Part shown: positions 1 to 64,000 of the stretch, in pieces | How positions within the stretch are numbered: position 1 is the first letter of the stretch | Layout of the letters: each line of letters starts with the position of its first letter | Assembly: GCA_035532835.1 (NCBI GenBank) | Contig: DATKQG010000009.1 | Span: 1-64,000, forward strand | Direction: 5' to 3' | DNA: 64,000 nucleotides | Source of the DNA: Candidatus Dormiibacterota bacterium | Lineage (GTDB): Bacteria; Vulcanimicrobiota; Vulcanimicrobiia; Vulcanimicrobiales; Vulcanimicrobiaceae | Made by a program: the position numbers and the translations under genes | The notes under the pieces: generated by a model | What the model saw: only the letters and a program-made list of their open reading frames with translations | What the model was told of the DNA's origin: nothing | Databases searched by the model: none

Positions 1-695
1 TTCGCTTCGAGCCGAATCTTGGAGCCGCGCTCCCACTCCACCACCTTGAACGGTCCGCTGCCGATCGGCATCGAGTTGAACGACGACGTATTGAACGAGC
101 CTTTGGCGTCGTTGACCTTGGCGAGAATATGCTCGGGAAGAATCGGCGCGTTGCCGTTGACGCCCCAAAGCTGCTCCAAGAACGGCGCATAGAGCTTCTT
201 CATATGGATAACCGCTTCGTACGGATTGACGCAGTCGATGCTCTTGATATCCTTGAAGCCGTCGGTCGTGTTGACGTTGTTGTGGGGATTCATGATGACT
301 TGCCACGTGAACACCAGATCCTTGCACGTGAGCGGCACGCCGTCTTGCCACTTGATATTGTGGCGCAATTTATACTTGAGCGTTAGGCCGTCTTTACTAA
401 CGTCGCCGTTAGCGACCGTCGGGACTTCGCTCAACGCGTCCGGGACGGGCTGCCCCTTATCGTTGTAGCGCACCGCGTACGAGAAGATGAACATGGAGAG
501 ATCGCCGGTGACCGAGGAAGAGCCGAGTTCGGAGACCAGCGTCTTGGGATCCTGATTCTCGGCAAACCGCAGCACGCCCGGCTGCGTCCACGTATTTGCG
601 CTGGAGGCCCCGCCGCCGGTGGAAACCTTCGCGCACGCGCACAGCGCGGCTACCGCGATCGCACTCGCGAACGCGCTTCGATAGAACGCTCTCAT
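1..695 (-). CDS. Peptide/solute ABC transporter substrate-binding lipoprotein (family 5), partial
   Basis: The N-terminal ~231 residues are present; the gene runs off the left edge. It begins MRAFYRSAF, with a hydrophobic signal and a lipobox-like LCAC, so it is probably a lipoprotein outside the inner membrane. The family-5 solute-binding pattern is clear: WTQPGVLRFAENQDPKTL, then DGLTLKYKLRHNIKWQDG, a FTWQVIMNPHNN motif and an ILPEHIL stretch. Family members bind oligopeptides or similar solutes for Opp/Dpp-type importers. Its ATG overlaps the stop of the preceding gene (ATGA), so the two are probably co-translated. A paralogue with the same motifs lies at 38870-40504; no permease or ATPase subunit is in the window, so the ligand is unknown. 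Confidence 0.88.
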   Translation of the reverse strand, partial: MRAFYRSAFASAIAVAALCACAKVSTGGGASSANTWTQPGVLRFAENQDPKTLVSELGSSSVTGDLSMFIFSYAVRYNDKGQPVPDALSEVPTVANGDVSKDGLTLKYKLRHNIKWQDGVPLTCKDLVFTWQVIMNPHNNVNTTDGFKDIKSIDCVNPYEAVIHMKKLYAPFLEQLWGVNGNAPILPEHILAKVNDAKGSFNTSSFNSMPIGSGPFKVVEWERGSKIRLEA

Positions 696-1867
696 ACCGC
701 GCCTCCTTCTTCGCCTGGTTCGGCGAGCATCGTGTTTGGATCGATCCCATGCCGTTCGCAGAACGCCCGGTAGGCACTCGGCGCGATTTCGGACGGCTTG
801 ATCTCGCTGCGGCCGCCCCAGAAAACGTTGGTGTACGTGAAGTCGATTCCGGCTTCGCGAAGGTGTTCGTCGATGGCGGCCTTGTTGGCCAACACGCGTT
901 CCTTCTCCATCCCGTGAGCCACGGCCATCACGTTGACGTGGCGAAACTCCGGTCCGCCCTCGCGCCAGTAGGCGTGCGTGATCACGTAATGCCGGCCGAC
1001 CTCGCGGCCCGCCTCCATCTCGCGACCGGCCGGCACGGCCCAGTGGAACAGCGCGTTGTATCGCGTCACGCGCTCGTTGTTCGCATCGGGCTTGACGTGT
1101 TCGAGGAACGTCGAAAAGCGCCCGACGACGCGACGCGCGTTCAAATCACGGCCGACCCGCATAAATTCGTCGAACGCCACGTTCGCTTCGGCGGCGCGCC
1201 CGCGCCACACGTCGCGCACGATTTCGTCCGGCGCGAACTCGCGTTTGAGCGCGGTAAGCACCCGCCATTCCAATTCCGAGAGCTCTACGATCGCGGTGTT
1301 CATCGGCTCGGCCATCGTCTCGGCCCGGGCGCCCGGCTCGAGCCCGCGACGGCGCACGTGCCCGACACCCAGCGCAAAAACAAACTTGGCCGGCATCAAC
1401 CTAAAGGCTTCGGCCCCGACTTCGCGCGCGAGAAACTCCGCATGTTTGCGAATGGAGTACCCTTGCGGTACTTTCAGCGTCGTCCAGAGACGATAATTAC
1501 TCCCCGGCGTCGCGCTATCGGTCGATCGAATGACGACGTGTCCCGAAAACGGGTCGTCGTTGAACATGTACTCGAAGGCCGCGTCGAGCCGATCGGCCGG
1601 CACCTGCCACGCGACCAGCGCGCCGCGGGCCAGGTTCGTCGACATGAGCGTTTGGCGTACGCGGCGGATCGTGCCGGCTTGCAGCATCGCGACGACGCGT
1701 TCGAGCACCGTTTCAACCGGCACCCCGCTCTGCGAGGCAATCTCCCCGAAGGGATCCTCTTGAAAACCGGCGAGCCGGTCTTCAGAGACGGCCAAAATAG
1801 CGGCATTGATCGGGTCCGAGACCGAGGTTGGGACGGTTGGGTGGTCGAGAGGCATATCGCGCTTCAT
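692..1867 (-). CDS. Two-domain AhbA/AhbB (siroheme decarboxylase)/Lrp-AsnC-like protein
   Basis: A 391-residue protein made of two tandem winged-helix plus ferredoxin-like units, roughly residues 15-185 and 190-375. Unit 1 has an HTH-like GVPVETVLERVVAML followed by GTIRRV and YRLWTTL (residues 125-131). Unit 2 has RRVVGRFSTFLEH, a WAVP motif, VTHAYWR-like HAYWREGGPEF and MAVAHG. This order matches siroheme decarboxylase subunits AhbA and AhbB (and NirD/NirL-type proteins), which are normally separate 150-180-residue chains of Lrp ancestry. Here they are fused. It lies 50 bases downstream of the TolC gene and overlaps the next gene. Whether it is an enzyme of heme synthesis or a regulator cannot be settled from sequence; no other heme gene is nearby. 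Confidence 0.6.
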   Translation of the reverse strand: MKRDMPLDHPTVPTSVSDPINAAILAVSEDRLAGFQEDPFGEIASQSGVPVETVLERVVAMLQAGTIRRVRQTLMSTNLARGALVAWQVPADRLDAAFEYMFNDDPFSGHVVIRSTDSATPGSNYRLWTTLKVPQGYSIRKHAEFLAREVGAEAFRLMPAKFVFALGVGHVRRRGLEPGARAETMAEPMNTAIVELSELEWRVLTALKREFAPDEIVRDVWRGRAAEANVAFDEFMRVGRDLNARRVVGRFSTFLEHVKPDANNERVTRYNALFHWAVPAGREMEAGREVGRHYVITHAYWREGGPEFRHVNVMAVAHGMEKERVLANKAAIDEHLREAGIDFTYTNVFWGGRSEIKPSEIAPSAYRAFCERHGIDPNTMLAEPGEEGGAV

Positions 1868-1916
1868 TTCACGCGCAGCGTCCCAACCCCCGGTTCCGGA
1901 GGAAGAGGGATGGTCT

Positions 1917-3386
1917 TTATGGGAGCGTCAGGTCGCCCGTACCCATCGCGTACGTATAGCGCTGCTCCGCCAAACGCTCGTTATAGATGCCGGTAATGTC
2001 GTCGCGCTGGGCCGTCGCAAGATTTGCTTCGGCGGTGACGATGTCGGTAATCGTCGCGGCGCCGACTTTGTACTTGGCTTGCGTCGCCTGTTGGTTGACC
2101 TGGGCGCTCTGCAATTCGGCTTGCGCCTGGAGCAACGATGCGCGAGCCGAAATGAGGTTCGCCAGCGCGCCGCGCACGTCGGATTCAACGGTCAGGCGCG
2201 ACCCCAGCAATCCCGCCGTCGCCTGGTCGAGTTGCGATTGCGCTATGGCGACGTTGTAATTGGTCAGCCCTTGATCGAAGATCGGAATCGTGAGCGTGGC
2301 GCCCAGGCTCTGCCCCGCGATCAGCTTCGGCGTTGCCGTGGGCAGCAATTCGGAGTAGCCGGTGCTCGCGTTGGCGGTAATCGACGGAAACCGTCCGAGC
2401 TTCGCGTAGCGTACGTTCTGCTGCGCCGATTCGACCGTATGTTCGGCCGAGAGGAAGTCCGGTCGCAGCGCCAGCGCCTCATTGAGCGCTTGCGCGTACG
2501 TGAGCACCTTCGGGCCGCCGCCGGCGCCGGCGAGCGGTTGCGGGTCGACCAGGGCGTCCGCGTTCAGCCCGAGATCGGTAGCGAACGTGGCTTGCGCGCC
2601 GATGGCCGCGCCCTGCGCCGTAATGAGCGCACCGCGGGCCTGTGCCGTTTGAAATTGCGCGGCCGCCAAATCCGACCGGGCGGCGGCGCCGAGCCGGATT
2701 TGCTGACGCACGGCGCCCTCTTGCGTTTCGAACTGTCGTACGAGCGATGCGTCCGCGTCGACGGTAGCATTGGCTTGCAGCACGCCGAAGTATGCCTGCG
2801 CGACCGTATAGTCGAGCGTCTGTAATTGGCGCACCAGCGTATCGCGCCCGGCGATGTCGCTCTCTTTTGCGGTGCGAATTGCCGCAATCACGCGACCGCC
2901 GTCGAAGATCAGTTGTTGAAGCTGCAACTGCCCGTTGATGGTCGTGACGTTACCTCCGATCGAGGTCGTACTGCCGCTGCCGCTCTGGGTTGTCCGCGAA
3001 CCGCCGTATGAGCGCGTGACGCTAGCGCTACCGCTGATATTCGGGAGTATCGCTTGCTTCTCCGAACTGTATTTTGCGGCGATCGCGCGATACTGCGCGC
3101 GCTCGGAAGCGAACGTCGGAGAGCCCATCACCGCTATGGCCACCGCCTGCGCGAGCGAAACGCTCGCGGGAACGTTCGCCGTGGGTTGCTGGCGTGAGAT
3201 GTCCGGCGCCGGGGTTCCGTACGCGGGGTAGGGCAACGGCGTGGTCGCCACAACGGGCGTCGGCACCGGCGTGGGAGCCTCGACCGGTGCGAGCGATTGC
3301 GCGCCTGCGCGCCACGGTGCGAGAACCCAAGCCAACACGAGCGCCAGCGCAGCGATGGAAGAGAACCAGGAACGCAAGTGCTTCAT
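1917..3386 (-). CDS. TolC-family outer membrane efflux protein
   Basis: This 489-residue protein starts with a signal peptide (ALALVLAWVLAPWRAGAQS). A short Pro-rich segment follows, then two outer-membrane-efflux repeats of long amphipathic helices. Typical signs are VAQAYFGVLQANATVDA in the first repeat, and VRYAKLGRFPSITANAS and QATQAKYKVGAATITDIV in the second. TolC-like trimers form the outer-membrane duct for RND, ABC or MFS export. The start overlaps the stop of the upstream adaptor gene by 4 bases, so the two are almost certainly one translationally coupled operon. The inner-membrane pump is not encoded beside them. Confidence 0.93.
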   Translation of the reverse strand: MKHLRSWFSSIAALALVLAWVLAPWRAGAQSLAPVEAPTPVPTPVVATTPLPYPAYGTPAPDISRQQPTANVPASVSLAQAVAIAVMGSPTFASERAQYRAIAAKYSSEKQAILPNISGSASVTRSYGGSRTTQSGSGSTTSIGGNVTTINGQLQLQQLIFDGGRVIAAIRTAKESDIAGRDTLVRQLQTLDYTVAQAYFGVLQANATVDADASLVRQFETQEGAVRQQIRLGAAARSDLAAAQFQTAQARGALITAQGAAIGAQATFATDLGLNADALVDPQPLAGAGGGPKVLTYAQALNEALALRPDFLSAEHTVESAQQNVRYAKLGRFPSITANASTGYSELLPTATPKLIAGQSLGATLTIPIFDQGLTNYNVAIAQSQLDQATAGLLGSRLTVESDVRGALANLISARASLLQAQAELQSAQVNQQATQAKYKVGAATITDIVTAEANLATAQRDDITGIYNERLAEQRYTYAMGTGDLTLP

Positions 3387-4663
3387 GAGTGCTTCATACC
3401 ACCTGCGGCTGCCGGCGAACCGGAAGCGTTCGGCGCCGGGGTCGCTCCGTTGACCGCCACCAGACTGCCGTCTTTGAGCGCGTCGGGCCGGGTGGTGATC
3501 ACCTTGGTTCCCGGTTGCACTTCGGGCGCGATCACTTCAGAGAGCGTGTCGGTCTGAACGCCGATCTTTACCGGCACCTCTTTTGCCTTATTGTCGGGGC
3601 CGACGACGTATACGGCGCTGCCGTTCTGGGTCTGCGCGATCGCCTCGCGCGGAACGACGATGGCATTGTTGGCGCGTTGTTTCGGTAAGGTCGCGGTTAT
3701 CAGCATGCCGCCGCGCAGCCGATTGCCGGCGTTCGGCATTTGTATCCGCGCGAGATACGACAGCGTGCCCTGCGTCGGGACCGCATTAACGGTGCTGATA
3801 CGTCCATTGAACGAAGCACCGGGTAAGGAACTCGACCGGAACGTCACGGTCGTACCGGGATGCACGTAATTGAGATCCTCATCCGGCACGTTGATATTGA
3901 TCCACACCGTATCGATGCGCGAGATCGCGAGAACCGGTTGCGAAGGGCTCGCCATCGCACCGGGATCCATCGAGCGGGCCGTAATCACTCCGCTAAACGG
4001 TGCGTACAGCGAGGTTTGGGCGATTTCGGTGCGCAGGATTCCGGCCTGCGCCCGCGCCGCTTCGGCCCCGGCAAGCGAGGCTTTCACGCTCTGCGCGCTC
4101 ACCTGGTCGTTCCGCATGCCGATCTGGGCGTTCTGATAGGCGCTCTGCGCTTGCACGTAATTGGAGCGCGCCGCTTCGAGCGCGGCCTGCGAAACGTAGC
4201 CCTGTTTGAAGAGCTGCAAGTTTTGGTTGTACACCAGTTGCGCGTTGGAGAGGGCGGCCTTGGCGGTCGAGAGCGTCGACGTATTCTGCTGCTGCGCCAC
4301 CGGCAGGCCGATCTGGGCGCCTTGAGCGCTGGCGGCTTGCTGATTTGCGGCGGCTTCCGCTTGCGCTAATTGCGCGCGCAACGTCGAAGCGTCGATGGTT
4401 GCCAACAGCTGGCCCGCCGAAACCCGGTCGCCGACGTTGACGTACACGCGCGAGACGGGGCCGCTCTGCTGAAAGGAGAGGGTGGATTGTTCGAGGGGGG
4501 CCACTTGTCCGTCGAGGGTGATGTACGTGGCGATGTCGCGCCGCTGAGCCGAAGCTACATCGACATTGAGCGGGGCCGGGCCGTGGTTGGCACTTCCGTG
4601 GCCACACCCGGCGAGAGCGACGGCTACGGCCAGAGCGGCAACCGTCAAACGTTGGTACTGCAT
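3383..4663 (-). CDS. RND efflux periplasmic adaptor (membrane fusion protein)
   Basis: A 426-residue lipoprotein of the HlyD/AcrA class. The ATG at 4663 is chosen because AGGAG lies just upstream and because it opens a clean lipoprotein signal ending LAGCGHG; an upstream in-frame start would bury this signal. Visible parts are a biotinyl-lipoyl-like segment (RVYVNVGDRVSAGQLLATID), a long Ala/Gln-rich hairpin, the returning lipoyl half (SLYAPFSGVITARSMDPG) and beta-barrel and membrane-proximal domains (NRLRGGMLITATLP). It should bridge an inner-membrane pump to the TolC protein encoded immediately downstream. The substrate cannot be inferred. Confidence 0.93.
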   Translation of the reverse strand: MQYQRLTVAALAVAVALAGCGHGSANHGPAPLNVDVASAQRRDIATYITLDGQVAPLEQSTLSFQQSGPVSRVYVNVGDRVSAGQLLATIDASTLRAQLAQAEAAANQQAASAQGAQIGLPVAQQQNTSTLSTAKAALSNAQLVYNQNLQLFKQGYVSQAALEAARSNYVQAQSAYQNAQIGMRNDQVSAQSVKASLAGAEAARAQAGILRTEIAQTSLYAPFSGVITARSMDPGAMASPSQPVLAISRIDTVWININVPDEDLNYVHPGTTVTFRSSSLPGASFNGRISTVNAVPTQGTLSYLARIQMPNAGNRLRGGMLITATLPKQRANNAIVVPREAIAQTQNGSAVYVVGPDNKAKEVPVKIGVQTDTLSEVIAPEVQPGTKVITTRPDALKDGSLVAVNGATPAPNASGSPAAAGGMKHS

Positions 4664-4794
4664 GATTCTCCTATTATTCGATGCGACGCGATCGATCACA
4701 TATACGGGCGAGGCGCTCAATTGATTCAACACCTACCGTCGAAACCTGAGAACGGGCTGATCGGCTGCAGGCGTGGATAGCGGGAGCAACTGCG

Positions 4795-5214
4795 ATGAGG
4801 GCGTATTGTCCATCAACAATGAGCGCGAAACTCGACATCGGCCGCTCGTATAGCCTTCAAAGCCGGGTAGAAGAGTGGATGACCGCCGCCAAGGCGGGAA
4901 ACGTGGGCGTCGAAGCGCTCTCCACTTCGATGCTCGTGCAATTGGTGGAGAATGCGGCCATCCACTGCATCGAGCCTGCGCTCGAGCCGGGCGAAGTCAC
5001 GCTCGGGACGCACGTCGATCTGGAACACCACAAGCCGGTGCCGGTCGGCTTCATCGTCCGCATCGAGGTAGAAATCGTCATGATCGACGGTCCGCGCGTC
5101 AGTTTTGCCGTCCAAGTCTTCGACGAGCAGGAGCCGGTGGCAGAGGGGACGCACGAACGTTACGTCATCGAGCGCTCGAAATTTCTGAGCCGTCTCGAAG
5201 AAAAGCTCTCATAA
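4795..5214 (+). CDS. FlK-like hot-dog thioesterase
   Basis: This 139-residue protein closely follows the fluoroacetyl-CoA thioesterase (FlK) pattern. The FlK catalytic residues Thr42, Glu50 and His76 align with Thr44, Glu52 and His78 here, in LSTSMLVQLVENAA and VDLEHHKPVPVG. The C-terminal GTHERYVIERSKF also matches the family. Such proteins are single hot-dog-fold dimers that hydrolyse short acyl-CoA thioesters. Most members outside fluoroacetate producers act on other, unknown acyl groups, so the substrate is open. GGGAG lies 8 bases before the ATG at 4795; an ATG at 4819 is an alternative start. The gene is divergent from the efflux operon. Confidence 0.85.
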   Translation: MRAYCPSTMSAKLDIGRSYSLQSRVEEWMTAAKAGNVGVEALSTSMLVQLVENAAIHCIEPALEPGEVTLGTHVDLEHHKPVPVGFIVRIEVEIVMIDGPRVSFAVQVFDEQEPVAEGTHERYVIERSKFLSRLEEKLS

Positions 5215-5425
5215 CCCCCATCCATCGGCCCGTTTCAAGAATTTATTAAGAATTCGCGGCTGATACTGCAGGGGGGGCAATCGTACGTTCCCGAAGAAGG
5301 TTCGGAAGGATTGTTATTGGGGTACCCCTGCGCCGCGCCGGTGGGCCGGTCCGCCGCGGGAACTCGGATGCGAAAGCGCCCGACCTAAAGCAAACTTGAG
5401 GTCTCATTCTTACTAGGAGGAAACA

Positions 5426-6790
5426 TTGAAGCGACTGAGCACCGGAGTCCTCGCCTTGCTGATGACAGCTGGCCTGGGACTCAATGCGGTCGCCGCCCCG
5501 ACCTCCGCATCGCATGGCAACATTGGAACCAACGCGATCGCGCAGGCTTCGGGCATGGCCGCCGAGGCTCCGCCGGCGAATTTCGGTTCTCCGCCGTCGG
5601 GCCAAATCCCGATTCTTTATAACGACCATCACGTGTACAGCAAGCCCGATACCCTCAAGCAGGGTCGCGTTCTCGCTGCGCTCGTGAAGGGCGGCACCGT
5701 GCTGATCCCACTTCGCTCGATGTTCGAGCAAATGGGCGCATCGGTATCGTATGATGCCGGCAGCAAGACCGTTACGGTCAGCAAGCCGGGAGCCGAGGTC
5801 AAAGTGACCGTCGGTAAACCAGAAGTCATGATCAACGGCGAATCGCGTCCTCTGGACGTCCCGCCGATGCTCTACAAGGGCAGCGTCCTCGTGCCGATCC
5901 GCGTTATTTCGGAAGGCATGGGAGCGTACGTCCAGTGGGTCCCCGACAAGCAACTCGTCGTGGTCCGCTACGTTCCGCCGACCCCGCCGCCAGCTCCGGC
6001 CACGCCGGAACCGACGGCCGCGCCGACGGCTCCTCCGACGCCGACCCCGGCGCCGGTAGCGACCCCGTATCAAGAGAAGTTCATCTCCGGCGATTACATT
6101 ATCTCGCCGAAGGTGTACAACGAGTTCTCTGCCGGGCAGAACAACAACAACAAGGACGGCTTCTCGTATCAACTCGATGGCGCCGCCGAGTTCACGGCTC
6201 TTAGCCTGCCGTGGATGCTCGAAGGCAATTATCGTCAGATCAACTACCAGCACGGACAGACGGCCCCAACGACCGCTGCTAATGCCGGCCAGATCTGCGA
6301 TGGTCTCAATGGTCATGCAACTGGGGGCGACCCGGGTTGCGTCACCGCCATCGGCGGACAGTTCCAGACGTTCGTTCCGGCCTTCACGGTGCGGAACTAC
6401 GACTTCGACGTGCGCTTGGGCCTCAAGGTCCTCAACCCGCGCGTCTACGTCGGCGTCGGCTACATGTTCCGTGCAAACAACGCCGGCTACCCGCGCCTCA
6501 CGGCGTTCGGTTTCGGCGCCGAGAAACTGCCTGATCTCGATCAGCCGTTCTCGATCTTCGGCAACCTGTGGTACTACCCGAACCTGAAGGGGAACTTCTC
6601 GAACCCCACTCAGAACTACACGTTGTCGTACAACTACATGAAGTATGAGCTTGGTGTAGCCTTCTCGCTCAAGAACAGCCCGCTGTTCTTCGACGCTGGC
6701 TTCCTCGGCGATAGCGCCAAGAACAAGCTGAATGCTCCGGCGAACGAATCGGCCAACGGTGCCTTCGTCGGTCTCGGTCTGAAGTTCTAA
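5426..6790 (+). CDS. Copper-amine-oxidase N-terminal domain protein with predicted outer-membrane beta-barrel
   Basis: Starts at TTG, fixed by a perfect AGGAGG five bases upstream and by the signal peptide MKRLSTGVLALLMTAGLGLN that follows. Residues ~70-180 form a Cu_amine_oxidN1 module (TVLIPLRSMFEQMGASVSYD and SVLVPIRVISEGMGAYVQW), a non-catalytic extracytoplasmic domain. A Pro/Ala/Thr linker (~185-215) leads into a ~240-residue region of alternating aromatic strands that ends LKF. A C-terminal Phe is typical of outer-membrane barrels. The gene is monocistronic, ended by the strong hairpin at 6812-6858. Abundant aromatic strands and the strong RBS suggest a well-expressed envelope protein; its function is unknown. 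Confidence 0.85.
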   Translation: MKRLSTGVLALLMTAGLGLNAVAAPTSASHGNIGTNAIAQASGMAAEAPPANFGSPPSGQIPILYNDHHVYSKPDTLKQGRVLAALVKGGTVLIPLRSMFEQMGASVSYDAGSKTVTVSKPGAEVKVTVGKPEVMINGESRPLDVPPMLYKGSVLVPIRVISEGMGAYVQWVPDKQLVVVRYVPPTPPPAPATPEPTAAPTAPPTPTPAPVATPYQEKFISGDYIISPKVYNEFSAGQNNNNKDGFSYQLDGAAEFTALSLPWMLEGNYRQINYQHGQTAPTTAANAGQICDGLNGHATGGDPGCVTAIGGQFQTFVPAFTVRNYDFDVRLGLKVLNPRVYVGVGYMFRANNAGYPRLTAFGFGAEKLPDLDQPFSIFGNLWYYPNLKGNFSNPTQNYTLSYNYMKYELGVAFSLKNSPLFFDAGFLGDSAKNKLNAPANESANGAFVGLGLKF

Positions 6791-6811
6791 CCGACTTCTC
6801 GACCGCAGGTC

Positions 6812-6858
6812 AAAAAGAAGAAGGCCCCCGGCAAACGCCGGGGGCCTTCTTCTTTTTT
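6812..6858 (+). terminator. Strong bidirectional intrinsic terminator
   Basis: A perfect 21-bp stem (6812-6832 pairing with 6837-6857) with loop AAAC. The GC core GGCCCCCGGC is flanked by an A-rich left arm and a T-rich right arm, so it can terminate transcription from both strands. It lies between the convergent CuAO-N gene and the secreted-protein gene that ends at 6874. Confidence 0.95.
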
Positions 6859-6873
6859 TGCGCGACGTCGTTA

Positions 6874-7611
6874 CTACGGCCGTGCGGTTGGTGCCGCGCT
6901 TGGGGCTGCGAGGGGTGCCGCGCTCGGCTCCTCGGACGGCAAAGGCGACGGTGTCGTCGGCGGGATGCACGACGGGGTGATGATTTGCACCTTTGGCTCA
7001 CCGGGTTGGGGGAGCGGCGTCGGCGTCGCAACCGGCGATGCGGCCGGCATCGGTGCGCCCGAAGGCAATGGGGTCGGGCAGACTTGGGCCATCGCAAACC
7101 AATGTTCGGTGAAGCCACGCGCTAGATCGGCTTTTTCAAGTTTGCCGAAATACGACGTCGGGTAACGCTTCACCAAAATCTGCATGTACTTCCAGGCTTT
7201 CTCCTGCGCCGGTTGCGTGTAGATTTTTTCGTACACCTGGACCGCCATGAAGTAACTGCGCGGCAGCTGCGGATCGTTGGGAAAACGCGAAGCCCATTGG
7301 TTCAACGCGTCGTCCGCAAACTTGATCTTGTTCACGATGCCGGAGTCGGTGGTATACGCCCCGGCCTCAATCGCGGCGTCGTGGAACGTATTGTTGATAC
7401 CGAGATAGCTCAGTTTCATTCGGCCGAAGTATTGGTCGCCTGGCGCGGAGTGCGTGTACTCCTCGCACTGCATGTGCTGCCACTTACTCGGCGACTTGCT
7501 ACAGGAGTCTTTTACTACGGGCTTTGACGGTGCGCTCGCGGCACCGGCGTGCGCCGTCACTGCCCCGCCGGCGAGTACTGCAGCGCAGAGCGTTAATATC
7601 GTGCGTTTCAC
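6874..7611 (-). CDS. Secreted protein with TPR-like helical domain and Pro-rich tail
   Basis: A 245-residue exported protein. The GTG at 7611 opens a good signal peptide (KRTILTLCAAVLAGGAVTAHA). The middle (~residues 40-160) is helical and resembles a BamD/TPR-type outer-membrane assembly or trafficking domain (DALNQWASRFPNDPQ, AWKYMQILVKRYP). Two short Cys-containing motifs precede it. The last ~75 residues are a low-complexity Pro/Ala/Ser/Thr tail. No enzymatic motif is seen. It is divergent from the nitrilase-like gene and convergent with the CuAO-N gene. Function unknown. Confidence 0.72.
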   Translation of the reverse strand: MKRTILTLCAAVLAGGAVTAHAGAASAPSKPVVKDSCSKSPSKWQHMQCEEYTHSAPGDQYFGRMKLSYLGINNTFHDAAIEAGAYTTDSGIVNKIKFADDALNQWASRFPNDPQLPRSYFMAVQVYEKIYTQPAQEKAWKYMQILVKRYPTSYFGKLEKADLARGFTEHWFAMAQVCPTPLPSGAPMPAASPVATPTPLPQPGEPKVQIITPSCIPPTTPSPLPSEEPSAAPLAAPSAAPTARP

Positions 7612-7757
7612 GTACGGTAAGTCTCCCTCATTTTCCAAGCTTGGGGGGGCTCGCGCGCCCGCCCGGGTTCGCGAGTTCATTCGCCATACAAACGTTTGTC
7701 CCGCGTGCGGCGTTGCCCCGGCAAGGCGAGCGCAAGGTAAACGCGAAACGCGAGGCG

Positions 7758-9050
7758 ATGACGCGTTCCATCCGGACGGCCGCTCTCCAGCTGTCGGCCA
7801 CACCCCGCGAAGCCTTCGCACGAGCGTGGCCGCTCCATCTCGCGGCGATCGAGCACGCCGCGGCGGGCTCCGACCTGCTCGTGCTTCCCGAGGCGACCCT
7901 CCCCGGTTACGTGTTGGGAAACGACCGCATCGACGATGCGGCAATCGAGCGAGCGATCGCACAATTGCGCGACGCCGCCAAGCGCCACGGCACGGTGATT
8001 GTGGCCGGGGTCGCGCAGCGAGTGAACGAGCAACTGCGCAACCGTGCGCTCGCGATCGAAGCCGATGGGACGATTGCCGGGCATGCCGATAAACTCTTTT
8101 TATGGCACTTCGACCGTAAATGGTTCGAAGCTGGCGACACCCTCGAACCGGTGGCCACCTCGCTCGGCCGGCTCGGCATATTAGTGTGCGCGGACGGACG
8201 CATGCCGGAAATTGCAAGCACGCTGGTCGATCGCGGAGCGGAGATCCTGGTCATGCCGACGGCGTGGGTCACGAGCGGGCGCGACCCCGAGCATTTGGAG
8301 AACGGTCAAGCCGACCTGCTGGTGCGCGTGCGCGCGTATGAAAACGGCGTGCCGTTCGTCGCGGCCAACAAGTGCGGCGTGGAACTCGGCATGGTTGCGT
8401 ATTGCGGAAAGAGCCAAATCGTCAGCGCGCGGGGCGAGGTCCTCGCGATCGCGGACGAACGTAACCAAACATCTATCACGCACGCGCTGGATATCGGCGG
8501 ATCGCTGCCCCATCGCGGCGCGGGCCGCCCGCGCGAGCGTGAGGTGAGCACACCCGACCCCGCGCGGAACATTCGGATCGCCATCTCTATGGATGCTCCG
8601 GACGAGCGAACGGCGCTACGCCTAGCCACCCTCGACGCGCGCTGCGTCCTAACGCCGCAGGGTTACGAACCCACCCTAGGCTCGGCCGAGATGCCGACGG
8701 TGCGCTGCTCCGATCTCGAACCGCTCGACCCCGGCTACCTCGCCGGGTATCGACGGCTCGGGTACCGCGTCGCGGCCTGGGATGTGGTTCGCGCAACGGC
8801 ATGGATGCAGAGCGTCGCGCGAGCGCGAGCGCTGGAATTACGCATCTACGTGATCGTCTTCGACCGGCAGGCCGACCGCGCGTATGCCGTCGATCCGGAT
8901 GGCGCGATCGTGGCCGGAACCTTCGGCGATTATCGCATGGCAAGCTTTTCGCTCGATCTGCGGCGAACGATGGAAACCAGCGTCGCACCCGGCACCGATA
9001 TAGGTGAAGGGCTCGAGCGCGTCCACGCCGCCATTTCCGGAGTTACATGA
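7758..9050 (+). CDS. Carbon-nitrogen hydrolase (nitrilase superfamily), tandem domains
   Basis: Residues ~1-270 form a complete nitrilase-superfamily domain: catalytic Glu in LVLPEATLPGY, Lys in HADKLFLWHFD and Cys in LGILVCADGRMPE. Residues ~275-430 look like a second, degenerate copy. It keeps the C-terminal family outline (ARARALELRIYVIVFD, VDPDGAIVAGTFGDYRM) but no Glu-Lys-Cys set. Superfamily enzymes hydrolyse amides or nitriles; the substrate is unknown. The ATG at 7758 is preferred because it gives a standard nitrilase N-terminus (RTAALQLSA). It opens a six-gene plus-strand run and overlaps the next gene by 4 bases. Confidence 0.82.
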   Translation: MTRSIRTAALQLSATPREAFARAWPLHLAAIEHAAAGSDLLVLPEATLPGYVLGNDRIDDAAIERAIAQLRDAAKRHGTVIVAGVAQRVNEQLRNRALAIEADGTIAGHADKLFLWHFDRKWFEAGDTLEPVATSLGRLGILVCADGRMPEIASTLVDRGAEILVMPTAWVTSGRDPEHLENGQADLLVRVRAYENGVPFVAANKCGVELGMVAYCGKSQIVSARGEVLAIADERNQTSITHALDIGGSLPHRGAGRPREREVSTPDPARNIRIAISMDAPDERTALRLATLDARCVLTPQGYEPTLGSAEMPTVRCSDLEPLDPGYLAGYRRLGYRVAAWDVVRATAWMQSVARARALELRIYVIVFDRQADRAYAVDPDGAIVAGTFGDYRMASFSLDLRRTMETSVAPGTDIGEGLERVHAAISGVT

Positions 9051-9619
9051 GTTTCGACGCGCACAAGGCCATAACCGAGGCCGCAGAGCGCCACGAGCAC
9101 GTTTCAAAGGGCGAACGCTTGGTGCCCCTCGCGGCGGCGATCATTGCCGTGTTGGCCGCACTCGGTACGCTCTTTGCCCACCATCGTTCGATCTCGGCGC
9201 TCTCGGTGAAGAACGATTCCATAATCGCACAAGCGCGCTCGCTCGATCTCTACAATTACTATCAAGCGCGCCGGACGCGTTTTACGGTCTATTCGGCGCT
9301 TCTGGCGGCCGGCGTGCCGGGCGATCCGGCGGCGCGCAAACGCCTTGAGGTTGCCGCTTCCGTCGAGAGCCGAGCCTCCGCGCAAACGCTTGAGTCCGCC
9401 AAGCAGTTCGAGGCAACCTCGGAGCACGAGCAGGACCGTTCCGAAAACATTCTGCAGTCGTTCGAGACGCTTGAAGTAGCGACGACGCTGTTCGAAATCG
9501 CGATCGTCTTCGTATCGATCTCGGCGCTTTCGCAAACGCGGCTACTCCTCTACCTCGCCGGCGGCATGACCGCTTTCGGCATCGCATTTTTCGTTACCGG
9601 ATTGATCCAAGCGCATTGA
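9047..9619 (+). CDS. DUF4337-like membrane protein
   Basis: A 190-residue protein with one N-terminal membrane helix (~27-45), a long charged coiled-coil stretch (~50-145) and two C-terminal helices (~147-188). This is the DUF4337 layout, including the KGERLVPLAAAIIAVLAA start and TLFEIAIVFVSISALSQ. The ATG overlaps the upstream stop (ATGA), and its own stop overlaps the next TTG start. Function unknown; inner-membrane location is predicted. Confidence 0.72.
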   Translation: MSFDAHKAITEAAERHEHVSKGERLVPLAAAIIAVLAALGTLFAHHRSISALSVKNDSIIAQARSLDLYNYYQARRTRFTVYSALLAAGVPGDPAARKRLEVAASVESRASAQTLESAKQFEATSEHEQDRSENILQSFETLEVATTLFEIAIVFVSISALSQTRLLLYLAGGMTAFGIAFFVTGLIQAH

Positions 9620-10881
9620 ATCGCATGGAATGGATTCCGATACGGCGCGTTGCCGCGATCGCAACGCTCATCGTATGCGTCGCGAGCGCGCCGGTGGCAA
9701 CCCATCACGCCCTCGCTACGGCAACGCTCCTGACGAGTTCGACGCCCTACTTACCCGGCAGTCGCATCGGCATCCATACCGACGGCATCAACGCGCCCTA
9801 CCAAATTCGCATCCTCGGCGACGCCTCGGTCGTGAACGGCGACATCGCGTTCCCCACCGACGCGCCCCCCGGAACCACCACCATCTTTGCGACCAATCCG
9901 TACGGATTGGCTTCGCGCCGCCTGCGGGTCACGGCTCCGCCGCCGGTGCGGGCACCGTTCATCGCCGTCGCGTCGTACGATGAGGGCGTCGTCTTGCACC
10001 GGCCTACGGCGCCGTTCGCACCTTTTGCCGTGCTCGGAATCGGCGGCGCACCAAGCGACGTCGCCATCGATGCGGACGGGCGTCTTGCAGCCGCGGATAC
10101 GGATACGGATACGTTGACCGTGGCGACGCTGCAACCATGGGGCGTAACACGCTTTCACGACGTTCCCGTCGGGGACGAGGTGGCATTCGACCCGCATTCG
10201 CACGCGTTGTTCGTCACCAACCGCGACGTCGAAGGTAAGGGCGCGCTCACGCGCATCGATGCCTCATCTTCGCCCACCCGCGTGATCACCGGCGATACGG
10301 CCGAAGGGCTCGCCATCGATAACGCGCGCCAGCTCGTCTACGTCGCGAACGTCAATTCGGGAACCATCAGCGTCGTGGACGCCGCGACCATGCGCGTCCG
10401 CACCACGTTCCACGGCGTCGCCCGCAATTTCTCGCTCGCGCTCTCCGACGATGGAAACCGTCTCTATGCGGTCTCCAATCAGAGTCGCACGTCGATTCTC
10501 GGGGCTTCGGGCGGCGTTGTGGCCTACGCGTTAAACGACGGATCCCCGCACCTCGTGGCGCGCAGCGCGGCGCTTGCCTTTCCGGTCGGCGTTGCATACG
10601 ACCATCGCGACCGGCGCGTTTTCGTCACCGACGAACGCGACGACGTCGTGGACGTCTTGGACGCGCGCACCCTCCGCCCCGTTCACGCGCCGCTGGAGAC
10701 GTGCAGCACGCCCTGGCTGCCCACGTACGATGCCGCGACCGCTCGGCTCTACGTTCCCTGCTCGCGCAGCGGCGCCGTCGACGTCTTCGACGGGCGCACG
10801 CTCGCTCGCGTAGCGGGCGCGCCGTTCGCGACGGGCGGTTACCCGCTCGCCGTGGCGCTATGGCACCCCGACGCTCCCTGA
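9616..10881 (+). CDS. Secreted YncE/NHL-type beta-propeller protein
   Basis: A 421-residue protein starting at TTG 9616 (or ATG 9625, MEWIPIRRV), with an N-terminal signal-like helix. From residue ~110 it contains repeated ~40-residue blades with YncE/lactonase-like motifs: SDVAIDADGRLAAAD, EVAFDPHSHALFVTNRD, GLAIDNARQLVYVANVNSG, LALSDDGNRLYAVS and VAYDHRDRRVFVTDERDDV. Such periplasmic propellers are usually binding or scaffold proteins, and no catalytic residues can be assigned. It sits inside a tightly packed run with the genes on both sides. Confidence 0.8.
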   Translation: MNRMEWIPIRRVAAIATLIVCVASAPVATHHALATATLLTSSTPYLPGSRIGIHTDGINAPYQIRILGDASVVNGDIAFPTDAPPGTTTIFATNPYGLASRRLRVTAPPPVRAPFIAVASYDEGVVLHRPTAPFAPFAVLGIGGAPSDVAIDADGRLAAADTDTDTLTVATLQPWGVTRFHDVPVGDEVAFDPHSHALFVTNRDVEGKGALTRIDASSSPTRVITGDTAEGLAIDNARQLVYVANVNSGTISVVDAATMRVRTTFHGVARNFSLALSDDGNRLYAVSNQSRTSILGASGGVVAYALNDGSPHLVARSAALAFPVGVAYDHRDRRVFVTDERDDVVDVLDARTLRPVHAPLETCSTPWLPTYDAATARLYVPCSRSGAVDVFDGRTLARVAGAPFATGGYPLAVALWHPDAP

Positions 10882-10885
10882 TGCG

Positions 10886-13021
10886 TTGAACCATCCGATG
10901 GGCGTTCGCATTCTTTTCGCATTGGCGTTTTTTACCGCTTGTCTGCGGTGGCTCCCCGCGTTTGCCGTCGAGTTGCCGCGGCAACTCGATCCGCCGGCAC
11001 CCTTTCCCGCAATCCTCAATCAAGTTCCATCGGAGCAGACGATCGCGCCGGGCGTCACCTATGGAACGTACACGCTGCAAACCGCCGTCGGGCCCGAAGC
11101 GATACACATCGTTGCAGTCGCTCCCGGGCATAGCGATGTGCGCGTTGGGACGATGCTCGCAAACGATGCGCTGGAGTCATCCGGCGAAAGCGTAGTTTCC
11201 ATGGCGCAACGCAGCGGCGCCGTTGCTGGCATCAATGGCGACTACTTCGATATCGGCAACTCAAATCGCCCCACCAATATCGTCGTGCAGAACGGGCAAC
11301 TGTTGCAAACGCCGCGAAAGCGATATGCGTTCTTCATCGCGGGCAACGGTACGCCGACGATCTCGGAAGTCTCGTTCATCGGGCAAATCCAACTCTCCGA
11401 CAAGACGGTCGGCTTGGACGCGGTCGATACGATGTCGCCGAACGGGGGCGTCACCTTACTCACGCCGCAGTACGGCAACGTCGCGCCATCCGATAGCCTC
11501 ACGCTCGTCGGGCTCGTGCCGACCAGCGGCACGCCGCCGTTCGCAACGTATCGCGTCACGGGCGTTCTCGACAACCTGCAACAACAGCCGCCCGGATACT
11601 ATCTGGCGATCGGCATCAACGCCTATGCAACCGTCGGCGTACCAAACGCCGGCGATACGATCGCCGCCAGCGGCGATCTTTCACCGCTGCCGCTCTCGAA
11701 CATCGCCGCAGCCGTCGGCGGCGGCCCGATGATTCTTCAGAACGGCGCCTGGTTTGCAGACCCGGATGGCCCCAACGGCCCCGGCTACTCTGCCCGTATT
11801 CCCTGTAGCGGCGCGGCGATCGCCCCGGATGGGACACTCTTTCTGCTCGAAGTCGACGGACGGCAGCCGCTGGAAAGCGTCGGCATCACGCGGCCCGAGT
11901 TTGCGGCCCTCATGCGTTCGCTCGGCGCAACGCAAGGGCTGGCATTCGACGGCGGCGGCTCGTCCGGCATGGCCGTTCGCCTGTTGGGCCAAACCGCTGC
12001 AACGGCTCAGGGCTCGCCGTCCGACGGATCCGAACGCCGCGTGGCCGATGGGCTGTTCGTTTATAATACCGACCCGATCGGGCCGCCGGCGCGGATCGTC
12101 GCCATCCCGAACGACGTCCGCATGCTCCCCGGCGCAACGCTCGCGCTCCGGCTCGCGGCGATCGACACCCACGATCACACGGTCCCGCCGCCGGCACCGA
12201 TCGCGGTGGGGATCGAGCCTGCGAACCTTGCGACGTACCGCGACGGGCGCCTTGAAGCGTTGCGGCCGGGCACGGGAACTCTGCAACTGCACAGCGGCGA
12301 GCTCGCGACGATCCTGCCCCTCACGATCGACGCGGCGCCGGCGCGCGTCGTCATTTCGCCTCCACAGGCGAATGTTGCGCGCGGAGAACAGCTCCGGCTC
12401 GGCGTGGCGGCCTACGACGCGCGCGGGTTTCCGTTAACGATGCCGGCGCAACTCGCGTGGCGCGCGAGTTCGGGCAGCGTCGACGCCGACGGCCTCTTCA
12501 AAGCCGGAGCGCACAACGCCGTGGTCGGTTTCGATTTCGCGGGGCGTCGTTACCAAACGACCGTGACGGTCGGCGCGCACGACGTGCCGCTCGATTTCGC
12601 AACGCACGCGCGTTTCTTCTCGGTGCCGAGCGGCGGCAGCGGCAGCGTTGTGCGCGATCCCTCGTGCCCGGGATGCGTACAATTAACGTTTGCGCTCGGG
12701 GAGAGCGAACGGGCAGCGTACGCGCTCGTCGATCTTCCCCTCCCCCGGCATGTCGTGGGGCTCTCCTTCGACGTGCGCGACGACGGTAGCGGCGCGCTCG
12801 TCAAAGTCGCTCTGCGCAATGCGATCGGCGAGCAGATTCTCGTTCCCGCTACGCGGCTCAACCATCCGGGATGGCGAACGGTGCGCGTGCGTTTCCCGGC
12901 AAGCGTCGCCGGCACAGCCCGCCTGGTCGCGCTCTATGCCATCGGCGCACCGCCCGGACACCCGTTGGGCGGAAGCATCGTGTTTCGAAACGTCCGCGCC
13001 ATCGTCGCGGGCTCGCGCTAG
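10886..13021 (+). CDS. Secreted phosphodiester glycosidase (NAGPA-like) family protein
   Basis: This 711-residue exported protein starts at TTG 10886 or ATG 10898 (MGVRILFALAFF), which opens a signal peptide. Residues ~110-400 carry the phosphodiester-glycosidase/NAGPA pattern: VAGINGDYFDIGN, AAVGGGPMILQNG, SGAAIAPDGTLFLLEVDGR and QGLAFDGGGSSGMAV. The family includes the human mannose-6-phosphate uncovering enzyme and bacterial exopolysaccharide-associated enzymes. The C-terminal ~300 residues are beta-rich, with Ig/Big-like repeats (RVVISPPQANVARGEQLRLG) and a carbohydrate-binding-like jelly roll. A cell-envelope glycan role is inferred. Confidence 0.82.
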   Translation: MNHPMGVRILFALAFFTACLRWLPAFAVELPRQLDPPAPFPAILNQVPSEQTIAPGVTYGTYTLQTAVGPEAIHIVAVAPGHSDVRVGTMLANDALESSGESVVSMAQRSGAVAGINGDYFDIGNSNRPTNIVVQNGQLLQTPRKRYAFFIAGNGTPTISEVSFIGQIQLSDKTVGLDAVDTMSPNGGVTLLTPQYGNVAPSDSLTLVGLVPTSGTPPFATYRVTGVLDNLQQQPPGYYLAIGINAYATVGVPNAGDTIAASGDLSPLPLSNIAAAVGGGPMILQNGAWFADPDGPNGPGYSARIPCSGAAIAPDGTLFLLEVDGRQPLESVGITRPEFAALMRSLGATQGLAFDGGGSSGMAVRLLGQTAATAQGSPSDGSERRVADGLFVYNTDPIGPPARIVAIPNDVRMLPGATLALRLAAIDTHDHTVPPPAPIAVGIEPANLATYRDGRLEALRPGTGTLQLHSGELATILPLTIDAAPARVVISPPQANVARGEQLRLGVAAYDARGFPLTMPAQLAWRASSGSVDADGLFKAGAHNAVVGFDFAGRRYQTTVTVGAHDVPLDFATHARFFSVPSGGSGSVVRDPSCPGCVQLTFALGESERAAYALVDLPLPRHVVGLSFDVRDDGSGALVKVALRNAIGEQILVPATRLNHPGWRTVRVRFPASVAGTARLVALYAIGAPPGHPLGGSIVFRNVRAIVAGSR

Positions 13022-13075
13022 GCTGAAGGACCCGCGGGGTAGGAGGCGGGCGAGCGAGCCGACAACACCGGCTCT

Positions 13076-14527
13076 ATGGATTTCGATCGTTTTGCCGCGC
13101 GCGCGCTCGATACCGCGAGTAAACGGGGCGCTGCATATGCGGATATTCGGCTCGAATCCGCCCGTACCGAGCGCATCGAAATTCGTAACGGCGTCGTCGT
13201 GTCGCTCGCCGACTCCACCAGCACCGGATATGGCATTCGCGCTCTCGTCGACGGCGCGTGGGGCTTCGCCGCCAGCGACGAGTTTGCGGACGCCGGCATC
13301 GATGCGACGGCCGCGCGAGCGGTGGCAATCGCACGTGCGAGCGCATCGATCGCGCGCGCGCGCGTCGGAATCGTGCCGCCCGACGCATATCGCGACCGGT
13401 TCGCCACACCCTTGCTCCGCGACCCGGCCGGCATTCCGCTCGGCGAACGCGTCGCTCTGCTGCTCGCCGCCGAGAAGGCTCTGCACGTCGGTCCGCAGAT
13501 AGCGGTCGGCCGAGCGTGGATCGATCTCTGGAGTAGCCGGAAATGTTTCTACAGCACGATCGGCTCGCGCATCGAACAACACATCGTCCAGACCGGCAGC
13601 GGCATTCAAGCGATGGCCGTGAGCGACGGCGACGTGCAGACGCGCACGTACCCCGGCGACGTGGGGCTGTATAAATCCGGCGGTTGGGAGATCGTTGAAG
13701 AGGCCGCGTTAACCGATCACGCCGAGCGCATCGCCGGCGAAGCCATCGCGCTGCTGAGCGCACCGCAGTGCCCCAGCGGCACCGTCGATATTCTTTTGGG
13801 TGGGTCCCAGGTCTCGCTGCAGATGCACGAATCGTGCGGACATCCGGCAGAACTCGATCGCGTCATGGGCTGGGAAGCGAATTTCTCCGGAACCAGCTTT
13901 CTGGACATCGATCAACTCGGCCATTTGCGCTACGGATCACCCGAGGTCACGATCGTCGTCGACAATACCCTCCCTCAAGGCATGGCCACCTGCGGCTACG
14001 ATGACGAAGGTACGCGCTCGGGAAGCTCGGATATCGTGCGCGACGGTTTGCTCGCCGGTTACGAAATGAGCAACGACACGGCTCATGCAATCGGCCGCAG
14101 CAGCAATGCCTGCGTGCGTGCCCAAGGGTGGGAGTTCGTCCCGATGATCCGCATGTGCAACCTCAACCTGCTGCCCGGCAACGTTCCTTTCGAACATCTT
14201 TTCGACGATATTCGCGACGGCATCTACATGGAGAGCAATCGCTCCTGGTCGATCGACGATCGACGTTTGAATTTTCAGTTCGGCTGCGAAATCGGCTGGG
14301 AGATCAAAAACGGAAAGCAAGGACGCATGCTCAAAAATCCCACGTATGCGGGCATGACGCCGCAATTTTGGAATGCGTGCGATGCCGTCGGCGACGAGCG
14401 ATCCTGGTTCGCATGGGGGACGCCGAACTGCGGCAAAGGCGAGCCCATGCAAACCGGACGCACCACGCAAGCCGCGTCGCCCGCCCGTTTCCGCGGCGTG
14501 AGCGTCGGGGTTGGATACCGTGGATAA
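13076..14527 (+). CDS. tldD: TldD metalloprotease subunit
   Basis: A 483-residue TldD/PmbA-family protein with the catalytic HExxxH zinc motif as H251-E-S-C-G-H256 (LQMHESCGHPAELDR). Other TldD signatures are TERIEIRNG near the N-terminus, DEGTRSGSS, and the C-terminal GCEIGWEIKNGKQGRMLKNP. TldD pairs with TldE to form a heterodimeric protease that degrades unstructured peptides and trims some RiPP precursors and CcdA. It directly precedes tldE, which begins inside this gene's 3' end. No RiPP precursor was recognised next to it. Confidence 0.93.
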   Translation: MDFDRFAARALDTASKRGAAYADIRLESARTERIEIRNGVVVSLADSTSTGYGIRALVDGAWGFAASDEFADAGIDATAARAVAIARASASIARARVGIVPPDAYRDRFATPLLRDPAGIPLGERVALLLAAEKALHVGPQIAVGRAWIDLWSSRKCFYSTIGSRIEQHIVQTGSGIQAMAVSDGDVQTRTYPGDVGLYKSGGWEIVEEAALTDHAERIAGEAIALLSAPQCPSGTVDILLGGSQVSLQMHESCGHPAELDRVMGWEANFSGTSFLDIDQLGHLRYGSPEVTIVVDNTLPQGMATCGYDDEGTRSGSSDIVRDGLLAGYEMSNDTAHAIGRSSNACVRAQGWEFVPMIRMCNLNLLPGNVPFEHLFDDIRDGIYMESNRSWSIDDRRLNFQFGCEIGWEIKNGKQGRMLKNPTYAGMTPQFWNACDAVGDERSWFAWGTPNCGKGEPMQTGRTTQAASPARFRGVSVGVGYRG

Positions 14528-15851
14528 GCGCGAGCGCGAAGCGATCGCGCGAGCCGTGCTCGCCCGTTCGCGAGCCGACCAAACCGAAGTGATGGTCACG
14601 GCGCGCGATAGCGCGCTCACGCGCTTTGCGCGTGGTATCTCCAACCAAAACGTCGCAGCGATCGAGAGAGCGGTTTCCGTGCGGGCCATCGTCGGCGGGC
14701 GTACGGGCGTCGCCGCCACCAACGATACGGACGAACCGGCGCTCGATGCCGTCGTCGCGCGCGCGATCGCCCTTGCCACCTTCTCGCCCGCCGATCCCCA
14801 TACTCCAACGCTTCCGAGCGGCAGGCCCGTCCAAGCGCCCGACGGAAGCTTCGTCGACGCCACCGCACGCGCCGGCGCCGACGAACGCGCGCAAGGTTGC
14901 GCCGCCGTCTTCGAGGCGTCGGAGCGCGCGGGCTTCTGGGCCGCAGGCTATGTCTCGAACGGCGTGAGCGGCATTACGATCGCCAACTCATCCGGAGCGC
15001 TGGCATCGTACGACGGCACCAATGCGGCCGCCAACGTCAAGATGACCGGCCCGGACTCCACCGGATTTGCGGAATCCTACCACGCCGACGTGCGCCGGAT
15101 CGACGCGGCGGCGCTAGGCCGTCGCGCCGTAGAGAAGGCGCGCGCGAGCGCCGCCCCGCGCAGCGTCGAGCCCGGGCCGTGGACGGTCATCTTGGAGCCC
15201 GCCGCGATCGGCGAATTGCTGGCCTACGTTACATCCCATTTCTCGGCCCAATCCTACGACGAAGGTTCGTCATTTTTCGCCGGCCGTCTCGGCGAGCAAC
15301 TCCTCGGGCCCAACGTCACCATCAGCGACGATTACGCGCATCCGCTCGCGCCTTCGATGCCGTTCGATTACGAAGCCCAGCCGAAGCAGCGAGTAACGCT
15401 GGTGGAACGCGGTATCGTGCGTTCGCTCGTCACCGACAGCTACTACAGCAAGAAGCTCGGGCTGCCGAACACCGGCCACGCGCTCCCGGCTCCTAACGCT
15501 TGGGGCCCGCAAGCACTCAATATCGTTGTCGCCAACGGCGATGCGACGGCGGACGAGCTGATCGCCACGACCAAACGCGGCCTGCTCGTCACCCGCTTCT
15601 GGTATATCCGCACCGTCGATCACAAGCAGGCTATCGTCACGGGAATGACGCGCGACGGAACGTTCCTGATCGAAGACGGCGCGATCGCCGGCGGCGTCCG
15701 CAACATGCGTTTCAACCAAAGCATCGTCGAGGCGTTACGTTCGATCGTCTTCGCAAACGACGCGACGCGAACCGGCGGCTATTCGTATTCGCTCGTCACA
15801 CCGACGGTGAAAATCGAGAACTTCACCTTCACCAGCGGCACCGACTTCTAA
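14520..15851 (+). CDS. pmbA: TldE/PmbA non-catalytic protease subunit
   Basis: A TldD/PmbA-family protein of about 443 residues that lacks HExxxH, as expected of the TldE partner. Recognisable parts are the N-terminal LTRFARGISNQNVA, the central VSNGVSGITIANSSG and the C-terminal WYIRTVDHKQAIVTGMTRDG with EDGAIAGGVRNMRFNQS. GTG 14520 is preferred; TTG 14511 is possible. Either start overlaps tldD, so the pair is translationally coupled, in agreement with TldDE working as a heterodimer. Confidence 0.92.
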   Translation: MDKREREAIARAVLARSRADQTEVMVTARDSALTRFARGISNQNVAAIERAVSVRAIVGGRTGVAATNDTDEPALDAVVARAIALATFSPADPHTPTLPSGRPVQAPDGSFVDATARAGADERAQGCAAVFEASERAGFWAAGYVSNGVSGITIANSSGALASYDGTNAAANVKMTGPDSTGFAESYHADVRRIDAAALGRRAVEKARASAAPRSVEPGPWTVILEPAAIGELLAYVTSHFSAQSYDEGSSFFAGRLGEQLLGPNVTISDDYAHPLAPSMPFDYEAQPKQRVTLVERGIVRSLVTDSYYSKKLGLPNTGHALPAPNAWGPQALNIVVANGDATADELIATTKRGLLVTRFWYIRTVDHKQAIVTGMTRDGTFLIEDGAIAGGVRNMRFNQSIVEALRSIVFANDATRTGGYSYSLVTPTVKIENFTFTSGTDF

Positions 15852-15867
15852 GCTGCCGACGTTTGCC

Positions 15868-16049
15868 CACGATCGTGTGCTGTGGGTTGCCCTAGTGTGG
15901 TTGGGGGAACGTGCGATTTTTGTGCAAAAGACAGGATGTCGAACTTCCTTTGAAGTTGCACAAAAACGCACGAGTAGGAGACGCGCAGGATGCGCGTCGA
16001 CGAACGGTTCCCCCAACCACACTAGGGCAACCCGCAGCACACGATCGTG
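15868..16049. repeat. Long inverted-repeat element A
   Basis: Outer arms 15868-15910 and 16007-16049 pair over 43 bp, 42 Watson-Crick and one G-U-type. The 96-base core holds a stem pairing 15911-15927 with 15956-15971 and a 7-bp hairpin at 15980-15998, GACGCGC-AGGAT-GCGCGTC, followed by GACGAACGG. The core is clearly homologous to that of element B (29083-29271), but the outer arms are unrelated. It fills nearly the whole space between the convergent tldE and proC genes. Confidence 0.9.
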
Positions 16050-16056
16050 GAGCATT

Positions 16057-16836
16057 CTAGCTTGCGAGTTCGGCGCTTCGCGTCGCTGCAGCAACCGCGG
16101 CGCGTAGGAGCGTGCTGCGCAGTTTACCGTCTTCGAGTTCCATCAATCCGTCGACGGTGCAACCGGCCGGTGTCGTCACGGCCATCTTAAGCGCGGCCGG
16201 ATGTTCGTCGCTTTCGAGCACCATGCGGGCCGAACCGAGCACCGTCTGCGCGACCAACTCGCGCGCGACGGCGTGCGAGAAGCCGAGCTTGACGCCCGCA
16301 TCGGTTAAGGCTTCGATCACGAGATAGATGTAGGCGGGGCCGCATCCGCTAAGGCCGGTCGCGGCGTCCATCAACGATTCGTCGATGACGAGGGCGCGGC
16401 CGAGCGTTGCGAACAGCGAACGCGCGAGTTCCAGCGTCTCCGGCGGAAGGTCTCGAGCGCAGAGCACCGTCATGCCTTCGCCGATGCGACACGGCATGTT
16501 CGGCATCGCGCGCACGATGAGGTGGTGGCCGTTCGTCCACTCATGCAGTTGGTCGAGCCGCACCGATGCGGCCGTCGACACGAGCACCGTCTCCGGTTTG
16601 AGGAAGGGCGCCACATCGCGCAATACGCCCTCCAATTGGAACGGTTTGACGCACGCGAAGAGAACGTCGCATTGCGTTGCCAGTTCCGCGTTGCTCGCGG
16701 ACATCGTTACGGCCGGGTCGTCGAGCGTCAATCCGCGCCGTGTCGTCGCGGAAATCGACCCGACCGCGTCGTGCGCGCGCAGTCCGGCCGCAATGGCGCG
16801 GCCGATCGTTCCGTATCCAAGAATTCCTACGTGCAT
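16057..16836 (-). CDS. proC: Pyrroline-5-carboxylate reductase
   Basis: A 259-residue protein with an N-terminal NAD(P)-binding Rossmann motif (MHVGILGYGTIGRAIAAGL), the central MPNMPCRIGEGM and the family signature ATGLSGCGPAYIYLVIEAL. The C-terminal LKMAVTTPAGCTVDGLMELE is also diagnostic. ProC reduces pyrroline-5-carboxylate to proline in the last step of proline synthesis. GAGG lies 4 bases before the ATG, and a terminator-like hairpin lies immediately upstream of it. It is convergent with tldE across element A. Confidence 0.95.
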   Translation of the reverse strand: MHVGILGYGTIGRAIAAGLRAHDAVGSISATTRRGLTLDDPAVTMSASNAELATQCDVLFACVKPFQLEGVLRDVAPFLKPETVLVSTAASVRLDQLHEWTNGHHLIVRAMPNMPCRIGEGMTVLCARDLPPETLELARSLFATLGRALVIDESLMDAATGLSGCGPAYIYLVIEALTDAGVKLGFSHAVARELVAQTVLGSARMVLESDEHPAALKMAVTTPAGCTVDGLMELEDGKLRSTLLRAAVAAATRSAELAS

Positions 16837-16850
16837 GTTTCCTCGTGAAA

Positions 16851-16878
16851 TAAAAAATCGCCCCGATATCGGAGCGAT
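16851..16878 (-). terminator. Intrinsic terminator-like hairpin in the proC leader
   Basis: On the minus strand a hairpin (16878-16857, core CCGA/TCGG with an outer GCGAT/ATCGC pairing) is followed directly by TTTTTT. It lies between the 3' end of the 17035-17976 gene and the proC RBS. It could end the upstream transcript or act as a leader attenuator for proC. Confidence 0.65.
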
Positions 16879-17034
16879 CGTCGTGTGGTGTAAGCCTACG
16901 TTGACGCGTGCGCTACCGAACCGGCATCCTGCGATGCGGTGACGGCGGGCACGGGACTGGGCCGAAGGCGCGGGTCATCGTGAACGCCATGCTATCATGC
17001 GGGCGCCACGCTCCGCAAGGCACCCGCGGCGCGA

Positions 17035-17976
17035 TCACGCCGATGCAGGCTCCTCGCGCATCGCTCGAACGAGCAGGCCGCACCCCAGCAGCGCGAGCAG
17101 GCCGGCGATGACGATGGCGGCAAACGAGGGCGCTGCGACGATCTCCACCGATGGGAACTGCAGCACGGTTCCGCGCAGACTCAGGCCGCCGACAAGCACC
17201 GGCTGGCCGCTTGCCGCGAGACGGAAGCCTCCCGGAAGATCCTTGCCCGTCTCATCCTCTAAAGCGAAGAGGACGGCCGGGCCGGACATGGATGCGAACG
17301 CGGCGCGTCCGAGCGCGCGCTCGCTCGCGACGTCGGCCGCGGAAAAATACACGACGCGGACGATCCGATGGACCGCGGGGAGCGCGAACGTATCGAAAGG
17401 CAGGTCGGCGCCCGGCAGCGTCTGGGTCTTTTTCATCAGCAGTACCGGGGAGAGGAACGCGGTATTTCCGGCCGGCTGCGTGATGGTGAGGCTGCCGCCG
17501 CTCGCCGGCCCGGCATCGATCATGACGACGCTGCGCGGGTGGAGGCTAAGGATCGAAGCGCCGGCGTACCGCCAAGCGCCGATTTGCGTAGCTTGCGAGC
17601 CACGCAGTAACGAGACGTCGCCCTGAATCGTGCCGTCTCGCCGAAGCGATGGGAAGGCCAGCGTTCCGCCGAAATCCGCGGCCGGCACGTGGCTATCGGG
17701 AGCGCCGATCACGACGTGGTTTTCGGGCCCGAGCAAGCCGCTCGCGACCGCCGCGAAGCCGGCGATGGCCACGCCCGAGGCGATGCATGCCACGCCCCAG
17801 CGACCGAATTTCGAGCGCCCCGCGATGGTCGAGCGCACGAGCATTCCCAGAATGACCACAAACGCGACGATCAGCGTGTTGTACCAGCCGCTATGATAGA
17901 TCGCTTTTCCGGGGACGATGATTTCGAGCGCCACCATCGCTGCGGTGACGAACGCGAAAGTCCCGAACGCTCTCAT
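17035..17976 (-). CDS. Membrane protein of unknown function, possibly ResB-like
   Basis: A 313-residue protein with three N-terminal hydrophobic helices (~1-80), a ~190-residue extracytoplasmic beta-rich region and a C-terminal membrane helix (~285-305). Its layout and the coupling to a TlpA/ResA-like thioredoxin (4-base overlap with the gene upstream) resemble the ResB-type cytochrome c assembly arrangement. No conserved ResB residue could be confirmed by eye, so this is only a suggestion from context. It is separated from proC by a terminator. Confidence 0.6.
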   Translation of the reverse strand: MRAFGTFAFVTAAMVALEIIVPGKAIYHSGWYNTLIVAFVVILGMLVRSTIAGRSKFGRWGVACIASGVAIAGFAAVASGLLGPENHVVIGAPDSHVPAADFGGTLAFPSLRRDGTIQGDVSLLRGSQATQIGAWRYAGASILSLHPRSVVMIDAGPASGGSLTITQPAGNTAFLSPVLLMKKTQTLPGADLPFDTFALPAVHRIVRVVYFSAADVASERALGRAAFASMSGPAVLFALEDETGKDLPGGFRLAASGQPVLVGGLSLRGTVLQFPSVEIVAAPSFAAIVIAGLLALLGCGLLVRAMREEPASA

Positions 17977-18506
17977 GCGCCCCCCAAGAACGGCGTAACC
18001 GCCGCGCGCATTTGATCGATCGTAAGCGCGCCGTCGAAGCCGCGGCGGACGATGCCGTCGCGGCCGATGACCACCGTCGTCGGCAGCCCCAGCGCCGCAA
18101 AGACTCGCCCGTACTGCTGCTGATCGTCAATCCAAATGGGGAAACCGATCTGCAACGCCTTCGCGAAATCGGCCGCGCGTTGCGGCGACTCGCCCTGGTT
18201 GACGCCGATCACGACGAGCCCGCGGGATGCGAACGCCGTTTGCAGACGCTGCAAATCGGGCATTTCGGCACGACACGGCGGGCACCACGACGCCCAGAGG
18301 TTGAGCACGACCACTTTGCCGCGGTAGGCCGAGAGCGAAACGGCGTTCCCTCGATCGTCGTGGAGGGCGAAGACGGGGGCGGCTTGGCCGACCAGCCCGC
18401 CCGGGCCCGCTTCTCGCACGGCCCCCGGCCTAAAGAGCGGCAATAATACCAGTAACGCGACCGCAAGCACGACGGCCGCGACGATCCATTGGGTCCGACG
18501 ATTCAC
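17973..18506 (-). CDS. TlpA/ResA-family thiol-disulfide oxidoreductase
   Basis: A 177-residue membrane-anchored thioredoxin-fold protein with an N-terminal helix, then VVLNLWASWCPPCRAEMPDL with the redox motif CPPC and the cis-Pro segment GLPTTVVIGRDG. These proteins reduce disulfides in periplasmic apocytochrome c or related partners. GTG 18506 is preferred because GGGAG lies 5 bases upstream; a TTG at 18536 would overlap the previous gene. The following gene, coupled by a 4-base overlap, is a membrane protein that may be its partner. Confidence 0.88.
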   Translation of the reverse strand: MNRRTQWIVAAVVLAVALLVLLPLFRPGAVREAGPGGLVGQAAPVFALHDDRGNAVSLSAYRGKVVVLNLWASWCPPCRAEMPDLQRLQTAFASRGLVVIGVNQGESPQRAADFAKALQIGFPIWIDDQQQYGRVFAALGLPTTVVIGRDGIVRRGFDGALTIDQMRAAVTPFLGGA

Positions 18507-18529
18507 AACGCTCCCATCATACGAGGCAT

Positions 18530-18856
18530 TTACCAATCTCCCATCCGATCTTCATCGACTTCCCCCTCGAAGGCGACGACTCCGGCGGGCAGTACCGCGG
18601 CGTACAACGGCACGCCGCGAAAGCGCAACTGCTCGTTATGCGCCGATTCGCCGCCGCTGAAGACGCGGCAGAAGCGCACGAGGACGTCGGGGCTGCAACG
18701 CGCGAGTTGCGGCGCGACGTTGTAGGTTTGGACGAATCGGTCGAAGGCGCCCTCAAAGGCCTGCGCGGCAAACTCCGCGCCCAAACGCACTTCGCGGCGT
18801 ACGTGTTCCAGGTAAGCCTCCCCGGCTGGACGAACTCGCCGACGCGTGCCCGCCAT
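18530..18856 (-). CDS. Hypothetical small protein
   Basis: A 108-residue protein (starts MAGTRRRVRP) with no recognised family. It has a basic N-terminus, a helical middle (LGAEFAAQAFEGAFDRFVQ) and an acidic end (GEVDEDRMGDW). Its ATG (18856-18854) overlaps the folD ATG on the opposite strand by two bases, so each gene's promoter must lie in the other's coding region. The stop precedes the TlpA-like gene, so it is probably first in that operon. Coding-like base use supports a real gene, but there is no functional evidence. Confidence 0.55.
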   Translation of the reverse strand: MAGTRRRVRPAGEAYLEHVRREVRLGAEFAAQAFEGAFDRFVQTYNVAPQLARCSPDVLVRFCRVFSGGESAHNEQLRFRGVPLYAAVLPAGVVAFEGEVDEDRMGDW

Positions 18857-19718
18857 GATTCTGGACGGCAAAGCCCTTGCCGCCGAGCTCCGAACGGAAC
18901 TCCTTGCGCGAACGAATGCGCTACGCGAGTCGGGGATTCATCCTAAGCTCGCGATCATCTTCGTCGGTGAGAATGAATCGAGCGTTGCCTACGTTCGCAA
19001 TTTGATAAAAACCGGGGAGCGGGTCGGCGTGGCGGTCGAGATCGATCGGCTCGACGAGCGAGCGAGCGCGGCACAGATTCGCCGGCGGCTCGAACGGCTC
19101 CGCGACGACGACAGCGTCCACGGCGTGATGCTCCAGCAGCCGCTCCCGCCCCATCTCTCCATCCGCGAGATCGCCGATGCGATTCCGGCCCATAAAGACG
19201 TGGACGGAACGCATCCGACCAATCAGGGCAATCTCGCGTTCGGCAGCGGGACCGAATTCGTGCCGGCTACGCCGGCCGCGGTCATGCTGCTGCTCGAACG
19301 CAGCCCGCATTGGCCGTTGCGCGGTCGCAACGCGGTTATGATCGGCCGCTCGATCGTGGTCGGCGCTCCGGTCGCGATGTTGATGCTCGCGCAAGATGCG
19401 ACCGTCACCGTGCTCCATAAGGAGTCGCAAAGCTTGCAGCCCTACACGCGCATGGCCGACGTTGTCGTGGTGGCGACCGGGGTTCCCGATTTGATTCGCG
19501 GTGAGGACATCAAGCCGGGTGCGACCGTCATCGACGTCGGCACGACGGTCGTCAACGGCGTACTGCGCGGCGACGTGGAGTTTGCGAGCGCCGCGGCAGT
19601 TGCCGGAGCGATCACGCCCGTGCCGGGCGGGGTCGGGCCGGTCACCAACGTCGCTCTGCTGCGCAACGTCGTTTCGTCGGCCGAAGCGCTCCGAGCGGGC
19701 GGTCGCGGCGAGGCTTAG
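18855..19718 (+). CDS. folD: Bifunctional methylene-THF dehydrogenase/cyclohydrolase
   Basis: A 287-residue FolD. It begins MILDGKALAAELR, the usual family start, so ATG 18855 is preferred to GTG 18846. Motifs are SSVAYVRNLIKTGE (Tyr/Lys catalytic pair), VMLQQPLPPH, PAHKDVDGTHPTNQG, VMIGRSIVVGAPVAMLM (NADP-binding) and ITPVPGGVGPVTNVALL. It interconverts 5,10-methylene-, methenyl- and 10-formyl-tetrahydrofolate in the cytosol. The 3' end overlaps the convergent Lon-N gene by 4 bases. Confidence 0.96.
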   Translation: MILDGKALAAELRTELLARTNALRESGIHPKLAIIFVGENESSVAYVRNLIKTGERVGVAVEIDRLDERASAAQIRRRLERLRDDDSVHGVMLQQPLPPHLSIREIADAIPAHKDVDGTHPTNQGNLAFGSGTEFVPATPAAVMLLLERSPHWPLRGRNAVMIGRSIVVGAPVAMLMLAQDATVTVLHKESQSLQPYTRMADVVVVATGVPDLIRGEDIKPGATVIDVGTTVVNGVLRGDVEFASAAAVAGAITPVPGGVGPVTNVALLRNVVSSAEALRAGGRGEA

Positions 19719-20428
19719 TTCAGCGAGAAGAACTTCCCGAAGAATCGCTCCTGATCGAGACGGTAACTGAGGTCTTCTCCATCGTCTTGGCGCGCCTGCA
19801 ATTCGGTGCGGCGCCGCTCGAGCAGACGCGTCAACTGCGGCAAGAGGCGTTCGAGAAAGCCGAGTTCCGCGCGCAAGCGCGCCTTGGTATCGTCCAGCTC
19901 TAAGAGACGTTGTTTGACCGTTTCCGCCACTTGGAGCGCATCGCCGATGAGGAACGACGTGCCGGCCGCGTCGCCGGGAAGCTCGACGTTCGTCTCCTGG
20001 CCGGAAAATTCCACGAGCATCTCGACGTACTCCAAGAATAGCGAGCGCACGCGTCCGCGCAGATCGTCGCTCTCGTCGTCTTCCGCAAGATCTTCATCCA
20101 GCAACTCGGCTTCAACGGTCAGAAACGGCTCGCGACTGACGATCGAGCGAATCCGAAAACGTTCGCGACCGATCGTGGAGATGAAAAATCGCCCGAAAGG
20201 AAGCGGTTGAACGTCGACGATTTCTGCGATCGACCCGATGTCGTGCGGCTCCACGGCGGGATCGCCGGCCTCCGCTCCGCCCGCGATCAGGGCGACGCCG
20301 AATCCCTCGCCCGATTCCAAGCACTCGTTGATCATCTGCTTGTAGCGCGGCTCGAAGACGTGGAGGTTGAGCACCGCGCCGGGAAAGAGCACGGAATTGA
20401 GGGGAAACAGACGCAATCTGCGAGCCAT
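19715..20428 (-). CDS. Lon N-terminal-domain (substrate-binding) protein
   Basis: A 237-residue protein of the LON substrate-binding-domain family without protease or ATPase domains. The N-terminal LRLFPLNSVLFPGAVLNLHVFEPRYKQM is split across the classic start; PLPFGRFFISTIGRERFRI follows. Residues ~130-237 are helical and acidic. Stand-alone Lon-N proteins are widespread, with poorly defined roles in substrate recognition. The ATG at 20428 gives the standard start MARRLRLFPL. Confidence 0.88.
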   Translation of the reverse strand: MARRLRLFPLNSVLFPGAVLNLHVFEPRYKQMINECLESGEGFGVALIAGGAEAGDPAVEPHDIGSIAEIVDVQPLPFGRFFISTIGRERFRIRSIVSREPFLTVEAELLDEDLAEDDESDDLRGRVRSLFLEYVEMLVEFSGQETNVELPGDAAGTSFLIGDALQVAETVKQRLLELDDTKARLRAELGFLERLLPQLTRLLERRRTELQARQDDGEDLSYRLDQERFFGKFFSLN

Positions 20429-20485
20429 TGGATGCAACTGCTTCGGGGAGGTCGGGGCTGGTTCCCGGCCAACTCCGCAGGGACC

Positions 20486-21115
20486 ATGGAAGAGACGCTA
20501 CACTATTTGGAGGCGGCGCACCCCAATCCGCACCCGCTTCTGCTGGAGCTGGAGCAGCACGGGCGCAAGGACGGCATACCGATCGTCGCGCGCGATACCG
20601 GTCGCCTGCTTTCCACGCTGGTCCACGCCATGCAAGCCAATCGCATCCTCGAGATCGGCACCGCCTATGGGTATTCGACGCTGTGGATGGCCCTCGCGCA
20701 GCCGCCGGCGGGTAAAATCTGGACGGTCGACCCGGATTACGATCGAACCGAGGTTGCGATGACGTACTTCAAACGTGCCGGCGAAGACGACTACATCGAG
20801 ATCATCAATACGCCGGCCCTCCAGTTGCTGGAGAATTTTCCGCAGCGCAACCTCGACATCGTCTTCATCGATGCCAACAAGACCGAATACGCGAGCTATC
20901 TCGACCTCGCGATTCCGATGCTTAAATTATCGGGCGTGGTCGTCATCGATAACTGCCTCCTCGACGGGCGCGTTGCCGACCCGCCGAGTAAAGACGACAG
21001 CGACGACGTGCGCGCGATGCGCGCCTTCAATGAATATTTTTTACGCCATCCGCATTTAGATGCGACGATTCTTCCGCTGGGTGACGGCACGGGCATCGGC
21101 GCGCGCATCAAGTGA
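20486..21115 (+). CDS. O-methyltransferase (class I SAM, family 3)
   Basis: A 209-residue SAM-dependent methyltransferase similar to the caffeoyl-CoA/catechol O-methyltransferase group. Motif I is ILEIGTAYGYSTLWMA, then IWTVDPDYDRTEVA and the DIVFIDANKTEYASYLDLAI block with metal-site-like Asp and Asn; the end is VVVIDNCLLDGRVADP. The ATG at 20486 follows AGGGACC and gives a normal-length enzyme. It is coupled to the next gene by a GTGA overlap. Substrate unknown. Confidence 0.9.
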   Translation: MEETLHYLEAAHPNPHPLLLELEQHGRKDGIPIVARDTGRLLSTLVHAMQANRILEIGTAYGYSTLWMALAQPPAGKIWTVDPDYDRTEVAMTYFKRAGEDDYIEIINTPALQLLENFPQRNLDIVFIDANKTEYASYLDLAIPMLKLSGVVVIDNCLLDGRVADPPSKDDSDDVRAMRAFNEYFLRHPHLDATILPLGDGTGIGARIK

Positions 21116-21591
21116 ACGCTCTCGATTTTCGCTCCGCGATGCGGCATTATCCCACCGGCGTCACCGTTGCGACAAGCCTGAAGGACGGCGAGCCGCGCGG
21201 CATCACGCTTAACGCATTCGCCAGCGTCTCCGCCGATCCGCCGATGCTCTTGATCTGCGTAAATCGCGAAGCTCGCACCTATCTTTATATCTCGACCTCG
21301 CGCATTTTCTGCGTCAACGTCCTGGCGAGTTCCCAACGCGAACTCGCGGAGCGTTTCTCCGGTAAAATCCGCGAACATCAATTCGACGACATCGCCTTCG
21401 ACACCGATACAACAGGAGCGCCGGTGCTACGCGATGCGATCGCGCACTTCGATTGCGAGGTCGCGCAGGAGCATCACGTGGAGTCGCACTCCATTTTCAT
21501 CGGCCGCGTCCTCTCGTGCGCCTCTCGCCCGGGTTCGCCGCTGGGCTATTTCAACGGCGGCTTTCACGATTTCGGGATCGCACTCACGTGA
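21112..21591 (+). CDS. Flavin reductase-like FMN-binding protein
   Basis: A 159-residue flavin reductase-domain protein. Typical motifs are MRHYPTGVTVATSLKDGEPRG near the start (split family pattern YPTGVTVVT), GITLNAFASVSADPPMLL and the end GSPLGYFNGGFHDFG. Such proteins bind FMN and supply reduced flavin to monooxygenases, or act as oxidoreductases. It starts at GTG, overlapping the methyltransferase stop, and its stop overlaps the next GTG, which makes a tight three-gene operon. Confidence 0.9.
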   Translation: MNALDFRSAMRHYPTGVTVATSLKDGEPRGITLNAFASVSADPPMLLICVNREARTYLYISTSRIFCVNVLASSQRELAERFSGKIREHQFDDIAFDTDTTGAPVLRDAIAHFDCEVAQEHHVESHSIFIGRVLSCASRPGSPLGYFNGGFHDFGIALT

Positions 21592-22226
21592 CGATCGAAA
21601 CCTTCGCGGTCGGCCGGCTCGGATGCAATTGCACCATCATCTGCGACGACGATAGCAAGACCGCCATCGTCGTCGACGGCGGGGATGGTGTAGACGACGT
21701 TATGGAGCGGCTGGACGCTCGCGGATTACGCGCGACGCTGCTGATCCATACGCACGCGCACTTCGATCATATCGGCGACGTGGGGCGCCTGCGGGATCGT
21801 ACGGACGCCAAAGCCCTCCTCCATCCGGGAGATCTGCCGCTCTATCGCGCGCTGCCGCTTCAAGCCAAGTGGGCCGGTATGGACCGCGTGCCGCGCGTCG
21901 TCGATCTCGACGGCGATCTGCGAGACGGCGATAGCCTCAATGTGGGCGCCGCCCGGATCGACGTACATCACACGCCCGGGCATACGCCGGGAAGCGTCTG
22001 TTTCGCCGTTCGCGATCGCGAAGGTGCGACGGTACTCTTAACCGGCGACACGCTATTCGCGGGATCGATCGGGCGCTGGGATTTGGGTGGAACGTCGATG
22101 GAAGACATCGTCGCGTCGATTCACGCCAAACTGATGGACTATCCCGACGCGACGGCGGTCATTCCGGGCCATGGCAACTTTACGACTATCGGGATAGAGC
22201 GGAGCTCAAATCCCTATTTGCAGTAG
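21588..22226 (+). CDS. MBL-fold hydrolase (glyoxalase II-like)
   Basis: A 212-residue metallo-beta-lactamase-fold enzyme with the zinc motif HTHAHFDHIGD (HxHxDH), then HHTPGHTPGSVCF, LLTGDTLFAGSIGRWDLGG and VIPGHGNFTTIG. This ligand set is that of the glyoxalase II/YcbL group, which hydrolyses glutathione-type thioesters or related substrates. GTG 21588 overlaps the previous stop. The enzyme probably works with the flavin reductase and methyltransferase encoded upstream, but no pathway can be named. Confidence 0.9.
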   Translation: MTIETFAVGRLGCNCTIICDDDSKTAIVVDGGDGVDDVMERLDARGLRATLLIHTHAHFDHIGDVGRLRDRTDAKALLHPGDLPLYRALPLQAKWAGMDRVPRVVDLDGDLRDGDSLNVGAARIDVHHTPGHTPGSVCFAVRDREGATVLLTGDTLFAGSIGRWDLGGTSMEDIVASIHAKLMDYPDATAVIPGHGNFTTIGIERSSNPYLQ

Positions 22227-22243
22227 CGAGAAATAACGCGCTA

Positions 22244-22729
22244 TCAGCGCAGGCGGATCAACACCTTGCCGTCGGAGGGCTCGGGCGCCGCATCCTTCGC
22301 GGCCGGAGCGGCCGGTCGGACGGGCGCTTCCATCGCCGCGTAGTCCGGAACGGTTCCGGCGGCGACCTTCGATCGATAATCCGCGATCGCGGTATGCAGC
22401 GCTTCCAGCGCGCGCTGCGGATAATCTTTCTTCTTCTCCGGATACCCTTTGAGCTCGCTATCGATATCGCTCTCGGAAATAGCGCTCGCTTCGTCGATCG
22501 TCTTGCCACGCGCGAGGTGCACGACGAGGCTGCAGGTCGCCGTACCGAAGCCGCAACCGGTCGTGAAATAGGAGATATCCTCGATCACCGCGCCGGGGCC
22601 GACTTTTAAGAAAAAGTTGTACATATCCCCGCACGAGTCGCTGAAATACTCACCGCTTGCGGTCGGATGGTCCATCGTCTGGAATCCGGGCCGGTCTTCG
22701 ACCAATTGCTGAAATTTCTGAAAATCCAC
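22244..22729 (-). CDS. NifU/IscU-like Fe-S scaffold lacking the third cysteine
   Basis: A 161-residue protein with an N-terminal NifU/IscU fold: SCGDMYNFFLKVGPG, then YFTTGCGFGTATCSLVVHLARGK. The first two ligand cysteines are present (C33 and that in TTGCG). The usual third Cys, in a K-x-H-C-like motif, is replaced in KKKDYPQRALEALHTAI; an extra Cys occurs in TATCS. The last ~45 residues are Pro/Ala-rich. It is transcribed after sufR in the same direction, opposite to a second, canonical SufU (26666-27058). It may be a specialised or structural scaffold. Confidence 0.8.
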   Translation of the reverse strand: MDFQKFQQLVEDRPGFQTMDHPTASGEYFSDSCGDMYNFFLKVGPGAVIEDISYFTTGCGFGTATCSLVVHLARGKTIDEASAISESDIDSELKGYPEKKKDYPQRALEALHTAIADYRSKVAAGTVPDYAAMEAPVRPAAPAAKDAAPEPSDGKVLIRLR

Positions 22730-22743
22730 GGGTCCTGGTCTCC

Positions 22744-23391
22744 TTAGCGAGTTGTCTCTAGCGCCTGCGGCTGTAGCTCAAACCGGCATGCCTTGCCGCC
22801 GGTTGCGATCGATTCGGTCTGCGTATGCTCGCCGCCCAACGTTTCATCCATGACGTGGTGGATCACCTGACACATCTCCGGATGCTCTTTTGCAACATCC
22901 GAATACGGGCAGTTGTGTTCGACCAATTCGAATCCACCATCGATCAAGCTGTACTCCGCGACGACGCCGTTGGAACGCAGCACGTCGGTGAGTTGCGCGA
23001 CCTTTCCCTGTACGCTGCCGGCGGTGACCCGGCGCTTGGCTTTATCGACGGCTCGACGAGCGATCCCATCGAAAATCTGCTCGAGAGCCGAGTGCCCGTA
23101 CTGGTCTTTGACCTCACGGAGCACCGCGGAAAGCATCTTGTCGTACTGTTGGGGAAAGAGACGATCGGCATTGGAGGTGAGCGAGAATTCCAGGGTCGGC
23201 TTGGTCGGCCCCCGGCGGACGGACTTCTCCACCACGAGTTCGTCGCGCTCGAGCACGACGAGCTGCTGGCGAACGGCGTTCGGCGAGAGCCCGAATACTG
23301 CAGCAAGCTCGGCTGCCGAGGCCGTGCCCCGGCGGCGAAGCTCCGCGACGATCTTGCCGCGCGTGGACTTGAAAAAGCGATCGACCTGCAT
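22744..23391 (-). CDS. sufR: SufR-type Fe-S-sensing repressor
   Basis: A 215-residue winged-helix regulator. Residues ~1-75 hold a DeoR/ArsR-like HTH (ASAAELAAVFGLSPNAVRQQ); the C-terminal half has the SufR cysteine pattern, C in EHNCPYSDV, C in HPEMCQVIHH and C in GGKACRF, which in SufR binds a 4Fe-4S or 2Fe-2S cluster. SufR represses the suf operon when its cluster is intact. It is divergent from sufC and faces it across a 131-base promoter region, as in cyanobacteria and mycobacteria. Its predicted promoter leaves only about 7 bases of leader. Confidence 0.88.
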   Translation of the reverse strand: MQVDRFFKSTRGKIVAELRRRGTASAAELAAVFGLSPNAVRQQLVVLERDELVVEKSVRRGPTKPTLEFSLTSNADRLFPQQYDKMLSAVLREVKDQYGHSALEQIFDGIARRAVDKAKRRVTAGSVQGKVAQLTDVLRSNGVVAEYSLIDGGFELVEHNCPYSDVAKEHPEMCQVIHHVMDETLGGEHTQTESIATGGKACRFELQPQALETTR

Positions 23392-23404
23392 TTTTGGTAC
23401 TTGT

Positions 23405-23433
23405 ATGCTAGCACGGGCGCCGGAGATAGTAAA
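23405..23433 (-). promoter_or_regulatory. Predicted sufR promoter
   Basis: On the minus strand there is a -35 TTTACT (23433-23428), a 17-base spacer and a -10 TAGCAT (23410-23405). Transcription would start near 23398, only about 7 bases before the sufR ATG, so the mRNA would be almost leaderless; no Shine-Dalgarno motif is present. Confidence 0.6.
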
Positions 23434-23441
23434 GTTTATCC

Positions 23442-23471
23442 TTGACTTTCTGCGGGCCCGTCGGATACGAT
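23442..23471 (+). promoter_or_regulatory. Predicted suf operon promoter
   Basis: A -35 TTGACT (23442-23447) and a -10 TACGAT (23466-23471) are separated by 18 bases, which leaves a leader of about 45 bases before the sufC GTG. The sequence lies back to back with the predicted sufR promoter, so SufR binding in this interval could control both. Confidence 0.65.
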
Positions 23472-23522
23472 ACCCAAGCGGGATACCCCGCCGTTTTTCA
23501 TCATCATCAAGGGAGCCACAGC

Positions 23523-24293
23523 GTGTCCGACCAGGGCCTTCGCATCACCGACCTGCATTGCAGCGTAGATGGCAACGAGATCCTCAAAGGGATCGACCTC
23601 GTCGTCGAGCCGGGGAGCGTCCACGCTCTGATGGGGCCGAACGGTAGCGGCAAATCAACGCTTGCCTTCTCGCTCACCGGGCATCCGCACTACACGATCA
23701 CCGGCGGCACCGCGACGCTCGACGGCACGGACCTGCTGGCCCTGCCCCCCGACAAACGCGCGAAAGCCGGGCTCTTCCTCTCCTTTCAGTACCCCGCCGC
23801 GATCCCGGGCGTGAAGGTGGCGAACTTTCTGTTCGCCGCGCGCCAGACGGTGAAGCCCGGCGAATTGACGCCCGGCAAGTTCCGCGCGCTGCTGCTTGAA
23901 AAGATGGACGTGCTGGGCATGGACCCGTCGTTCTTGGGTCGCTATCTCAATGACGGATTCTCGGGCGGCGAAAAGAAGCGCCTCGAAATGTTGCAGATGG
24001 CCGTTTTAGGCCCCAAATACGCCGTGCTGGATGAGACCGATTCCGGGCTCGACGTCGACGCACTCAAGTATGTCGGCGACTCGGTGAAATCGCTCCGAGA
24101 GAGCGGCGAAGGGAAAAAGACCGGCTTCCTCATCATCACCCACTATCCGCGCATTCTGCAGCACATTACGGCAGACGTCGTCCACGTGATGATGGATGGC
24201 CGCATCGTCAAGACCGGCGGCCCGGATTTAGCCCAGCGGATCGAGCGCGAAGGTTACGATACGATTCGTGAGGAGACCGCCGCTCGTGCCTAG
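23523..24293 (+). CDS. sufC: SufC Fe-S assembly ATPase
   Basis: A 256-residue ABC-type ATPase. Walker A is MGPNGSGKSTLAFSL, the signature FSGGEKKRLEMLQMA and Walker B AVLDETDSGLDVDALK, all with the SufC-specific wording. SufC drives the SufB/SufD scaffold in the cytosol. GTG 23523 follows GGGAG by 8 bases and gives the usual start (SDQGLRITDLH). It is the first gene of the plus-strand suf operon; the SufD-like gene starts within its last codons. Confidence 0.95.
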   Translation: MSDQGLRITDLHCSVDGNEILKGIDLVVEPGSVHALMGPNGSGKSTLAFSLTGHPHYTITGGTATLDGTDLLALPPDKRAKAGLFLSFQYPAAIPGVKVANFLFAARQTVKPGELTPGKFRALLLEKMDVLGMDPSFLGRYLNDGFSGGEKKRLEMLQMAVLGPKYAVLDETDSGLDVDALKYVGDSVKSLRESGEGKKTGFLIITHYPRILQHITADVVHVMMDGRIVKTGGPDLAQRIEREGYDTIREETAARA

Positions 24294-25407
24294 CGCGACC
24301 CTTACCGATCGCGAGCGACATCTGGAGCGCTTTCACGCAACCCGGTCGGGCCGCGAGAAACCCGGACGCTATTGGAAGATCGATCTCGAAGCCGTCAAGA
24401 TCCCGAGCGACGCGAAGCCGGGCGGCAGCGTATCGATCGACGCGCCTTCGAGCGTTATCGCGGTCGACATGCAGGTCGCACTCCGCGACCATGCGGCGGC
24501 GTTGGCGCGGGTCGCCGGCGTCGCGACGGAGCCGCAGCATAAGTTCGCGCACCTCACCGCAGCCTTTGCGGGCTTGGGCGCATTGATTCACCTTCCCGCA
24601 GATCGCGCCATCGACGAGCCGATCGTCGTGACCTATCGCGCGCAGGGCGCTGGCACCCTGTTCCCCCACACCGTCGTGCTCGCCGAACGCGGCGCCCGCG
24701 CGACCGTCATCGAGCGTATCGAAACCGGCGATGGAGCGTTCGTCTGCGGCGTTAGCGAGATCGTCACCGAGGAGCACGCGGATATCACGTATGCCGCCGT
24801 GCAAACGCTGCCGCTGGACGCGCGTTCGTTTTTTACCCGCGCCGCCAAACCCGGCATCAACGCGCGCATCGCCTGGGCCACCGCCGATATCGGTGCCGGG
24901 CTCGCGGTCTGCGACATCGCGACGGCGATCGAGCACCCCGGAATCGAAGCCAACGTGGCGTCGCTCTTCTTTCCCACCGGCACCCAACACGTCGATATCG
25001 TGAGCACGGTCGACCATCGTGCCGGCCACTCTACCTCGCAGACGTTGGTGAAATCGGCCGCGAACGGACGCGGCCAGGCGCGCTACCTCGGTAACATCCG
25101 CATCGCCGCGCACGCGCAGGGCAGCGAAGCCGGCCTACGCGACGACGCGCTCTTACTCTCGAAACAGGCGCACATCGATTCGATCCCGGCGCTGGAAATT
25201 GCGGCTAACGACGTCAAGGCCTTTCACGGCGCGACGGTCGGCGCGATCGATGACGAGCAACTCTTCTATATGACCAGTCGCGGCATCGACCGCCAGCAGG
25301 CCGAACGGATGATCGCTCTCGGATTCTTCGAGCCGGTGATCGACCGTTTCCCCACCCAGACGCTGCGCGACGAATTGCACGACGCCCTCCCAAACAAGGT
25401 GCTGTAA
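24286..25407 (+). CDS. sufD: SufB/SufD-family Fe-S assembly protein (SufD-like)
   Basis: A protein of about 373 residues from the SufBD family. The conserved C-terminal core reads SIPALEIAANDVKAFHGATVG, followed by LFYMTSRGIDRQQAERMI. The His of the SufD HGAT motif is kept, but the neighbouring Cys of E. coli SufD (in KCSHGAT) is Ala/Phe here, and the SufB-specific Cys of QLFYCQ is Met. No sufB lies beside it, so either sufB is elsewhere or this protein serves alone with SufC. GTG 24286 overlaps sufC; a GTG at 24268 is an alternative. Confidence 0.88.
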   Translation: MPSATLTDRERHLERFHATRSGREKPGRYWKIDLEAVKIPSDAKPGGSVSIDAPSSVIAVDMQVALRDHAAALARVAGVATEPQHKFAHLTAAFAGLGALIHLPADRAIDEPIVVTYRAQGAGTLFPHTVVLAERGARATVIERIETGDGAFVCGVSEIVTEEHADITYAAVQTLPLDARSFFTRAAKPGINARIAWATADIGAGLAVCDIATAIEHPGIEANVASLFFPTGTQHVDIVSTVDHRAGHSTSQTLVKSAANGRGQARYLGNIRIAAHAQGSEAGLRDDALLLSKQAHIDSIPALEIAANDVKAFHGATVGAIDDEQLFYMTSRGIDRQQAERMIALGFFEPVIDRFPTQTLRDELHDALPNKVL

Positions 25408-25412
25408 CGGGC

Positions 25413-26663
25413 ATGCTGCAGGCTACGCCGTCGGAAGCCTCGTTCGCGCGCATCGCGCAGGATTTCCCGATCCTCGCGCATCCGACGTCACGCGGTAAGC
25501 GTCTGGTCTATCTGGACTCCGCCGCGACCTCGCAGAAGCCGCAGGCGATGATCGATGCGTTAGTCGAGTATTACTCGGAGTACAACGCCAACATCCATCG
25601 CGGCGTCTACGAAATAGCCGCGCGCGCAACCGATGCCTTCGAGGCGGCCCGGGCCAAGGTCGCGCGCTTCATCAACGCCACGCCCGAAGAAATCATCTGG
25701 ACCCGCAACGCGACCGAGGCGATCAATCTCGTAGCGTACGCCTGGGGCAACGCGAACGTCAAACCCGGCGATGCGATCTTGGTATCGCAACTCGAGCATC
25801 ATTCGAATCTCGTGCCGTGGCAACTCCTGGCGCAGCGGACCGGCGCAACGCTCCGCTTTATCCCTATCGACGAACGCGGCGTCCACGTTCTCGACGATCT
25901 CGAAACGCTGCTGAAGGGCGTGAAACTCGTAGCGCTCTCGCACGTGAGCAACACGCTCGGCACGATCGCTCCGCTCGAACGCATCATCCCGCGCGCCCGC
26001 GCCGCCGGTGCGGTGGTGCTGATCGACGGCGCGCAAGCGGCCCCGCACCTGCCCGTCGACGTTCGCGCGCTCGATGCCGATTTCTACGCCATAAGCGCGC
26101 ACAAGATGCTCGGGCCGACGGGTATCGGCGTGCTGTACGGTAAGCGCGCGTTGCTCGAGGCGATGCCACCGTTCTTAACCGGTGGCGACATGATCCACAC
26201 CGTTTCGTACGAGCGTTCGACCTTCAACGATCTCCCGTGGAAATTCGAAGCCGGAACGAGCAATATCGCGGACGCCATCGCGTTCGGCGCGGCCATCGAC
26301 TACCTCGCCGCGATCGGCATGGATCGCGTTCGCGAGCACGAGAAGCATTTGGTAGCCTACGCGCTCGAACGCCTGGGTACGCTCAAACCTCGCGGACTCG
26401 CGATCTACGGCCCGCAAGATCCCGCGCTCATCTCGGGCGTGCTCTCGTTCAATTTTGCCGACATTCACGCGCACGATCTGGCGTCGATCCTGGACACCGA
26501 AGGAATCTGCATTCGCGCGGGGCACCACTGCACGATGCCTCTGATGGCGAAAATGGGCTGGCCGGCAACTGCTCGCGCGTCCTTCTATATCTATAATAGC
26601 GAAACCGACATCGATGCCTTGCTGGTGGGGCTCGAAAAAGCAGCGCAGGTTTTTAAAATTTAA
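25413..26663 (+). CDS. sufS: SufS cysteine desulfurase
   Basis: A 416-residue group II cysteine desulfurase. The PLP Lys lies in DFYAISAHKMLGPTGIGVLY and the catalytic Cys373 in CIRAGHHCTMPLM, the SufS-type loop; other motifs are YLDSAATSQKP, NIHRGVYEIA and SQLEHHSNLVPW. SufS takes sulfur from cysteine and passes it to SufU. It begins five bases after the SufD-like gene and is followed two bases later by sufU. Confidence 0.95.
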   Translation: MLQATPSEASFARIAQDFPILAHPTSRGKRLVYLDSAATSQKPQAMIDALVEYYSEYNANIHRGVYEIAARATDAFEAARAKVARFINATPEEIIWTRNATEAINLVAYAWGNANVKPGDAILVSQLEHHSNLVPWQLLAQRTGATLRFIPIDERGVHVLDDLETLLKGVKLVALSHVSNTLGTIAPLERIIPRARAAGAVVLIDGAQAAPHLPVDVRALDADFYAISAHKMLGPTGIGVLYGKRALLEAMPPFLTGGDMIHTVSYERSTFNDLPWKFEAGTSNIADAIAFGAAIDYLAAIGMDRVREHEKHLVAYALERLGTLKPRGLAIYGPQDPALISGVLSFNFADIHAHDLASILDTEGICIRAGHHCTMPLMAKMGWPATARASFYIYNSETDIDALLVGLEKAAQVFKI

Positions 26664-26665
26664 CG

Positions 26666-27058
26666 ATGGACGATTTTTACCGAGACTACATTCTGGATCA
26701 CTATCGTAATCCGCGCAATTTCGGGCACCTCGAACGCGTAACGGCGCAAGCTGAGGATATCAATCCTCTCTGCGGCGACAAGATTAAGGTGGAACTCGAT
26801 GTCGGCGCCGACGGTACGGTCAACGACGTGCGCTTTTCGGGCCAAGGCTGCGCCATCAGCCAAGCCTCGGCGTCGATGCTGACCGAGAGCGTCAAGGGTA
26901 TGAAGCTGGAAGATGTCGCAAAGCTCTCAAAGGATGTCGTTCTAGAGAACGTCGGCATCGGGATCAGCCCCACGCGCATGAAGTGCGCGATGCTCGGGTT
27001 GCGAGTCCTCAAGAGCGCGGCGATCGGCGAGATTGCCGGATGGCCGGATGAGTCGTAG
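26666..27058 (+). CDS. sufU: SufU sulfur-transfer/scaffold protein
   Basis: A 130-residue protein with all three SufU cysteines: NPLCGDKIKVEL, GQGCAISQASASM and MKCAMLGLRVLK. It also starts with the typical DFYRDYILDHYRNPRNFG. SufU accepts persulfide sulfur from SufS in a zinc-dependent exchange. It is the last gene of the suf operon. In contrast to the IscU-like protein at 22244-22729, it keeps the complete ligand set. Confidence 0.95.
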   Translation: MDDFYRDYILDHYRNPRNFGHLERVTAQAEDINPLCGDKIKVELDVGADGTVNDVRFSGQGCAISQASASMLTESVKGMKLEDVAKLSKDVVLENVGIGISPTRMKCAMLGLRVLKSAAIGEIAGWPDES

Positions 27059-27126
27059 CGTTCCCGCATAACAGGGAGCGGGCGCCCGGTAGAGTACCTC
27101 CTGGCCACGCTCGTCGCGGAGGATAC

Positions 27127-27456
27127 GTGCAACTTCATCACCTCACACCCCCGGAATGGGATCGCCTCGCGGGCGACCCGGATTTCCGCGCGCTGGTAGC
27201 GGCAAAACGCCGGTTTATTATTCCCGCCACGATCTTTTTTTTGCTGTATTTCTTCGCGTTGCCGGTGTTGCTTGGGATCGCTCCCGCCTTGATGCGACGC
27301 ACCGTCGCGGGCCCCCTCACGTTCGCTTTCGCGTTCGCCCTCTCCGAGTTCGCGATGGCCTGGATCTTGTTGGCCCTCTATTTGCTGCGAGCCCGGAGAT
27401 TCGATGAGATGGCCGAGGCGCTTGTAACGCGCGCGCGCGAACGGCTCTCGGCATGA
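27127..27456 (+). CDS. DUF485 membrane protein
   Basis: A 109-residue protein with two membrane helices (~30-52 and ~65-90) and the DUF485 signature: FRALVAAKRRFIIPATIFF, then TFAFAFALSEFAMAWILLALYL. DUF485 proteins such as YjcH are almost always encoded immediately upstream of ActP-type sodium/solute symporters, as here, with a 4-base overlap. They are thought to be accessory subunits. It starts at GTG 27127. Confidence 0.9.
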   Translation: MQLHHLTPPEWDRLAGDPDFRALVAAKRRFIIPATIFFLLYFFALPVLLGIAPALMRRTVAGPLTFAFAFALSEFAMAWILLALYLLRARRFDEMAEALVTRARERLSA

Positions 27457-29078
27457 CCACGCAAACGCTCGTCATGTTCGGAGTCTTCGTCGCCATCACG
27501 CTAGTGGTGACGTACTGGGCCGCCGGGCAGAGCTCCACCAGCCGTGGATTCTACGCGGCTCACCGTTCGATCAGCGGCATCCAAAACGGCTGGGCGATCG
27601 CGGGCGATTACATGTCGGCCGCTTCGTTTTTAGGCATCACCGGGCTCATAGCGTTCGGCGGGTTCGACGGGTTTATGTACGCGGTCGGCTGGCTGGTCGC
27701 GTATCTCGCCGTGCTGTTTCTCATCGCCGAACCCCTGCGCAACGCCGGAAAGTACACGATCGTCGACGTGATTGCGTTTCGTCTACGCGGGCGCGGCGTT
27801 CGCGCCATTGCGGCGATTTCAACGCTTGCCATCACGCTTTTCTACATGATCGCCCAGATGGTCGGGGCCGGATCGGTCGTCGACCTGCTCTTGCCCCACG
27901 TGGGCTACACGCTGGCGATCGTCATCGTCGGCCTCTTGATGATGGTCTACGTGCTCTTCGGCGGAATGCTGGCAACGACGTGGGTACAGATCATCAAGGC
28001 GGCGCTGCTGCTCTTCACCGCCCTCATGCTCTCCGTCTTGGTCCTCGCGCACTACGGATTTTCGATAGCGGCGTTCTTACAAGCCGCTGCGAACCTGCGA
28101 GTCGATCGCGTCGCCACGAACCTTTTACAGCCCGGCGCCATCTTCAACGGCGCACACGGAGCCCTCGACCTCATCTCACTGAGCCTAGCCTTGATACTGG
28201 GAACGGCCGGCCTTCCGCACATCCTCATGCGATTCTTCACGGTGCCGACCGCGAAAGCCGCGCGTTCGTCGGTAGCGTGGGCGATGGTATTGATCGGCAT
28301 CTTCTACCTGAGCACCTCGGTGCTGGGCCTGGGAGCCGCAACGATCGTCGGGCAAGAGCACATCGGTAAGCGCGTAACCAATACGCAAGCGATCCGCTAC
28401 ATCATTCGCCACCCGGCCGAACAGCACGATCTCAACAACGATTTGAGAAAAAACGGCTACTTAGTCCCCGTTCGCAACAGCAATCTCGCCGCGCCCCTGC
28501 TCGCCAACGCCCTCGGCGGCGGTTTGCTGACCGCGTTCGTTTCGGCGGTCGCATTCGCAACGATCCTCGCCGTCGTTGCGGGCCTAACGATCGCCGCCTC
28601 GTCCGCATTCGCGCACGATATCTGGTGGAATCTCGTGCGTAACGGCGCGGGCGAAGAACAAGAATACGTCTTCGTTGCTCGCCTAACCGCTGTCGTCGTC
28701 GGCCTGCTCTCGATCGTCCTTTCGATCGGCTTGCGAGAACAAAACGTCGCATTTCTCGTGGGATTGGCCTTCGCCGTCGCCGCCAGCGCCAACGTCCCGG
28801 CGCTCGTCTTTGCGCTACTATGGAAACGCTTCTCGCGCGCGGGTGCGATCGTCGGCATGCTCTGCGGCCTGATCTCGTCGCTAGCCCTGATCGTCGTCGG
28901 CCCCGCCGTCATGGGCGCGCACGCGCTTTTTCCGCTCGACAATCCCGGCATCGTTTCGATACCGTTAGGATTTATCGGCGCGATCGCCGGCACGCTCCTC
29001 GTTCGCGATCCCGAATCCGAAGCGATGTACGCCCAACTCCACGTGCGCGCAGAAACCGGCATCGGCGCCGAAGTATAA
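27453..29078 (+). CDS. actP: ActP-like cation/acetate symporter (SSS family)
   Basis: A 541-residue sodium:solute symporter with about 13 predicted membrane helices. Motifs include STSRGFYAAHRSISGIQNGW, AGDYMSAASFLGITGLIAF and GLPHILMRFFTVPTAKAAR, the last typical of ActP-type carriers. ActP takes up acetate and other short carboxylates. The ~40-residue hydrophilic loop at ~310-350 (RYIIRHPAEQHDLNNDLRKN) is seen in this subgroup. It is paired with the DUF485 gene; the stop is five bases before element B. Confidence 0.9.
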   Translation: MTTQTLVMFGVFVAITLVVTYWAAGQSSTSRGFYAAHRSISGIQNGWAIAGDYMSAASFLGITGLIAFGGFDGFMYAVGWLVAYLAVLFLIAEPLRNAGKYTIVDVIAFRLRGRGVRAIAAISTLAITLFYMIAQMVGAGSVVDLLLPHVGYTLAIVIVGLLMMVYVLFGGMLATTWVQIIKAALLLFTALMLSVLVLAHYGFSIAAFLQAAANLRVDRVATNLLQPGAIFNGAHGALDLISLSLALILGTAGLPHILMRFFTVPTAKAARSSVAWAMVLIGIFYLSTSVLGLGAATIVGQEHIGKRVTNTQAIRYIIRHPAEQHDLNNDLRKNGYLVPVRNSNLAAPLLANALGGGLLTAFVSAVAFATILAVVAGLTIAASSAFAHDIWWNLVRNGAGEEQEYVFVARLTAVVVGLLSIVLSIGLREQNVAFLVGLAFAVAASANVPALVFALLWKRFSRAGAIVGMLCGLISSLALIVVGPAVMGAHALFPLDNPGIVSIPLGFIGAIAGTLLVRDPESEAMYAQLHVRAETGIGAEV

Positions 29079-29082
29079 AGCA

Positions 29083-29271
29083 GCGCACGAGTTGAGCCCG
29101 GCGCCAATGCTTGTGGTGATTGGGGAACGTGTGATTTTTGTGCAATCGACAGGAGGTCGAACTTCCTTTGAATGTTGCACAAAAACATACGAGTAGGAAG
29201 CCCGCAGGATGCGGGCTGACGAACGGTTCCCCAATCACCACAAGCATTGGCGCCGGGCTCAACTCGTGCGC
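29083..29271. repeat. Long inverted-repeat element B
   Basis: Arms 29083-29128 and 29226-29271 are perfectly complementary over 46 bp. The 97-base core is homologous to that of element A: a stem pairing 29129-29145 with 29175-29190, GAGTAGGA, then a hairpin at 29199-29217, AGCCCGC-AGGAT-GCGGGCT, then GACGAACGG. Three of the seven hairpin pairs differ from element A with compensation. It occupies the gap between the convergent actP and 29279-30079 genes. Confidence 0.9.
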
Positions 29272-29278
29272 GTTTACA

Positions 29279-30079
29279 CTAGTGCGGTTTGATGGAGTAG
29301 TGGCTGGTGATGCGCATGCCGTATGCGCCCGGAGCTACCGCGAACGTGATGAAGTATTCTTGGTTGTCGGGATCCACCACGTCGGCCGTTACGCGATAGG
29401 TTCCGTCGGCGTTCGGCGTCGCACTCACATCGTTGACGATCGTGCCGGATTGCAGAAACGTTTCGGTGGGCACTCCGCTCTCGAGGTACGAAGTTGCGAG
29501 TGCGCGATTGCCGTGCATCAACGCGCTCAGGTAGGCGCGGACGACGGCGCTCGCGCCGCTGCTTCCGGTCGCGTTCTGCGGGTTGAGAGGCGTGGGCGAC
29601 GCGGTCGGACGAGGAGCGCGCGTGGGACGCGGAGCGGTCGTCTTTGCGACGGCCGGCGCTAGCGTTACTGCGGGCTTGGGCATCGCCGGTTTCGGCGTCG
29701 CGGCGGGCCGAACCGAGACGGCCGGCGCGGGCGTGATGATGATCACCGCGCTCGCCGGTGCGCTCGAGGGCGTGGCGGTCGGGAGCGCGCTCGGGGTGGA
29801 TGTCGGACGCGGCGTGCGCTTGGGCGTCGGATGCGGCGTTGGGCTTGGCGTCGCCATCGGCGTTTCGGTTGCAATCGGCGTAGGCAGCGGCGTGATCGAG
29901 GGCATCGGGGTCGGCACCTGTACCGCAGGTCCTCCACCGAAGAAGTGCGCCAACACGCCGCCGAGCAAAAGGCCGAGCAAGATGACGGCGATCACCAATG
30001 GAAAAATCGGCAGACCGCCGCCGCCGCGATCGCCGCCGTCGTCGTACTCGCTGCGCCTGCGGCGCGGTCCTTGATTCAC
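29279..30079 (-). CDS. Membrane-anchored protein with Pro-rich linker and C-terminal extracytoplasmic domain
   Basis: A 266-residue protein with a basic cytoplasmic start (NQGPRRRRSEYDDGGDRGGG), one membrane helix (~25-45), a ~120-residue Pro/Ala/Thr linker and a ~95-residue C-terminal domain. That domain (SGASAVVRAYLSALMHGNRA, then TFAVAPGAYGMRITSHYSI) resembles an NTF2/SnoaL-like or conjugal-transfer-type fold by pattern only. GTG 30079 overlaps the upstream stop. Probably an envelope protein; function unknown. Confidence 0.68.
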   Translation of the reverse strand: MNQGPRRRRSEYDDGGDRGGGGLPIFPLVIAVILLGLLLGGVLAHFFGGGPAVQVPTPMPSITPLPTPIATETPMATPSPTPHPTPKRTPRPTSTPSALPTATPSSAPASAVIIITPAPAVSVRPAATPKPAMPKPAVTLAPAVAKTTAPRPTRAPRPTASPTPLNPQNATGSSGASAVVRAYLSALMHGNRALATSYLESGVPTETFLQSGTIVNDVSATPNADGTYRVTADVVDPDNQEYFITFAVAPGAYGMRITSHYSIKPH

Positions 30080-30471
30080 GTTGAGGCGAGCCGCGCGAAG
30101 ATGCCGTCGGTAACGCTCGCCGGCAACGCATCGACCAGGGAAGGATGCGTTTGGACGAACAACGTCGTGGCTTCTTTCAGAACGCCGATGTTACGGCCCG
30201 CGTATCGAACGAGGCTCGCAACCGCGGCGGGATCCGCGGATTCGATGCGGTCCAGCGCAACGCCGGAAGCCTCGGCTGCGTCTTCCGAGGATTCGCCGCG
30301 ATCCCGAAACGCCTCGAACACCGAACCGACCAACGCCGCCCGAGCGTCCGAGGGCATACCGCCCACGCGCTCTTCGAGCGCAGCGGCTAATTCGTTTTCG
30401 CTCATCGTTGCAACGAGCTTCTCCGCCGCGCTAACCAGCGTCCCGGAGGGCACGTTCCCAAATTGGGGCAT
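30076..30471 (-). CDS. Hypothetical helical protein
   Basis: A 131-residue, mostly helical protein starting MPQFGNVPSGTLVSAAEKL, with no recognised family. It has repeated acidic helices (ENELAAALEERVGGMPSDA, DRGESSEDAAEASGVALDR) and no membrane segment. It overlaps the downstream membrane-protein gene by 4 bases (GTGA), so the two are probably made together. ATG 30471 is chosen because the reading frame upstream of it overlaps the divergent promoter area. Confidence 0.55.
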   Translation of the reverse strand: MPQFGNVPSGTLVSAAEKLVATMSENELAAALEERVGGMPSDARAALVGSVFEAFRDRGESSEDAAEASGVALDRIESADPAAVASLVRYAGRNIGVLKEATTLFVQTHPSLVDALPASVTDGIFARLAST

Positions 30472-30533
30472 CACGGCACTACCGTACTCCCCAACGGCAG
30501 GCGGCTCCTCGAAGCAGCGCAAAAAGAACCGGC

Positions 30534-30851
30534 GTGATCCGCGTGAGGGTACCACTCGATCTCCACGCCGTTGCCGCCGGCGGCTCGGTGGCGTTTGCAT
30601 TGGCGACGCCGTTGCGCGTGCGCGCGCTCATCGAGATGGCCATTCGCGAAGCGATCGGCGCCCGGGCGCCGCACGACAAATTTCTGCGCACGATTCGCTG
30701 CACGCTGGCGGGGCTGGCGGCAGGCGACTTTACGGTCGATATCGACGGGCGCGTTTTCGCCGACCCGGATGCGGTTGTGGTCTGCGAGGGTATCGCCGAC
30801 GTGCGGTTCTTCGCGGGTACGCACCGCCGCCGCGCCGGTCTAGAACGCTAG
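30534..30851 (+). CDS. Hypothetical small protein
   Basis: A 105-residue protein starting at GTG. It has a short basic start (IRVRVPLDLHAVAAGG) and a helical middle (LRVRALIEMAIREAIGA), then beta-like segments (DFTVDIDGRVFADPDAVVV). No family recognised. It begins about 60 bases from the divergent gene and ends nine bases before the next membrane protein, with which it probably forms an operon. Support is only from coding-like composition and spacing. Confidence 0.5.
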   Translation: MIRVRVPLDLHAVAAGGSVAFALATPLRVRALIEMAIREAIGARAPHDKFLRTIRCTLAGLAAGDFTVDIDGRVFADPDAVVVCEGIADVRFFAGTHRRRAGLER

Positions 30852-30860
30852 CGCCGCCGG

Positions 30861-31553
30861 GTGCTTCTTGCCGCATATCACGCCCTGCGCCTAACGCTCG
30901 CGCGCAGCGGCTTCTACGCCGGATACATCGCCGCAGCGATAGTGGCTCAAGCCGCGATCGTCCTGTTGTGGCGGGCTCCCGAAGCGATCGTCATCGCGCA
31001 AGCCACGATCTTGCCGGTCCTCTCCGCGATCGTGTACGCCTTTGCATACGCGGATACGCAAGCCCAGGAGACTCCCGACTCGCAGGTATGGCTACGCGTC
31101 CTGGAACGGAGTTGGGCGGTCATTGCGATCGACTACGGGCTCAACGCCATCATCGGCGCGGCACTCGGAAGCCCGCAGAGTAGCGCGAACCTCTTCGGCG
31201 CGCTGGCCGGCGGATTGTTACTGTTCCTAACCGCGCTGTTACTCTTCGCAGACGTCAGCGCCACGGTGGACGATGGCGATGGAACGCTGCTGTTGATCCC
31301 GCGTTCGATCCTCCGCAGTGTGGCCGCCGCCCTGTATCCGGGAAATATCCTCGGCGCGATCGCGATCGTCTCGATGGAGCTGGTCTTGGCCATGCTCGAA
31401 GGTCTCCTTTCGCAAGCGTTGGTTGCGGCGCACGTCGCCCATGCCTTGCTCTGGGCGAGCGTTCCGTTGACGACGGTCGCTACTGTGCCGATCGGTGTCT
31501 ACACAACGTTGCTCTACCTGCGCTACCAAAACAAGAAGCCATCCGCCACGTAG
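30861..31553 (+). CDS. Multi-pass membrane protein of unknown function
   Basis: A 230-residue protein starting at GTG with about six hydrophobic helices: IAAAIVAQAAIVLLW, ILPVLSAIVYAFAYA, LAGGLLLFLTALLLFADV, ILGAIAIVSMELVLAML and others. The outline resembles DUF6677/YciC-like integral membrane proteins, but no family was recognised. No transport or catalytic motif is visible. Confidence 0.62.
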   Translation: MLLAAYHALRLTLARSGFYAGYIAAAIVAQAAIVLLWRAPEAIVIAQATILPVLSAIVYAFAYADTQAQETPDSQVWLRVLERSWAVIAIDYGLNAIIGAALGSPQSSANLFGALAGGLLLFLTALLLFADVSATVDDGDGTLLLIPRSILRSVAAALYPGNILGAIAIVSMELVLAMLEGLLSQALVAAHVAHALLWASVPLTTVATVPIGVYTTLLYLRYQNKKPSAT

Positions 31554-31661
31554 CCCTTGTCGCGGATGATACTGTTATAGAGTATAGAGAAGCCGCCATC
31601 TGGAAGCTCTCGGTCGAAACGGAGTCGCACCATCTCACATCCGCGGGTAGCGTCGATCGCA

Positions 31662-32423
31662 TTGATCGTCGCGGCGATATTGGCAACGGCTCGCCCGGTT
31701 GCAGCAGACCAACAATATAACGTCACAGGTAACGACAGCTACCACATCGGCGGCGCAGATGGACAGCACACGCACATCGTGTACGCCGGCGTGCAACGCC
31801 TGCGCGTCGTACGCAACGGCCGCAACACCGAGTACGTGGCGAACGTTCGGTACACCAGGGCCCAAAGCGGCGGAAGCACGGTCGTCCATGCCAGCTTCGT
31901 CCAGGTCTTGCGGCCGGACGGTTCGTTCACCGACAGCGACGATGCCGACCCGGATTTTCTTACGATCCTCAACCAGCCGTTCGCGGTGACCCTCGATCCG
32001 GTGACGCTGCGAGCGATCGAACACCTGCACGGCAAGGTTCCTTTTGAAGCCAACTCGCCACTCGGGCATGCAACCTTGACGGGGTTTCTCCGGCCGGGAG
32101 CCCGCGGGCTGGTAAGCGGTCATCCCGTCGTCGGCGTCGCCTTCGAAGCGGATGGGCCGATGACCGGGGGCCTACCGGAGAGCGTTGCCGCGACCTCGAT
32201 CGCGGGCACGATCCGCATGGACGGCACCGCATACTACGCCACGCAAAGCGCGCTGCTGATGGCGCTCGACGCTCGCCTCACGATCGTGGGAACGTTAAAA
32301 AATGCGGCCAACGCGATGCCGGTGCGTATCGTATACCGTCGTTCGATCCGGGCCACCGATGCGCCGCCGCCTTTGTCAAAAAGCGGCGACGAGCTCCACC
32401 TCAAGGGGATGCCGGAACGGTAG
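31662..32423 (+). CDS. Secreted protein of unknown function
   Basis: A 253-residue exported protein. The TTG at 31662 is the only usable start in frame before the signal-like stretch IVAAILATARPVAADQQ. The mature part is beta-rich (DGQHTHIVYAGVQRLRVVRN, TVVHASFVQVLRPDGSF) with no known motif. Its last 48 bases overlap the convergent gene ending at 32376. Periplasmic or extracellular location is inferred. Confidence 0.62.
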   Translation: MIVAAILATARPVAADQQYNVTGNDSYHIGGADGQHTHIVYAGVQRLRVVRNGRNTEYVANVRYTRAQSGGSTVVHASFVQVLRPDGSFTDSDDADPDFLTILNQPFAVTLDPVTLRAIEHLHGKVPFEANSPLGHATLTGFLRPGARGLVSGHPVVGVAFEADGPMTGGLPESVAATSIAGTIRMDGTAYYATQSALLMALDARLTIVGTLKNAANAMPVRIVYRRSIRATDAPPPLSKSGDELHLKGMPER

Positions 32424-32768
32424 CTCGTCCAGATGCGTGAGCGGCGTGAAGGCGAGATGATTTTGATGGCAATCGATCAGCATCTCGATTCCGCGCTTCA
32501 CCGAACCCGTCTCTTCTACGTATTTCGAAAGCTTTTTCATGAAATACGTGCGCGGGTCGCTCAGTACTTTTGCATAATAGGGATCGTCGGTTAGACCGTT
32601 GGTTGGAACGCCTTCTTTTGGAACGAGCCAGACGAACGACGGATCCTCGTTCTGTCGATATCCGATCAATACGAGCGGGATAGCACGCGAAGAATCGAGT
32701 GCGGGTAAAAAACTGCACATCGTATATGCATCGAAGAGTATTTCCGTCGGTTCGATGATTCGTCCCAT
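32376..32768 (-). CDS. Hypothetical protein
   Basis: A 130-residue protein, MGRIIEPTEILFDAYTMCSF at the start, with no recognised family. It includes LVLIGYRQNEDPSFVWLVPK and YFMKKLSKYVEETGSVKRG. Base composition is less GC-rich than in most neighbours, as also seen in the 62406-62798 gene, which suggests later acquisition. GCAGG lies just before the ATG. It is divergent from the ECF sigma gene. Confidence 0.6.
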   Translation of the reverse strand: MGRIIEPTEILFDAYTMCSFLPALDSSRAIPLVLIGYRQNEDPSFVWLVPKEGVPTNGLTDDPYYAKVLSDPRTYFMKKLSKYVEETGSVKRGIEMLIDCHQNHLAFTPLTHLDELPFRHPLEVELVAAF

Positions 32769-32906
32769 ACCTGCCCTCTTTCGTTCTTGACGATGGTCCT
32801 AATGAGACGTTTCTGACAGGTTTCTATGCACCCTCTCGCGATGCTGAGGAGTTTATGCCTCTCGGCGTGAAACCAGAGGCGCACGGGGAGTGGTCTCTGG
32901 CCTCGT

Positions 32907-33572
32907 ATGAGCGCGCTCGCACCACTCCTCCATGGAGTATACGTGCCACCAGTGGTCCCGCAGGTCTCGTCGACGGGGAACCGTCATACGAAAACTGCGC
33001 CGAGTCCCGAAACCTTCGATCGAATCGTAGACGACTACCAGCGTCGGCTCTACGGATTCGCCCTGCGCATGACCGGCAATCGTGAAGATGCCGAGGAAAT
33101 CGTGCAGGATGCGTTCGTGCGCGCCTACCGCGCGCTCGGTAAAATGTCGATCGAGCAGCGGACGGACTTGCGCCTGCAACCATGGCTGTACACCATCACG
33201 CTCAACGTCACCAGGAACCGGCTCCGCAGCAAGCGGCCGACGAACGTCGCGCTCGACGCTCTGGCCGATCCCGACGCGCTCTTGCGCGAATCGAACGAGG
33301 GCCCGCCGCAACCCGAAACCATCGTGGAACAGAACGCCGAGGTCGCTTTGGTCGAACGCGCTCTACTCCAGCTCCCGATGCATCTGCGCGCCGCGGCCAC
33401 GCTGCGCTTCATCGAAGGCCGCAGTCACCCGGAGATCGCCGAGATTCTTCACCAGCCGATCGGCACGGTCAAATCACACGTCCATCGAGCCGTGCGCATC
33501 CTGCGCCGCATTCTCGGCCCACAGATCGGACGGCTTACCCCCGAAGGAGCCCCTCTCAATGCGCTGTCGTGA
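32907..33572 (+). CDS. ECF sigma factor
   Basis: A 221-residue sigma-70-family factor of the extracytoplasmic-function type. Region 2 includes YQRRLYGFALRMTGNREDAE and EIVQDAFVRAYRAL; region 4 has LPMHLRAAATLRFIEGRSHP and EIAEILHQPIGTVKSHVHR. It is followed, with a 14-base overlap, by a gene encoding an anti-sigma-type zinc finger fused to an alkyltransferase, almost certainly its regulator. A role in responding to alkylation damage is inferred from that partner. Confidence 0.93.
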   Translation: MSALAPLLHGVYVPPVVPQVSSTGNRHTKTAPSPETFDRIVDDYQRRLYGFALRMTGNREDAEEIVQDAFVRAYRALGKMSIEQRTDLRLQPWLYTITLNVTRNRLRSKRPTNVALDALADPDALLRESNEGPPQPETIVEQNAEVALVERALLQLPMHLRAAATLRFIEGRSHPEIAEILHQPIGTVKSHVHRAVRILRRILGPQIGRLTPEGAPLNALS

Positions 33573-34296
33573 CGTCGATGTGCTGTGGGACGACGTCCGC
33601 GGCGAATGCCAAGCCTCGCTCAAGGATGCCGTCGAGACCCATTTGGGTGGATGCACCCACTGCCAGGATATCTACGAACAATACGAAGGCGTTGCGTTCT
33701 GCCTCTCCTGCCTGCCTCAACCCGAGCCGTCCTGCGATCTCGCCAAGCGCGTCGTCGAGCACATCGCGGCGCTCAAGCACAAAGGTGCGAAGGCGATCGC
33801 GCTAACCTGCGTGGGCACGCCCGTCGGAAAACTCTACGTTGGTTTTACGGAAAAACGCATCGGTTACATCGGCCTGGATACCGGCGAGAGCTTCGAGACC
33901 GTACAGGCGCGCGTCGAAGCGCGCCTGCGGCGACCGGTCGTAGCGGCGGAGCCCCCGCCGTGGCTCCAGGAGACGCTCGAGCAATTTTTTGAAACCTGGC
34001 ACATCGACGACGCCGTCATCGATATCAGCACGTTGACGCCGTTCGAACAGGCCGCGCTGCTTGCCGCGGCCCAAATTCCGCCGGGCGAAGTCCGTTCGTA
34101 CGGGTGGGTGGCTTCCAAAATCGGCCGGCCGCGCGCCGCTCGGGCCGTCGGTCAGGCGATGGCGCGAAACCCGCTTCCCCTCCTGCTGCCCTGTCACCGC
34201 GTGGTCGATTCGAGTGGCGACCTCCACAATTACGGGTACGGGCTCGAGATGAAAGCGACGCTTCTGCGCATGGAAGGCTATCGCGCAGAGAGGTAG
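33559..34296 (+). CDS. Anti-sigma zinc-finger / O6-alkylguanine-DNA alkyltransferase fusion
   Basis: A 245-residue fusion. Residues ~1-75 form an anti-sigma zinc-binding domain with H28-x3-C32-x2-C35 (ETHLGGCTHCQDIY), the ZAS pattern that holds ECF sigma factors. Residues ~80-245 are an Ogt/MGMT domain: GTPVGKLYVGFTEKRIGYI at the start, FEQAALLAAAQIPPGEVRSY, RAVGQAMARNPLPLLLPCHR with active-site Cys212, and the C-terminal GYGLEMKATLLRMEGYR. Alkyltransferases repair O6-alkylguanine by irreversible transfer to the Cys. The ATG follows GGAG and overlaps the sigma gene. The fusion could act as a combined damage sensor, repair protein and anti-sigma factor. Confidence 0.88.
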   Translation: MRCRDVDVLWDDVRGECQASLKDAVETHLGGCTHCQDIYEQYEGVAFCLSCLPQPEPSCDLAKRVVEHIAALKHKGAKAIALTCVGTPVGKLYVGFTEKRIGYIGLDTGESFETVQARVEARLRRPVVAAEPPPWLQETLEQFFETWHIDDAVIDISTLTPFEQAALLAAAQIPPGEVRSYGWVASKIGRPRAARAVGQAMARNPLPLLLPCHRVVDSSGDLHNYGYGLEMKATLLRMEGYRAER

Positions 34297-34325
34297 CCCG
34301 TGAGCGAACGCCAACCTTAACGAAG

Positions 34326-35033
34326 GTGGCAAGGAATGTCTTAGTCGTCGGCTTTGAGCCGTTCGGCGGTGAAAAAGTTAGCCCGAGCGACATGGTCGCA
34401 CGCGCGCTGGAAGGTCGTTTGATCGCCGGACGCTCGATCGTCGTACGCGTCCTCCCGGTTGAAACGCGAACCTTGCGCGAGCGGCTGGAAATCGTCCTTC
34501 GCGAAGCCGATCCGGACATCGTTATCGCGATGATGCAGTTCGGCGGACGGCCGGCTCTCTCGATCGAGCGCGTCGCCGTCAACGTCATGGATTTCGAGCA
34601 TGCCGACAACCAGGGCATCGCACGCAAAGGCGATACCATTTCACGCGGCGGAGCCGACGCGCGGCTCTCGAACCTCCCGTTCGACCGCATTCTCGAATCC
34701 TGGCACGCAAACGGCGTCCCCGGTTTCGTTTCCAATGCTGCCGGAACGTTCATCGGAAACCAGGCACTCTACGAACTCCTTGGCTTAACCGAGAGTGCCG
34801 TGCCGCCGGTGCTCTGCGGCCTCGTACACCTCCCCTATTTGCCCGCACAAGCAATCAATGCCGGAGCGGATTCCACCCCGTCGATGTCCTTCGATCTTAT
34901 GAAAAAAGGGCTCGAACTGCTGATAGAAGCCGTCGCCCCGTGGATCGAGCAACGCACGCCCGAAGCGGCCAAGACGCGCGATAAGGGCAAGCAGATGTGG
35001 ATTCCGCGTGGCGTAAAGGAAGTAGAACGCTGA
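34326..35033 (+). CDS. Pyroglutamyl-peptidase I homologue lacking the catalytic Cys
   Basis: A 235-residue protein of the C15 peptidase family, which removes N-terminal pyroglutamate. Numbering matches the classical enzyme exactly: Glu81 (LSIERVAVN) and His168 (LVHLPYLPAQ) are conserved. However, the nucleophile position 144 is Gly, in SNAAGTFIGNQALYELL, where active enzymes have ...VCN. It is therefore probably not a peptidase, or it uses other chemistry. The start is GTG 34326 (VARNVLVVGFEPFGG, the standard N-terminus). It follows the sigma/alkyltransferase pair by 29 bases and overlaps the PHP gene. Confidence 0.88.
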   Translation: MARNVLVVGFEPFGGEKVSPSDMVARALEGRLIAGRSIVVRVLPVETRTLRERLEIVLREADPDIVIAMMQFGGRPALSIERVAVNVMDFEHADNQGIARKGDTISRGGADARLSNLPFDRILESWHANGVPGFVSNAAGTFIGNQALYELLGLTESAVPPVLCGLVHLPYLPAQAINAGADSTPSMSFDLMKKGLELLIEAVAPWIEQRTPEAAKTRDKGKQMWIPRGVKEVER

Positions 35034-36757
35034 GCGACCCACGGATCATCGCCATCCCCGACATTCACGGTCACGCGAAAGGCGAGCACCGGCCATTCGC
35101 CGAGGAGCGCCCGATCGCGTATTCGCCGCGCATGCTGTTTTTGTGGTTCTATCACGCATGCCGGCGCGGCTCGCCGCGCTTCCTCATGGTGACCGACCAC
35201 GTCAACTACCTCACGTTCGAAGATCCCGGTGCCGTGCACACCGTTCGGCGCGCATTGAAGCTGGCGCACGCCGGCGATCTCTACGGCGCTGCCGAGACGG
35301 CAGGCGTCGACGTTGCCCACGCGGCCGTCGTCTCCGAAGGGCTCCGCCGCGGGATGCGCTTCTCGATCGGCGCGGAGGTGGACAACGATCCCCGCTCGCG
35401 TCCGGACGCACAGAATATCGTCGATGCCATGCGCCCCGACGGCATCGTTCGATCGGTCCACTTTCTGACGATCGATCATCCCGAAAAAGGCGCGGAGTGG
35501 CCGTGGCCGTTCGATAATGCGGAATTCTCGCATCTATACGACGTCGTTGGAACGCAGCGCACCTGGGAACTCTACATGGAGCGCTTGCTCGACGACATCG
35601 AGAAGCTCCCCGGCCACATCGTGGGCCACTTCTACGTTCCCGCCAGCTTCGGCCATTGGCCCGAACCCGCGGCGCTCGAACGCTACGAGGATCAACTCCT
35701 GGACGCATGCCTTGCGCGTGGGATGGCGGTCGAAATCAATTCACGCTTCCTCTATCGCGAGACCGACGACGAGCAGCGTGCCAAACTCATCGAGGCCTAC
35801 AAACGCCTGATGCGCAAGGCCAAAGCCAAAGGTGTCGGCATCGCGATCGGTTCGGATGCGCACAGCCCGCGGGATCAAGGCGGAGCCTTCGAAACGATCC
35901 TGCAAATGCTCGATGCCTGCGAAGTCAACGAGCTGCTATTCCCGGTCGGCGGCCGTCTGCTTCGCGTCGTTTTACGTGCGACCAAGGAGCATATCGAACA
36001 GCAGAAGCAGCCCGAGCCGAGCCAGGCCGGCAGCAGCATCAGCGGGTTCAGCCGCGCTGAGCTAGGATTGCCCGAGGACCTCGAGACGCGCGAAATCGGC
36101 GGCAAAGTCCGCAGCGAAGGCGCGAAAAAACGCGGAACCGGGCCGGCACGCACGACCAAAAAGCCCGCCGCCTCCGGCGCCGCGCCGAAGGCGAGCTCGC
36201 GTCGCTCGGCCGAATCGGCCGCATCCTCTTCCAAGGCTAAAGAAGCCAAGACCACGGCTCCGGCACCGGAGGTAAAAGCACCCAAGGCCGCTCCCGCAGC
36301 GAAGGCCCCCAAGGCTCCCGCAGCCGCGGTGAAAGCCGAGCCTCCGGCTAAACCCGCCAAGAGTCCCGCAGCCCCGGCCAAGAAGCCCGCCCTCAAAGCG
36401 CCGGTTAAGGCGGCAGCGGTTAAAGCCAAGCCCAAGCCGGTAGCCAAGGCCAAGCCCGCGGCGAAGGCCGTAAAGGCGCCCGCGAAAAAGGCCGCGGCGG
36501 CGAAAGCTCCCGCGAAAAAGGCCGTCCAAAAGAAGGCTGCGCCGGCCAAAAAAGCCGCCGTCAAGCGCACCGCTCCCGCCAAAAAAGCCGCACCCAAGAA
36601 GAGCGCACCGGTAAAGAAAGCCGCACCGGCCAAAAAAGCGCCCGCCAAGAAGACGGCATCGAAACCCGTGGCGAAAGCTCGCAAGCCTGCGCCGAAGGCG
36701 GCCGTCAAGAAGAAAGCTCCCGCAGCCAAGAAAAAACCTGCGCCAAAACGTCGTTAA
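34997..36757 (+). CDS. PHP-domain protein with histone-H1-like Lys/Ala/Pro tail
   Basis: Residues ~15-345 form a PHP phosphoesterase-type domain with metal motifs PDIHGHAKGEH, FLMVTDHVNYL, VGHFYVPASFGHW and AIGSDAHSPRDQGG. PHP enzymes are di- or trinuclear metal phosphoesterases. From ~375 to 586 follows a low-complexity basic tail of AKKA, PAKKA and APKAA repeats that looks like histone H1 or the HctB/AlgP class of bacterial DNA-binding tails. The combination suggests a nucleoid-bound or nucleic-acid-acting enzyme. The start is uncertain: GTG 34997 overlaps the upstream gene by 37 bases, and a CTG at 35030 is possible. Confidence 0.82.
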   Translation: MDSAWRKGSRTLSDPRIIAIPDIHGHAKGEHRPFAEERPIAYSPRMLFLWFYHACRRGSPRFLMVTDHVNYLTFEDPGAVHTVRRALKLAHAGDLYGAAETAGVDVAHAAVVSEGLRRGMRFSIGAEVDNDPRSRPDAQNIVDAMRPDGIVRSVHFLTIDHPEKGAEWPWPFDNAEFSHLYDVVGTQRTWELYMERLLDDIEKLPGHIVGHFYVPASFGHWPEPAALERYEDQLLDACLARGMAVEINSRFLYRETDDEQRAKLIEAYKRLMRKAKAKGVGIAIGSDAHSPRDQGGAFETILQMLDACEVNELLFPVGGRLLRVVLRATKEHIEQQKQPEPSQAGSSISGFSRAELGLPEDLETREIGGKVRSEGAKKRGTGPARTTKKPAASGAAPKASSRRSAESAASSSKAKEAKTTAPAPEVKAPKAAPAAKAPKAPAAAVKAEPPAKPAKSPAAPAKKPALKAPVKAAAVKAKPKPVAKAKPAAKAVKAPAKKAAAAKAPAKKAVQKKAAPAKKAAVKRTAPAKKAAPKKSAPVKKAAPAKKAPAKKTASKPVAKARKPAPKAAVKKKAPAAKKKPAPKRR

Positions 36758-36783
36758 GCCCATGAGCCCTCAGGAGGGTGAAA

Positions 36784-38823
36784 ATGGCCGAGATCGCTCG
36801 CCTACGCAACGTCGCTTTCGTCGGCCCGCACCATGCGGGCAAGACGACGCTGGTGGAGGCCGTACTCTCATATTGTGGAGCGGTCGGGCGACGAGGGTCG
36901 ATCGCCGAAGGCACGACCGTCACCGATCACGAGCCGGAGTGTATCGCGCACGCGGAGTCGACGACCGTCGGCTTCGCGCATTGTTCGAATAACGATATCG
37001 ATCTCACGATCGTCGATACGCCCGGATTCATCGATTTCTTCGAAGAGACCAAAATGGTCTTGATCGGCGTCGACGCTGCGGTCGTCGTCATCGATGCCGA
37101 GCCGAGCCGCATCTCGCAGACGCAGGGACTGATCGATTATCTCGAGGCTCTGCATCTCCCGCACCTGTTCGTCGTCAACAAAATGGATCGCCCGGGAGCC
37201 GACTTCGAAGCCACGCTTCACGCATTGCAGGAGGCCTACGGCCGGCACGTGGTCGCCGAACAGTGGCCGATCGGAGCCGCCGAAAACTTCAGCGGGTACG
37301 TCGACCTCGCACAGATGAGCGCGTACACGTTCGTGGATGGAAACGAACGGCAGGCCGCCATATCCGGCCCCACGCTGGAACGCGCCGAACGAGCGCGAGC
37401 GGAGCTTCTCGAGGCGATGGCGGATTTCGACGATCACCTGATGGAAGAACTCCTCGAAGGCGTCGAGCCCCCCATCGATGAGGTGGAGCGCGACCTGTAC
37501 GCTGAATGCTCGCACGACCAGATCGTCCCCGTGCTGGTGGCATCAGCGGCGAACGGCGCGGGCATTCCGGCGCTGGTGCGAGCGATCGAGCATTGGTTTC
37601 CTTCGCCGTTGGATGCGCCGCATATCGATGCCGAAGGCCGCGAGATCGTTGCGGACGCTCAGGCACCGACGGTCGCACGCGTCATCAAAACCTCGATTCA
37701 TCCGCAGTCGGGAAAGCTCTCGGTGGTACGCATTCTCTGCGGCACGATCGATGCCGACGCAACCCTGACCGATCTCGACCACGGAGCCGAAAAGGTACGC
37801 TCGGGCGGCCTCTATCGGCTGCAAGGCAAGAAGCAGGAACCGCTGTCGCAAGCCGGCCCCGGAGCGATCGTCGCGATCGCGCGGCTCGAAAACGTCACCA
37901 CCGGCGACACCCTCACCGCGAACGGCCATCGCGTCCTTCTGCCCCGGACGGCGAGCGCTGAGCCGGTCTTCGCACTGGCCGTCAAACCGCGCGAGCGCAT
38001 CGACGAAGCGAAGATCTCGCAAGTGCTGGCAAAAGTGATCGACGAGGACCCGTCGCTGCGCCTCGAACGCGAGCCCGTAACGCACGAACTCCTCCTTCTC
38101 GGCAACGGAGAGCAGCACGTTGCGATCGCGCTCGAACGGCTGGGCCGCAAGTACAAAGTCGATTTGGAATCGCACCCGCCGACCATCCCCTATCTAGAGA
38201 CGATCACCACCGGCACCGAGATTCATTCGCGCTACAAGCATCAGACCGGAGGTCACGGGCAATTCGCCGACGTCTGGCTGCGTTTCGAACCGCGCTCGCG
38301 CGGTGAAGGCGTGAGCTTCGAAAGCCGGATCGTAGGCGGAGTCGTACCTCGACAATTCATCCCCGCCGTCGAAAAGGGCGTCCACGAAGCGCTCGCCCGC
38401 GGCCCCGCAGGCTATCCCGTCGCCGATCTGCACGTCACCCTCTTCGACGGCCAATACCACGATGTGGACTCGAGCGAACAGGCTTTCAAGACCGCCGCCG
38501 GGATGGCCGTGCGTGAGGCTCTCGCGAAGCGCGGCCCGATTCTCCTCGAGCCGATCGCCCGGGTGAGCGTCACCCTCCCGACGGCCTTCACATCCGCCGT
38601 GATCGCGCAATTGACCGGCAAACGGGGCCAGATTTTGGGCATGAATCCGAGCAACCGTGCAGGCTTCGACATCGTAGAAGCCGATGTACCGCAAGTCGAA
38701 CTTTCGCGGTATATTACGGAGCTGCGTACCGCGACCCAAGGGCTCGGCACCTACGCGTGGAGGCACGAGCGGTACGACCCCGTTCCGACCAACCGGGTAG
38801 GACCTAAAGCAGCCGTCTCATAA
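36784..38823 (+). CDS. Elongation factor G paralogue (EF-G2-type)
   Basis: A 679-residue translational GTPase of EF-G architecture. The G1 motif VGPHHAGKTTLVEAV carries HHAGKT rather than the AHIDAGKT of canonical EF-G; then come DTPGFIDF (G3) and VVNKMDRPGADF (G4), domain IV with HQTGGHGQFADVWLRFEP, and domain V. Divergent EF-G paralogues of this kind lack translocation activity in some species or act in recycling or stress. ATG 36784 is chosen because AGGAGG lies 7 bases upstream. Confidence 0.88.
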   Translation: MAEIARLRNVAFVGPHHAGKTTLVEAVLSYCGAVGRRGSIAEGTTVTDHEPECIAHAESTTVGFAHCSNNDIDLTIVDTPGFIDFFEETKMVLIGVDAAVVVIDAEPSRISQTQGLIDYLEALHLPHLFVVNKMDRPGADFEATLHALQEAYGRHVVAEQWPIGAAENFSGYVDLAQMSAYTFVDGNERQAAISGPTLERAERARAELLEAMADFDDHLMEELLEGVEPPIDEVERDLYAECSHDQIVPVLVASAANGAGIPALVRAIEHWFPSPLDAPHIDAEGREIVADAQAPTVARVIKTSIHPQSGKLSVVRILCGTIDADATLTDLDHGAEKVRSGGLYRLQGKKQEPLSQAGPGAIVAIARLENVTTGDTLTANGHRVLLPRTASAEPVFALAVKPRERIDEAKISQVLAKVIDEDPSLRLEREPVTHELLLLGNGEQHVAIALERLGRKYKVDLESHPPTIPYLETITTGTEIHSRYKHQTGGHGQFADVWLRFEPRSRGEGVSFESRIVGGVVPRQFIPAVEKGVHEALARGPAGYPVADLHVTLFDGQYHDVDSSEQAFKTAAGMAVREALAKRGPILLEPIARVSVTLPTAFTSAVIAQLTGKRGQILGMNPSNRAGFDIVEADVPQVELSRYITELRTATQGLGTYAWRHERYDPVPTNRVGPKAAVS

Positions 38824-38869
38824 AAGAAGCGCCGAACGCGCGCTCTTCTTCGTGGAGGCCTACCACTTC

Positions 38870-40504
38870 GTGAAACGGATTCTCGCTATTGCGGCCGCCG
38901 GGTTGCTACTCGCCGGTTGCTCGAAGGTTGCCAACCAGTCCGGCCTAGCCGGCGGCGATCACCCTTGGACGCAGCCCGGCATTCTTCGCGTCGCCATTCA
39001 AAACGAGCCGAAGAATCTCAACCCAGTGCTATCGTCGAATACGACCGATGTCTTCATCGATCGGTTCATGTTCGAGCCACTGCTCTCCGCCAACGAAAAG
39101 GGCGACCCGATCCCCATGCTGGCATCGCAGGTTCCCACCATGGAGAATGGCGGCATCAGCAAAGACGGGCTCACCATCACCTATCACCTCCGCAAGGACG
39201 TGAAGTGGACCGACGGCCAGCCCGTCACGAGCAAAGATGTCAAATTTTCGTGGCAAGCGCTGATGAATCCCAATAACAATGTGGTCTCGCGCAACGGCTA
39301 CGACGCGATTGCTTCCATCGATACGCCCGACGATTATACGGTCGTCGTGCATCTGAAGCGGAAATTCTCACCGTTCGTGAATACCTTCTTTGCCGATAGC
39401 GACCAGCCGTATTCTATCGTTCCCGAACACGTGCTCGCAAAGTATCCGAACGTTAACCAAATCCCGTTCAACAGCGAGCCGACCGTCACGGACGGGCCCT
39501 TTCGCTTCGGCGAATGGGTCCACAACGATCACATTACGCTGGTTCCCAACGACGGCTTCTTCATGGGTAAGCCCGGCCTAAAACAGATCGATCTCAAGAT
39601 CATTCCCGACGAGAACACGTCGGTCAACCTGCTCAAGACGCACGCGATCGACTGGATCTACCAGGCCTCGATCCGCACTTATCCCGACTTGCAGGGCGCC
39701 AAGGATCTCACGACGGTCTGGATGCGCGTGAACGGCTACTATGGAATTCAACTCAATACGTCGAGCCCGTCTCTGCGCGACGTTCGCGTCCGTCAAGCGA
39801 TCGCCGCCGCGATCAACAAAGAAGACCTCGTAAAGACCACCGCATTCGGGCAAGAGACGGTCGCAACCGAAGACATCCCGGATTTCATGTGGGCGTTCGA
39901 TCCGAAGGTGCGTTCGATCCCGTTCAATCCGGCTAAATCCAGGCAGTTGCTCGAGCAAGCGGGTTTCAAGCCCGGACCCGACGGCATCATGCGTAAGAAC
40001 GGCCAGCCGCTCTCACTGCTCTTCGTAACCGTCAATTCCGACGTCACCTTCAAGCAACTTGCGGTTGAGATACAAGCCGAACTGCGCACCATCGGTGTTA
40101 AGACGGAGATTAAGCTCTTCCCCGGCGCGCAGCTATTCGCTCCGGCCGGTGAGGGCGGGATCTTGCAACAGGGCAAGTACGACATGGTCGTCGACGGTTG
40201 GTATGCCGGCATCGATCCGGACGACAGTTCACAATTTATGTGCCAAAACGTGCCGCCGGGCGGGTACAATTACACCCGCTACTGCAATCCGGAGATGCAG
40301 GCCGCACAGGAAGATGCGCTCTCGCATTACGACCAGGCAACGCGCAAGCTCGCCTATGCGAAGACGCAGGCATTACTAGCGCGCGACGCGCCGCAAATCT
40401 TCATCTGCTGGCTACGTCAGCAACATCCCATCAGCGTCGACTTCAAAGGACTCACGCCCAATCCGGTGGTCGAGAACTGGAACGCATGGCAATGGAGCAT
40501 CTAG
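38870..40504 (+). CDS. Peptide/solute ABC transporter substrate-binding lipoprotein (family 5)
   Basis: A 544-residue lipoprotein with the signal KRILAIAAAGLLLAGCSK and a family-5 solute-binding body: WTQPGILRVAIQNEPKNLNP, ITYHLRKDVKWTDGQPVTSK, VKFSWQALMNPNNNVVSRNG and VRVRQAIAAAINKEDLV. GTG 38870 is chosen because it starts the lipoprotein signal and GGAGG lies 10 bases upstream. It is a close paralogue of the partial protein at 1-695 and, like it, has no permease or ATPase gene next to it. Probably a peptide or other short-oligomer receptor. Confidence 0.92.
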   Translation: MKRILAIAAAGLLLAGCSKVANQSGLAGGDHPWTQPGILRVAIQNEPKNLNPVLSSNTTDVFIDRFMFEPLLSANEKGDPIPMLASQVPTMENGGISKDGLTITYHLRKDVKWTDGQPVTSKDVKFSWQALMNPNNNVVSRNGYDAIASIDTPDDYTVVVHLKRKFSPFVNTFFADSDQPYSIVPEHVLAKYPNVNQIPFNSEPTVTDGPFRFGEWVHNDHITLVPNDGFFMGKPGLKQIDLKIIPDENTSVNLLKTHAIDWIYQASIRTYPDLQGAKDLTTVWMRVNGYYGIQLNTSSPSLRDVRVRQAIAAAINKEDLVKTTAFGQETVATEDIPDFMWAFDPKVRSIPFNPAKSRQLLEQAGFKPGPDGIMRKNGQPLSLLFVTVNSDVTFKQLAVEIQAELRTIGVKTEIKLFPGAQLFAPAGEGGILQQGKYDMVVDGWYAGIDPDDSSQFMCQNVPPGGYNYTRYCNPEMQAAQEDALSHYDQATRKLAYAKTQALLARDAPQIFICWLRQQHPISVDFKGLTPNPVVENWNAWQWSI

Positions 40505-41046
40505 GCAACCCCGGCCACTCGAGCGGCCACGCACCGGATCTCATCTGGCTGCGCAAAATGATCGTCGAACGCGCGCTCACCCGGGGAGACTACGTCCTCT
40601 CGGGCGGCGCGCGTAGCGACTACTACATCGACAAGTTTCGCCTCTTTGCCGATCCTCAAGTGCTGCGCCGCATCGCGCGGCTCTTTACGCCGCTGGTAGC
40701 CGAGACGAATCCCGATCTGATCGGCGGCACCGAACTCGGCGGCGTCGTCATCGCCACCGCCGTTTCGCAAATGACCGGCATCCCCATGATCGCCGTCCGC
40801 AAGCAGCCTAAGGGCTACGGCGCCTTCGCCGACGAGTTCGTCGAAGGCCCGTACGAGCAAGGCCAGCACGTGTTGTTGCTCGAGGACGTCGTCACGACCG
40901 GCCGCGAGCTCCTCGGATCCGCCGCCCGCCTCGAAGAACTCGGCCTGAAAGTTACGCCCTGCGCGGTCGTAAGCCGCGGCCTCGCGCCGGTGCGCGCGCT
41001 GATCCAGTTCTCGCTTCCGCGCGGCAACGCGCAGATGGAAAACTAA
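40492..41046 (+). CDS. pyrE: Orotate phosphoribosyltransferase
   Basis: A 184-residue enzyme with the PRPP motif HVLLLEDVVTTGRELLGSA (EDVVTTG), the N-terminal SGGARSDYYIDKFRLFADP and the IAVRKQPKGYG segment. It makes OMP from orotate and PRPP in pyrimidine synthesis. Starts at ATG 40486, 40492 or 40558 are possible; the first two overlap the preceding gene's end. It is convergent with an MBL-fold gene across element C. No other pyr gene is in the window. Confidence 0.93.
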   Translation: MEHLGNPGHSSGHAPDLIWLRKMIVERALTRGDYVLSGGARSDYYIDKFRLFADPQVLRRIARLFTPLVAETNPDLIGGTELGGVVIATAVSQMTGIPMIAVRKQPKGYGAFADEFVEGPYEQGQHVLLLEDVVTTGRELLGSAARLEELGLKVTPCAVVSRGLAPVRALIQFSLPRGNAQMEN

Positions 41047-41073
41047 GGACGGCTCTTTGTCCTGAGCGCGCTT

Positions 41074-41236
41074 CGTGCTTGCTGGAGGGGTGGCTACACC
41101 GTTGTGGCGGGGACGCGCGCGGATTTCGCATCGTGCGAAATCCACTACTCCGTTCGTCGTCGCTCCCGCCCTCCGGGCTCCGCTCCTCCCTCACAGGCCC
41201 CGCCACAACGGTGTAGCCGCCCCTCTAGCAAGCGCG
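41074..41236. repeat. Long inverted-repeat element C
   Basis: Arms 41074-41112 and 41198-41236 pair over 39 bp, with 36 Watson-Crick and three G-U-type positions. The 85-base core contains a perfect 10-bp hairpin with loop TCG at 41121-41143 and, on the minus strand, a CCCG-GAGGG-CGGG hairpin (near 41165-41178) followed by GACGAACGG, the same motif as in elements A and B. It fills the gap between the convergent pyrE and MBL genes. The arm sequences are unrelated to those of A and B. Confidence 0.85.
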
Positions 41237-41260
41237 AACGCAGCAATAAGCGATAAAGGC

Positions 41261-42049
41261 TTAAATCGCTATTTCCGTGCCGTCGTCGGCGACTGTTGTG
41301 GGGCCGTGGAAGAGGGTGCGGGCGGCGGCTTCTAATTCGCGGGGCGCGAATTCCGTTCCGTAGTGGGTAAGGACGAGGCGGCGTACGCCGGCTCGTTGCG
41401 CCATCTCGCCGGCTTCGAGCGCAGAGAGATGGCCGCGCACTTCGCCGCTTTCGGCCGATAGGCCGAGCGCGGCTTCGCAGAGGAATAGCGAGCAATCGCG
41501 CGCGAGTTCGGCTACGGCTTCGCATGGTGCGGTGTCGCTCGAGTAGACGACGCTCCGTCGATCGCGTTCGGCGCGGATCGCGTAGGCGTCGATATAGTGG
41601 ACGGTCTTTGCGAACGTGAGATCGAGATCGCCGATGGCCAGCCGCTCGCTCGGGTCGTATTCGCGAACTTCGAAGACCTCGTCGAGAAAATCTTTCTCGC
41701 CTTCACGTGCAAACGTCGCGCAGAGGCGGCGCAGCATGGCTTCGCCGCCGGGCGGCAGCCAAAGCGGCATGCGGCCCGAGCGCGCGTCGCGAAGCAATGG
41801 GCCGTATTTGAGCCCGTAACGTAAGGGGATGATATCGAGGAAGTGATCGGCGTGCATGTGCGTGATGACGACGCCGTCCAGCGTTGGATAGTCGGCCGCG
41901 AGCCGAAGGTTTGCCAGCGCTCCGGTGCCCAGATCGAAGAGCAACGATGTCGTCGCGGTGCGAAGCAGATGGCAACTGCACGCGCGCCCGGGGCGAGGAA
42001 CCGATGGGCTCGATCCCACCACGCGGACGCGCATGGAGGTCGCCATCAC
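41261..42049 (-). CDS. MBL-fold hydrolase (RNase Z-like)
   Basis: A 262-residue metallo-beta-lactamase protein of the RNase Z/ElaC-like group: VVITHMHADHFLDIIPLRYG (HxHxDH), VVYSSDTAPCEAVAELARD and LVLTHYGTEFAP. The exosite arm typical of tRNase Z was not seen, so a phosphodiesterase or related hydrolase role is as likely as tRNA 3' processing. It overlaps the bcp gene start by 4 bases and is probably co-transcribed with it. Confidence 0.88.
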   Translation of the reverse strand: MMATSMRVRVVGSSPSVPRPGRACSCHLLRTATTSLLFDLGTGALANLRLAADYPTLDGVVITHMHADHFLDIIPLRYGLKYGPLLRDARSGRMPLWLPPGGEAMLRRLCATFAREGEKDFLDEVFEVREYDPSERLAIGDLDLTFAKTVHYIDAYAIRAERDRRSVVYSSDTAPCEAVAELARDCSLFLCEAALGLSAESGEVRGHLSALEAGEMAQRAGVRRLVLTHYGTEFAPRELEAAARTLFHGPTTVADDGTEIAI

Positions 42050-42501
42050 GGCAGCGATGCTAGGACCTCTTCCGCGTGCTCGTCCACTTTGACTTTCGGC
42101 CAGACCTTGGCGATCGTGCCCTTGGCATCGATCAAGAACGTCGCACGAGCGACGCCCTTGGTTTTTTTGCCGTACATATTTTTATCGACGATCACGCCGA
42201 ATGCGTCGCAGAGTTTCGAATCCGTGTCCGCCAAGAGGGTGAATGGGATCGCATATTTGGCTTTGAATTTTCGATGCGAATCGGCCGAATCGCGACTGAC
42301 GCCGACGATCCGCGCGCCCTTTGCGACGAAGTGTTTGTAGAGATCGCGAAACTGCGACGCCTCGTTCGTGCAACCCGGCGTGTCATCTTTCGGATAGAAA
42401 TAGACGATAAGCGGACCGCCGAGTAAGCCGGTGGTTCGCACCGGATTGCCCCCATCGTCGGTGACCGTCAGGTCTGGGAGGGAATCGCCTTCTACGAGCA
42501 C
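42046..42501 (-). CDS. bcp: Bcp/PrxQ-type thioredoxin-dependent peroxiredoxin
   Basis: A 151-residue peroxiredoxin with the peroxidatic Cys motif YFYPKDDTPGCTNEASQFRD, then IVGVSRDSADSHRKFKAKY and GVARATFLIDAKGTIAKVW. The usual resolving Cys, five residues after the first in many PrxQ proteins, is absent (GCTNEASQ), so it is probably a 1-Cys type or uses a distant Cys (KLCDAFG). GTG 42501 is preferred, with AAAGG five bases upstream. It reduces peroxides in the cytosol. Confidence 0.92.
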   Translation of the reverse strand: MLVEGDSLPDLTVTDDGGNPVRTTGLLGGPLIVYFYPKDDTPGCTNEASQFRDLYKHFVAKGARIVGVSRDSADSHRKFKAKYAIPFTLLADTDSKLCDAFGVIVDKNMYGKKTKGVARATFLIDAKGTIAKVWPKVKVDEHAEEVLASLP

Positions 42502-42511
42502 GATGGCCTTT

Positions 42512-44437
42512 CTACACAAACTGATCGAGCGGAACCATGAACAAAAGCCGGTCGCCCGGCCGCACGTCCCCTTGGAACTTGTGTACGGGAACCGCTACTC
42601 CTTTCCCCATGCCGCCATCATCTCTCCACACGAAGAGCGGGATCCACTGGACCCGGTAACCGTCGCGCTCCGGTGGAGCGGGCGGCGGAAGATTTTCCGA
42701 CGATTGATGGCGCTCGGCGAGTTGAAAGGTCCGCGCGATCTCGCTGCCGGCGTACAGATCTAAACGCCCGCGCGTGGTCTCGAAACGCGCAAGCCCGGCG
42801 ATGGTTGGAGCGGTCAGTTCGGTTGTCGAGAACGATGGGACGCCGAAATGGCGTTTAACCGAGGCGCCGAAGGCTAAATCGTCGATTCGGAGCACGACGT
42901 GCAAATCGCCGTTCCCTCGTTCGCGCATGCGCGTGCGCGCCCCCAAGGCGGCCTCGAGATTTGCGGTGTCGCTGTTCGTGACGCCGACGAGACTCTTGGC
43001 GCGCTCGGGAGAGCAATACGCGATGGTTTCATCGTTGGTCGCATCTCCGGTCAGGAGGTCGATCTTGCGGTCTCGGGCTAATTCGATCAGAAGTGCGTCC
43101 GGGTTTCGCTCGACGACGACCACGTGCTCGCCAAGCTCGCGAAGATAGTCGATGACTAGAGAGCCGACGTTACCGGCACCGCACACGATGACGTGGTCGC
43201 TACGATGAATGCGGCGCAGCCCGCGCGTTCGGCGCGTCGTCGCCGCATTGAGAGCCGACGTAATGGATGCCGTAAACACCGCAAACACGCTGATACCCGC
43301 GAGCATGACGCCCATCGCCACCGCTACCGCAAGCATCGTATGCGCGCTCATCGGAGCGCGAGCGCAGTCGCCGCACGGCGTTATATCTCCGTACCCCACG
43401 GTCGTCATCGTCGCCATGACGTAGTACATCGAGGCAAGCACGTTGAGTTTGAGAGCCCAGGCGAAAAACGCCACGAACGTCACGTAAAGCACGATGCCGA
43501 TGTAAAAGACCGTCCGCAGGACCGGCTCGGTGCGCTTGAACGACGACGAGAGGTCGCCGAGCATGCCTTGGAGCCGCTCCATCCGATCGGAGCGCCCACG
43601 GGCCTGCGAACGCGGCCAGCTCTTTTTTAGGTGCAAGATCGGGCCGAAGGCGACGACGCGATCGTCTTGCTCGAGCAGGCGTGTGAGGAGCTGCGTATCG
43701 GCAACGTCGTTCTCGCCGTAGCATAAGTACGGAGCGATGCCGTCGACGGCGACGATGCGCGCCTGTAACCGAGCCTCCGCCGCCGATATCGTCAGTCCGG
43801 CGATCCCGAAATCGGCCGCGGTACGATCGCAAAAGCCGAACAGCCCCGTCGCCGCTTCCTCCGCGATGGCGTCCGGCTCGAAGACGCGCTCGTGACGGTG
43901 TGCGACCCGCGATGCGAGCGTTTCAAACGTCGGGAACGGCAGCGCGTAACAGCACGACGGATCGACGGCGGCAGCCGCATAGGTTGCAGCCGCATAGGCC
44001 GCCGGTGAGATGGCCGTGCAATTGTGTTTGAGACCCTCCTGAATCTTGTGCCCCAGGAGCGGATTGAACTGTCGCAGCGTGACGCGAATGCTGTCGTTGA
44101 TATCGCGCGCCATCAGCACGACGCGCAGATTGAGCCGGTCGTCCTGTGAAACCGCGACGATGCAGTAGTTCGAGTGCACTTCGCCCCAGGTGTGCGCTCG
44201 CAGCCCGGCGTTCCGCAACGTGGCCGGTTCGGTGGGGTCCTCGTTGACGAAAGAGAACGCATCGCCGAACTCTTCGGCAAGGTCGCCGGCCTCGCGCGCG
44301 AGCAGCCTCGCCGCGCGCTCCTCTTCGTGGCGCCAAACCAAAACGACTTGCTGGCCGCCCGTCTTCAATAGCTCGCGGCAGATTTCGAATGCCAGGTAGT
44401 CGCCACCGACGACGATAATCAGCGTCTGCGTTGACAT
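42512..44437 (-). CDS. Voltage-independent K+ channel with two RCK/TrkA-N domains
   Basis: A 641-residue protein. The N-terminal Rossmann/RCK domain (TLIIVVGGDYLAFEICRELL) covers ~1-240, the pore region with two membrane helices around the selectivity filter TVGYGD (residues 346-351) lies at ~310-410, and a second RCK domain follows (DHVIVCGAGNVGSLVIDYL). RCK domains bind NAD(H), nucleotides or Ca2+ and gate K+ flux. An N-terminal RCK ahead of the pore is unusual among simple Kch/MthK channels. ATG 44437 fits; it faces the divergent methyltransferase gene only two bases away. Confidence 0.9.
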   Translation of the reverse strand: MSTQTLIIVVGGDYLAFEICRELLKTGGQQVVLVWRHEEERAARLLAREAGDLAEEFGDAFSFVNEDPTEPATLRNAGLRAHTWGEVHSNYCIVAVSQDDRLNLRVVLMARDINDSIRVTLRQFNPLLGHKIQEGLKHNCTAISPAAYAAATYAAAAVDPSCCYALPFPTFETLASRVAHRHERVFEPDAIAEEAATGLFGFCDRTAADFGIAGLTISAAEARLQARIVAVDGIAPYLCYGENDVADTQLLTRLLEQDDRVVAFGPILHLKKSWPRSQARGRSDRMERLQGMLGDLSSSFKRTEPVLRTVFYIGIVLYVTFVAFFAWALKLNVLASMYYVMATMTTVGYGDITPCGDCARAPMSAHTMLAVAVAMGVMLAGISVFAVFTASITSALNAATTRRTRGLRRIHRSDHVIVCGAGNVGSLVIDYLRELGEHVVVVERNPDALLIELARDRKIDLLTGDATNDETIAYCSPERAKSLVGVTNSDTANLEAALGARTRMRERGNGDLHVVLRIDDLAFGASVKRHFGVPSFSTTELTAPTIAGLARFETTRGRLDLYAGSEIARTFQLAERHQSSENLPPPAPPERDGYRVQWIPLFVWRDDGGMGKGVAVPVHKFQGDVRPGDRLLFMVPLDQFV

Positions 44438-44439
44438 AG

Positions 44440-45033
44440 ATGATGCCTGATTCGCCAGAACACCCCCCTCTCCGTCAGCCGCACCCGCTCGCGCTCGCGC
44501 TGATCGAGGATATGCGGCGCGCTGTAGGCGCTCGCGTTCTCGAAATCGGCCGCGGAAGCGGCCGAAATACCCATGCCTTAGCGCGGGCGCGCTTCGAGGT
44601 AACGTCGACCGGCGGCTATGGCGATCTTCCTCAGAATCAACGTTTTGCCGCCGCCTTGAGCACGCATGCGCTGCTGCACGGGCGCCCTGCGGAGATCGCA
44701 GATGCGCTGGTACGAATCGCAGCGCTTCTCGATGCGGGCGCGCCCCTGTTCGCAACCTTTGGATCGACGCGCGATGCGCGTTTTGGGGTGGGCGAGCAGA
44801 TCGCTCCCGCCACGTTCGCGCCGGCCGATGGCGACGAACGCGGGGTGCCTCACGCGTACTTCGATGCGGCGGATCTACGGCGGATGCTCGAACGTTCGTT
44901 TATCGTCGAACGGCTCGAAGAACGGTGCGTTGACGATATCGCCGGCACGTGGGCACATCTCAATGCGCCCTTATCGGGCGCGCGGCATTGGTTTACGGTC
45001 GCGCGGCGCCCTCGTGAGAACCCACCGAGATGA
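44440..45033 (+). CDS. Class I SAM-dependent methyltransferase-like protein
   Basis: A 197-residue protein with a Rossmann methyltransferase start ([20 protein letters not shown], motif I), a region matching the [13 protein letters not shown] post-motif strand and a C-terminal HWFTVARRP. It is shorter than most family members and has a GRGSG variant of motif I. Substrate unknown. It is divergent from the K+ channel gene and overlaps the convergent thiG by 41 bases. Confidence 0.75.
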
Positions 45034-45802
45034 GGTTCTCCATCGGGCTCGAGGCGTTCGCATAGAGCCGCTTGGGCATTCTTCCGGCGAGATACGCTTG
45101 GCGCCCCGCGATGACCGCATGTCGCATCGCGTGAGCCATCATCACCGGGTCGCGTGCGGCGGCGATGCCGGTATTCATCAACAACGCGTCCGCACCGATC
45201 TCCAAAGCGATCGCTGCGTCGGAGGCGGTGCCGACGCCCGCATCGACGATGACGGGAACGCGCGCGCGCTCTTTGATAATGCGGATCGAATACGGGTTGC
45301 ACACGCCTAGGCCGCTGCCGATCGGCGCGGCTAGCGGCATGACCGCCGCGCAACCGATCTCCTCGAGTTGCTTGCACACCACCGGATCGTCTCCGATGTA
45401 GGGCAGCACCGTGAAACCGTCGTCAACCAGGATCTGCGCCGCCCGTAGCGTCTCGCGCGAGTCCGGATAGAGCGTTTGCGGATCGCCGATCACCTCGAGT
45501 TTAATCAAATCCGTGCCGAGCAACTCACGCGCGAGTTGGGCCGTCAACACGGCATCCTGCGCCGTGTAGCATCCCGCCGTGTTTGGGAGAATGCGCATCT
45601 TCGAGCGATCGATGTAATCGATCATCGTTTTACCCGAGGCATCGTTGAGATCGATGCGGCGAATCGCCACCGTCACCATATCGGCGCCACTGGCGGCATG
45701 CGCTGCCTGCATGATCTCGAGGGAAGGATACTTGCCCGTGCCGACGATCAATCGCGATGAAAGCGTGTAAGTGCCGATCGTAAGTACGTCCGTATTATCC
45801 AC
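44993..45802 (-). CDS. thiG: Thiazole synthase
   Basis: A 269-residue ThiG. Typical segments are [67 protein letters not shown] and [18 protein letters not shown]. ThiG builds the thiazole phosphate of thiamine from ThiS-thiocarboxylate, dehydroglycine and DXP. GTG 45802 overlaps the thiS stop. A thiO-thiS-thiG order shows the oxidase-type (aerobic, glycine oxidase) branch rather than ThiH. Confidence 0.95.
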
Positions 45803-45995
45803 CTGCGACCGCCTTGATGATTTCGATGCGATCGCCGTCGGCCACGGGATGCTGGTGGTATTCGCCGCGGCGCACCACGCGCTCGTTCCTGGCGACCGCA
45901 ATGCCGGACTGCGGCGTACCGAGCAGGGCCAAAAGGGAACCGACGGTCAAGCCGTCCGGAAGCTCTCTGAGATCTCCGTTCACGGTCACTCTCAT
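45795..45995 (-). CDS. thiS: Thiamine sulfur-carrier protein
   Basis: A 66-residue ubiquitin-fold protein, [19 protein letters not shown] at the start and ending AVAGG. The C-terminal Gly-Gly is the site of thiocarboxylate formation. It is coupled to thiO upstream (ATGA overlap) and thiG downstream (overlap of 8 bases). It donates sulfur to the thiazole ring. Confidence 0.94.
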
Positions 45996-47149
45996 GCTAT
46001 GCCCGTTCGATGCGCGTCCGGCGCTTCCGTCCCGCCCCGCGCCAGGCCGAAAGCATCGAGGGCACCCTGAGCGAGCGAACCGTCGATATACGATGCCAGA
46101 AGCTTGGCCGTAATCGGCGCGAGCAGAATCCCGTTGCGGAAGTGTCCGGTCGCAAGCAAGAGGCCTTCGATCGGGGTCGGGCCGAGATACGGGCGTCCGT
46201 CGGGCGTTCCGGGGCGCAGGCCCGCCCACGTTTCGCCGATCGAGAACGCACCCAGCGCGGGGGCTGCGGAGAGCGCCGCATTGAGGAGCTGACGAATCCC
46301 GGAGGCCGTGACCCGCTGATCGAAGTCTTCGTCTTCAACCGTGGCCCCCACCAGTAGGCGGCCATCGTCGCGAGGCACCAGATATGCGCCCGGCAGCCAC
46401 GTGGTGTGGCGGACGAAGCCGCGCGGCACCGCGAGGGCCAACATCTGCCCTTTGACCGGTCGCACCGGAGGGCGTGCCGATAGCGGGACGCCGGGCAGTT
46501 GTTCCGCCCACGCGCCGGTAGCATTGACCACGATCGAGCAGGCCGCAAATCCGCGTTCGCTGCGTACGCCTAGGACGCGCCGATCGTCGCACTCAACCGC
46601 GAGGTCGGTCGCCTCTCTCACGAACGTTACGCCGCGCGCATCGCATGCCGCAGCAAGCGCTCGGCCGAATCGGCGGTTATCGATCGACCCCTCGTCGCGC
46701 ACCAACAGCGAGCCCGCGACATGCGTTCCAAGCCAAGGCTCGAACGCTAGCGTCTGCTCGCGATCCAGAATGTCGTGCGCGACGCCGCGCCGCGCCAAAT
46801 CGAGGGCGTGCGCGCTCAGACGCGCCACGCCGGACGCATCGAAGGCCGCGTGAACGATGCCATTCAGACGAAGCTGGGGATCGATACCGCTGGCGGCCCG
46901 TACTCGCTCGGCAAACTCGGGGTAGGCGCCCAGGGAGCGTTCGCAGAGTTCGAGCACGTTTTCATCATCGATGTGCTCGGTGTAGGGAGCGAGCATCCCG
47001 GCACCCGCCCAGGAGGCCGCCCGGCCGGGCTCCCCGCGATCGAAGACGCGCACGGCCGCGCCCCGTTCCGCCAGCTCGAATGCGATGGCCAGCCCGATCA
47101 GGCCCGCGCCGACCACGGCGACGTCGCCGCCCTTATGTGCTCCGATCAT
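45992..47149 (-). CDS. thiO: Glycine oxidase
   Basis: A 385-residue FAD-dependent oxidase of the DAO family. The dinucleotide motif is [20 protein letters not shown]; other matches are [31 protein letters not shown] and [17 protein letters not shown]. ThiO oxidises glycine to dehydroglycine for ThiG. It is the first gene of the thiOSG operon. No TPP-riboswitch signature was found in the 50 bases between it and the ETF-QO gene. Confidence 0.94.
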
Positions 47150-47199
47150 GTGCCCCTAATACTACGCCATCCGCGCACGCACGGCGCGGACAATGGCCG

Positions 47200-48858
47200 C
47201 TACATGCCGGTATAGACGGGTCCTTCGCCGCCTTGCGGCGGTACCCAGGTGATGATCTGATAGGGATCGGCGATATCGCACGTCTTGCAATGCACGCAAT
47301 TGGTGAAGTTGATCTGCAAGCGGCCGTCGATGCCGCCGTCGCCGTTCTTTTCGAACATCGGCTCGTAGACTTTGGCGGGGCAGAAATACGCACATGGATT
47401 GCCGTATTCGACGGTGCAGCGATCGCGACAGACGTTCGTATCCGCGACGTGCAGATGCGAGGGCTGGTCCTCTTCGTGAATCGTACCCGAATTGAAGACG
47501 TCGGTAAGCTTATCGAACGTCAACACGTTATCGATTTTGGCGCGCGGGGTCTCGGTTGGACGATACCCCGCCTTCTCCATCATCTCATAGCCCGGCTTAG
47601 CATGCAGCTTATCGATGAAGCCGAACGCGCGTCCGCCGGTAAACGTGGAGAGCCCCGCATTGAACATGCCCGCCCACATGCCGTGTTCGAAGCCCTGATG
47701 GAAATTACGAGAGCTGCGCATCTCGCCATACGCCCACGAATCCTTGAAACGCCGTTCGTACGCCCGTAATTGATCGGCGTCGTAACGTTCGGCGGAAAGG
47801 GCTTCCCATGCCGTCTCCGCCGCCATCATGCCGGACTTCATTGCGAGATGAATGCCTTTGAGCCGCATGCCGTTGAGGAACCCGGCCGAATCGCCGACCA
47901 GCATCAGCCCGTCGGCATACGGGCGCGGCATCGCGAAGAACCCGCCCTCCGGTATCGCCTTGGCGCCGTACCGAATCAGTTTCGCGCCGTCCAGGAGCGC
48001 ACGAATCGCGGGGTGTTCTTTGAGCCGTTGCAATTCGTTGTGCGGGTCGGTCGTCGGATTCTTGTAATCCAAGCCGGTGACCTGACCGATGTCCAGGACG
48101 TTGCCGCTCATCCCATAGATGAAGCCTCCGCCGAACGTTTCGCGCGGTAACGGATAGCCGAGCGTATGCACGACGCTCCCCGCAGGGAAACGACCGTCGG
48201 GCAGCTGCCAGAGTTCCTTGACGCCGGCCGCATAGACCATCGGCTCTTTGCCCTCGTCGAGCCCGAGGCGCGGTATCGCCTGCTTGGCAAGCGTGCCGCG
48301 CGGCCCTTCGCCCAGAATGACGATCTTGGCCAGCAAGTCCGCACCGGGCTCGTAATTCGCTTTCGGGCTGCCTTGATGATCGACGCCCTTATCGCCGGTC
48401 CGCACGCCGATGACGCGGTCGCCTTCCCATAGCAACTCCTGGCCTGGAAATTCGCCGAAGACCTGTACTCCGAGCGCCTCGGCCTGCGCGCCCAGCCACT
48501 TCGACATGCGCTGCAGCGAGGCGACGTATTTTCCGTGATTGTTCAGCGGCGGCGGCGTGAACGGCGCCTTGATCTTGCCGCCCGCGGTGAGGAACCACAG
48601 CTCATCGCTCGTCACCGGCGATTCGACCGGTGCCCCGAGTTCGAGCCAGTTCGGCAACAGCTCAGCCAGCGCACGCGGGTCCATGACGGCGCCGGAGAGC
48701 CCGTGGTTGCCGATCTCCGCAGCTTTATCGATGACGAGAATCTCCAGTTCCCGCCCGGCGTCCTTGGCGAGTTGGGCGAGGCGGATCGCTCCCGCCAAGC
48801 TGGCGGGACCGGCACCCACGAAGAGAACGTCGACTTCAAGTTGATCGCGCTGCGGCAT
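47200..48858 (-). CDS. Electron-transfer flavoprotein:ubiquinone oxidoreductase
   Basis: A 552-residue enzyme. The FAD motif VLFVGAGPASLAGAIRLAQ is at the N-terminus, GLSGAVMDPRALAELLPNW follows and the ubiquinone-binding part has EGGFFAMPRPYADGLMLVGD. The C-terminal ferredoxin-like domain has the cluster cysteines in NCVHCKTCDIADPYQIITW with CPAKVYEP upstream. ETF-QO passes electrons from ETF to the membrane quinone pool during fatty- and amino-acid oxidation. ETF subunits are not in the window. Confidence 0.95.
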   Translation of the reverse strand: MPQRDQLEVDVLFVGAGPASLAGAIRLAQLAKDAGRELEILVIDKAAEIGNHGLSGAVMDPRALAELLPNWLELGAPVESPVTSDELWFLTAGGKIKAPFTPPPLNNHGKYVASLQRMSKWLGAQAEALGVQVFGEFPGQELLWEGDRVIGVRTGDKGVDHQGSPKANYEPGADLLAKIVILGEGPRGTLAKQAIPRLGLDEGKEPMVYAAGVKELWQLPDGRFPAGSVVHTLGYPLPRETFGGGFIYGMSGNVLDIGQVTGLDYKNPTTDPHNELQRLKEHPAIRALLDGAKLIRYGAKAIPEGGFFAMPRPYADGLMLVGDSAGFLNGMRLKGIHLAMKSGMMAAETAWEALSAERYDADQLRAYERRFKDSWAYGEMRSSRNFHQGFEHGMWAGMFNAGLSTFTGGRAFGFIDKLHAKPGYEMMEKAGYRPTETPRAKIDNVLTFDKLTDVFNSGTIHEEDQPSHLHVADTNVCRDRCTVEYGNPCAYFCPAKVYEPMFEKNGDGGIDGRLQINFTNCVHCKTCDIADPYQIITWVPPQGGEGPVYTGM

Positions 48859-48918
48859 ACGTTGTACAACACTCCGGAAAAGCAGATTGCATCAACGGTT
48901 CGAGCTACACCTAAACGA

Positions 48919-49695
48919 TCATTTGTGAAAACCCTGAGAAAGTGCGTCGATCGCAGCCGTCACTGCAATCTCGTGCATGGAGAGCCGGGCTTCCCACGCA
49001 TGCGCGCCGGGCGTTTCGTGCGTCAGCACCCGGGCGGCCGCGCCTCGGGCGAGCAGGAGCGAATACGAGAGCCCTCCGACGATGCCGCCCTCGGCGCGAT
49101 GGTCGGCGGTGATGCGCCCCCGCTGGAACGTCATCACCTTCATCGCCAGCGGCGAGCCGAGATCGAGCGCCACGAGCGGCTCGACCGGCAAGCCGGCCCG
49201 GTCGATCGCCGCCACGACCGCCACTCCCAGCTCGTCTCCACCGTACTCGTAGCAGTAAAACCCCGCCGCATCCCGATCTTCGTGAAGGTCGATCGAGAGG
49301 GCGAATTTGCGATTGCGGTTGGACGTGACGATCGCGCGGGCTTCAGGAGATTGGCCGCCGCGACCAAAGGTGCGATTAACGTCGAGGCCGTCGACGCTCT
49401 CGCGCGTCCGCGCGTCGTAGCCGCTCGGGTTCGTGCACGGCCAGATGCGATAGGCATAGCGCCGGTCGAGCGCGCCGGTTTCCGCCAATCGCAGGAGCGC
49501 CGCGGGTCCGGCGGGTTCGTCCCCATGGACGCCCGCGCTCAACGCGATGCACGGCAGCGCGGGATTCCCGACTTCGACGCACAGCAAGGTCCGCGGTGCG
49601 TTGACGCAGGCGACCTCTCGCACCGCAACGTCGTCGCGCGAGCGCCGAAGGGATTTCCAACGCGCTTCGAGCTCCCGGTAGGTGGCGTTCTGCAT
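48919..49695 (-). CDS. M14-type zinc hydrolase (succinylglutamate desuccinylase/carboxypeptidase-like)
   Basis: A 258-residue protein. Zinc ligands appear in LSAGVHGDEPAGPAALLRL (HxxE) and SIDLHEDRDAAGFYCYEYG (His). The NPSGYDARTRESVDGLDVNR segment gives the family Asn-Arg, and TPGAHAWEARLSMHEIAV the downstream Glu. These are the marks of the M14 family, which includes carboxypeptidases and AstE/aspartoacylase-like deacylases. ATG 49695 gives a normal N-terminus. Substrate unknown. Divergent from the threonine aldolase gene. Confidence 0.82.
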   Translation of the reverse strand: MQNATYRELEARWKSLRRSRDDVAVREVACVNAPRTLLCVEVGNPALPCIALSAGVHGDEPAGPAALLRLAETGALDRRYAYRIWPCTNPSGYDARTRESVDGLDVNRTFGRGGQSPEARAIVTSNRNRKFALSIDLHEDRDAAGFYCYEYGGDELGVAVVAAIDRAGLPVEPLVALDLGSPLAMKVMTFQRGRITADHRAEGGIVGGLSYSLLLARGAAARVLTHETPGAHAWEARLSMHEIAVTAAIDALSQGFHK

Positions 49696-49747
49696 CCGTG
49701 GGGAAGTTAGGGCACGATATGCAGAGTTCCGTCTATGCCGGCGCGAT

Positions 49748-50779
49748 ATGAAGCGCAGCTTCGCCAGCGACAACAACGCTCCAATCGCGCCGGAGATCCT
49801 TGCGGCAATCCTCGATGCCAACCACGGTGATGCCGTTGGATACGGGCGCGACGAATGGACGCAGCGAGCGATCGAGCGCTTTCGCGAACATTTCGGCGAG
49901 CGTACCGATGTCTATTTTGCCTTCAATGGCACCGGCGCGAACGTCGTCGCGCTCAGTTGCGTGACCAAGCCCTGGGAGGCCGTGCTCTGCCCGCTCACCG
50001 CGCACCTCCAGACCGACGAATGCGGCGCGTTCGAACGCTTCACCGGATCGAAAGTGATCCCGATTCCCACGAGTGACGGCAAGCTGCGCATCGCGGATCT
50101 CGAGCCCTATCTGCACGCGGGCCACGACGAACACCATCCGCAGCCGCGCGTCATCTCGATCTCGCAATCGACCGAGTACGGCGACGTCTACGAACCGGAC
50201 GAGGTTCGCGAGCTCTGCGCGTTCGCCCACGCGCGCGGTCTCTACGTTCACGTCGACGGCGCGCGCATTTCGAACGCGGCGGCCGCGCTCGGGACGACGC
50301 CGCGCGCGCTTACCGTCGATTTGGGCGTCGATATGCTCACCTTCGGAGGCACCAAGAACGGCTTGATGTTCGGCGAGGCCATCTGCTTCTTCGATCCCAC
50401 GCTCGCGGCGAACGTGGCGCCGTTCGCCCGCAAACAGGGCATGCAACTGGCTTCGAAGATGCGCTACGTCGCGGCGCAGTTCGAGGCGCTGCTCACCGAG
50501 GATCGCTGGCTTCGATACGCTTCGCATGCCAACGCCATGGCGGCCCGCTTGCTCGAACGCATCCGGACGATCGAAGGCGTGCGCATCACGCGCAACGCCC
50601 GCTGTAACGCCATCTTTGCCACCATGGATCGCGCGGCGATCGCGCGCGCTCAAGAACGCGTCTTCTTCTACACCTTCGACGAATCGCTGCCGGAAGTTCG
50701 CTGGATGACGCATTGGGCCACGACGGAGGACGACATCGACGATTTCGTGCTGGCCGTCAAGGAATCTCTCGCGACGTGA
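49748..50779 (+). CDS. Low-specificity L-threonine aldolase (beta-eliminating lyase family)
   Basis: A 343-residue PLP enzyme. It starts KRSFASDNNAPIAPEILAAI; the family segments are FAFNGTGANVVALS, DECGAFERFTGSKVIPI, STEYGDVYEPDEVREL, LYVHVDGARISNAAAALG and the PLP Lys in MLTFGGTKNGLMFGEAI. It cleaves L-threonine or allo-threonine to glycine and acetaldehyde. The start at 49748 lacks a strong RBS but matches family length. Confidence 0.9.
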   Translation: MKRSFASDNNAPIAPEILAAILDANHGDAVGYGRDEWTQRAIERFREHFGERTDVYFAFNGTGANVVALSCVTKPWEAVLCPLTAHLQTDECGAFERFTGSKVIPIPTSDGKLRIADLEPYLHAGHDEHHPQPRVISISQSTEYGDVYEPDEVRELCAFAHARGLYVHVDGARISNAAAALGTTPRALTVDLGVDMLTFGGTKNGLMFGEAICFFDPTLAANVAPFARKQGMQLASKMRYVAAQFEALLTEDRWLRYASHANAMAARLLERIRTIEGVRITRNARCNAIFATMDRAAIARAQERVFFYTFDESLPEVRWMTHWATTEDDIDDFVLAVKESLAT

Positions 50780-50828
50780 GTCACCGCACGGCGCACCTCT
50801 TTCCACGATAGCCCCGCGTCGTGATAGG

Positions 50829-51206
50829 ATGGGCATGATGAGCATGCAGCCCTGGGAGCCGCGCTTGGCCCGGTTGGAGGGGTCATTCGAACAGATCGAC
50901 CACCGGCTGAGCGATCTGGCGCAAAACATCGAGGCGCGCTTCGCCCAGGTCGATCAACGGTTTGGACAGATCGATCAGCGATTCGGGCAGCTAGAGGCCC
51001 GCATCGACGGGCTCGATCGAAAGATCGATGGCGTTCGCGACGGGCTAACGGCGCAGCTCGACGGCGTTCGCGACGGGCTAACGGCGAAGATCGACGGCGT
51101 TCGCGACGGGCTAGCGGCGAAGATCGACGGCCTACAGTGGCGGATGACCGCGTTGATCGTCGGGACATGGATCACGACGATCCTTGCCGTGCTGTTCCAC
51201 CGTTAA
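50829..51206 (+). CDS. Coiled-coil protein with C-terminal membrane anchor and 11-residue repeats
   Basis: A 125-residue protein. Residues ~10-100 form a continuous coiled coil, with Asp/Gln/Arg-rich heptads followed by three near-identical 11-residue repeats (consensus DGVRDGLTAKI), encoded by a 33-bp tandem DNA repeat at 51027-51125. A C-terminal helix (LIVGTWITTILAVLFH) would anchor it in the inner membrane. Hendecad repeats of this kind form straight helices. Function unknown; copy number may vary between strains. Confidence 0.72.
   Translation: MGMMSMQPWEPRLARLEGSFEQIDHRLSDLAQNIEARFAQVDQRFGQIDQRFGQLEARIDGLDRKIDGVRDGLTAQLDGVRDGLTAKIDGVRDGLAAKIDGLQWRMTALIVGTWITTILAVLFHR
51027..51125 (+). 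repeat. 33-bp tandem repeat, three copies
   Basis: Units 51027-51059, 51060-51092 and 51093-51125 are near-identical (a few substitutions, e.g. GATGGC/GACGGC at the start and CAGCTC/AAGATC at the end). They keep the frame and code for 11-residue coiled-coil repeats. Confidence 0.93.
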
Positions 51207-52174
51207 GAGGGCAGTTCGCGCAGGAGCGAGAGCCACAGACGACGCTCGCGCGCAGGGCGCACCAGCGCGGCCAGCGCACGAACGCGCCGCCGCAACGCGA
51301 GCGCGAATCGCGGGTCGCGCGCGAAGCGTTCGAGTAATGCCGCACACGCGGCGGTATCGCCTACGGGGTAATAGCCCGGATACGATGCGCCCAGGATCCC
51401 CCGATTCCCGGAGATATCCGAAGCGACAACCGGGACGCCGGCAGCGATCGCCTCGCTGAGCACGTTGGCACCTCCTTCCATGCGCGACGAGAGCACGAGC
51501 AGATCGCTCTGCCGCAGGATTCGCAGCGCGCGTGCGTGCGTGACCTCGCCGAGCCATCGGTACCGTGCATCGGCGCGCGCGATGCGCTCGGCGGCACTCG
51601 CAAAGCGCGGCTGCAGGGCCGCCCCGGCTTGAATGACGCGAATCGGTACGTCGCGCGATAGCCTCTGCAACGCATAAGCCGCGCGCAACGGGTCCTTCTC
51701 GTATCGCAGATGCCCGAGTACGCAGACCTTCAGTCCCGCGCGACGCGATACCGCGCCTGTCCGCGCGGGCGACGACTGCACGATCGCGCGCGCCTTCGCT
51801 CGGACGGCGCGCGGGAGATAGCCAATACCGTCCGGCTGGAGCGTAACGATCGCATGCGCGGCGCACATCGCGCGCTGCGCGAGCTTGCTGCTCGCGATGT
51901 CACGATACAGATCGGTCCCCGTCATCACCACGACGAGCGGACGGTCGGGGAAGGCGCGCGCAAACGCGAGGGCCGAACGAGCGCTCTTACGGGCGTGTAA
52001 TGCCACCAACACGTCGCAGGCTTCTCCGCCCCAGCGCTCGCGCACGCGTACGCGCCAGCCCCCGGAGCGAAAAAAAGACGCGTAGCGAGCCGCGGTATGC
52101 GCGTTTCCGGTCCGCGCCGTGGCGGCCGTGGGAGCGATTATGACGATCGTTCGCGAATGCTTCCGTATGGTCAC
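51203..52174 (-). CDS. senB: SenB-type selenosugar synthase (glycosyltransferase)
   Basis: A 323-residue GT-B glycosyltransferase of the SenB family. Strong matches are VMTGTDLYRDIASSKLAQ, LKVCVLGHLRYEKDPLRAA, DARYRWLGEVTHARALRIL and LLVLSSRMEGGANVLSEAI. SenB condenses selenophosphate with a UDP-sugar to give a selenosugar, the selenium donor in selenoneine synthesis (established for Variovorax SenABC). It starts at GTG 52174 and is divergent from senA across only about 48 bases. The next genes, selD and senA, complete the SenABC set. Confidence 0.88.
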   Translation of the reverse strand: MTIRKHSRTIVIIAPTAATARTGNAHTAARYASFFRSGGWRVRVRERWGGEACDVLVALHARKSARSALAFARAFPDRPLVVVMTGTDLYRDIASSKLAQRAMCAAHAIVTLQPDGIGYLPRAVRAKARAIVQSSPARTGAVSRRAGLKVCVLGHLRYEKDPLRAAYALQRLSRDVPIRVIQAGAALQPRFASAAERIARADARYRWLGEVTHARALRILRQSDLLVLSSRMEGGANVLSEAIAAGVPVVASDISGNRGILGASYPGYYPVGDTAACAALLERFARDPRFALALRRRVRALAALVRPARERRLWLSLLRELPS

Positions 52175-52222
52175 AGGCCGCAGATTCGCCCTACCGCACG
52201 TTCGCCCTCGGGGAAGAGACGG

Positions 52223-53488
52223 ATGCTAGAGACCAAAGCAAGCTCGCCCATCGCCCAAGCCTTACGGGACGCCCGCGCGCGGACGCTCGCATACGTCGCG
52301 GATCTGCGTGACGAGCAGTACGTCGTCCCCATGCTCGACGTGATCAATCCGGTACTCTGGGAGCTGGGGCACGTCGGCTATTTCGCCGAGTTTTGGACGC
52401 TGCGTCAGTTGCGCGGACGCGCGCCGCTCATCGAGGGCGCCGACCGCCTCTACGATTCCGCCAAAATTCCGCACGACGATCGCTGGACGCTTCCACTCCC
52501 CACGCGCGAGCGAACGTTCGCGTTTTTGGCGCAGCAACTGGAAGAGATGCTGGAGCGATTACCGGCGACGGATCTTGCCGCAGCCGACGCATACCTCCAC
52601 CAGCTCGCGCTCCATCACGAAGACATGCATGCGGAAGCGTTCGTCTATACGCGCCAGACACTCGGATATCCGCGTCCGGTCATGCCGTACCGCAGCATCG
52701 AACCTGCCGGCGGCCTCGAAGGCGATTGCGCGGTTCCGGGCGGCACGTATCGCATCGGCGCCCGTCCAAGCGACGGATTCGTGTTCGACAATGAAAAGTG
52801 GGAGCACGACGTTACGCTCGCGGCGTACGCCATCGCGCGCGCGCCGGTAACCAACCGCGAGTACGCGGCGTTCGTTGACGCACGCGGATACGAAACGCGG
52901 ACGTACTGGAGCGATGAAGGCTGGGCGTGGCGCGAACGCGAGGCGGCCGAGCATCCGAAGTATTGGCGCCGTAACGACGGGGCTTGGGAGCGCTGCCACT
53001 TCGATCGCTGGAGCGCGCTACGCCCGAACGAACCCGTCGTGCACGTCAGTCTCTATGAAGCGCAGGCCTATTGCGCTTTCGCGGACCGGCGGCTGCCCAC
53101 CGAGGCCGAGTGGGAGGTTGCCGCGACCGGGGGCACCCATCGCCGGTACCCGTGGGGTGAAGCGATGCCGGCGCCCGAGCGATGCAATCTCGACGCATGG
53201 TACGGCGACGTCGTGGACGTGGGTGCCTTCGAGAGCGGCGAGAGCCCGTTCGGCGCGCGCCAGATGATCGGGAACGTCTGGGAGTGGACGTCGAGCGCGT
53301 TCGGCCCATACCCGGGGTTCGCTCCGGATCCGTATCGCGAGTATTCCGAGCCGTGGTTCGGCAACCACTACGTCCTGCGCGGCGGCGCGTGGACCACGCG
53401 CGGGCGATTGGTGAGCACGCGGTGGAGAAATTTCTACCGTCCGCAACGCCGCGACATCATTACGGGGTTTCGGACGTGCGCGCGATAA
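52223..53488 (+). CDS. senA: SenA-type selenoneine synthase (EgtB-like)
   Basis: A 421-residue protein. The N-terminal DinB-like metal domain has HVGYFAEFW and the HxxxHxE motif in LALHHEDMHAEAFVYTRQTL; the C-terminal FGE-sulfatase domain has VPGGTYRIGARPSDGF, NREYAAFVDARGYE, RRLPTEAEWEVAA and GNVWEWTSSAFGPY. This is the architecture of EgtB/SenA non-heme iron C-S or C-Se bond-forming enzymes. Its placement beside senB and selD makes SenA, joining selenosugar to hercynine, more likely than ergothioneine EgtB. EgtD, which makes hercynine, is not in the window. Confidence 0.85.
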   Translation: MLETKASSPIAQALRDARARTLAYVADLRDEQYVVPMLDVINPVLWELGHVGYFAEFWTLRQLRGRAPLIEGADRLYDSAKIPHDDRWTLPLPTRERTFAFLAQQLEEMLERLPATDLAAADAYLHQLALHHEDMHAEAFVYTRQTLGYPRPVMPYRSIEPAGGLEGDCAVPGGTYRIGARPSDGFVFDNEKWEHDVTLAAYAIARAPVTNREYAAFVDARGYETRTYWSDEGWAWREREAAEHPKYWRRNDGAWERCHFDRWSALRPNEPVVHVSLYEAQAYCAFADRRLPTEAEWEVAATGGTHRRYPWGEAMPAPERCNLDAWYGDVVDVGAFESGESPFGARQMIGNVWEWTSSAFGPYPGFAPDPYREYSEPWFGNHYVLRGGAWTTRGRLVSTRWRNFYRPQRRDIITGFRTCAR

Positions 53489-53540
53489 TAGCACGCCAGC
53501 CCATTCCCGCGGCACGAGAGCCGAAAGGACGCTGCATCAC

Positions 53541-54587
53541 GTGACCAAAGCCGATATCCTCCGTTTGACGCACCTCTCCGCTTGCGCGGGTTGAGCTGCC
53601 AAAATGGACGCCGACGTCCTCGCGCAGGTTCTGCGCGGCTTACCACCCATCGACGATCCCAACGTCCTGGTCGGCACATCGACGGCCGACGACGCAGGCG
53701 TCTACCGCGTGAACGAGGCGCTCGCGCTCGTGCAGACGGTCGATTTCTTCACGCCGATCGTCGACGACCCATACACGTTCGGCGCCATCGCCGCGGCGAA
53801 TGCGCTCTCGGATGTCTACGCGATGGGCGGCACGCCGGTCACGGCGCTGGCGATCGTCGGGTTCCCCGAGGATCAGGATCCGGCGGTTCTGCATGAGATT
53901 CTTCGCGGCGGAGCCGAGAAGGCGCGCGAAGCCGGCATCCACGTCATCGGTGGCCACACGGTCAAGGATGCGGAACCGAAATACGGACTCTCGGTTACCG
54001 GTTTGATCCACCCCGAGCGGATCATCCGCAATTCGAGCGCGCAAGCCGGCGACATCCTCTTTCTCACCAAAGCCATCGGCACCGGAATCCTCACGACCGC
54101 GCGCCGCCGGGATGCCATCGACGACGCGGCGATGGTGGAAGCGATCGTTTCGATGTCGGCGCTCAATCGCGCGGCCGCCGAGGCGATGGACGGCTGCGAC
54201 GTGCATGCGGCAACCGACGTCACGGGGTTCGGATTGATCGGTCACTTGCGCGAGATGCTCGATGGAGCCGGCGTGGGCGCGGATATCGATGCCGACGCGA
54301 TTCCGTTCTTCCAAGGCGTGCTCGCACTCGCCCAGGACGGCGTCGTGCCGGGCGGCACGCGCACGAACCTGAGGCAGGCGCTCGCGAACGGCGTAGCGTT
54401 CGACGATCGCATCGACGAGAGCCTACGGCTGGTGCTCTGCGACGCGCAGACCTCGGGAGGTTTGCTCGTGGCGGTTGCGGCCGAACACGCCGAACGCTAC
54501 GCGGCTCGCGCACGCGAGCTGGGCGTGGCGATCGTGGCGCGCATCGGCATCACGACCGCCACGACCGGCCTACGCGTTCACGCGTGA
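53541..54587 (+). CDS. selD: Selenide, water dikinase, predicted selenoprotein (Sec at TGA)
   Basis: Reading from GTG 53541, the first 17 codons give LTHLSACAG, then TGA (53592-53594), then AAKMDADVLAQVLRGLPP and a complete SelD: DPNVLVGTSTADDAGVYR, VQTVDFFTPIVDDPYTFG, AAANALSDVYAMGG and VHAATDVTGFGLIGHL. The TGA is codon 18, the catalytic Cys/Sec position (Cys17 in E. coli), followed by the conserved Lys21. A hairpin at 53621-53637 is a SECIS candidate. SelD makes selenophosphate, the substrate for SenB and for Sec-tRNA. Without Sec the gene would lose its glycine-rich active-site loop, so TGA readthrough is the best explanation. Confidence 0.88.
53621..53637 (+). promoter_or_regulatory. Candidate bacterial SECIS hairpin of selD
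   Basis: A perfect 7-bp stem CGCGCAG-GTT-CTGCGCG begins shortly after the selD TGA; the loop lies 33 bases after it. The apical part GCAG-GTT-CTGC is close to the E. coli fdhF SECIS top (GCAG-GT-CTGC). Bacterial SECIS elements sit in the coding region just after the Sec codon. Confidence 0.6.
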
Positions 54588-55663
54588 AACCCGGGAATCA
54601 CCGAGACGATCAACCCCGCGAGTAATCCGGCCAGCACCACCGCCCCGGCGGCCATCGCCAGCACGCGTTTCGGAAACGCGCTGCGTACGATGTAGAGCGA
54701 AGGCAGGCTAATCGCGGGAAGCGTCACGAGCAGCACGGCCGCCGGCGCGACGCCCAGGCCGAAGCCCATTAACGTCTGCACGATCGGCACCTCGCCCGCC
54801 GTTGGAATGACGAAGAGCGTGCCGACGATCGCGAGCGCGATCAGCACCAAGATACTCCCGCCCGCAAGCGTGAGCCCCGGATGGAAGAGCCACGTGCGCG
54901 CGGCGCCGAGCAGCAGCACGATCACGACGTATCCGGGAACGATCGTATAGATCTCCCACCAGAGCAGGCGCAACCAGTCAACGAGAAGATCGAGCCCGCC
55001 CTTGCGCCCATCTTCGATCGGCGCGTCGTCTACTTCCACGTCAACCGGATCTTTGACCAAACGATTCGCCAGCGTCGCCGCGCCGAATACCAAAACGATG
55101 CCGACTAGCAAACGCACCAACATGAGTTGCCATCCGACGACGGCCGCGATGAACACCATCACCGCCGGATTAAGGGTGGGGCTACCGAGAAGAACCGCGA
55201 GCGCCGAGCCCGCCGATGCGCGCTGTTTGCGAAGGCCCACTGCCAGTGGACCGGTGCAGCACGTTCACATCATCCCGCCGAGCGAGAGCGTCCCGGCAAT
55301 GGCGATGGAACGAAAATCTCGCCCGGAGAACAGCTTGTGAATCCAACGGCGCGGAACCAACACTTGAATGGTGGCGCCGAGCACGAGCGCCAACGCCAGC
55401 GCCTGCCAAATCGCGTTATAGTACGCGAGCGCATACTGCCATGCAGCCGCGAAGCTCGCCGCCGGCGGCGCGGCGGACTTGCCCGAAACGATCGACGCAC
55501 CGATCGAATGATGCGTGAGCGCAAGCAGGCTCTTAGCATAATACGGGAGCCACTTCACATAGAGCAAGCCGAGTACGAGCGTGAACGCGAAGATCGCAAA
55601 CCCGGCGATCAACCGCCCGTGGTTCACGCCCTCGCGTTCGGTCGCCGTTGAAGTCATCGACAT
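54578..55663 (-). CDS. DUF318-type permease, predicted selenoprotein (Sec at TGA)
   Basis: One open frame from 55663 to 54578, interrupted only by a TGA at 55267-55265 (codon 133). Before it are a signal-like helix and ~4 membrane helices ending GTLSLGGMM; after it the protein continues TCCTGPLAVGLRKQRASAGS and then LLGSPTLNPAVMVFIAAVVGW, with a second half PTAGEVPIVQTLMGFGLGV and LPAISLPSLYIV, all DUF318 hallmarks. Related permeases carry CTCC at this point, so the TGA replaces the first Cys, giving U-T-C-C. A SECIS candidate follows at 55234-55252. GGAGG lies 6 bases before the ATG. It is convergent with selD (10-base overlap). A selenium-compound transport role is inferred. Confidence 0.72.
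55234..55252 (-). promoter_or_regulatory. Candidate bacterial SECIS hairpin of the DUF318 permease
   Basis: On the minus strand an 8-bp stem GGUCCACU-GGC-AGUGGGCC has its loop starting 20 bases after the TGA. A short loop with G at its first positions at this distance fits bacterial SECIS rules. It overlaps codons of the conserved GPLAVGL segment. Confidence 0.55.
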
Positions 55664-56169
55664 CGAGTACCTCCACGAACAAAGGGTAGGATATGCATCC
55701 CAACCCGTCCGGTTCGCAGAGGGTGGCAGGGGTCCCGCGCCCGTGCGTGTAGCCGTTGGCTGAAGAGCGCTGGCGGGCTACGCCGGGGAGACTATACAAG
55801 GGTCACCAAACGTCCGGGCGCCATGAAAGGGCCGAACGCGCTTTAACGACGCTTTGTCTTCTAATAAGACACAGGATAAAAATTAGGCCAACCTATAAAA
55901 CGTAGCCCTTAGTTTGACGGTGTACCGGAATTGGGCCCTGGCCCACTTCTCAGAAGGCCCTCCATCGTTTTCTTTTCGCGGCATTTTGGAAGCAGCAATC
56001 GTCTCCCGCGGCGTGGACCGTCTTTTAGCAAGCACTCAGCTCGCTAGGCCGCGATGTGAGCTCCTGACGATTTCGATGAAGCGCGCGTTTTCCACTGGAT
56101 CGTTTCGGGGTGGATCTCATGGGCACCACGGGCATCGCGGCAGCGCAGCCGGTCGCCTCCGCAAACGGT
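55664..56169. other. 506-base intergenic region, start of an AT-richer island
   Basis: No gene is supported here. Next to the permease start it holds the GGAGG RBS and the leader. At 55770-55786 lies CTGGCGGGCTACGCCGG, which matches the reverse complement of 58057-58073 except for one base. From about 55850 the DNA is AT-richer, with a TTCTAATAAGACACAGG stretch, unlike the flanking genome. No convincing promoter was fixed. Confidence 0.6.
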
Positions 56170-57558
56170 CTACGAGGGATTAATTGTGATCGTCATTTGC
56201 GTTGTGCCGGAGCTGGTCGTGTCGGTTGAGGTGCCGCAGAGGTCATCATAGGGGTATCCGTATGCGGCTCCTTGGTTAACACCGGTTGAATACCCGTAGT
56301 TAAATGCTACAGCGTGTAGGGCAGCAGCGAACTGATTCTCATATGGGGCAACCGTTGGGCCGGGGAAGCGGCCGGTACAGACCGGCTGAACGGTGAGCGG
56401 CGCGCCAGGGCTCGGCGCCGAGGCCGGTTGCATCACGCCGCTATTGAGCGCGCCGCTCAACCGGTTGCCAACCGCTGGCCCAAGGGCTGGATATTGCGTG
56501 GACGGCGTGGTGAAGTCACCGAACACGCCGTCCTGCGCGAACATCTGCTCGGTTACCGTTGTTGACGGGTTACTCGCGGCGTACGTCGCGGGGCTCTTAA
56601 TCGTCCCCACAAGCGTGCTCGACGTATTCTGCAAGCTGTAAAAGTCGAAGTTCCCGAGTGTATCGACGGTTCCGTACAGCGGGGCGTTGTATCCCGCGGC
56701 CGACAAACTAGCAGCGGTTATCTCCATCCAGGTGCCGCCCTTGTACGCATTCCATGCCGTCATGATGGCGGAATCGAGAAAGGATGGCGGTGTTAGCGGT
56801 GTTAAATGCTGCGGATTCAGGATATGATACGGCATTTCGCCGGTAAGTGGGCTCCACGACGCGCCTAGCCCGTCGACCGACGATTGGAGCGCCGAAATGG
56901 CACCACTCTTTAAGCCGATGGTTTGTGTGCCGCCCGAGCCGGTCGCGCTCACCTCAAGCGCTAAGCCAATGGCATCCACCTGGCTTAGGTCGAAGTTTAT
57001 AAGCCCCGGAGCCGCTGATGCATACTCGATGTCGTCGAAGTACACGCCTTGCGATCCATCGTTGTTCCAGGGTGCAGGTGCTGATGGTCCAGCGCTGGAG
57101 CCGGCGGGGACAGTAAAAATCGAGTTGAGCGCCGTTCCACTCGCAACATATATGCGCGCCCCCTTCAACTGAGGCAGGAAGACCGTCTCCGAATTTCCCG
57201 TACCGCCCGACCAGGCGATCGGAATGACCGAAGAACCTCCCGTCAACGGGTATATTGAACCATCGGCCTTGACGCCTTCGTAGGGAGTGTTGCCCGATCC
57301 GTTCTGCTGTCCGTAAATGTACACTCGAATGCTGCTCGACGTGACGGCCGGGTTGTTGTTGACGATCGTCGCAGCGATGGTTCCAGGCACGCCGGTGGGC
57401 TGCGCTGACGGCGAGGCGGAGGGGCTGGCCGACGGGCTGGTCGACGGGCTGGTCGATGGCCCCGGTGCTGGCAACGAAGGAGCTACGACGTTTCCTCCGC
57501 CGCACCCGGCAATAGCGATTGCAGTAAACGCTAGGATCGGGAAAAGGAAACGCCGCAT
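56170..57558 (-). CDS. GH64-like beta-1,3-glucanase family lipoprotein
   Basis: A 462-residue lipoprotein: the signal MRRFLFPILAFTAIAIAGC is followed by a Pro/Ser tract and then a catalytic-type domain (~80-462). Matches to the GH64/thaumatin-like family are IRVYIYGQQNGSG, GVYFDDIEYASAAPG, INFDLSQVDAIGLALEVSAT, NPQHLTPLTPPSF, FGDFTTPSTQYPALGPAVGN and the C-terminal YGYPYDDLCGTSTDTTSSG. GH64 enzymes cut beta-1,3-glucan (fungal wall, laminarin). ATG 57558 is chosen for its GAGGTGAGAG RBS and lipoprotein signal. It is in an AT-richer island next to a transposase remnant, so it is probably acquired. Confidence 0.78.
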   Translation of the reverse strand: MRRFLFPILAFTAIAIAGCGGGNVVAPSLPAPGPSTSPSTSPSASPSASPSAQPTGVPGTIAATIVNNNPAVTSSSIRVYIYGQQNGSGNTPYEGVKADGSIYPLTGGSSVIPIAWSGGTGNSETVFLPQLKGARIYVASGTALNSIFTVPAGSSAGPSAPAPWNNDGSQGVYFDDIEYASAAPGLINFDLSQVDAIGLALEVSATGSGGTQTIGLKSGAISALQSSVDGLGASWSPLTGEMPYHILNPQHLTPLTPPSFLDSAIMTAWNAYKGGTWMEITAASLSAAGYNAPLYGTVDTLGNFDFYSLQNTSSTLVGTIKSPATYAASNPSTTVTEQMFAQDGVFGDFTTPSTQYPALGPAVGNRLSGALNSGVMQPASAPSPGAPLTVQPVCTGRFPGPTVAPYENQFAAALHAVAFNYGYSTGVNQGAAYGYPYDDLCGTSTDTTSSGTTQMTITINPS

Positions 57559-57662
57559 CGCTCTCACCTCATGTGCTCCTACGATTAGAAGCGCGCACTT
57601 CTCAAGAACTGCGAAAGACCCCTGCGGTGTAGTGTAAAGATTAGCTATCGTCCTGGTATGAT

Positions 57663-57983
57663 TTGTACATGAGCATGCGCGGGCAAATGACGTTAGCGAC
57701 AACCGGGTTCGAGCGGCATTCGAAGGTGACTCGGCGCGAGAAGTTTTTGCGAAAGATGGATCGCATTGTTCCCTGGAAGCGCTTGCGACAGATCGTCAAA
57801 CCGTTCTATTTCAAGGGCGATGGCGTCGGACGCCGCCCCATCGAACTGGAGCGCATGCTCCGTATCTATTTTCTTCAATAGTGGTTCAACCTCAGCAATC
57901 CGGGAGTGGAAGAAGCGCTCTACGACATGCTCTCGATGCGCGCATTCGCGCATATCGATTTGAGCGAAGCCGGTGTGCCCGAC
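57663..57983 (+). pseudogene. IS5-family transposase N-terminal remnant
   Basis: Codes for RGQMTLATTGFERHSKVTRR, FLRKMDRIVPWKRLRQIVKP and ELERMLRIYFLQ, then a TAG, then WFNLSNPGVEEALYDMLSM and AFAHIDLSEAGVPD, then a TAA where active relatives read Glu (VPDETT). Two nonsense codons and the abrupt loss of sequence after ~110 residues, with no DDE domain, mark a dead fragment. It abuts the remnant of element D at ~57994. Confidence 0.88.
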
Positions 57984-57993
57984 TAAACGACCG

Positions 57994-58073
57994 CAGCGAC
58001 CACGAACGGAGTAGATGATTTCGCACGAAGCGAAATCCGCGCGCGTCCCCGGAAAACCGGCATAGCCCGCCAG
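57994..58073. repeat. Partial inverted-repeat element D (C-type core and right arm)
   Basis: Positions 57994-58050 match the reverse complement of the element C core (AGCGACnACGAACGGAGTAG, the ATTTCGC hairpin and GCGCGCGTCCCC), with small differences. Then 58057-58073 is complementary, but for one base, to 55770-55786, 2.3 kb to the left, as if the left arm were separated by inserted DNA. The core part upstream of the GACGAACGG motif is missing. Confidence 0.7.
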
Positions 58074-58107
58074 GCTTTTTAGACCACTACACGCGGCCGG
58101 ACAGCCC

Positions 58108-59346
58108 TCAAGCGGTCCAGTCGAGCAATGCGTCCCACTCGGGCTTCGGGTAGTGCTCTTTGGCTTTGATGGCTTCGACGTACTTGCGTTTGCCGGCGCG
58201 ATTGCCCTTACCGAGCATCAGGCCGCCGACCAAACGATCCTGCCAGAAGTAGAGCGCGCGATACCACTGCTTCTCCGCGTCGATTTTGTAGGCGGTCTCG
58301 ATCTCGGGCTGCAGATCGGGCGAGAGGCCGAATTGCGTGATCGTCTGCCCTTTGAAAAGCAGCGATGAATACTCGGGGACGTCGTGATACTTCTGGCTGC
58401 CACCCATCATGTTGAGGGCGACGACTTTGCCGTGCGCGCCCGCATTGTTCCACGTGCCCATGCGATAGCGCATCTCCAATATCGGGTCGAAGAAATCGGC
58501 GATGTCGCCGGCGGCATAGATACCCGGTATGCTGGTTTCGAGTTCGTCGTTGCAGACGATGCCGTTCTTGCTCGTTTCGATTCCGGCCGCTTGCGCTAAC
58601 TCGACGTTCATGGTGAGGCCGAAGCCGACGCCGTAGCAGTCGGCCTCGATTTCGAGGCCGCTCTTCGTGCGGACTTTGGTTGCCACGCCGTTCGAGCGGA
58701 CGAAGCCCTCAACTTCCTCGCCGTAGTGCATGTGGACGCCGTCGGCTTTCGCCGCCGCATCGACGTAAGCGCCCGCAGCTTCGTCGAGCATGCGATGGAG
58801 GAAGCGCGGGCCGCGAATGAGCCAATGCGTCTCGACCTTGCGGGTGGAAAACGCTTCGGCGAGTTCGTAGGCGATGTACGATCCGCCGATTGCGACCGCG
58901 ATCTTCGCGGTCTCCAAGTGTTCTGAGATCGCGCGCGTGTCGTCGAGATATTGAAAGTTGAAGAGATTGTGCGCTCCCTCGCTACCTGGAGCGCCGATCG
59001 GGTTCGGACGCCCGCCGGTGGCGATCAACAGGGCGTCGTAGGGATACGAAGCGCCGTTCGCGATAACGACGCGCTCTTCGGGAACGATGCGTTCGACCGG
59101 CGTGCGCAGTTTGAGCGCGATGCCGTGCTCCTCGTGCCATGCTTCGGTGCGCATCATGACCTTGGCTTCGGGAATCTGTTTGCGCAACATGGGCGGTAAG
59201 GAGATGCGGTTGTACAGCGGGTAGGGCTCGTCGCCGAAAAGCGTGATCTCGCAGGTGGGATCGTGCTTGCGTAATTGCTCCGCGGCCGTCGTCCCGGCAA
59301 AGCCGTTCCCGACGATCACATATCGGCGGACCTGTGTATCTAGCAC
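58108..59346 (-). CDS. NAD(P)/FAD-dependent oxidoreductase (rubredoxin/nitrite reductase-like)
   Basis: A 412-residue two-dinucleotide-binding flavoprotein: FAD motif RYVIVGNGFAGTTAAEQLRK, GDEPYPLYNRISLPPML, LLIATGGRPNPIGAPGSEGA, NAD motif IAVAIGGSYIAYELAEAF and the C-terminal FAD motif SIPGIYAAGDIADFFD. It belongs to the pyridine nucleotide-disulfide oxidoreductase group of rubredoxin and ferredoxin reductases and NirB-type N-terminal domains. The electron acceptor is unknown. Confidence 0.9.
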   Translation of the reverse strand: MLDTQVRRYVIVGNGFAGTTAAEQLRKHDPTCEITLFGDEPYPLYNRISLPPMLRKQIPEAKVMMRTEAWHEEHGIALKLRTPVERIVPEERVVIANGASYPYDALLIATGGRPNPIGAPGSEGAHNLFNFQYLDDTRAISEHLETAKIAVAIGGSYIAYELAEAFSTRKVETHWLIRGPRFLHRMLDEAAGAYVDAAAKADGVHMHYGEEVEGFVRSNGVATKVRTKSGLEIEADCYGVGFGLTMNVELAQAAGIETSKNGIVCNDELETSIPGIYAAGDIADFFDPILEMRYRMGTWNNAGAHGKVVALNMMGGSQKYHDVPEYSSLLFKGQTITQFGLSPDLQPEIETAYKIDAEKQWYRALYFWQDRLVGGLMLGKGNRAGKRKYVEAIKAKEHYPKPEWDALLDWTA

Positions 59347-59441
59347 CGCGGGCTCCTTTTCGCATACGATATGCGAGGCTCATTCGTTATGCTCGTTAGG
59401 TAGGCGGGATTCGCCCGCCGGCCCTGCAACAGGAGGGTATT

Positions 59442-59786
59442 CTGGACGTTCGGCTCGTGCAGCTCATGGCCTCATTCATCGGCGCGCGCAATCAATACAC
59501 GCTGGTCAGGCTGGAGTTTGCCATGAAGTACGCCGAAGTTCCCGCGCCGCCGCCGATCGCCCGCCTCGGCGAGCCCTCCGAACGCGCTCTCTCGCAAGAA
59601 TGGCCGGCGATCGAGGAGCAGCTCGAAAAGGCGCTGGCCTACGCGAAACGATTGGAGCGCGAGCGCGGTAAGAAGTTCGTAAACGACCCGGCTACCCAAT
59701 GGCTCCTGCGGAGCGTGCGCGAAATGGACCAACTCAACCGCGCGATCCGCTGGGTGCTCACCGTCACCCAAAGCGAGGATGTATGA
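59442..59786 (+). CDS. Hypothetical helical protein
   Basis: A small basic helical protein (109-114 residues) with EWPAIEEQLEKALAYAKRLE and VREMDQLNRAIRWVLTVTQ. AGGAGGG at 59431-59437 lies five bases before a CTG at 59442, which is in frame and may be the start; the nearest GTG (59457) is 19 bases from it. No family recognised. It overlaps the next gene by 4 bases (ATGA), so the pair is translationally coupled. Confidence 0.55.
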   Translation: MDVRLVQLMASFIGARNQYTLVRLEFAMKYAEVPAPPPIARLGEPSERALSQEWPAIEEQLEKALAYAKRLERERGKKFVNDPATQWLLRSVREMDQLNRAIRWVLTVTQSEDV

Positions 59787-60130
59787 ACGACGACGTCATG
59801 CGTAAGGTCATGGAACAAGCCAAGGACCTGCAGCAAAAAGTGACCGAGGCGATGGCCAAAGGCCAGGAGCAAGCCCAGCCGTATATGGAGCAGGCCATGA
59901 AGCAGGCCGACACGTTGCGCCAGACGCTCCTGACCCAAGCCCGCGATAGTGCCGACAGCACCCACGAGCAGACGAACAAGGCGCTCGATCAACTCGATGC
60001 TGCGCTCAAATCCGGCAGCGAGGCGCTCAAGGCGCAAGCCAACGCTGCCAAGCCGCTCTTCGACACCTTCTTGCGCAGCGCGCGAGAAGCCGTCGACCAC
60101 GTTTCGAAAACGTTCGACAACAAGCCGTAG
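59783..60130 (+). CDS. Small coiled-coil (phasin-like) protein
   Basis: A 115-residue protein, almost entirely amphipathic helix: VMRKVMEQAKDLQQKVTEAM, EQAMKQADTLRQTLLTQARD, ALDQLDAALKSGSEALKAQA and FLRSAREAVDHVSKTFDNKP. It resembles phasins and apolipoprotein-like surface proteins by composition, with no specific family match. It is coupled to the upstream hypothetical gene. Confidence 0.65.
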   Translation: MNDDVMRKVMEQAKDLQQKVTEAMAKGQEQAQPYMEQAMKQADTLRQTLLTQARDSADSTHEQTNKALDQLDAALKSGSEALKAQANAAKPLFDTFLRSAREAVDHVSKTFDNKP

Positions 60131-60135
60131 CGAGG

Positions 60136-61296
60136 CTAGCCGTGGAGCGCTAGGCCGACCATCATGCCGTAGCCGATTTCGAGCGCGCGCTCGTCGATGT
60201 CGTAGCGCGGGCTGTGCTGCGGCTCGTGCCCAATTTCGGGTCCTCGCACGCCGACGACGAAATATGCTCCCGGGCGCTCCTGTTGCATGTACGACATGTC
60301 CTCGGACCACATCATCAGGTCGTGCGGATCGACCACGTTCCGTTCGCCGACGAGTTTCGCTCCGACCGCGCGCACCACATCGTTCATCGCCGGATCGTTG
60401 ACCGTCGGCGGATAGCCCCAGAGATACTCCAGTTCGTAATCCAAGCGCAGCGCGTCGCACAGCCCTTCGACGATGCGCTCGATGCTCTGTGGAATCTGGG
60501 CTCGCACCTCGGGATCGAAGCAACGCACGGTTCCGAGCATATCCGCATAATCGGGAATGACGTTAAACGTCGTTCCCGACGAGAGCTTGCCGACCGTGAC
60601 GACGATCGGATCCTTGGGCGCATATTCACGGCTAGGAATCGTCTGTAGCAACGTCACCAGTTGCGCGGCACCGACGATCGGATCGACGGAGAGCTGCGGC
60701 ATCGCGCCGTGGCCGCCGCGGCCTTTGAGCAGAATCGAGAAGCGATCCGAGGCCGCGAAGAACGCCCCGTCGCGTACCCCGACCTTGCCCGCTTCGAGCC
60801 CGCTATAGAGATGCAACGCAAAGGTCCGGTCAACGTGCGGATTTTCGAGCGCGCCGTCGTCGATCATCAGCTTGTTGCCGGCCGGCCCTTCTTCGGCCGG
60901 CTGAAAGCAGAACACGATCGTCCCGCGCACTTGCGCGCGCATCTGCATCAAATCGCGAGCGGCGACGAGCAGCATCGCCATGTGGCCGTCGTGCCCGCAC
61001 GCGTGCATCACCCCGGCTCGGGTGGAGCGATACGGGACGTCGTTGGTCTCATCCATCGGCAGCGCATCCATATCGGCCCGCAACAATGTGACGGGGCCCG
61101 GGAGGCCGCCATGGAGCGTTGCCAGGATGCCGGTCTGCCCGACGCCCGTCCGCAACTCGTCGTAGCCGAAACTGCGCAGTTCGCGCTCGATATACGCGGC
61201 GGTCGCGTGCTCTTCCAGCGAGAGTTCGGGATGGGCGTGGAAGTGCCGGCGATACCGGACCAAATCAGCCACCGGCGCCTGCAATACAGCGGTCAT
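60136..61296 (-). CDS. M20-family amidohydrolase/aminoacylase
   Basis: A 386-residue M20D-type metallopeptidase: YRRHFHAHPELSLEEHATAA, LLRADMDALPMDETNDVPY, HACGHDGHMAMLLVAARDLM, FQPAEEGPAGNKLMIDDGAL and DRFSILLKGRGGHGAMPQLS. The CGHDGH zinc motif and the PAEEG Glu place it with the HipO/IAA-amino-acid hydrolase type, which removes N-acyl groups. ATG 61296 gives the family-length N-terminus. Substrate unknown. Confidence 0.93.
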   Translation of the reverse strand: MTAVLQAPVADLVRYRRHFHAHPELSLEEHATAAYIERELRSFGYDELRTGVGQTGILATLHGGLPGPVTLLRADMDALPMDETNDVPYRSTRAGVMHACGHDGHMAMLLVAARDLMQMRAQVRGTIVFCFQPAEEGPAGNKLMIDDGALENPHVDRTFALHLYSGLEAGKVGVRDGAFFAASDRFSILLKGRGGHGAMPQLSVDPIVGAAQLVTLLQTIPSREYAPKDPIVVTVGKLSSGTTFNVIPDYADMLGTVRCFDPEVRAQIPQSIERIVEGLCDALRLDYELEYLWGYPPTVNDPAMNDVVRAVGAKLVGERNVVDPHDLMMWSEDMSYMQQERPGAYFVVGVRGPEIGHEPQHSPRYDIDERALEIGYGMMVGLALHG

Positions 61297-61398
61297 CGAG
61301 CCGCAGTTCAACGAACGGTCAGCACCCTCCGCCCTTGCGGTCGCCGGCGAGAGAGCGCCTCGCATCGCGAGCGCTGGATCTCGCGATACTTGAGATGC

Positions 61399-62265
61399 TC
61401 AACGCATATTGAAGTCGAGCCGAAAGAGATAGAAGCCGGCCGCTGCGCTGCAAAATGAGCGACCTGCTTTATAGCTGCTTTTACGCACGGCTTTCAGCGC
61501 CGCCTCATCGAATTCGCGATAGCCCGATGGGGAATACACCCACGCATCGTCCAGCTTATCGTCGGCACCCACCGCAATCTCCACAAGCACGACGCCCCGA
61601 TAGCGATCGTCTTGCATCGCGAGCGGAACGTCCGGCTGGGCGTAATGCGTCGCAACCGCGCCTAAGAACGGCTCTTTGCAGTCAAGCGGTCCGGGGACGC
61701 CCGCGATAGCGGCGGTCGCCACAGCGGCGTTCGGCCCCGGAGGCGCTTGCAATGCGTGTTTCGCGTCGATATCGGTATCTGGATTTATATGCAAGGGATT
61801 GTTCGCCATGCCGATACCGGCCGGAGCTTGGCAGGTCACGTCGCCCCTCGCATCCCAACCGAAAATTTGATCGCCGCTACTTTGCGCATCGCCCACATAC
61901 ATGTATTGCACCATAACGGGATGCGCGAAGCGCACGTATAGCACCGGCGACCGAAACACCGAGCGCGTGTACGCCGAGGTCCTACCGCGCATGTGCAGCG
62001 TTTGCTGCGTCAACGCAACCGAAGGAAACGCGGCTGTAAACCAACCGTCGCTCGTCTTAATGGTAACGTTGCCGCGAGCCGACCGAGCGCTGAAAGCCGC
62101 CAACCGATACGCGTAGAGACTCGACGGCGCACTCGCCCCGGAATCGGGCACGGCATACCCCTGCACGCGGGTCGGACAATACTCAGCGTAAGCAGACGCG
62201 TGGCCGCAAGTGAGCCATAGACATGCGGATAGCGCAATGAAAGCAACCGTTGTTGTTCTTCTCAA
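61399..62265 (-). CDS. TonB C-terminal-domain protein
   Basis: A 288-residue exported protein with a TonB/TolA-type C-terminal domain (~residues 195-288): QDDRYRGVVLVEIAVGADDK, LDDAWVYSPSGYREFDEAAL and KAVRKSSYKAGRSFCSAAAG. TTG 62265 starts the signal LRRTTTVAFIALSACLWLTC and follows GAGGG by 8 bases. The extra region (~40-190) is beta-rich and unlike the Pro-rich spacer of classical TonB. It may be a secreted energy-transducer-like domain protein; no ExbBD genes are nearby. Confidence 0.78.
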   Translation of the reverse strand: MRRTTTVAFIALSACLWLTCGHASAYAEYCPTRVQGYAVPDSGASAPSSLYAYRLAAFSARSARGNVTIKTSDGWFTAAFPSVALTQQTLHMRGRTSAYTRSVFRSPVLYVRFAHPVMVQYMYVGDAQSSGDQIFGWDARGDVTCQAPAGIGMANNPLHINPDTDIDAKHALQAPPGPNAAVATAAIAGVPGPLDCKEPFLGAVATHYAQPDVPLAMQDDRYRGVVLVEIAVGADDKLDDAWVYSPSGYREFDEAALKAVRKSSYKAGRSFCSAAAGFYLFRLDFNMR

Positions 62266-62405
62266 GCTAAGCCCTCGTACATAATCGGCGCAAAAGGTAA
62301 TAGCAGCAGGGAATCGTCTGTAAAAACGCGCTGCTGCGGGAAAACTGCAGTTCGCAGCAAACGCTATTAAGCTTACAAATCCGACGGGCGCCCGGAGGCA
62401 CACAC

Positions 62406-62798
62406 TCATCCGGGCGGCACATATGCCTTAAAAACGATCGTGTCGACTGCGGGGCGCCAGGATCCGATCATTGCCATCGGATTGGTCGAAGCCTTTTCCA
62501 GAAAATATAACAGCCCACTTTTCCCAAAAAGCAGAAAACTTCCACGATTGCCTCGTTCGAAGAACTCCGCTTCCGCTAAAAGCCTGGAGTGCTCGACCGA
62601 GTGCGGAGCCGGCTGAACCAGATCGTGAAAGACAAATCTCAAATCGTGACACGGACCCTCTTCCACCACGCGACATGCCTCAAGCTGCTTGAGGTAAAAT
62701 TCATTTCCGGCAAAATCAAGCGAACAAAGCCTAACCAAAACCTCGTACTCGTAGGGCGTAAGCTTGCGACCCACCGTAGGACTAAGGGCCTCCAACAA
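62406..62798 (-). CDS. Hypothetical protein
   Basis: A 130-residue protein starting at TTG (EALSPTVGRKLTPYEYEVLV) with no recognised family. Features are an acidic, mainly alpha/beta body with LCSLDFAGNEFYLKQLEACR and GSFLLFGKSGLLYFLEKAST. Its base composition is AT-richer than the surroundings, as for 32376-32768, which hints at later acquisition. The stop is 141 bases before the TonB-like gene start, so the two could be one operon. Confidence 0.5.
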   Translation of the reverse strand: MLEALSPTVGRKLTPYEYEVLVRLCSLDFAGNEFYLKQLEACRVVEEGPCHDLRFVFHDLVQPAPHSVEHSRLLAEAEFFERGNRGSFLLFGKSGLLYFLEKASTNPMAMIGSWRPAVDTIVFKAYVPPG

Positions 62799-63112
62799 CG
62801 ATGTAGACGCTCCCTATTGCTGCAGAGAATCGGCTTAAACGCACTTTACCTCTCACCCTCGCAAGGTTAAAAATCCAGCAATTTTTGATCACTTGCCAAA
62901 AAAGGACGTACTTAGACGATAGTAACGCAGTAACTTTCGCCCAAACCCACTACGCAGTTATTACCAGCGCGAGAAGCCTCCTGCCTGTTAGCTTCAACCG
63001 CTTAGGAGGGTCGTGCGTTAGCGCCCCCCGCATTCGTACTGCTGCCTCGCGGTGCCGATGCCAATCCCTTCGCGCAGGATTTCGGGCTCGCGGCGGGCGA
63101 GTACGATGCGTT
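62799..63112. other. 314-base intergenic region before the E1 alpha gene
   Basis: AT-richer than average, with poly-A (CCAAAAAAGG) and several TTTTTG tracts. A clear promoter could not be fixed: TTGCCA at 62893 is a weak -35 candidate with no good -10 at a normal distance. An AGGAGG at about 63004 has no long open frame behind it in the right register. No conserved element was seen. Confidence 0.5.
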
Positions 63113-64000
63113 GTGGCTTCCAAAAACAAATCCCGCGAAGTGACGCGATTCGAGCGTCATGGGCTCGGCGACGAGCAACTGGTCGCGATGCTGCGCACGA
63201 TGGTGATGCAGCGTACCCTCGAGAACCGCGGCTTTCAACTCAACCGCCAGGGCAAGATTCCGTTCGCATCGGCGAGCGAGGGGCATGAGGCAGTGCAGGC
63301 CGGCGCCGCGCTTGCCTTCGAGCGCGGCAAAGACGTCTACGTTCCCTACTATCGCGATCTCGGCTTGAACCTGGGGATCGGCCTGACGCCGTACGAGGTG
63401 CTGCTCTCGCTCTTCGCGCGCAAGGACGACCACAGCGCGGGGCGGCAGTTCCCGCACCACTACGGGAGCAAACGCCTGGGGTTGTACACGATCAGCTCGA
63501 TCATCGCCGCCCAGATTCCGCATGCCGTCGGCGCTGCGTACGCGATGAAGTACCGCAAAGAAGATCGCGCCGTACTCGTCACCTTCGGCGACGGCTCGAC
63601 CAGCGAAGGCGAATGGCACGAGTCGCTCAATTTTGCCGCCGCCCATCGCCTGCCGATCGTTTTTCTGTGCGAGAACAACCAATGGGCGATCTCGACCCCG
63701 CTCGCCAAGCAAATGGCTCAGCCAGACGTCGCGGCCCGCGCCGCCGGCTACGGGATGCCCGGGGTTATCGTGGACGGCATGGATCCGGTCGCTTGCTATG
63801 CCGCCGTGAAGGCGGCCCTCGATCGGGCCCGCACGGGCGGCGGCCCGACCCTGGTCGAGGCCAAGTGCTATCGGTTCCTCTCCCACACCACCGACGACGA
63901 CGACCGGACCTATCGTTCGCGCGAGGAGGTCGAGGAGCAGCGCAAGCGCGATCCGGTTCCCGTCTTCGAGCGCACCCTGATCGAGGCGGGCGTCCTCACC
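63113..64000 (+). CDS. 2-oxoacid (pyruvate/branched-chain) dehydrogenase E1 alpha, partial
   Basis: The first 296 codons of a thiamin-diphosphate-dependent E1 alpha subunit; the gene runs off the right edge. N-terminal MLRTMVMQRTLENRGFQLNR, QGKIPFASASEGHEAVQAG, the HHYGSKRLGLYTISS loop and the ThDP motif FGDGSTSEGEWHESLNFAAA through LCENNQWAIS are diagnostic. It decarboxylates 2-oxoacids and passes the acyl group to E2 lipoyl domains. GTG 63113 is the chosen start, with no strong RBS. Pyruvate and branched-chain substrates cannot be distinguished here. Confidence 0.9.
   Translation, partial: MASKNKSREVTRFERHGLGDEQLVAMLRTMVMQRTLENRGFQLNRQGKIPFASASEGHEAVQAGAALAFERGKDVYVPYYRDLGLNLGIGLTPYEVLLSLFARKDDHSAGRQFPHHYGSKRLGLYTISSIIAAQIPHAVGAAYAMKYRKEDRAVLVTFGDGSTSEGEWHESLNFAAAHRLPIVFLCENNQWAISTPLAKQMAQPDVAARAAGYGMPGVIVDGMDPVACYAAVKAALDRARTGGGPTLVEAKCYRFLSHTTDDDDRTYRSREEVEEQRKRDPVPVFERTLIEAGVLT

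Follow-up and report, generated by a model that had tools for sequence, protein, structure and literature searches.

A lineage-specific, REP/MITE-like palindromic repeat of Candidatus Eremiobacterota with a structured core and arms that are probably in part locally templated

Within the analysed stretch of DNA (64,000 nucleotides, hereafter the window), the gap between two convergent genes is filled by a 189 bp palindrome (element B, 29083..29271, + strand), which we classify as a new REP/MITE-like palindromic repeat, specific to its lineage and having arms that are partly locally templated. The reading we favour, with moderate confidence, is that B belongs to a dispersed and apparently non-autonomous family of mobile repeats, in which the core is inherited and the outer arms are partly of local origin.

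The two arms of B (left: 29083..29128, + strand, 46 bp, outer ~15 bp GCGCACGAGTTGAGC; right: 29226..29271, + strand, outer 15 bp GCTCAACTCGTGCGC) are complementary at 46/46 positions and enclose a 97 nt interior, which bears out the perfect arms of the original prediction. The interior begins with stem P2 (29129..29190, + strand; 29129-29145 paired with 29175-29190), which shows covariation across 32 copies and surrounds hairpin 1 (29147..29159, + strand, CGACAGGAGGTCG), the loop of which contains GGA. It continues through a junction strand (29191..29198, + strand, GAGTAGGA), hairpin 2 (29199..29217, + strand, AGCCCGC-AGGAT-GCGGGCT; the site of IS110-family insertion in other copies) and a second junction strand (29218..29225, + strand, GACGAACG), with an A in the latter pairing with the T of the former (T-A / C-G covariation). 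On the left, the gene for a sodium:solute symporter family protein (27453..29078, + strand; PF00474, 3.2e-90) ends with its stop codon 4 nt upstream of the left arm; on the right, the stop codon of a convergent gene (29279..30079, - strand; no match in a Pfam scan of its translation) lies 7 nt past the right arm. A 12-bp stretch at the end of the left gene (GCATCGGCGCCG) recurs with one mismatch in the right arm of B, possibly as a target duplication. According to the gene model, the window contains three convergent gaps of ~200 bp, holding the elements A, B and C, while its other convergent gene pairs are <90 bp apart.

Element A (15867..16050, + strand) is another member of this family in the window, with arms of 44 bp at 98% and a core that is inverted versus its flanks in the sister genome (G001). 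Both palindromes fold far more stably than their dinucleotide shuffles (z-scores of -19.5 for B and -18.9 for A). Alignment confirmed that the two cores are collinear, and the compensatory differences first noticed between them are real: three pairs of the AGGAT-loop stem differ, every one of them compensated, and the other stem stays paired (GTGCG/CGCAC in A, GTGTG/CATAC in B) through one double change and one replacement of G-C by G-U. The arms of B are, as was claimed, unrelated to those of A, except for the core-proximal ~9-12 bp.

That these two elements belong to a real dispersed family we regard as near certain. A BLAST search with the B core returned 28 matches in its own genome (G000), corresponding to ~24 distinct loci (counted by inspection, after rejoining copies cut in two at contig boundaries or by an inserted IS), and a covariance model added four further, more divergent copies, for ~28 copies in total. 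The sister genome holds at least 14 copies, and the covariance model R1 recovered the element from 47 of the 117 genomes of the class (Candidatus Eremiobacterota), in 16 genera. When R1 was run on 80 named records from many phyla that had been caught by a loose pattern, it matched only three, all titled Candidatus Eremiobacterota or Eremiobacteria, which also points to lineage restriction; as far as tested, the element is confined to Candidatus Eremiobacterota. A strict DNA pattern gave 0 matches in the genome contig collection and a looser one mostly chance matches, the plasmid and phage collections contained no match to the element, and Rfam yielded 0 matches in the window and only two sub-threshold ones (at E <= 1) in eight loci. 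We found no described family with locus-specific arms in the open-access literature. Four loci of the own genome (L168, L169, L170 and L171) form a divergent subfamily, in which hairpin 2 of L168 and L169 reads TTGGATTTTACAGGATGTAAAATCCAA or near it.

The conserved core consists of an inner stem (P1), P2 bearing hairpin 1, a junction (GAGYAGGA / GACGARCG) that holds one covarying Y-R pair, and hairpin 2. Among 32 genus-level core copies, standard pairs occupy 98.8% of the pair cells, and the copies covary strongly: two-sided change is seen at 19 of 42 pairs, against 10.0 +/- 1.5 in shuffled alignments and 3-5 with slid partners (relatedness among copies is not removed by the shuffles and is retained by the slid-partner versions), with a covariation score of 0.294 versus 0.103 when shuffled. 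Read on the + strand, the core tolerates G-U and almost no A-C, pair 14/73 being GU in 20/32 copies and further G-U pairs occurring at 4/118, 11/111 and 15/72. The arms lean the same way, G-U exceeding A-C by 110 to 40 in other genera (p ~1e-8) and by 21 to 7 in genus g1; these counts come from a neutral score, adopted against the bias of a first, wobble-favouring one (125 vs 33). Since G-U outnumbers A-C on one strand, it is the single-strand structure that is kept. Thus, we hold with high confidence that the core structure is selected, and selection appears to act on one strand (the + strand), as RNA or single-stranded DNA. GGA is conserved in the loops of both hairpins (99 hairpin-2 loops, the rest being mostly CGA, and 83 hairpin-1 loops; hairpins assigned from single-sequence folds). 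Most copies carry GTAG or GCAG before hairpin 2, a variable motif whose T/C position is base-paired to an A/G and covaries with it.

The arms behave differently from the core. Likeness among copies is restricted to ~10 bp beside the core, where an inverted repeat (GGGGAAC/GTTCCCC) is common to the copies; the outer arms differ and are not shared by all copies. Non-orthologous copies with cores 96-98% identical have unrelated arms, yet the orthologs L002/L033 have nearly the same ones. The inner ends GGGGAAC / GTTCCCC were also compared with attC-like integron sites and do not fit RYYYAAC / GTTRRRY. The span of the element is 170-189 bp in 27 of the 31 tabulated elements of genus g1 (the exceptions are two elements cut short by contig ends, L009 and L038, and two whose extension overshot the arms, L001/B and L002), the median in other genera is 164 bp, and this narrow total length suggests an additional constraint.

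Between orthologs, the arms change in pairs. In eight orthologous G000/G001 pairs (two of ten, L019/L044 and L020+27/L037, were left out as being out of register) two-sided change affected 34 of 256 arm pairs, where ~6 would be expected under independence; 29 of the 34 are still Watson-Crick, and one-sided changes number ~11. The same 4 nt were gained or lost in both arms of L005/L034, comparison of A with L042, and of L340 with L342, shows an inverted core between collinear flanks, and both core orientations occur among species at the L104 site (as read from the sequence). Given paired changes far above the independent expectation, together with the symmetric indel and the core inversion, compensation in the arms does not alone demonstrate selection. 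Hence, the original proposal that compensation reflects selection on RNA or single-stranded DNA structure is supported for the core, where G-U is tolerated, A-C hardly so, and on one strand only, and is not required to account for the arms. Neither outcome named beforehand as refuting it (no significant covariation, or arms common to all copies) was observed. Arm divergence (15% per side) lies under that of fourfold sites (24%), which argues that the arms are constrained; we do not claim that they evolve faster than neutrally, and our case is built on the coupling, the symmetric indel and the core inversion.

Coupled changes, symmetric indels and core inversion have been described as signs that inverted repeats underwent template switching (PMC8794818, PMC8604942), and arm homogenisation together with spacer inversion has been reported as well (PMC8604942). 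The arms described here resemble such quasi-palindromes in being homogenised, in their multi-base two-sided changes and in the inversion of the spacer (PMC8794818, PMC8604942), and depart from the known cases in that switching seems to extend to an entire dispersed family and to provide some of the arm sequence. We consider it likely that template switching, as an inferred cause, shapes the arms, and template-switch copying of flanking DNA fits them better than selection on arm sequence.

Sites without the element indicate where arm sequence may come from. Six elements of the own genome have no counterpart at the orthologous site in the sister genome. The empty site of B reads GAAGTTTAGCGCTCAACTCGTGGGCG and already contains DNA matching the right arm over its outer 15 bp (GCTCAACTCGTGCGC), whereas the outer ~15 bp of the left arm (GCGCACGAGTTGAGC) are missing. 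The empty site contains the sequence of one arm over ~20 bp at L017, ~12 bp at L009 and 7 bp only at L024; at L012 there is essentially no arm sequence, and the L021 site has diverged too far for a reading. In genus g25, the DNA to the left of L112, beyond the arm, holds GTATTTTGGGCGC, an inverted copy of the right-flank GCGCCCAAAATAC, and the corresponding empty site in G098 has the GCGCCCAAAATAC flank and lacks the inverted copy GTATTTTGGGCGC. The L137 empty site, also of g25, holds just a few bp of arm sequence. As the L012 and L137 empty sites hold little or no arm sequence, the arms are not always target-derived; the outer arms are mirror copies of the flank partly, not always. All of these empty-site comparisons are visual readings of short alignments and carry no chance estimate.

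The same sites bear on mobility. Among the g25 genomes, G102 has the element at L137 and G025, G097, G098, G100 and G101 lack it, a pattern best read as gain; of the other g25 loci selected for comparison, two (L157, L099) are polymorphic and two (L104, L158) carry the element in most of the genus. That insertion took place, and not loss alone, is in our estimation highly probable, with the best support in g25; for G000 and G001 by themselves, deletion is also conceivable. In g25 relatives that do not have the element, the same gene boundaries hold another repeat with GTCATCCTGAG (L338, L339), to which stretches at L335 and L336, reading TGTCATCC, are related.

We propose that the inherited part would be the ~110-nt core (P1, the long P2 with its GGA-loop hairpin, the conserved junction and the second GGA/CGA-loop hairpin), the fold of which would be under selection in single-stranded form, whether RNA or DNA, in + orientation. 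The outer arms would, at least partly, not be carried by the core: its core-proximal inverted repeat could permit template switching during DNA synthesis, which would leave an inverted copy of flanking DNA on the opposite side, and later switches could re-template one arm from the other and might flip the core. Presumably the core is mobilised in trans, with its selected strand serving as a putative recognition signal. Several observations weigh against this reading: a search of the own genome for Y1 transposase and reverse transcriptase gave no mobilising enzyme, arm sequence hardly pre-exists at L012 and L137, the total length is narrow, and the arms of B are among the longest and most perfect, which suggests quick rather than slow formation. 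A possible, rather tentative version of this proposal has the arms formed in one step, with only the ~110-nt core transposing by means of a putative enzyme that recognises it in single-stranded form, and snap-back copying of the target building a locus-specific hairpin from birth. We know of no bacterial transposon for which snap-back, locus-specific terminal repeats have been described as an insertion mode.

The gene setting has to be weighed against an explanation in which the host maintains the entire hairpin, arms included, as a gene-end RNA or DNA device (a bidirectional terminator, a 3'-end protector or an insulator), so that arm pairing itself would be selected; we think this unlikely. 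Location speaks for it: with neighbour orientations taken from a purpose-written gene caller, for which the window was the training sequence, 20 of the 26 loci of genus g1 with both neighbours called sit between convergent genes, and in the other genera the 3' end of the right-hand gene faces the element in 72/86 cases (in core orientation), usually ~15 nt or less from the stop. Such placement would also be expected if disruptive insertions are selected against in a tightly packed genome. Total element length is narrow, and the element is kept at some gene boundaries across a genus (L104, L158) or across genera (L088/L113, L117/L147). The excess of G-U over A-C in the arms would fit such a device as well. 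Strong compensatory selection could conceivably explain the 29 two-sided changes that stayed Watson-Crick; however, the symmetric multi-base indel is hard to reach by selection on independent mutations. A host device also sits poorly with the missing T-run after either arm (judged by reading the sequence), with a core that flips relative to the genes and with the many orthologous gene pairs that do without the element. Moreover, because the 3' end of the adjoining right-hand gene faces the element, the selected strand is in most cases antisense to that gene. A host-maintained 3'-end hairpin and mobility are not mutually exclusive.

The GGA loops recall decoy RNAs of the CsrB/RsmZ type, which likewise display GGA in hairpin loops, and the core might titrate CsrA through its two + strand CA(N)GGANG hairpin loops, an explanation to which we give little credence. 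The loops do obey the GGA-in-loop rule and lie near the SELEX consensus RUACARGGAUGU, but the hairpin stems (>=7 bp) exceed the length that CsrA tends to favour (PMC7652899), and hairpin 2 repeatedly has a CACGAUG loop. The own genome encodes CsrA, as do 93/117 genomes of the class, yet the protein is equally common with and without the element. Within genus g9, CsrA was found neither in G009 (97% complete) nor in G087 (90%), although incompleteness of these MAGs may contribute, and G087 nevertheless keeps five copies, the three that were read having GGA loops. Unlike CsrB/RsmZ, the element is dispersed, and no promoter for a + strand RNA is evident (judged without a promoter scan).

The element also resembles REP, BIME and REPIN sequences (associated with RAYT transposases), which are likewise small, structured palindromes found outside genes, at their ends, and present many times per genome. 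They carry a GTAG-like motif 5' of the hairpin, and a similar though variable tetranucleotide, a strand-specific structure and the gene-end location would agree with mobilisation of single-stranded DNA hairpins by a TnpA-REP (Y1) enzyme, or with reverse transcription of an RNA, in which snap-back second-strand synthesis would at once yield perfect arms derived from the target. Against this, neither the Y1 transposase (PF01797, Y1_Tnp) nor reverse transcriptase (PF00078, RVT_1) had a match at E <= 0.001 in the own genome (96% complete), whereas control genomes were positive, and we consider either route very improbable. The element further differs from REP in its copy number (~28 vs >100) and in forming a ~180-bp hairpin in which locus-specific arms surround the conserved core. 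REP-type repeats are hit by insertion sequences (PMC1525189), as is the element here. At least four of its copies (L018; L020 with L027; L022; L026; on own-genome contigs C19, C84/C27, C46 and C43, respectively) contain an IS110-family element (PF01548, 6.7e-29; PF02371, 7e-21) inside the hairpin-2 loop (GCAG / AGGATGC).

An assembly or library artefact (fold-back chimeras), as several hairpins at contig ends and the mirror arms of at least 100 nt at L043 (G001 contig C118, which starts ~250 bp away) might suggest, is extremely improbable, as most elements lie inside long contigs flanked by different genes, recur at orthologous sites in two independent assemblies of the genus and are also present in few-contig genomes (e.g., G102, G025, G074). 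L043 itself is probably a fold-back assembly artefact.

The preferred reading, a non-autonomous mobile repeat with an inherited core, places the element near bacterial MITE-like repeats (Correia/NEMIS, ERIC, RUP and others), which are non-autonomous, dispersed, intergenic and of foldback structure, as it is. It shares with mobile elements of this kind the presence/absence polymorphism (six empty sites in G001; L137 filled in one genome and empty in five), and a non-exhaustive look revealed no autonomous relative. The terminal inverted repeats of MITEs are shared among copies and form part of the element, whereas the outer repeats here differ per locus. This unnamed, lineage-wide repeat allows covariation that stems from selection (core) to be distinguished, within the same molecules, from covariation that probably stems from template copying (arms). 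It makes the origin and upkeep of paired hairpins directly testable, and it carries a caution for covariation-based RNA discovery, as matched arm changes need not mean that the sequence has a function.

The window also contains a second palindrome family. Element C (41072..41238, - strand) has the same architecture and a different core, is present in ~10 genome copies and is not detected by model R1. The loci of this family (L059-L070, about 10) have a core with GCGACGACGAACGGAG and a GCCAGGATGGC hairpin, and their long arms vary between loci. A truncated copy lies at 57995-58051 of the window, and on contig C122 of the sister genome (L048) the flanks of this copy and those of C are joined around one core, a junction that represents either recombination between copies or a chimera.

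Follow-up and report, generated by a model that had tools for sequence, protein, structure and literature searches.

The selenoneine cluster that Kayrouz et al. reportedly described in 2022 consists of senA-senB-senC, and SenA, SenB and a selD likewise adjoin the permease considered here; searches of the open-licence literature did not find a permease as a conserved part of that cluster. Escherichia coli YraQ (UPF0718, PF03773), a protein uncharacterised in the same literature, is about 42% identical to our permease over 311 residues, and an MM[C/U]TCC motif is common to both. YraQ has Cys rather than Sec in this motif (MMCTCC), however, and the neighbours of its Klebsiella homologue are not selenium genes. 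The SO_0444 family of Cu/Zn efflux transporters (NF033936) is related to the permease at the level of the Pfam family and has a UxC motif probably located at the same column, since distant homologues show CSCC there (in two of them the Sec column is the first Cys of CSCC). A transporter of this type, WP_014809615.1, has been catalogued as a UxC selenoprotein, although it is known only from its GenBank annotation (PMC13188914). Scored against NF033936, the permease reaches 44.7 bits relative to a cut-off of 300 and belongs to a different, distant subfamily. Its best NCBIfam match is SaoE (NF040736), the efflux transporter of the SAO organometallic system with its Sec-rich operon, but the score of 57.1 bits is far below the cut-off of 325 and no SAO genes were seen near the permease; the table of selenoproteins (PMC13188914) does not include SaoE. 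Finally, YedE/YeeE (PF04143), which is predicted to transport selenium and has a GUxSG Sec form, belongs to a different Pfam family. It is a membrane protein that co-occurs with selD and is sometimes a selenoprotein (PMC5322559, PMC13188914), and a deletion in Methanococcus maripaludis showed YedE to be dispensable with all the selenium sources tried (PMC11097638).

The window, by which we mean the whole 64-kb stretch of DNA that was analysed, contains the following features.

51203–52174, minus strand: senB, selenosugar synthase (TIGR04348, 361.5 bits, cut-off 300).
52097–53488, plus strand: senA, selenoneine synthase (NF041186, 514.9 bits, cut-off 420).
53541–54587, plus strand: selD, selenide, water dikinase (TIGR00476, 393.3 bits, above cut-off); the start is probably GTG 53541.
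53592–53594, plus strand: in-frame TGA, the selD Sec codon, in the context LTHLSACAG-U-AAK.
53621–53637, plus strand: proposed selD bSECIS, CGCGCAG-GUU-CUGCGCG, with its loop 33 nt after the UGA.
54578–55663, minus strand: putative Sec-containing YraQ-type DUF318/PF03773 permease, 361 aa, from ATG 55663 to stop TGA 54580–54578.
55265–55267, minus strand: in-frame TGA, proposed Sec codon 133, at the first position of the [U/C]TCC motif.
55234–55252, minus strand: proposed permease bSECIS hairpin, 8 bp, with loop GGC (55244–55242) 20 nt after the UGA.

Adjacent SenA, SenB and SelD, all above their cut-offs, satisfy the criterion for a selenoneine (sen) cluster. Mechanical ORF calls start selD at 53604, past the Sec codon, and so cut off the Sec residue; the same TGA is present in 11 other loci of the phylum, namely those in which the motif was read, and the hairpin (GUU or GUC loop, 33 nt) is kept in most relatives. 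Judged from these sequences, selD is itself a selenoprotein gene and part of a senA-senB-selD selenoneine cluster. An earlier reading made from the DNA sequence alone (the sequence-only reading) had already remarked on an adjoining Sec-type selD; the gene is indeed there, and the description is now corrected to include its own Sec codon and its membership in the cluster.

The permease ATG at 55663 is preceded by GGAGG at 55674–55670, and its frame contains a single in-frame TGA (55267–55265, MM-U-TCC), being otherwise open to the TGA at 54580–54578. The read-through product matches PF03773 (ArsP_1) over residues 83–354 with 89.7 bits relative to a cut-off of 32.3, in agreement with the sequence-only proposal that two same-phase frames parted by one TGA make up one DUF318 permease. 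Full-length similarity and the MM[C/U]TCC motif, which together define the YraQ-type subfamily, are both present. About 45 TGA joins flanked on both sides by 80 or more codons occur in the window, and the join alone is thus no evidence for a Sec permease; what raises this TGA above chance is the homology across it, the same TGA in relatives, and a covarying hairpin.

The permease was found in 23 of the 149 searched genomes of the phylum (Candidatus Eremiobacterota), with TGA at the column in 12 and TGC or TGT in 11, and, normal ends aside, no extra stop was counted in the aligned part. The 12 TGA genomes span 51–98% protein identity, and selA is present in every one. A scan of 84,980 species yielded 80 permease loci, among which TGA occurs in Eremiobacterota and in two MAGs, one of Candidatus Rokuibacteriota (L096) and the other labelled Bacillota (L109); all the rest have Cys. 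Searches of the phyla to which L096 and L109 are assigned added further TGA genes in G262, G265 and G266 and in G178 and G180, respectively; with just 43 genomes in the phylum searched for L109, the Bacillota label is doubtful. TGA permeases are thus found in 19 genomes forming three groups: the phylum (12), a rokubacterial group (4; G149, G262, G265, G266) and a third group (3; G150, G178, G180), with selA confirmed in G149 and G150. In all close homologues read, the column is Cys (TGC/TGT) or TGA and nothing else, and the TCC codons of the UTCC motif are invariant. The alignment thus bears out both the placement of the TGA at the first Cys of a CTCC motif and the expectation that relatives would share it. 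The exchange of TGA and Cys is observed directly: the permease tree needs six Sec/Cys changes, at least five of which are forced by well-supported branches. Cys forms also occur in selA genomes (e.g., G063–G069 and G086), and the exchange is thus not simply a matter of loss of Sec decoding.

Two genomes of the third group, G150 (L156/L163) and G178 (L157/L164), each encode a Sec and a Cys permease paralogue, with the Sec copy adjoining senAB and the Cys paralogue not; these are possibly a selenium-dependent isoform pair. Separately, the permease of L113, a contig labelled Candidatus Eremiobacteraeota, groups with those of Dyella and Rhodanobacter and, as there, is flanked by selA-selB-fdh, which likely reflects transfer or a mis-binned contig.

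The hairpin following the permease TGA has the sequence GGUCCACU-GGC-AGUGGGCC and a calculated energy of −11.1 kcal/mol. The published bSECIS model calls for a stem of 4–16 bp, a loop of 3–9 nt with G in its first two positions and located 16–37 nt after the UGA, and a minimum free energy of −7.5 or lower, and the 8-bp, GGC-loop hairpin at 20 nt noticed in the sequence-only reading satisfies it. Of the 15 distinct TGA sequences that are intact, 14 retain a perfect 8-bp stem and, 20 nt after the UGA, a loop beginning with GG. The loop is GGC or GGU in hairpin-bearing TGA genes, with L029 having the 4-nt loop GGUC from the same start, whereas none of the distinct Cys genes has the hairpin and at most six of the eight pairs form in that register. 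Between groups, three of the eight pairs are changed on both sides, and 100% of cells are paired. The observed covariation score of 0.436 compares with 0.201 for shuffled alignments (0 of 500 as high) and no more than 0.111 when the register is slid. None of the Cys peptides tested can be encoded by synonymous codons in a way that forms the hairpin, whereas the Sec peptides permit it; the RNA thus appears to constrain the permease protein. Eremiobacterota Sec forms read TCCTGP and most of their Cys relatives TCCTAP. The permease of G180 (L160), which has TGA at the Sec column, adjoins senA-senB and lies on a long branch in the tree, is without the 20-nt hairpin; the sole candidate in this gene, at 34 nt, is weaker.

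Ratios taken from computed dN and dS range from ∼0.03 (window versus same genus) to 0.3 on the 3′ side of the TGA, with similar values on the 5′ side, and by this measure purifying selection acts on the portion of the permease after the TGA.

Absence of the Sec machinery from the genome would have counted against the sequence-only reading, but SelA (498.7 bits) and SelB (320.8 bits) are both present in the genome containing the window, on contig C17. Complete tRNA-Sec(UCA) genes were found in seven relatives, one of them of the same genus. The genome itself has only a 38-nt 5′ half (C17:33516–33553; L150:1501–1538), which was found using the tRNA of a relative; Rfam gave other tRNAs only, a consensus pattern found none, and a pattern search for the 3′ half indicates that it is absent from the assembly. 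The break falls in the anticodon loop, past which foreign DNA, with a 189-aa hypothetical ORF, runs to the end of the contig; a phage search with the tRNA gave no match and is uninformative. Insertion of an integrative element into the anticodon loop of selC, with the other junction unbinned, is a possible explanation, and a strain-mixed or chimeric assembly would also explain the half tRNA. This is the main caveat for the genome itself, not for the permease family. In another genome, a selA match (G134:C21:69523–70815) has one in-frame TGA and is possibly damaged or misassembled.

We regard it as close to certain that the UGA at 55267–55265 is a Sec codon, and as highly probable that the gene encodes a full-length selenoprotein permease with a selenium-linked role, a judgement that excludes the identity of the substrate. 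SelB with tRNA-Sec would read this UGA as Sec, directed by the hairpin at 55252–55234. Those checks suggested in the sequence-only reading that could be carried out on sequence data all gave positive results. Incorporation of Sec is inferred, as there is no protein-level evidence for it, and the half tRNA-Sec of the genome itself, the hairpin-less TGA gene of G180 and the broken copy in G082 weigh against it.

An AlphaFold2 model of the permease, based on 26 sequences, predicts a membrane protein with a mean pLDDT of 89. In the model Sec133 is located at a break between helices 117–128 and 134–146, and a second conserved motif, PTAGE (287–291), is at a similar break between helices 271–283 and 291–300. 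The predicted order of helices suggests a two-fold repeat; profile comparison of the sequences of the two halves did not detect one. No solved relative was found by sequence, and none by fold in the PDB (best E 0.098). Sec would replace the first Cys of the invariant MM-C-T-C-C, which lies within the membrane domain where one helix breaks off and the next begins; there the selenolate, beside two thiolates, would be a good soft ligand and the soft cluster would bind the substrate in transit. This mechanism is inferred, again without evidence from the protein.

A Sel, Sen or MnmH gene is located within ∼6 kb of the permease in 58 of the 80 homologue loci, a count that overstates independence because the loci are rich in Paraburkholderia. 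Among the 149 genomes of the phylum, SenA and the permease occur together in 20, the permease alone in three and SenA alone in four (Fisher p = 5e-18, uncorrected for kinship). The selenium-gene neighbourhood is observed repeatedly and in different forms: the permease adjoins selA-selB-formate dehydrogenase in Dyella and Rhodanobacter and selD-mnmH in Paraburkholderia, where the loci are without senAB, and the TGA copies adjoin senA-senB in G150, G178 and G180 and selD in G265 and G266. Several homologues, in Enterobacteria and Paenibacillus, have no selenium neighbours. On a plasmid of Ligilactobacillus salivarius (L172), a YraQ-type permease adjoins YeeE/YedE, TusA, a rhodanese-like gene and prdA, possibly a selenium/sulfur trafficking cluster. 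In Clostridium carboxidivorans P7 (L080), a Cys-type permease directly follows tatC and an operon resembling DMSO/selenate-family molybdenum reductases.

We consider it highly probable that the permease works with selenium metabolism. On balance we favour a permease that moves a selenium species, inorganic or low-valent, through the inner membrane, transport being inferred from genomic association alone. The common need of the sen, sel and mnmH pathways is selenophosphate; a selenium species used at the SelD step or earlier is thus a more likely substrate than selenoneine itself, the Paraburkholderia loci being without senAB. A selenium substrate is not secured, because assigned family members are called metal or metalloid efflux proteins and several homologues lack selenium neighbours; like the mechanism, it is inferred in the absence of protein-level evidence. 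The direction is also inferred, and supply of selenium to SelD, though favoured over disposal of an excess, is put forward only tentatively.

A less likely function, though a serious rival, is that the Sec permease expels a soft metal or an organometalloid (arsenic, mercury, copper/zinc) in the manner of ArsP, SO_0444 and SaoE; selenium would then merely improve the ligand, and the selenium genes nearby would reflect the need for Sec. The Pfam family is ArsP_1, the closest curated NCBIfam models are the efflux transporters SaoE and SO_0444, and metal resistance is the role implied for most Sec-containing transporter proteins (PMC13188914). However, Cys forms, which need no selenium, also adjoin selD-mnmH and selA-selB, so that Sec synthesis alone does not account for the neighbourhood, and the neighbours examined, not all of which were annotated, revealed no gene for metal resistance next to the permease.

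If the substrate is selenium, the permease might instead vent excess selenide or a selenium intermediate, its full product being made only when selenium is plentiful and thereby providing built-in feedback. Efflux is the precedent in the family, dependence on Sec would suit a disposal pump, and the reductase-like gene and tatC next to the C. carboxidivorans permease can be read in the same way. Linkage to three users of selenophosphate (senAB, selAB and mnmH) fits supply at least equally well, however, and SelD, itself a Sec protein, has the same feedback problem; we consider export rather improbable without dismissing it.

That the TGA is a real stop, splitting the gene into 132 aa and a reinitiated piece, is very improbable: a GTG-started ORF of 220 aa does exist (55240–54578), but it lacks the UTCC motif, whose TCC codons do not vary, the break would fall inside a conserved motif, the covarying hairpin would be unexplained, and the Cys versions are single proteins. 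A nonsense mutation or pseudogene is scarcely credible, for although one relative, G082, has a copy disrupted just past the TGA (two matching pieces ∼1.4 kb apart with residues 142–302 missing; L040/L041, L069), the other copies are without further frame damage, the same TGA is present in 19 genomes of three groups, dN/dS is low after it, and at the level of the family conservation refutes this reading, as it rules out the split gene and a recoded genetic code.

Returning to the Sec-containing selenium permease, its novelty is partial. A 2026 catalogue of 119 prokaryotic selenoprotein (sub)families includes the SO_0444-type UxC transporter and lists neither YraQ nor a selenoneine-linked permease (PMC13188914), and searches of open-licence texts turned up no paper that links DUF318 with selenoproteins or selenium or, in any relevant sense, ArsP with selenoproteins. 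The sequence-only assertion that no Sec-containing member had been described therefore holds for the YraQ-type subfamily, within the open-licence literature, but not for the Pfam family, which already has a UxC member in a distant subfamily.

With the YraQ-type Sec permease the selenoproteome gains a subfamily of membrane transporters, and the selenoneine pathway a candidate transport component. Two papers of 2024–2026 state that prokaryotes, or organisms of any kind, have no known transporter specific for selenium (PMC13188914, PMC11097638). The broadest proposal, that selenium for selenoproteins, selenouridine and selenoneine reaches SelD through YraQ-type permeases dedicated to its transport, which in lineages using Sec bind their cargo by means of their own Sec, is speculative and in its entirety unlikely. 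The family adjoins genes of all three uses of selenophosphate and is a selenoprotein in several lineages, and is a good candidate for the long-sought selenium transporter.
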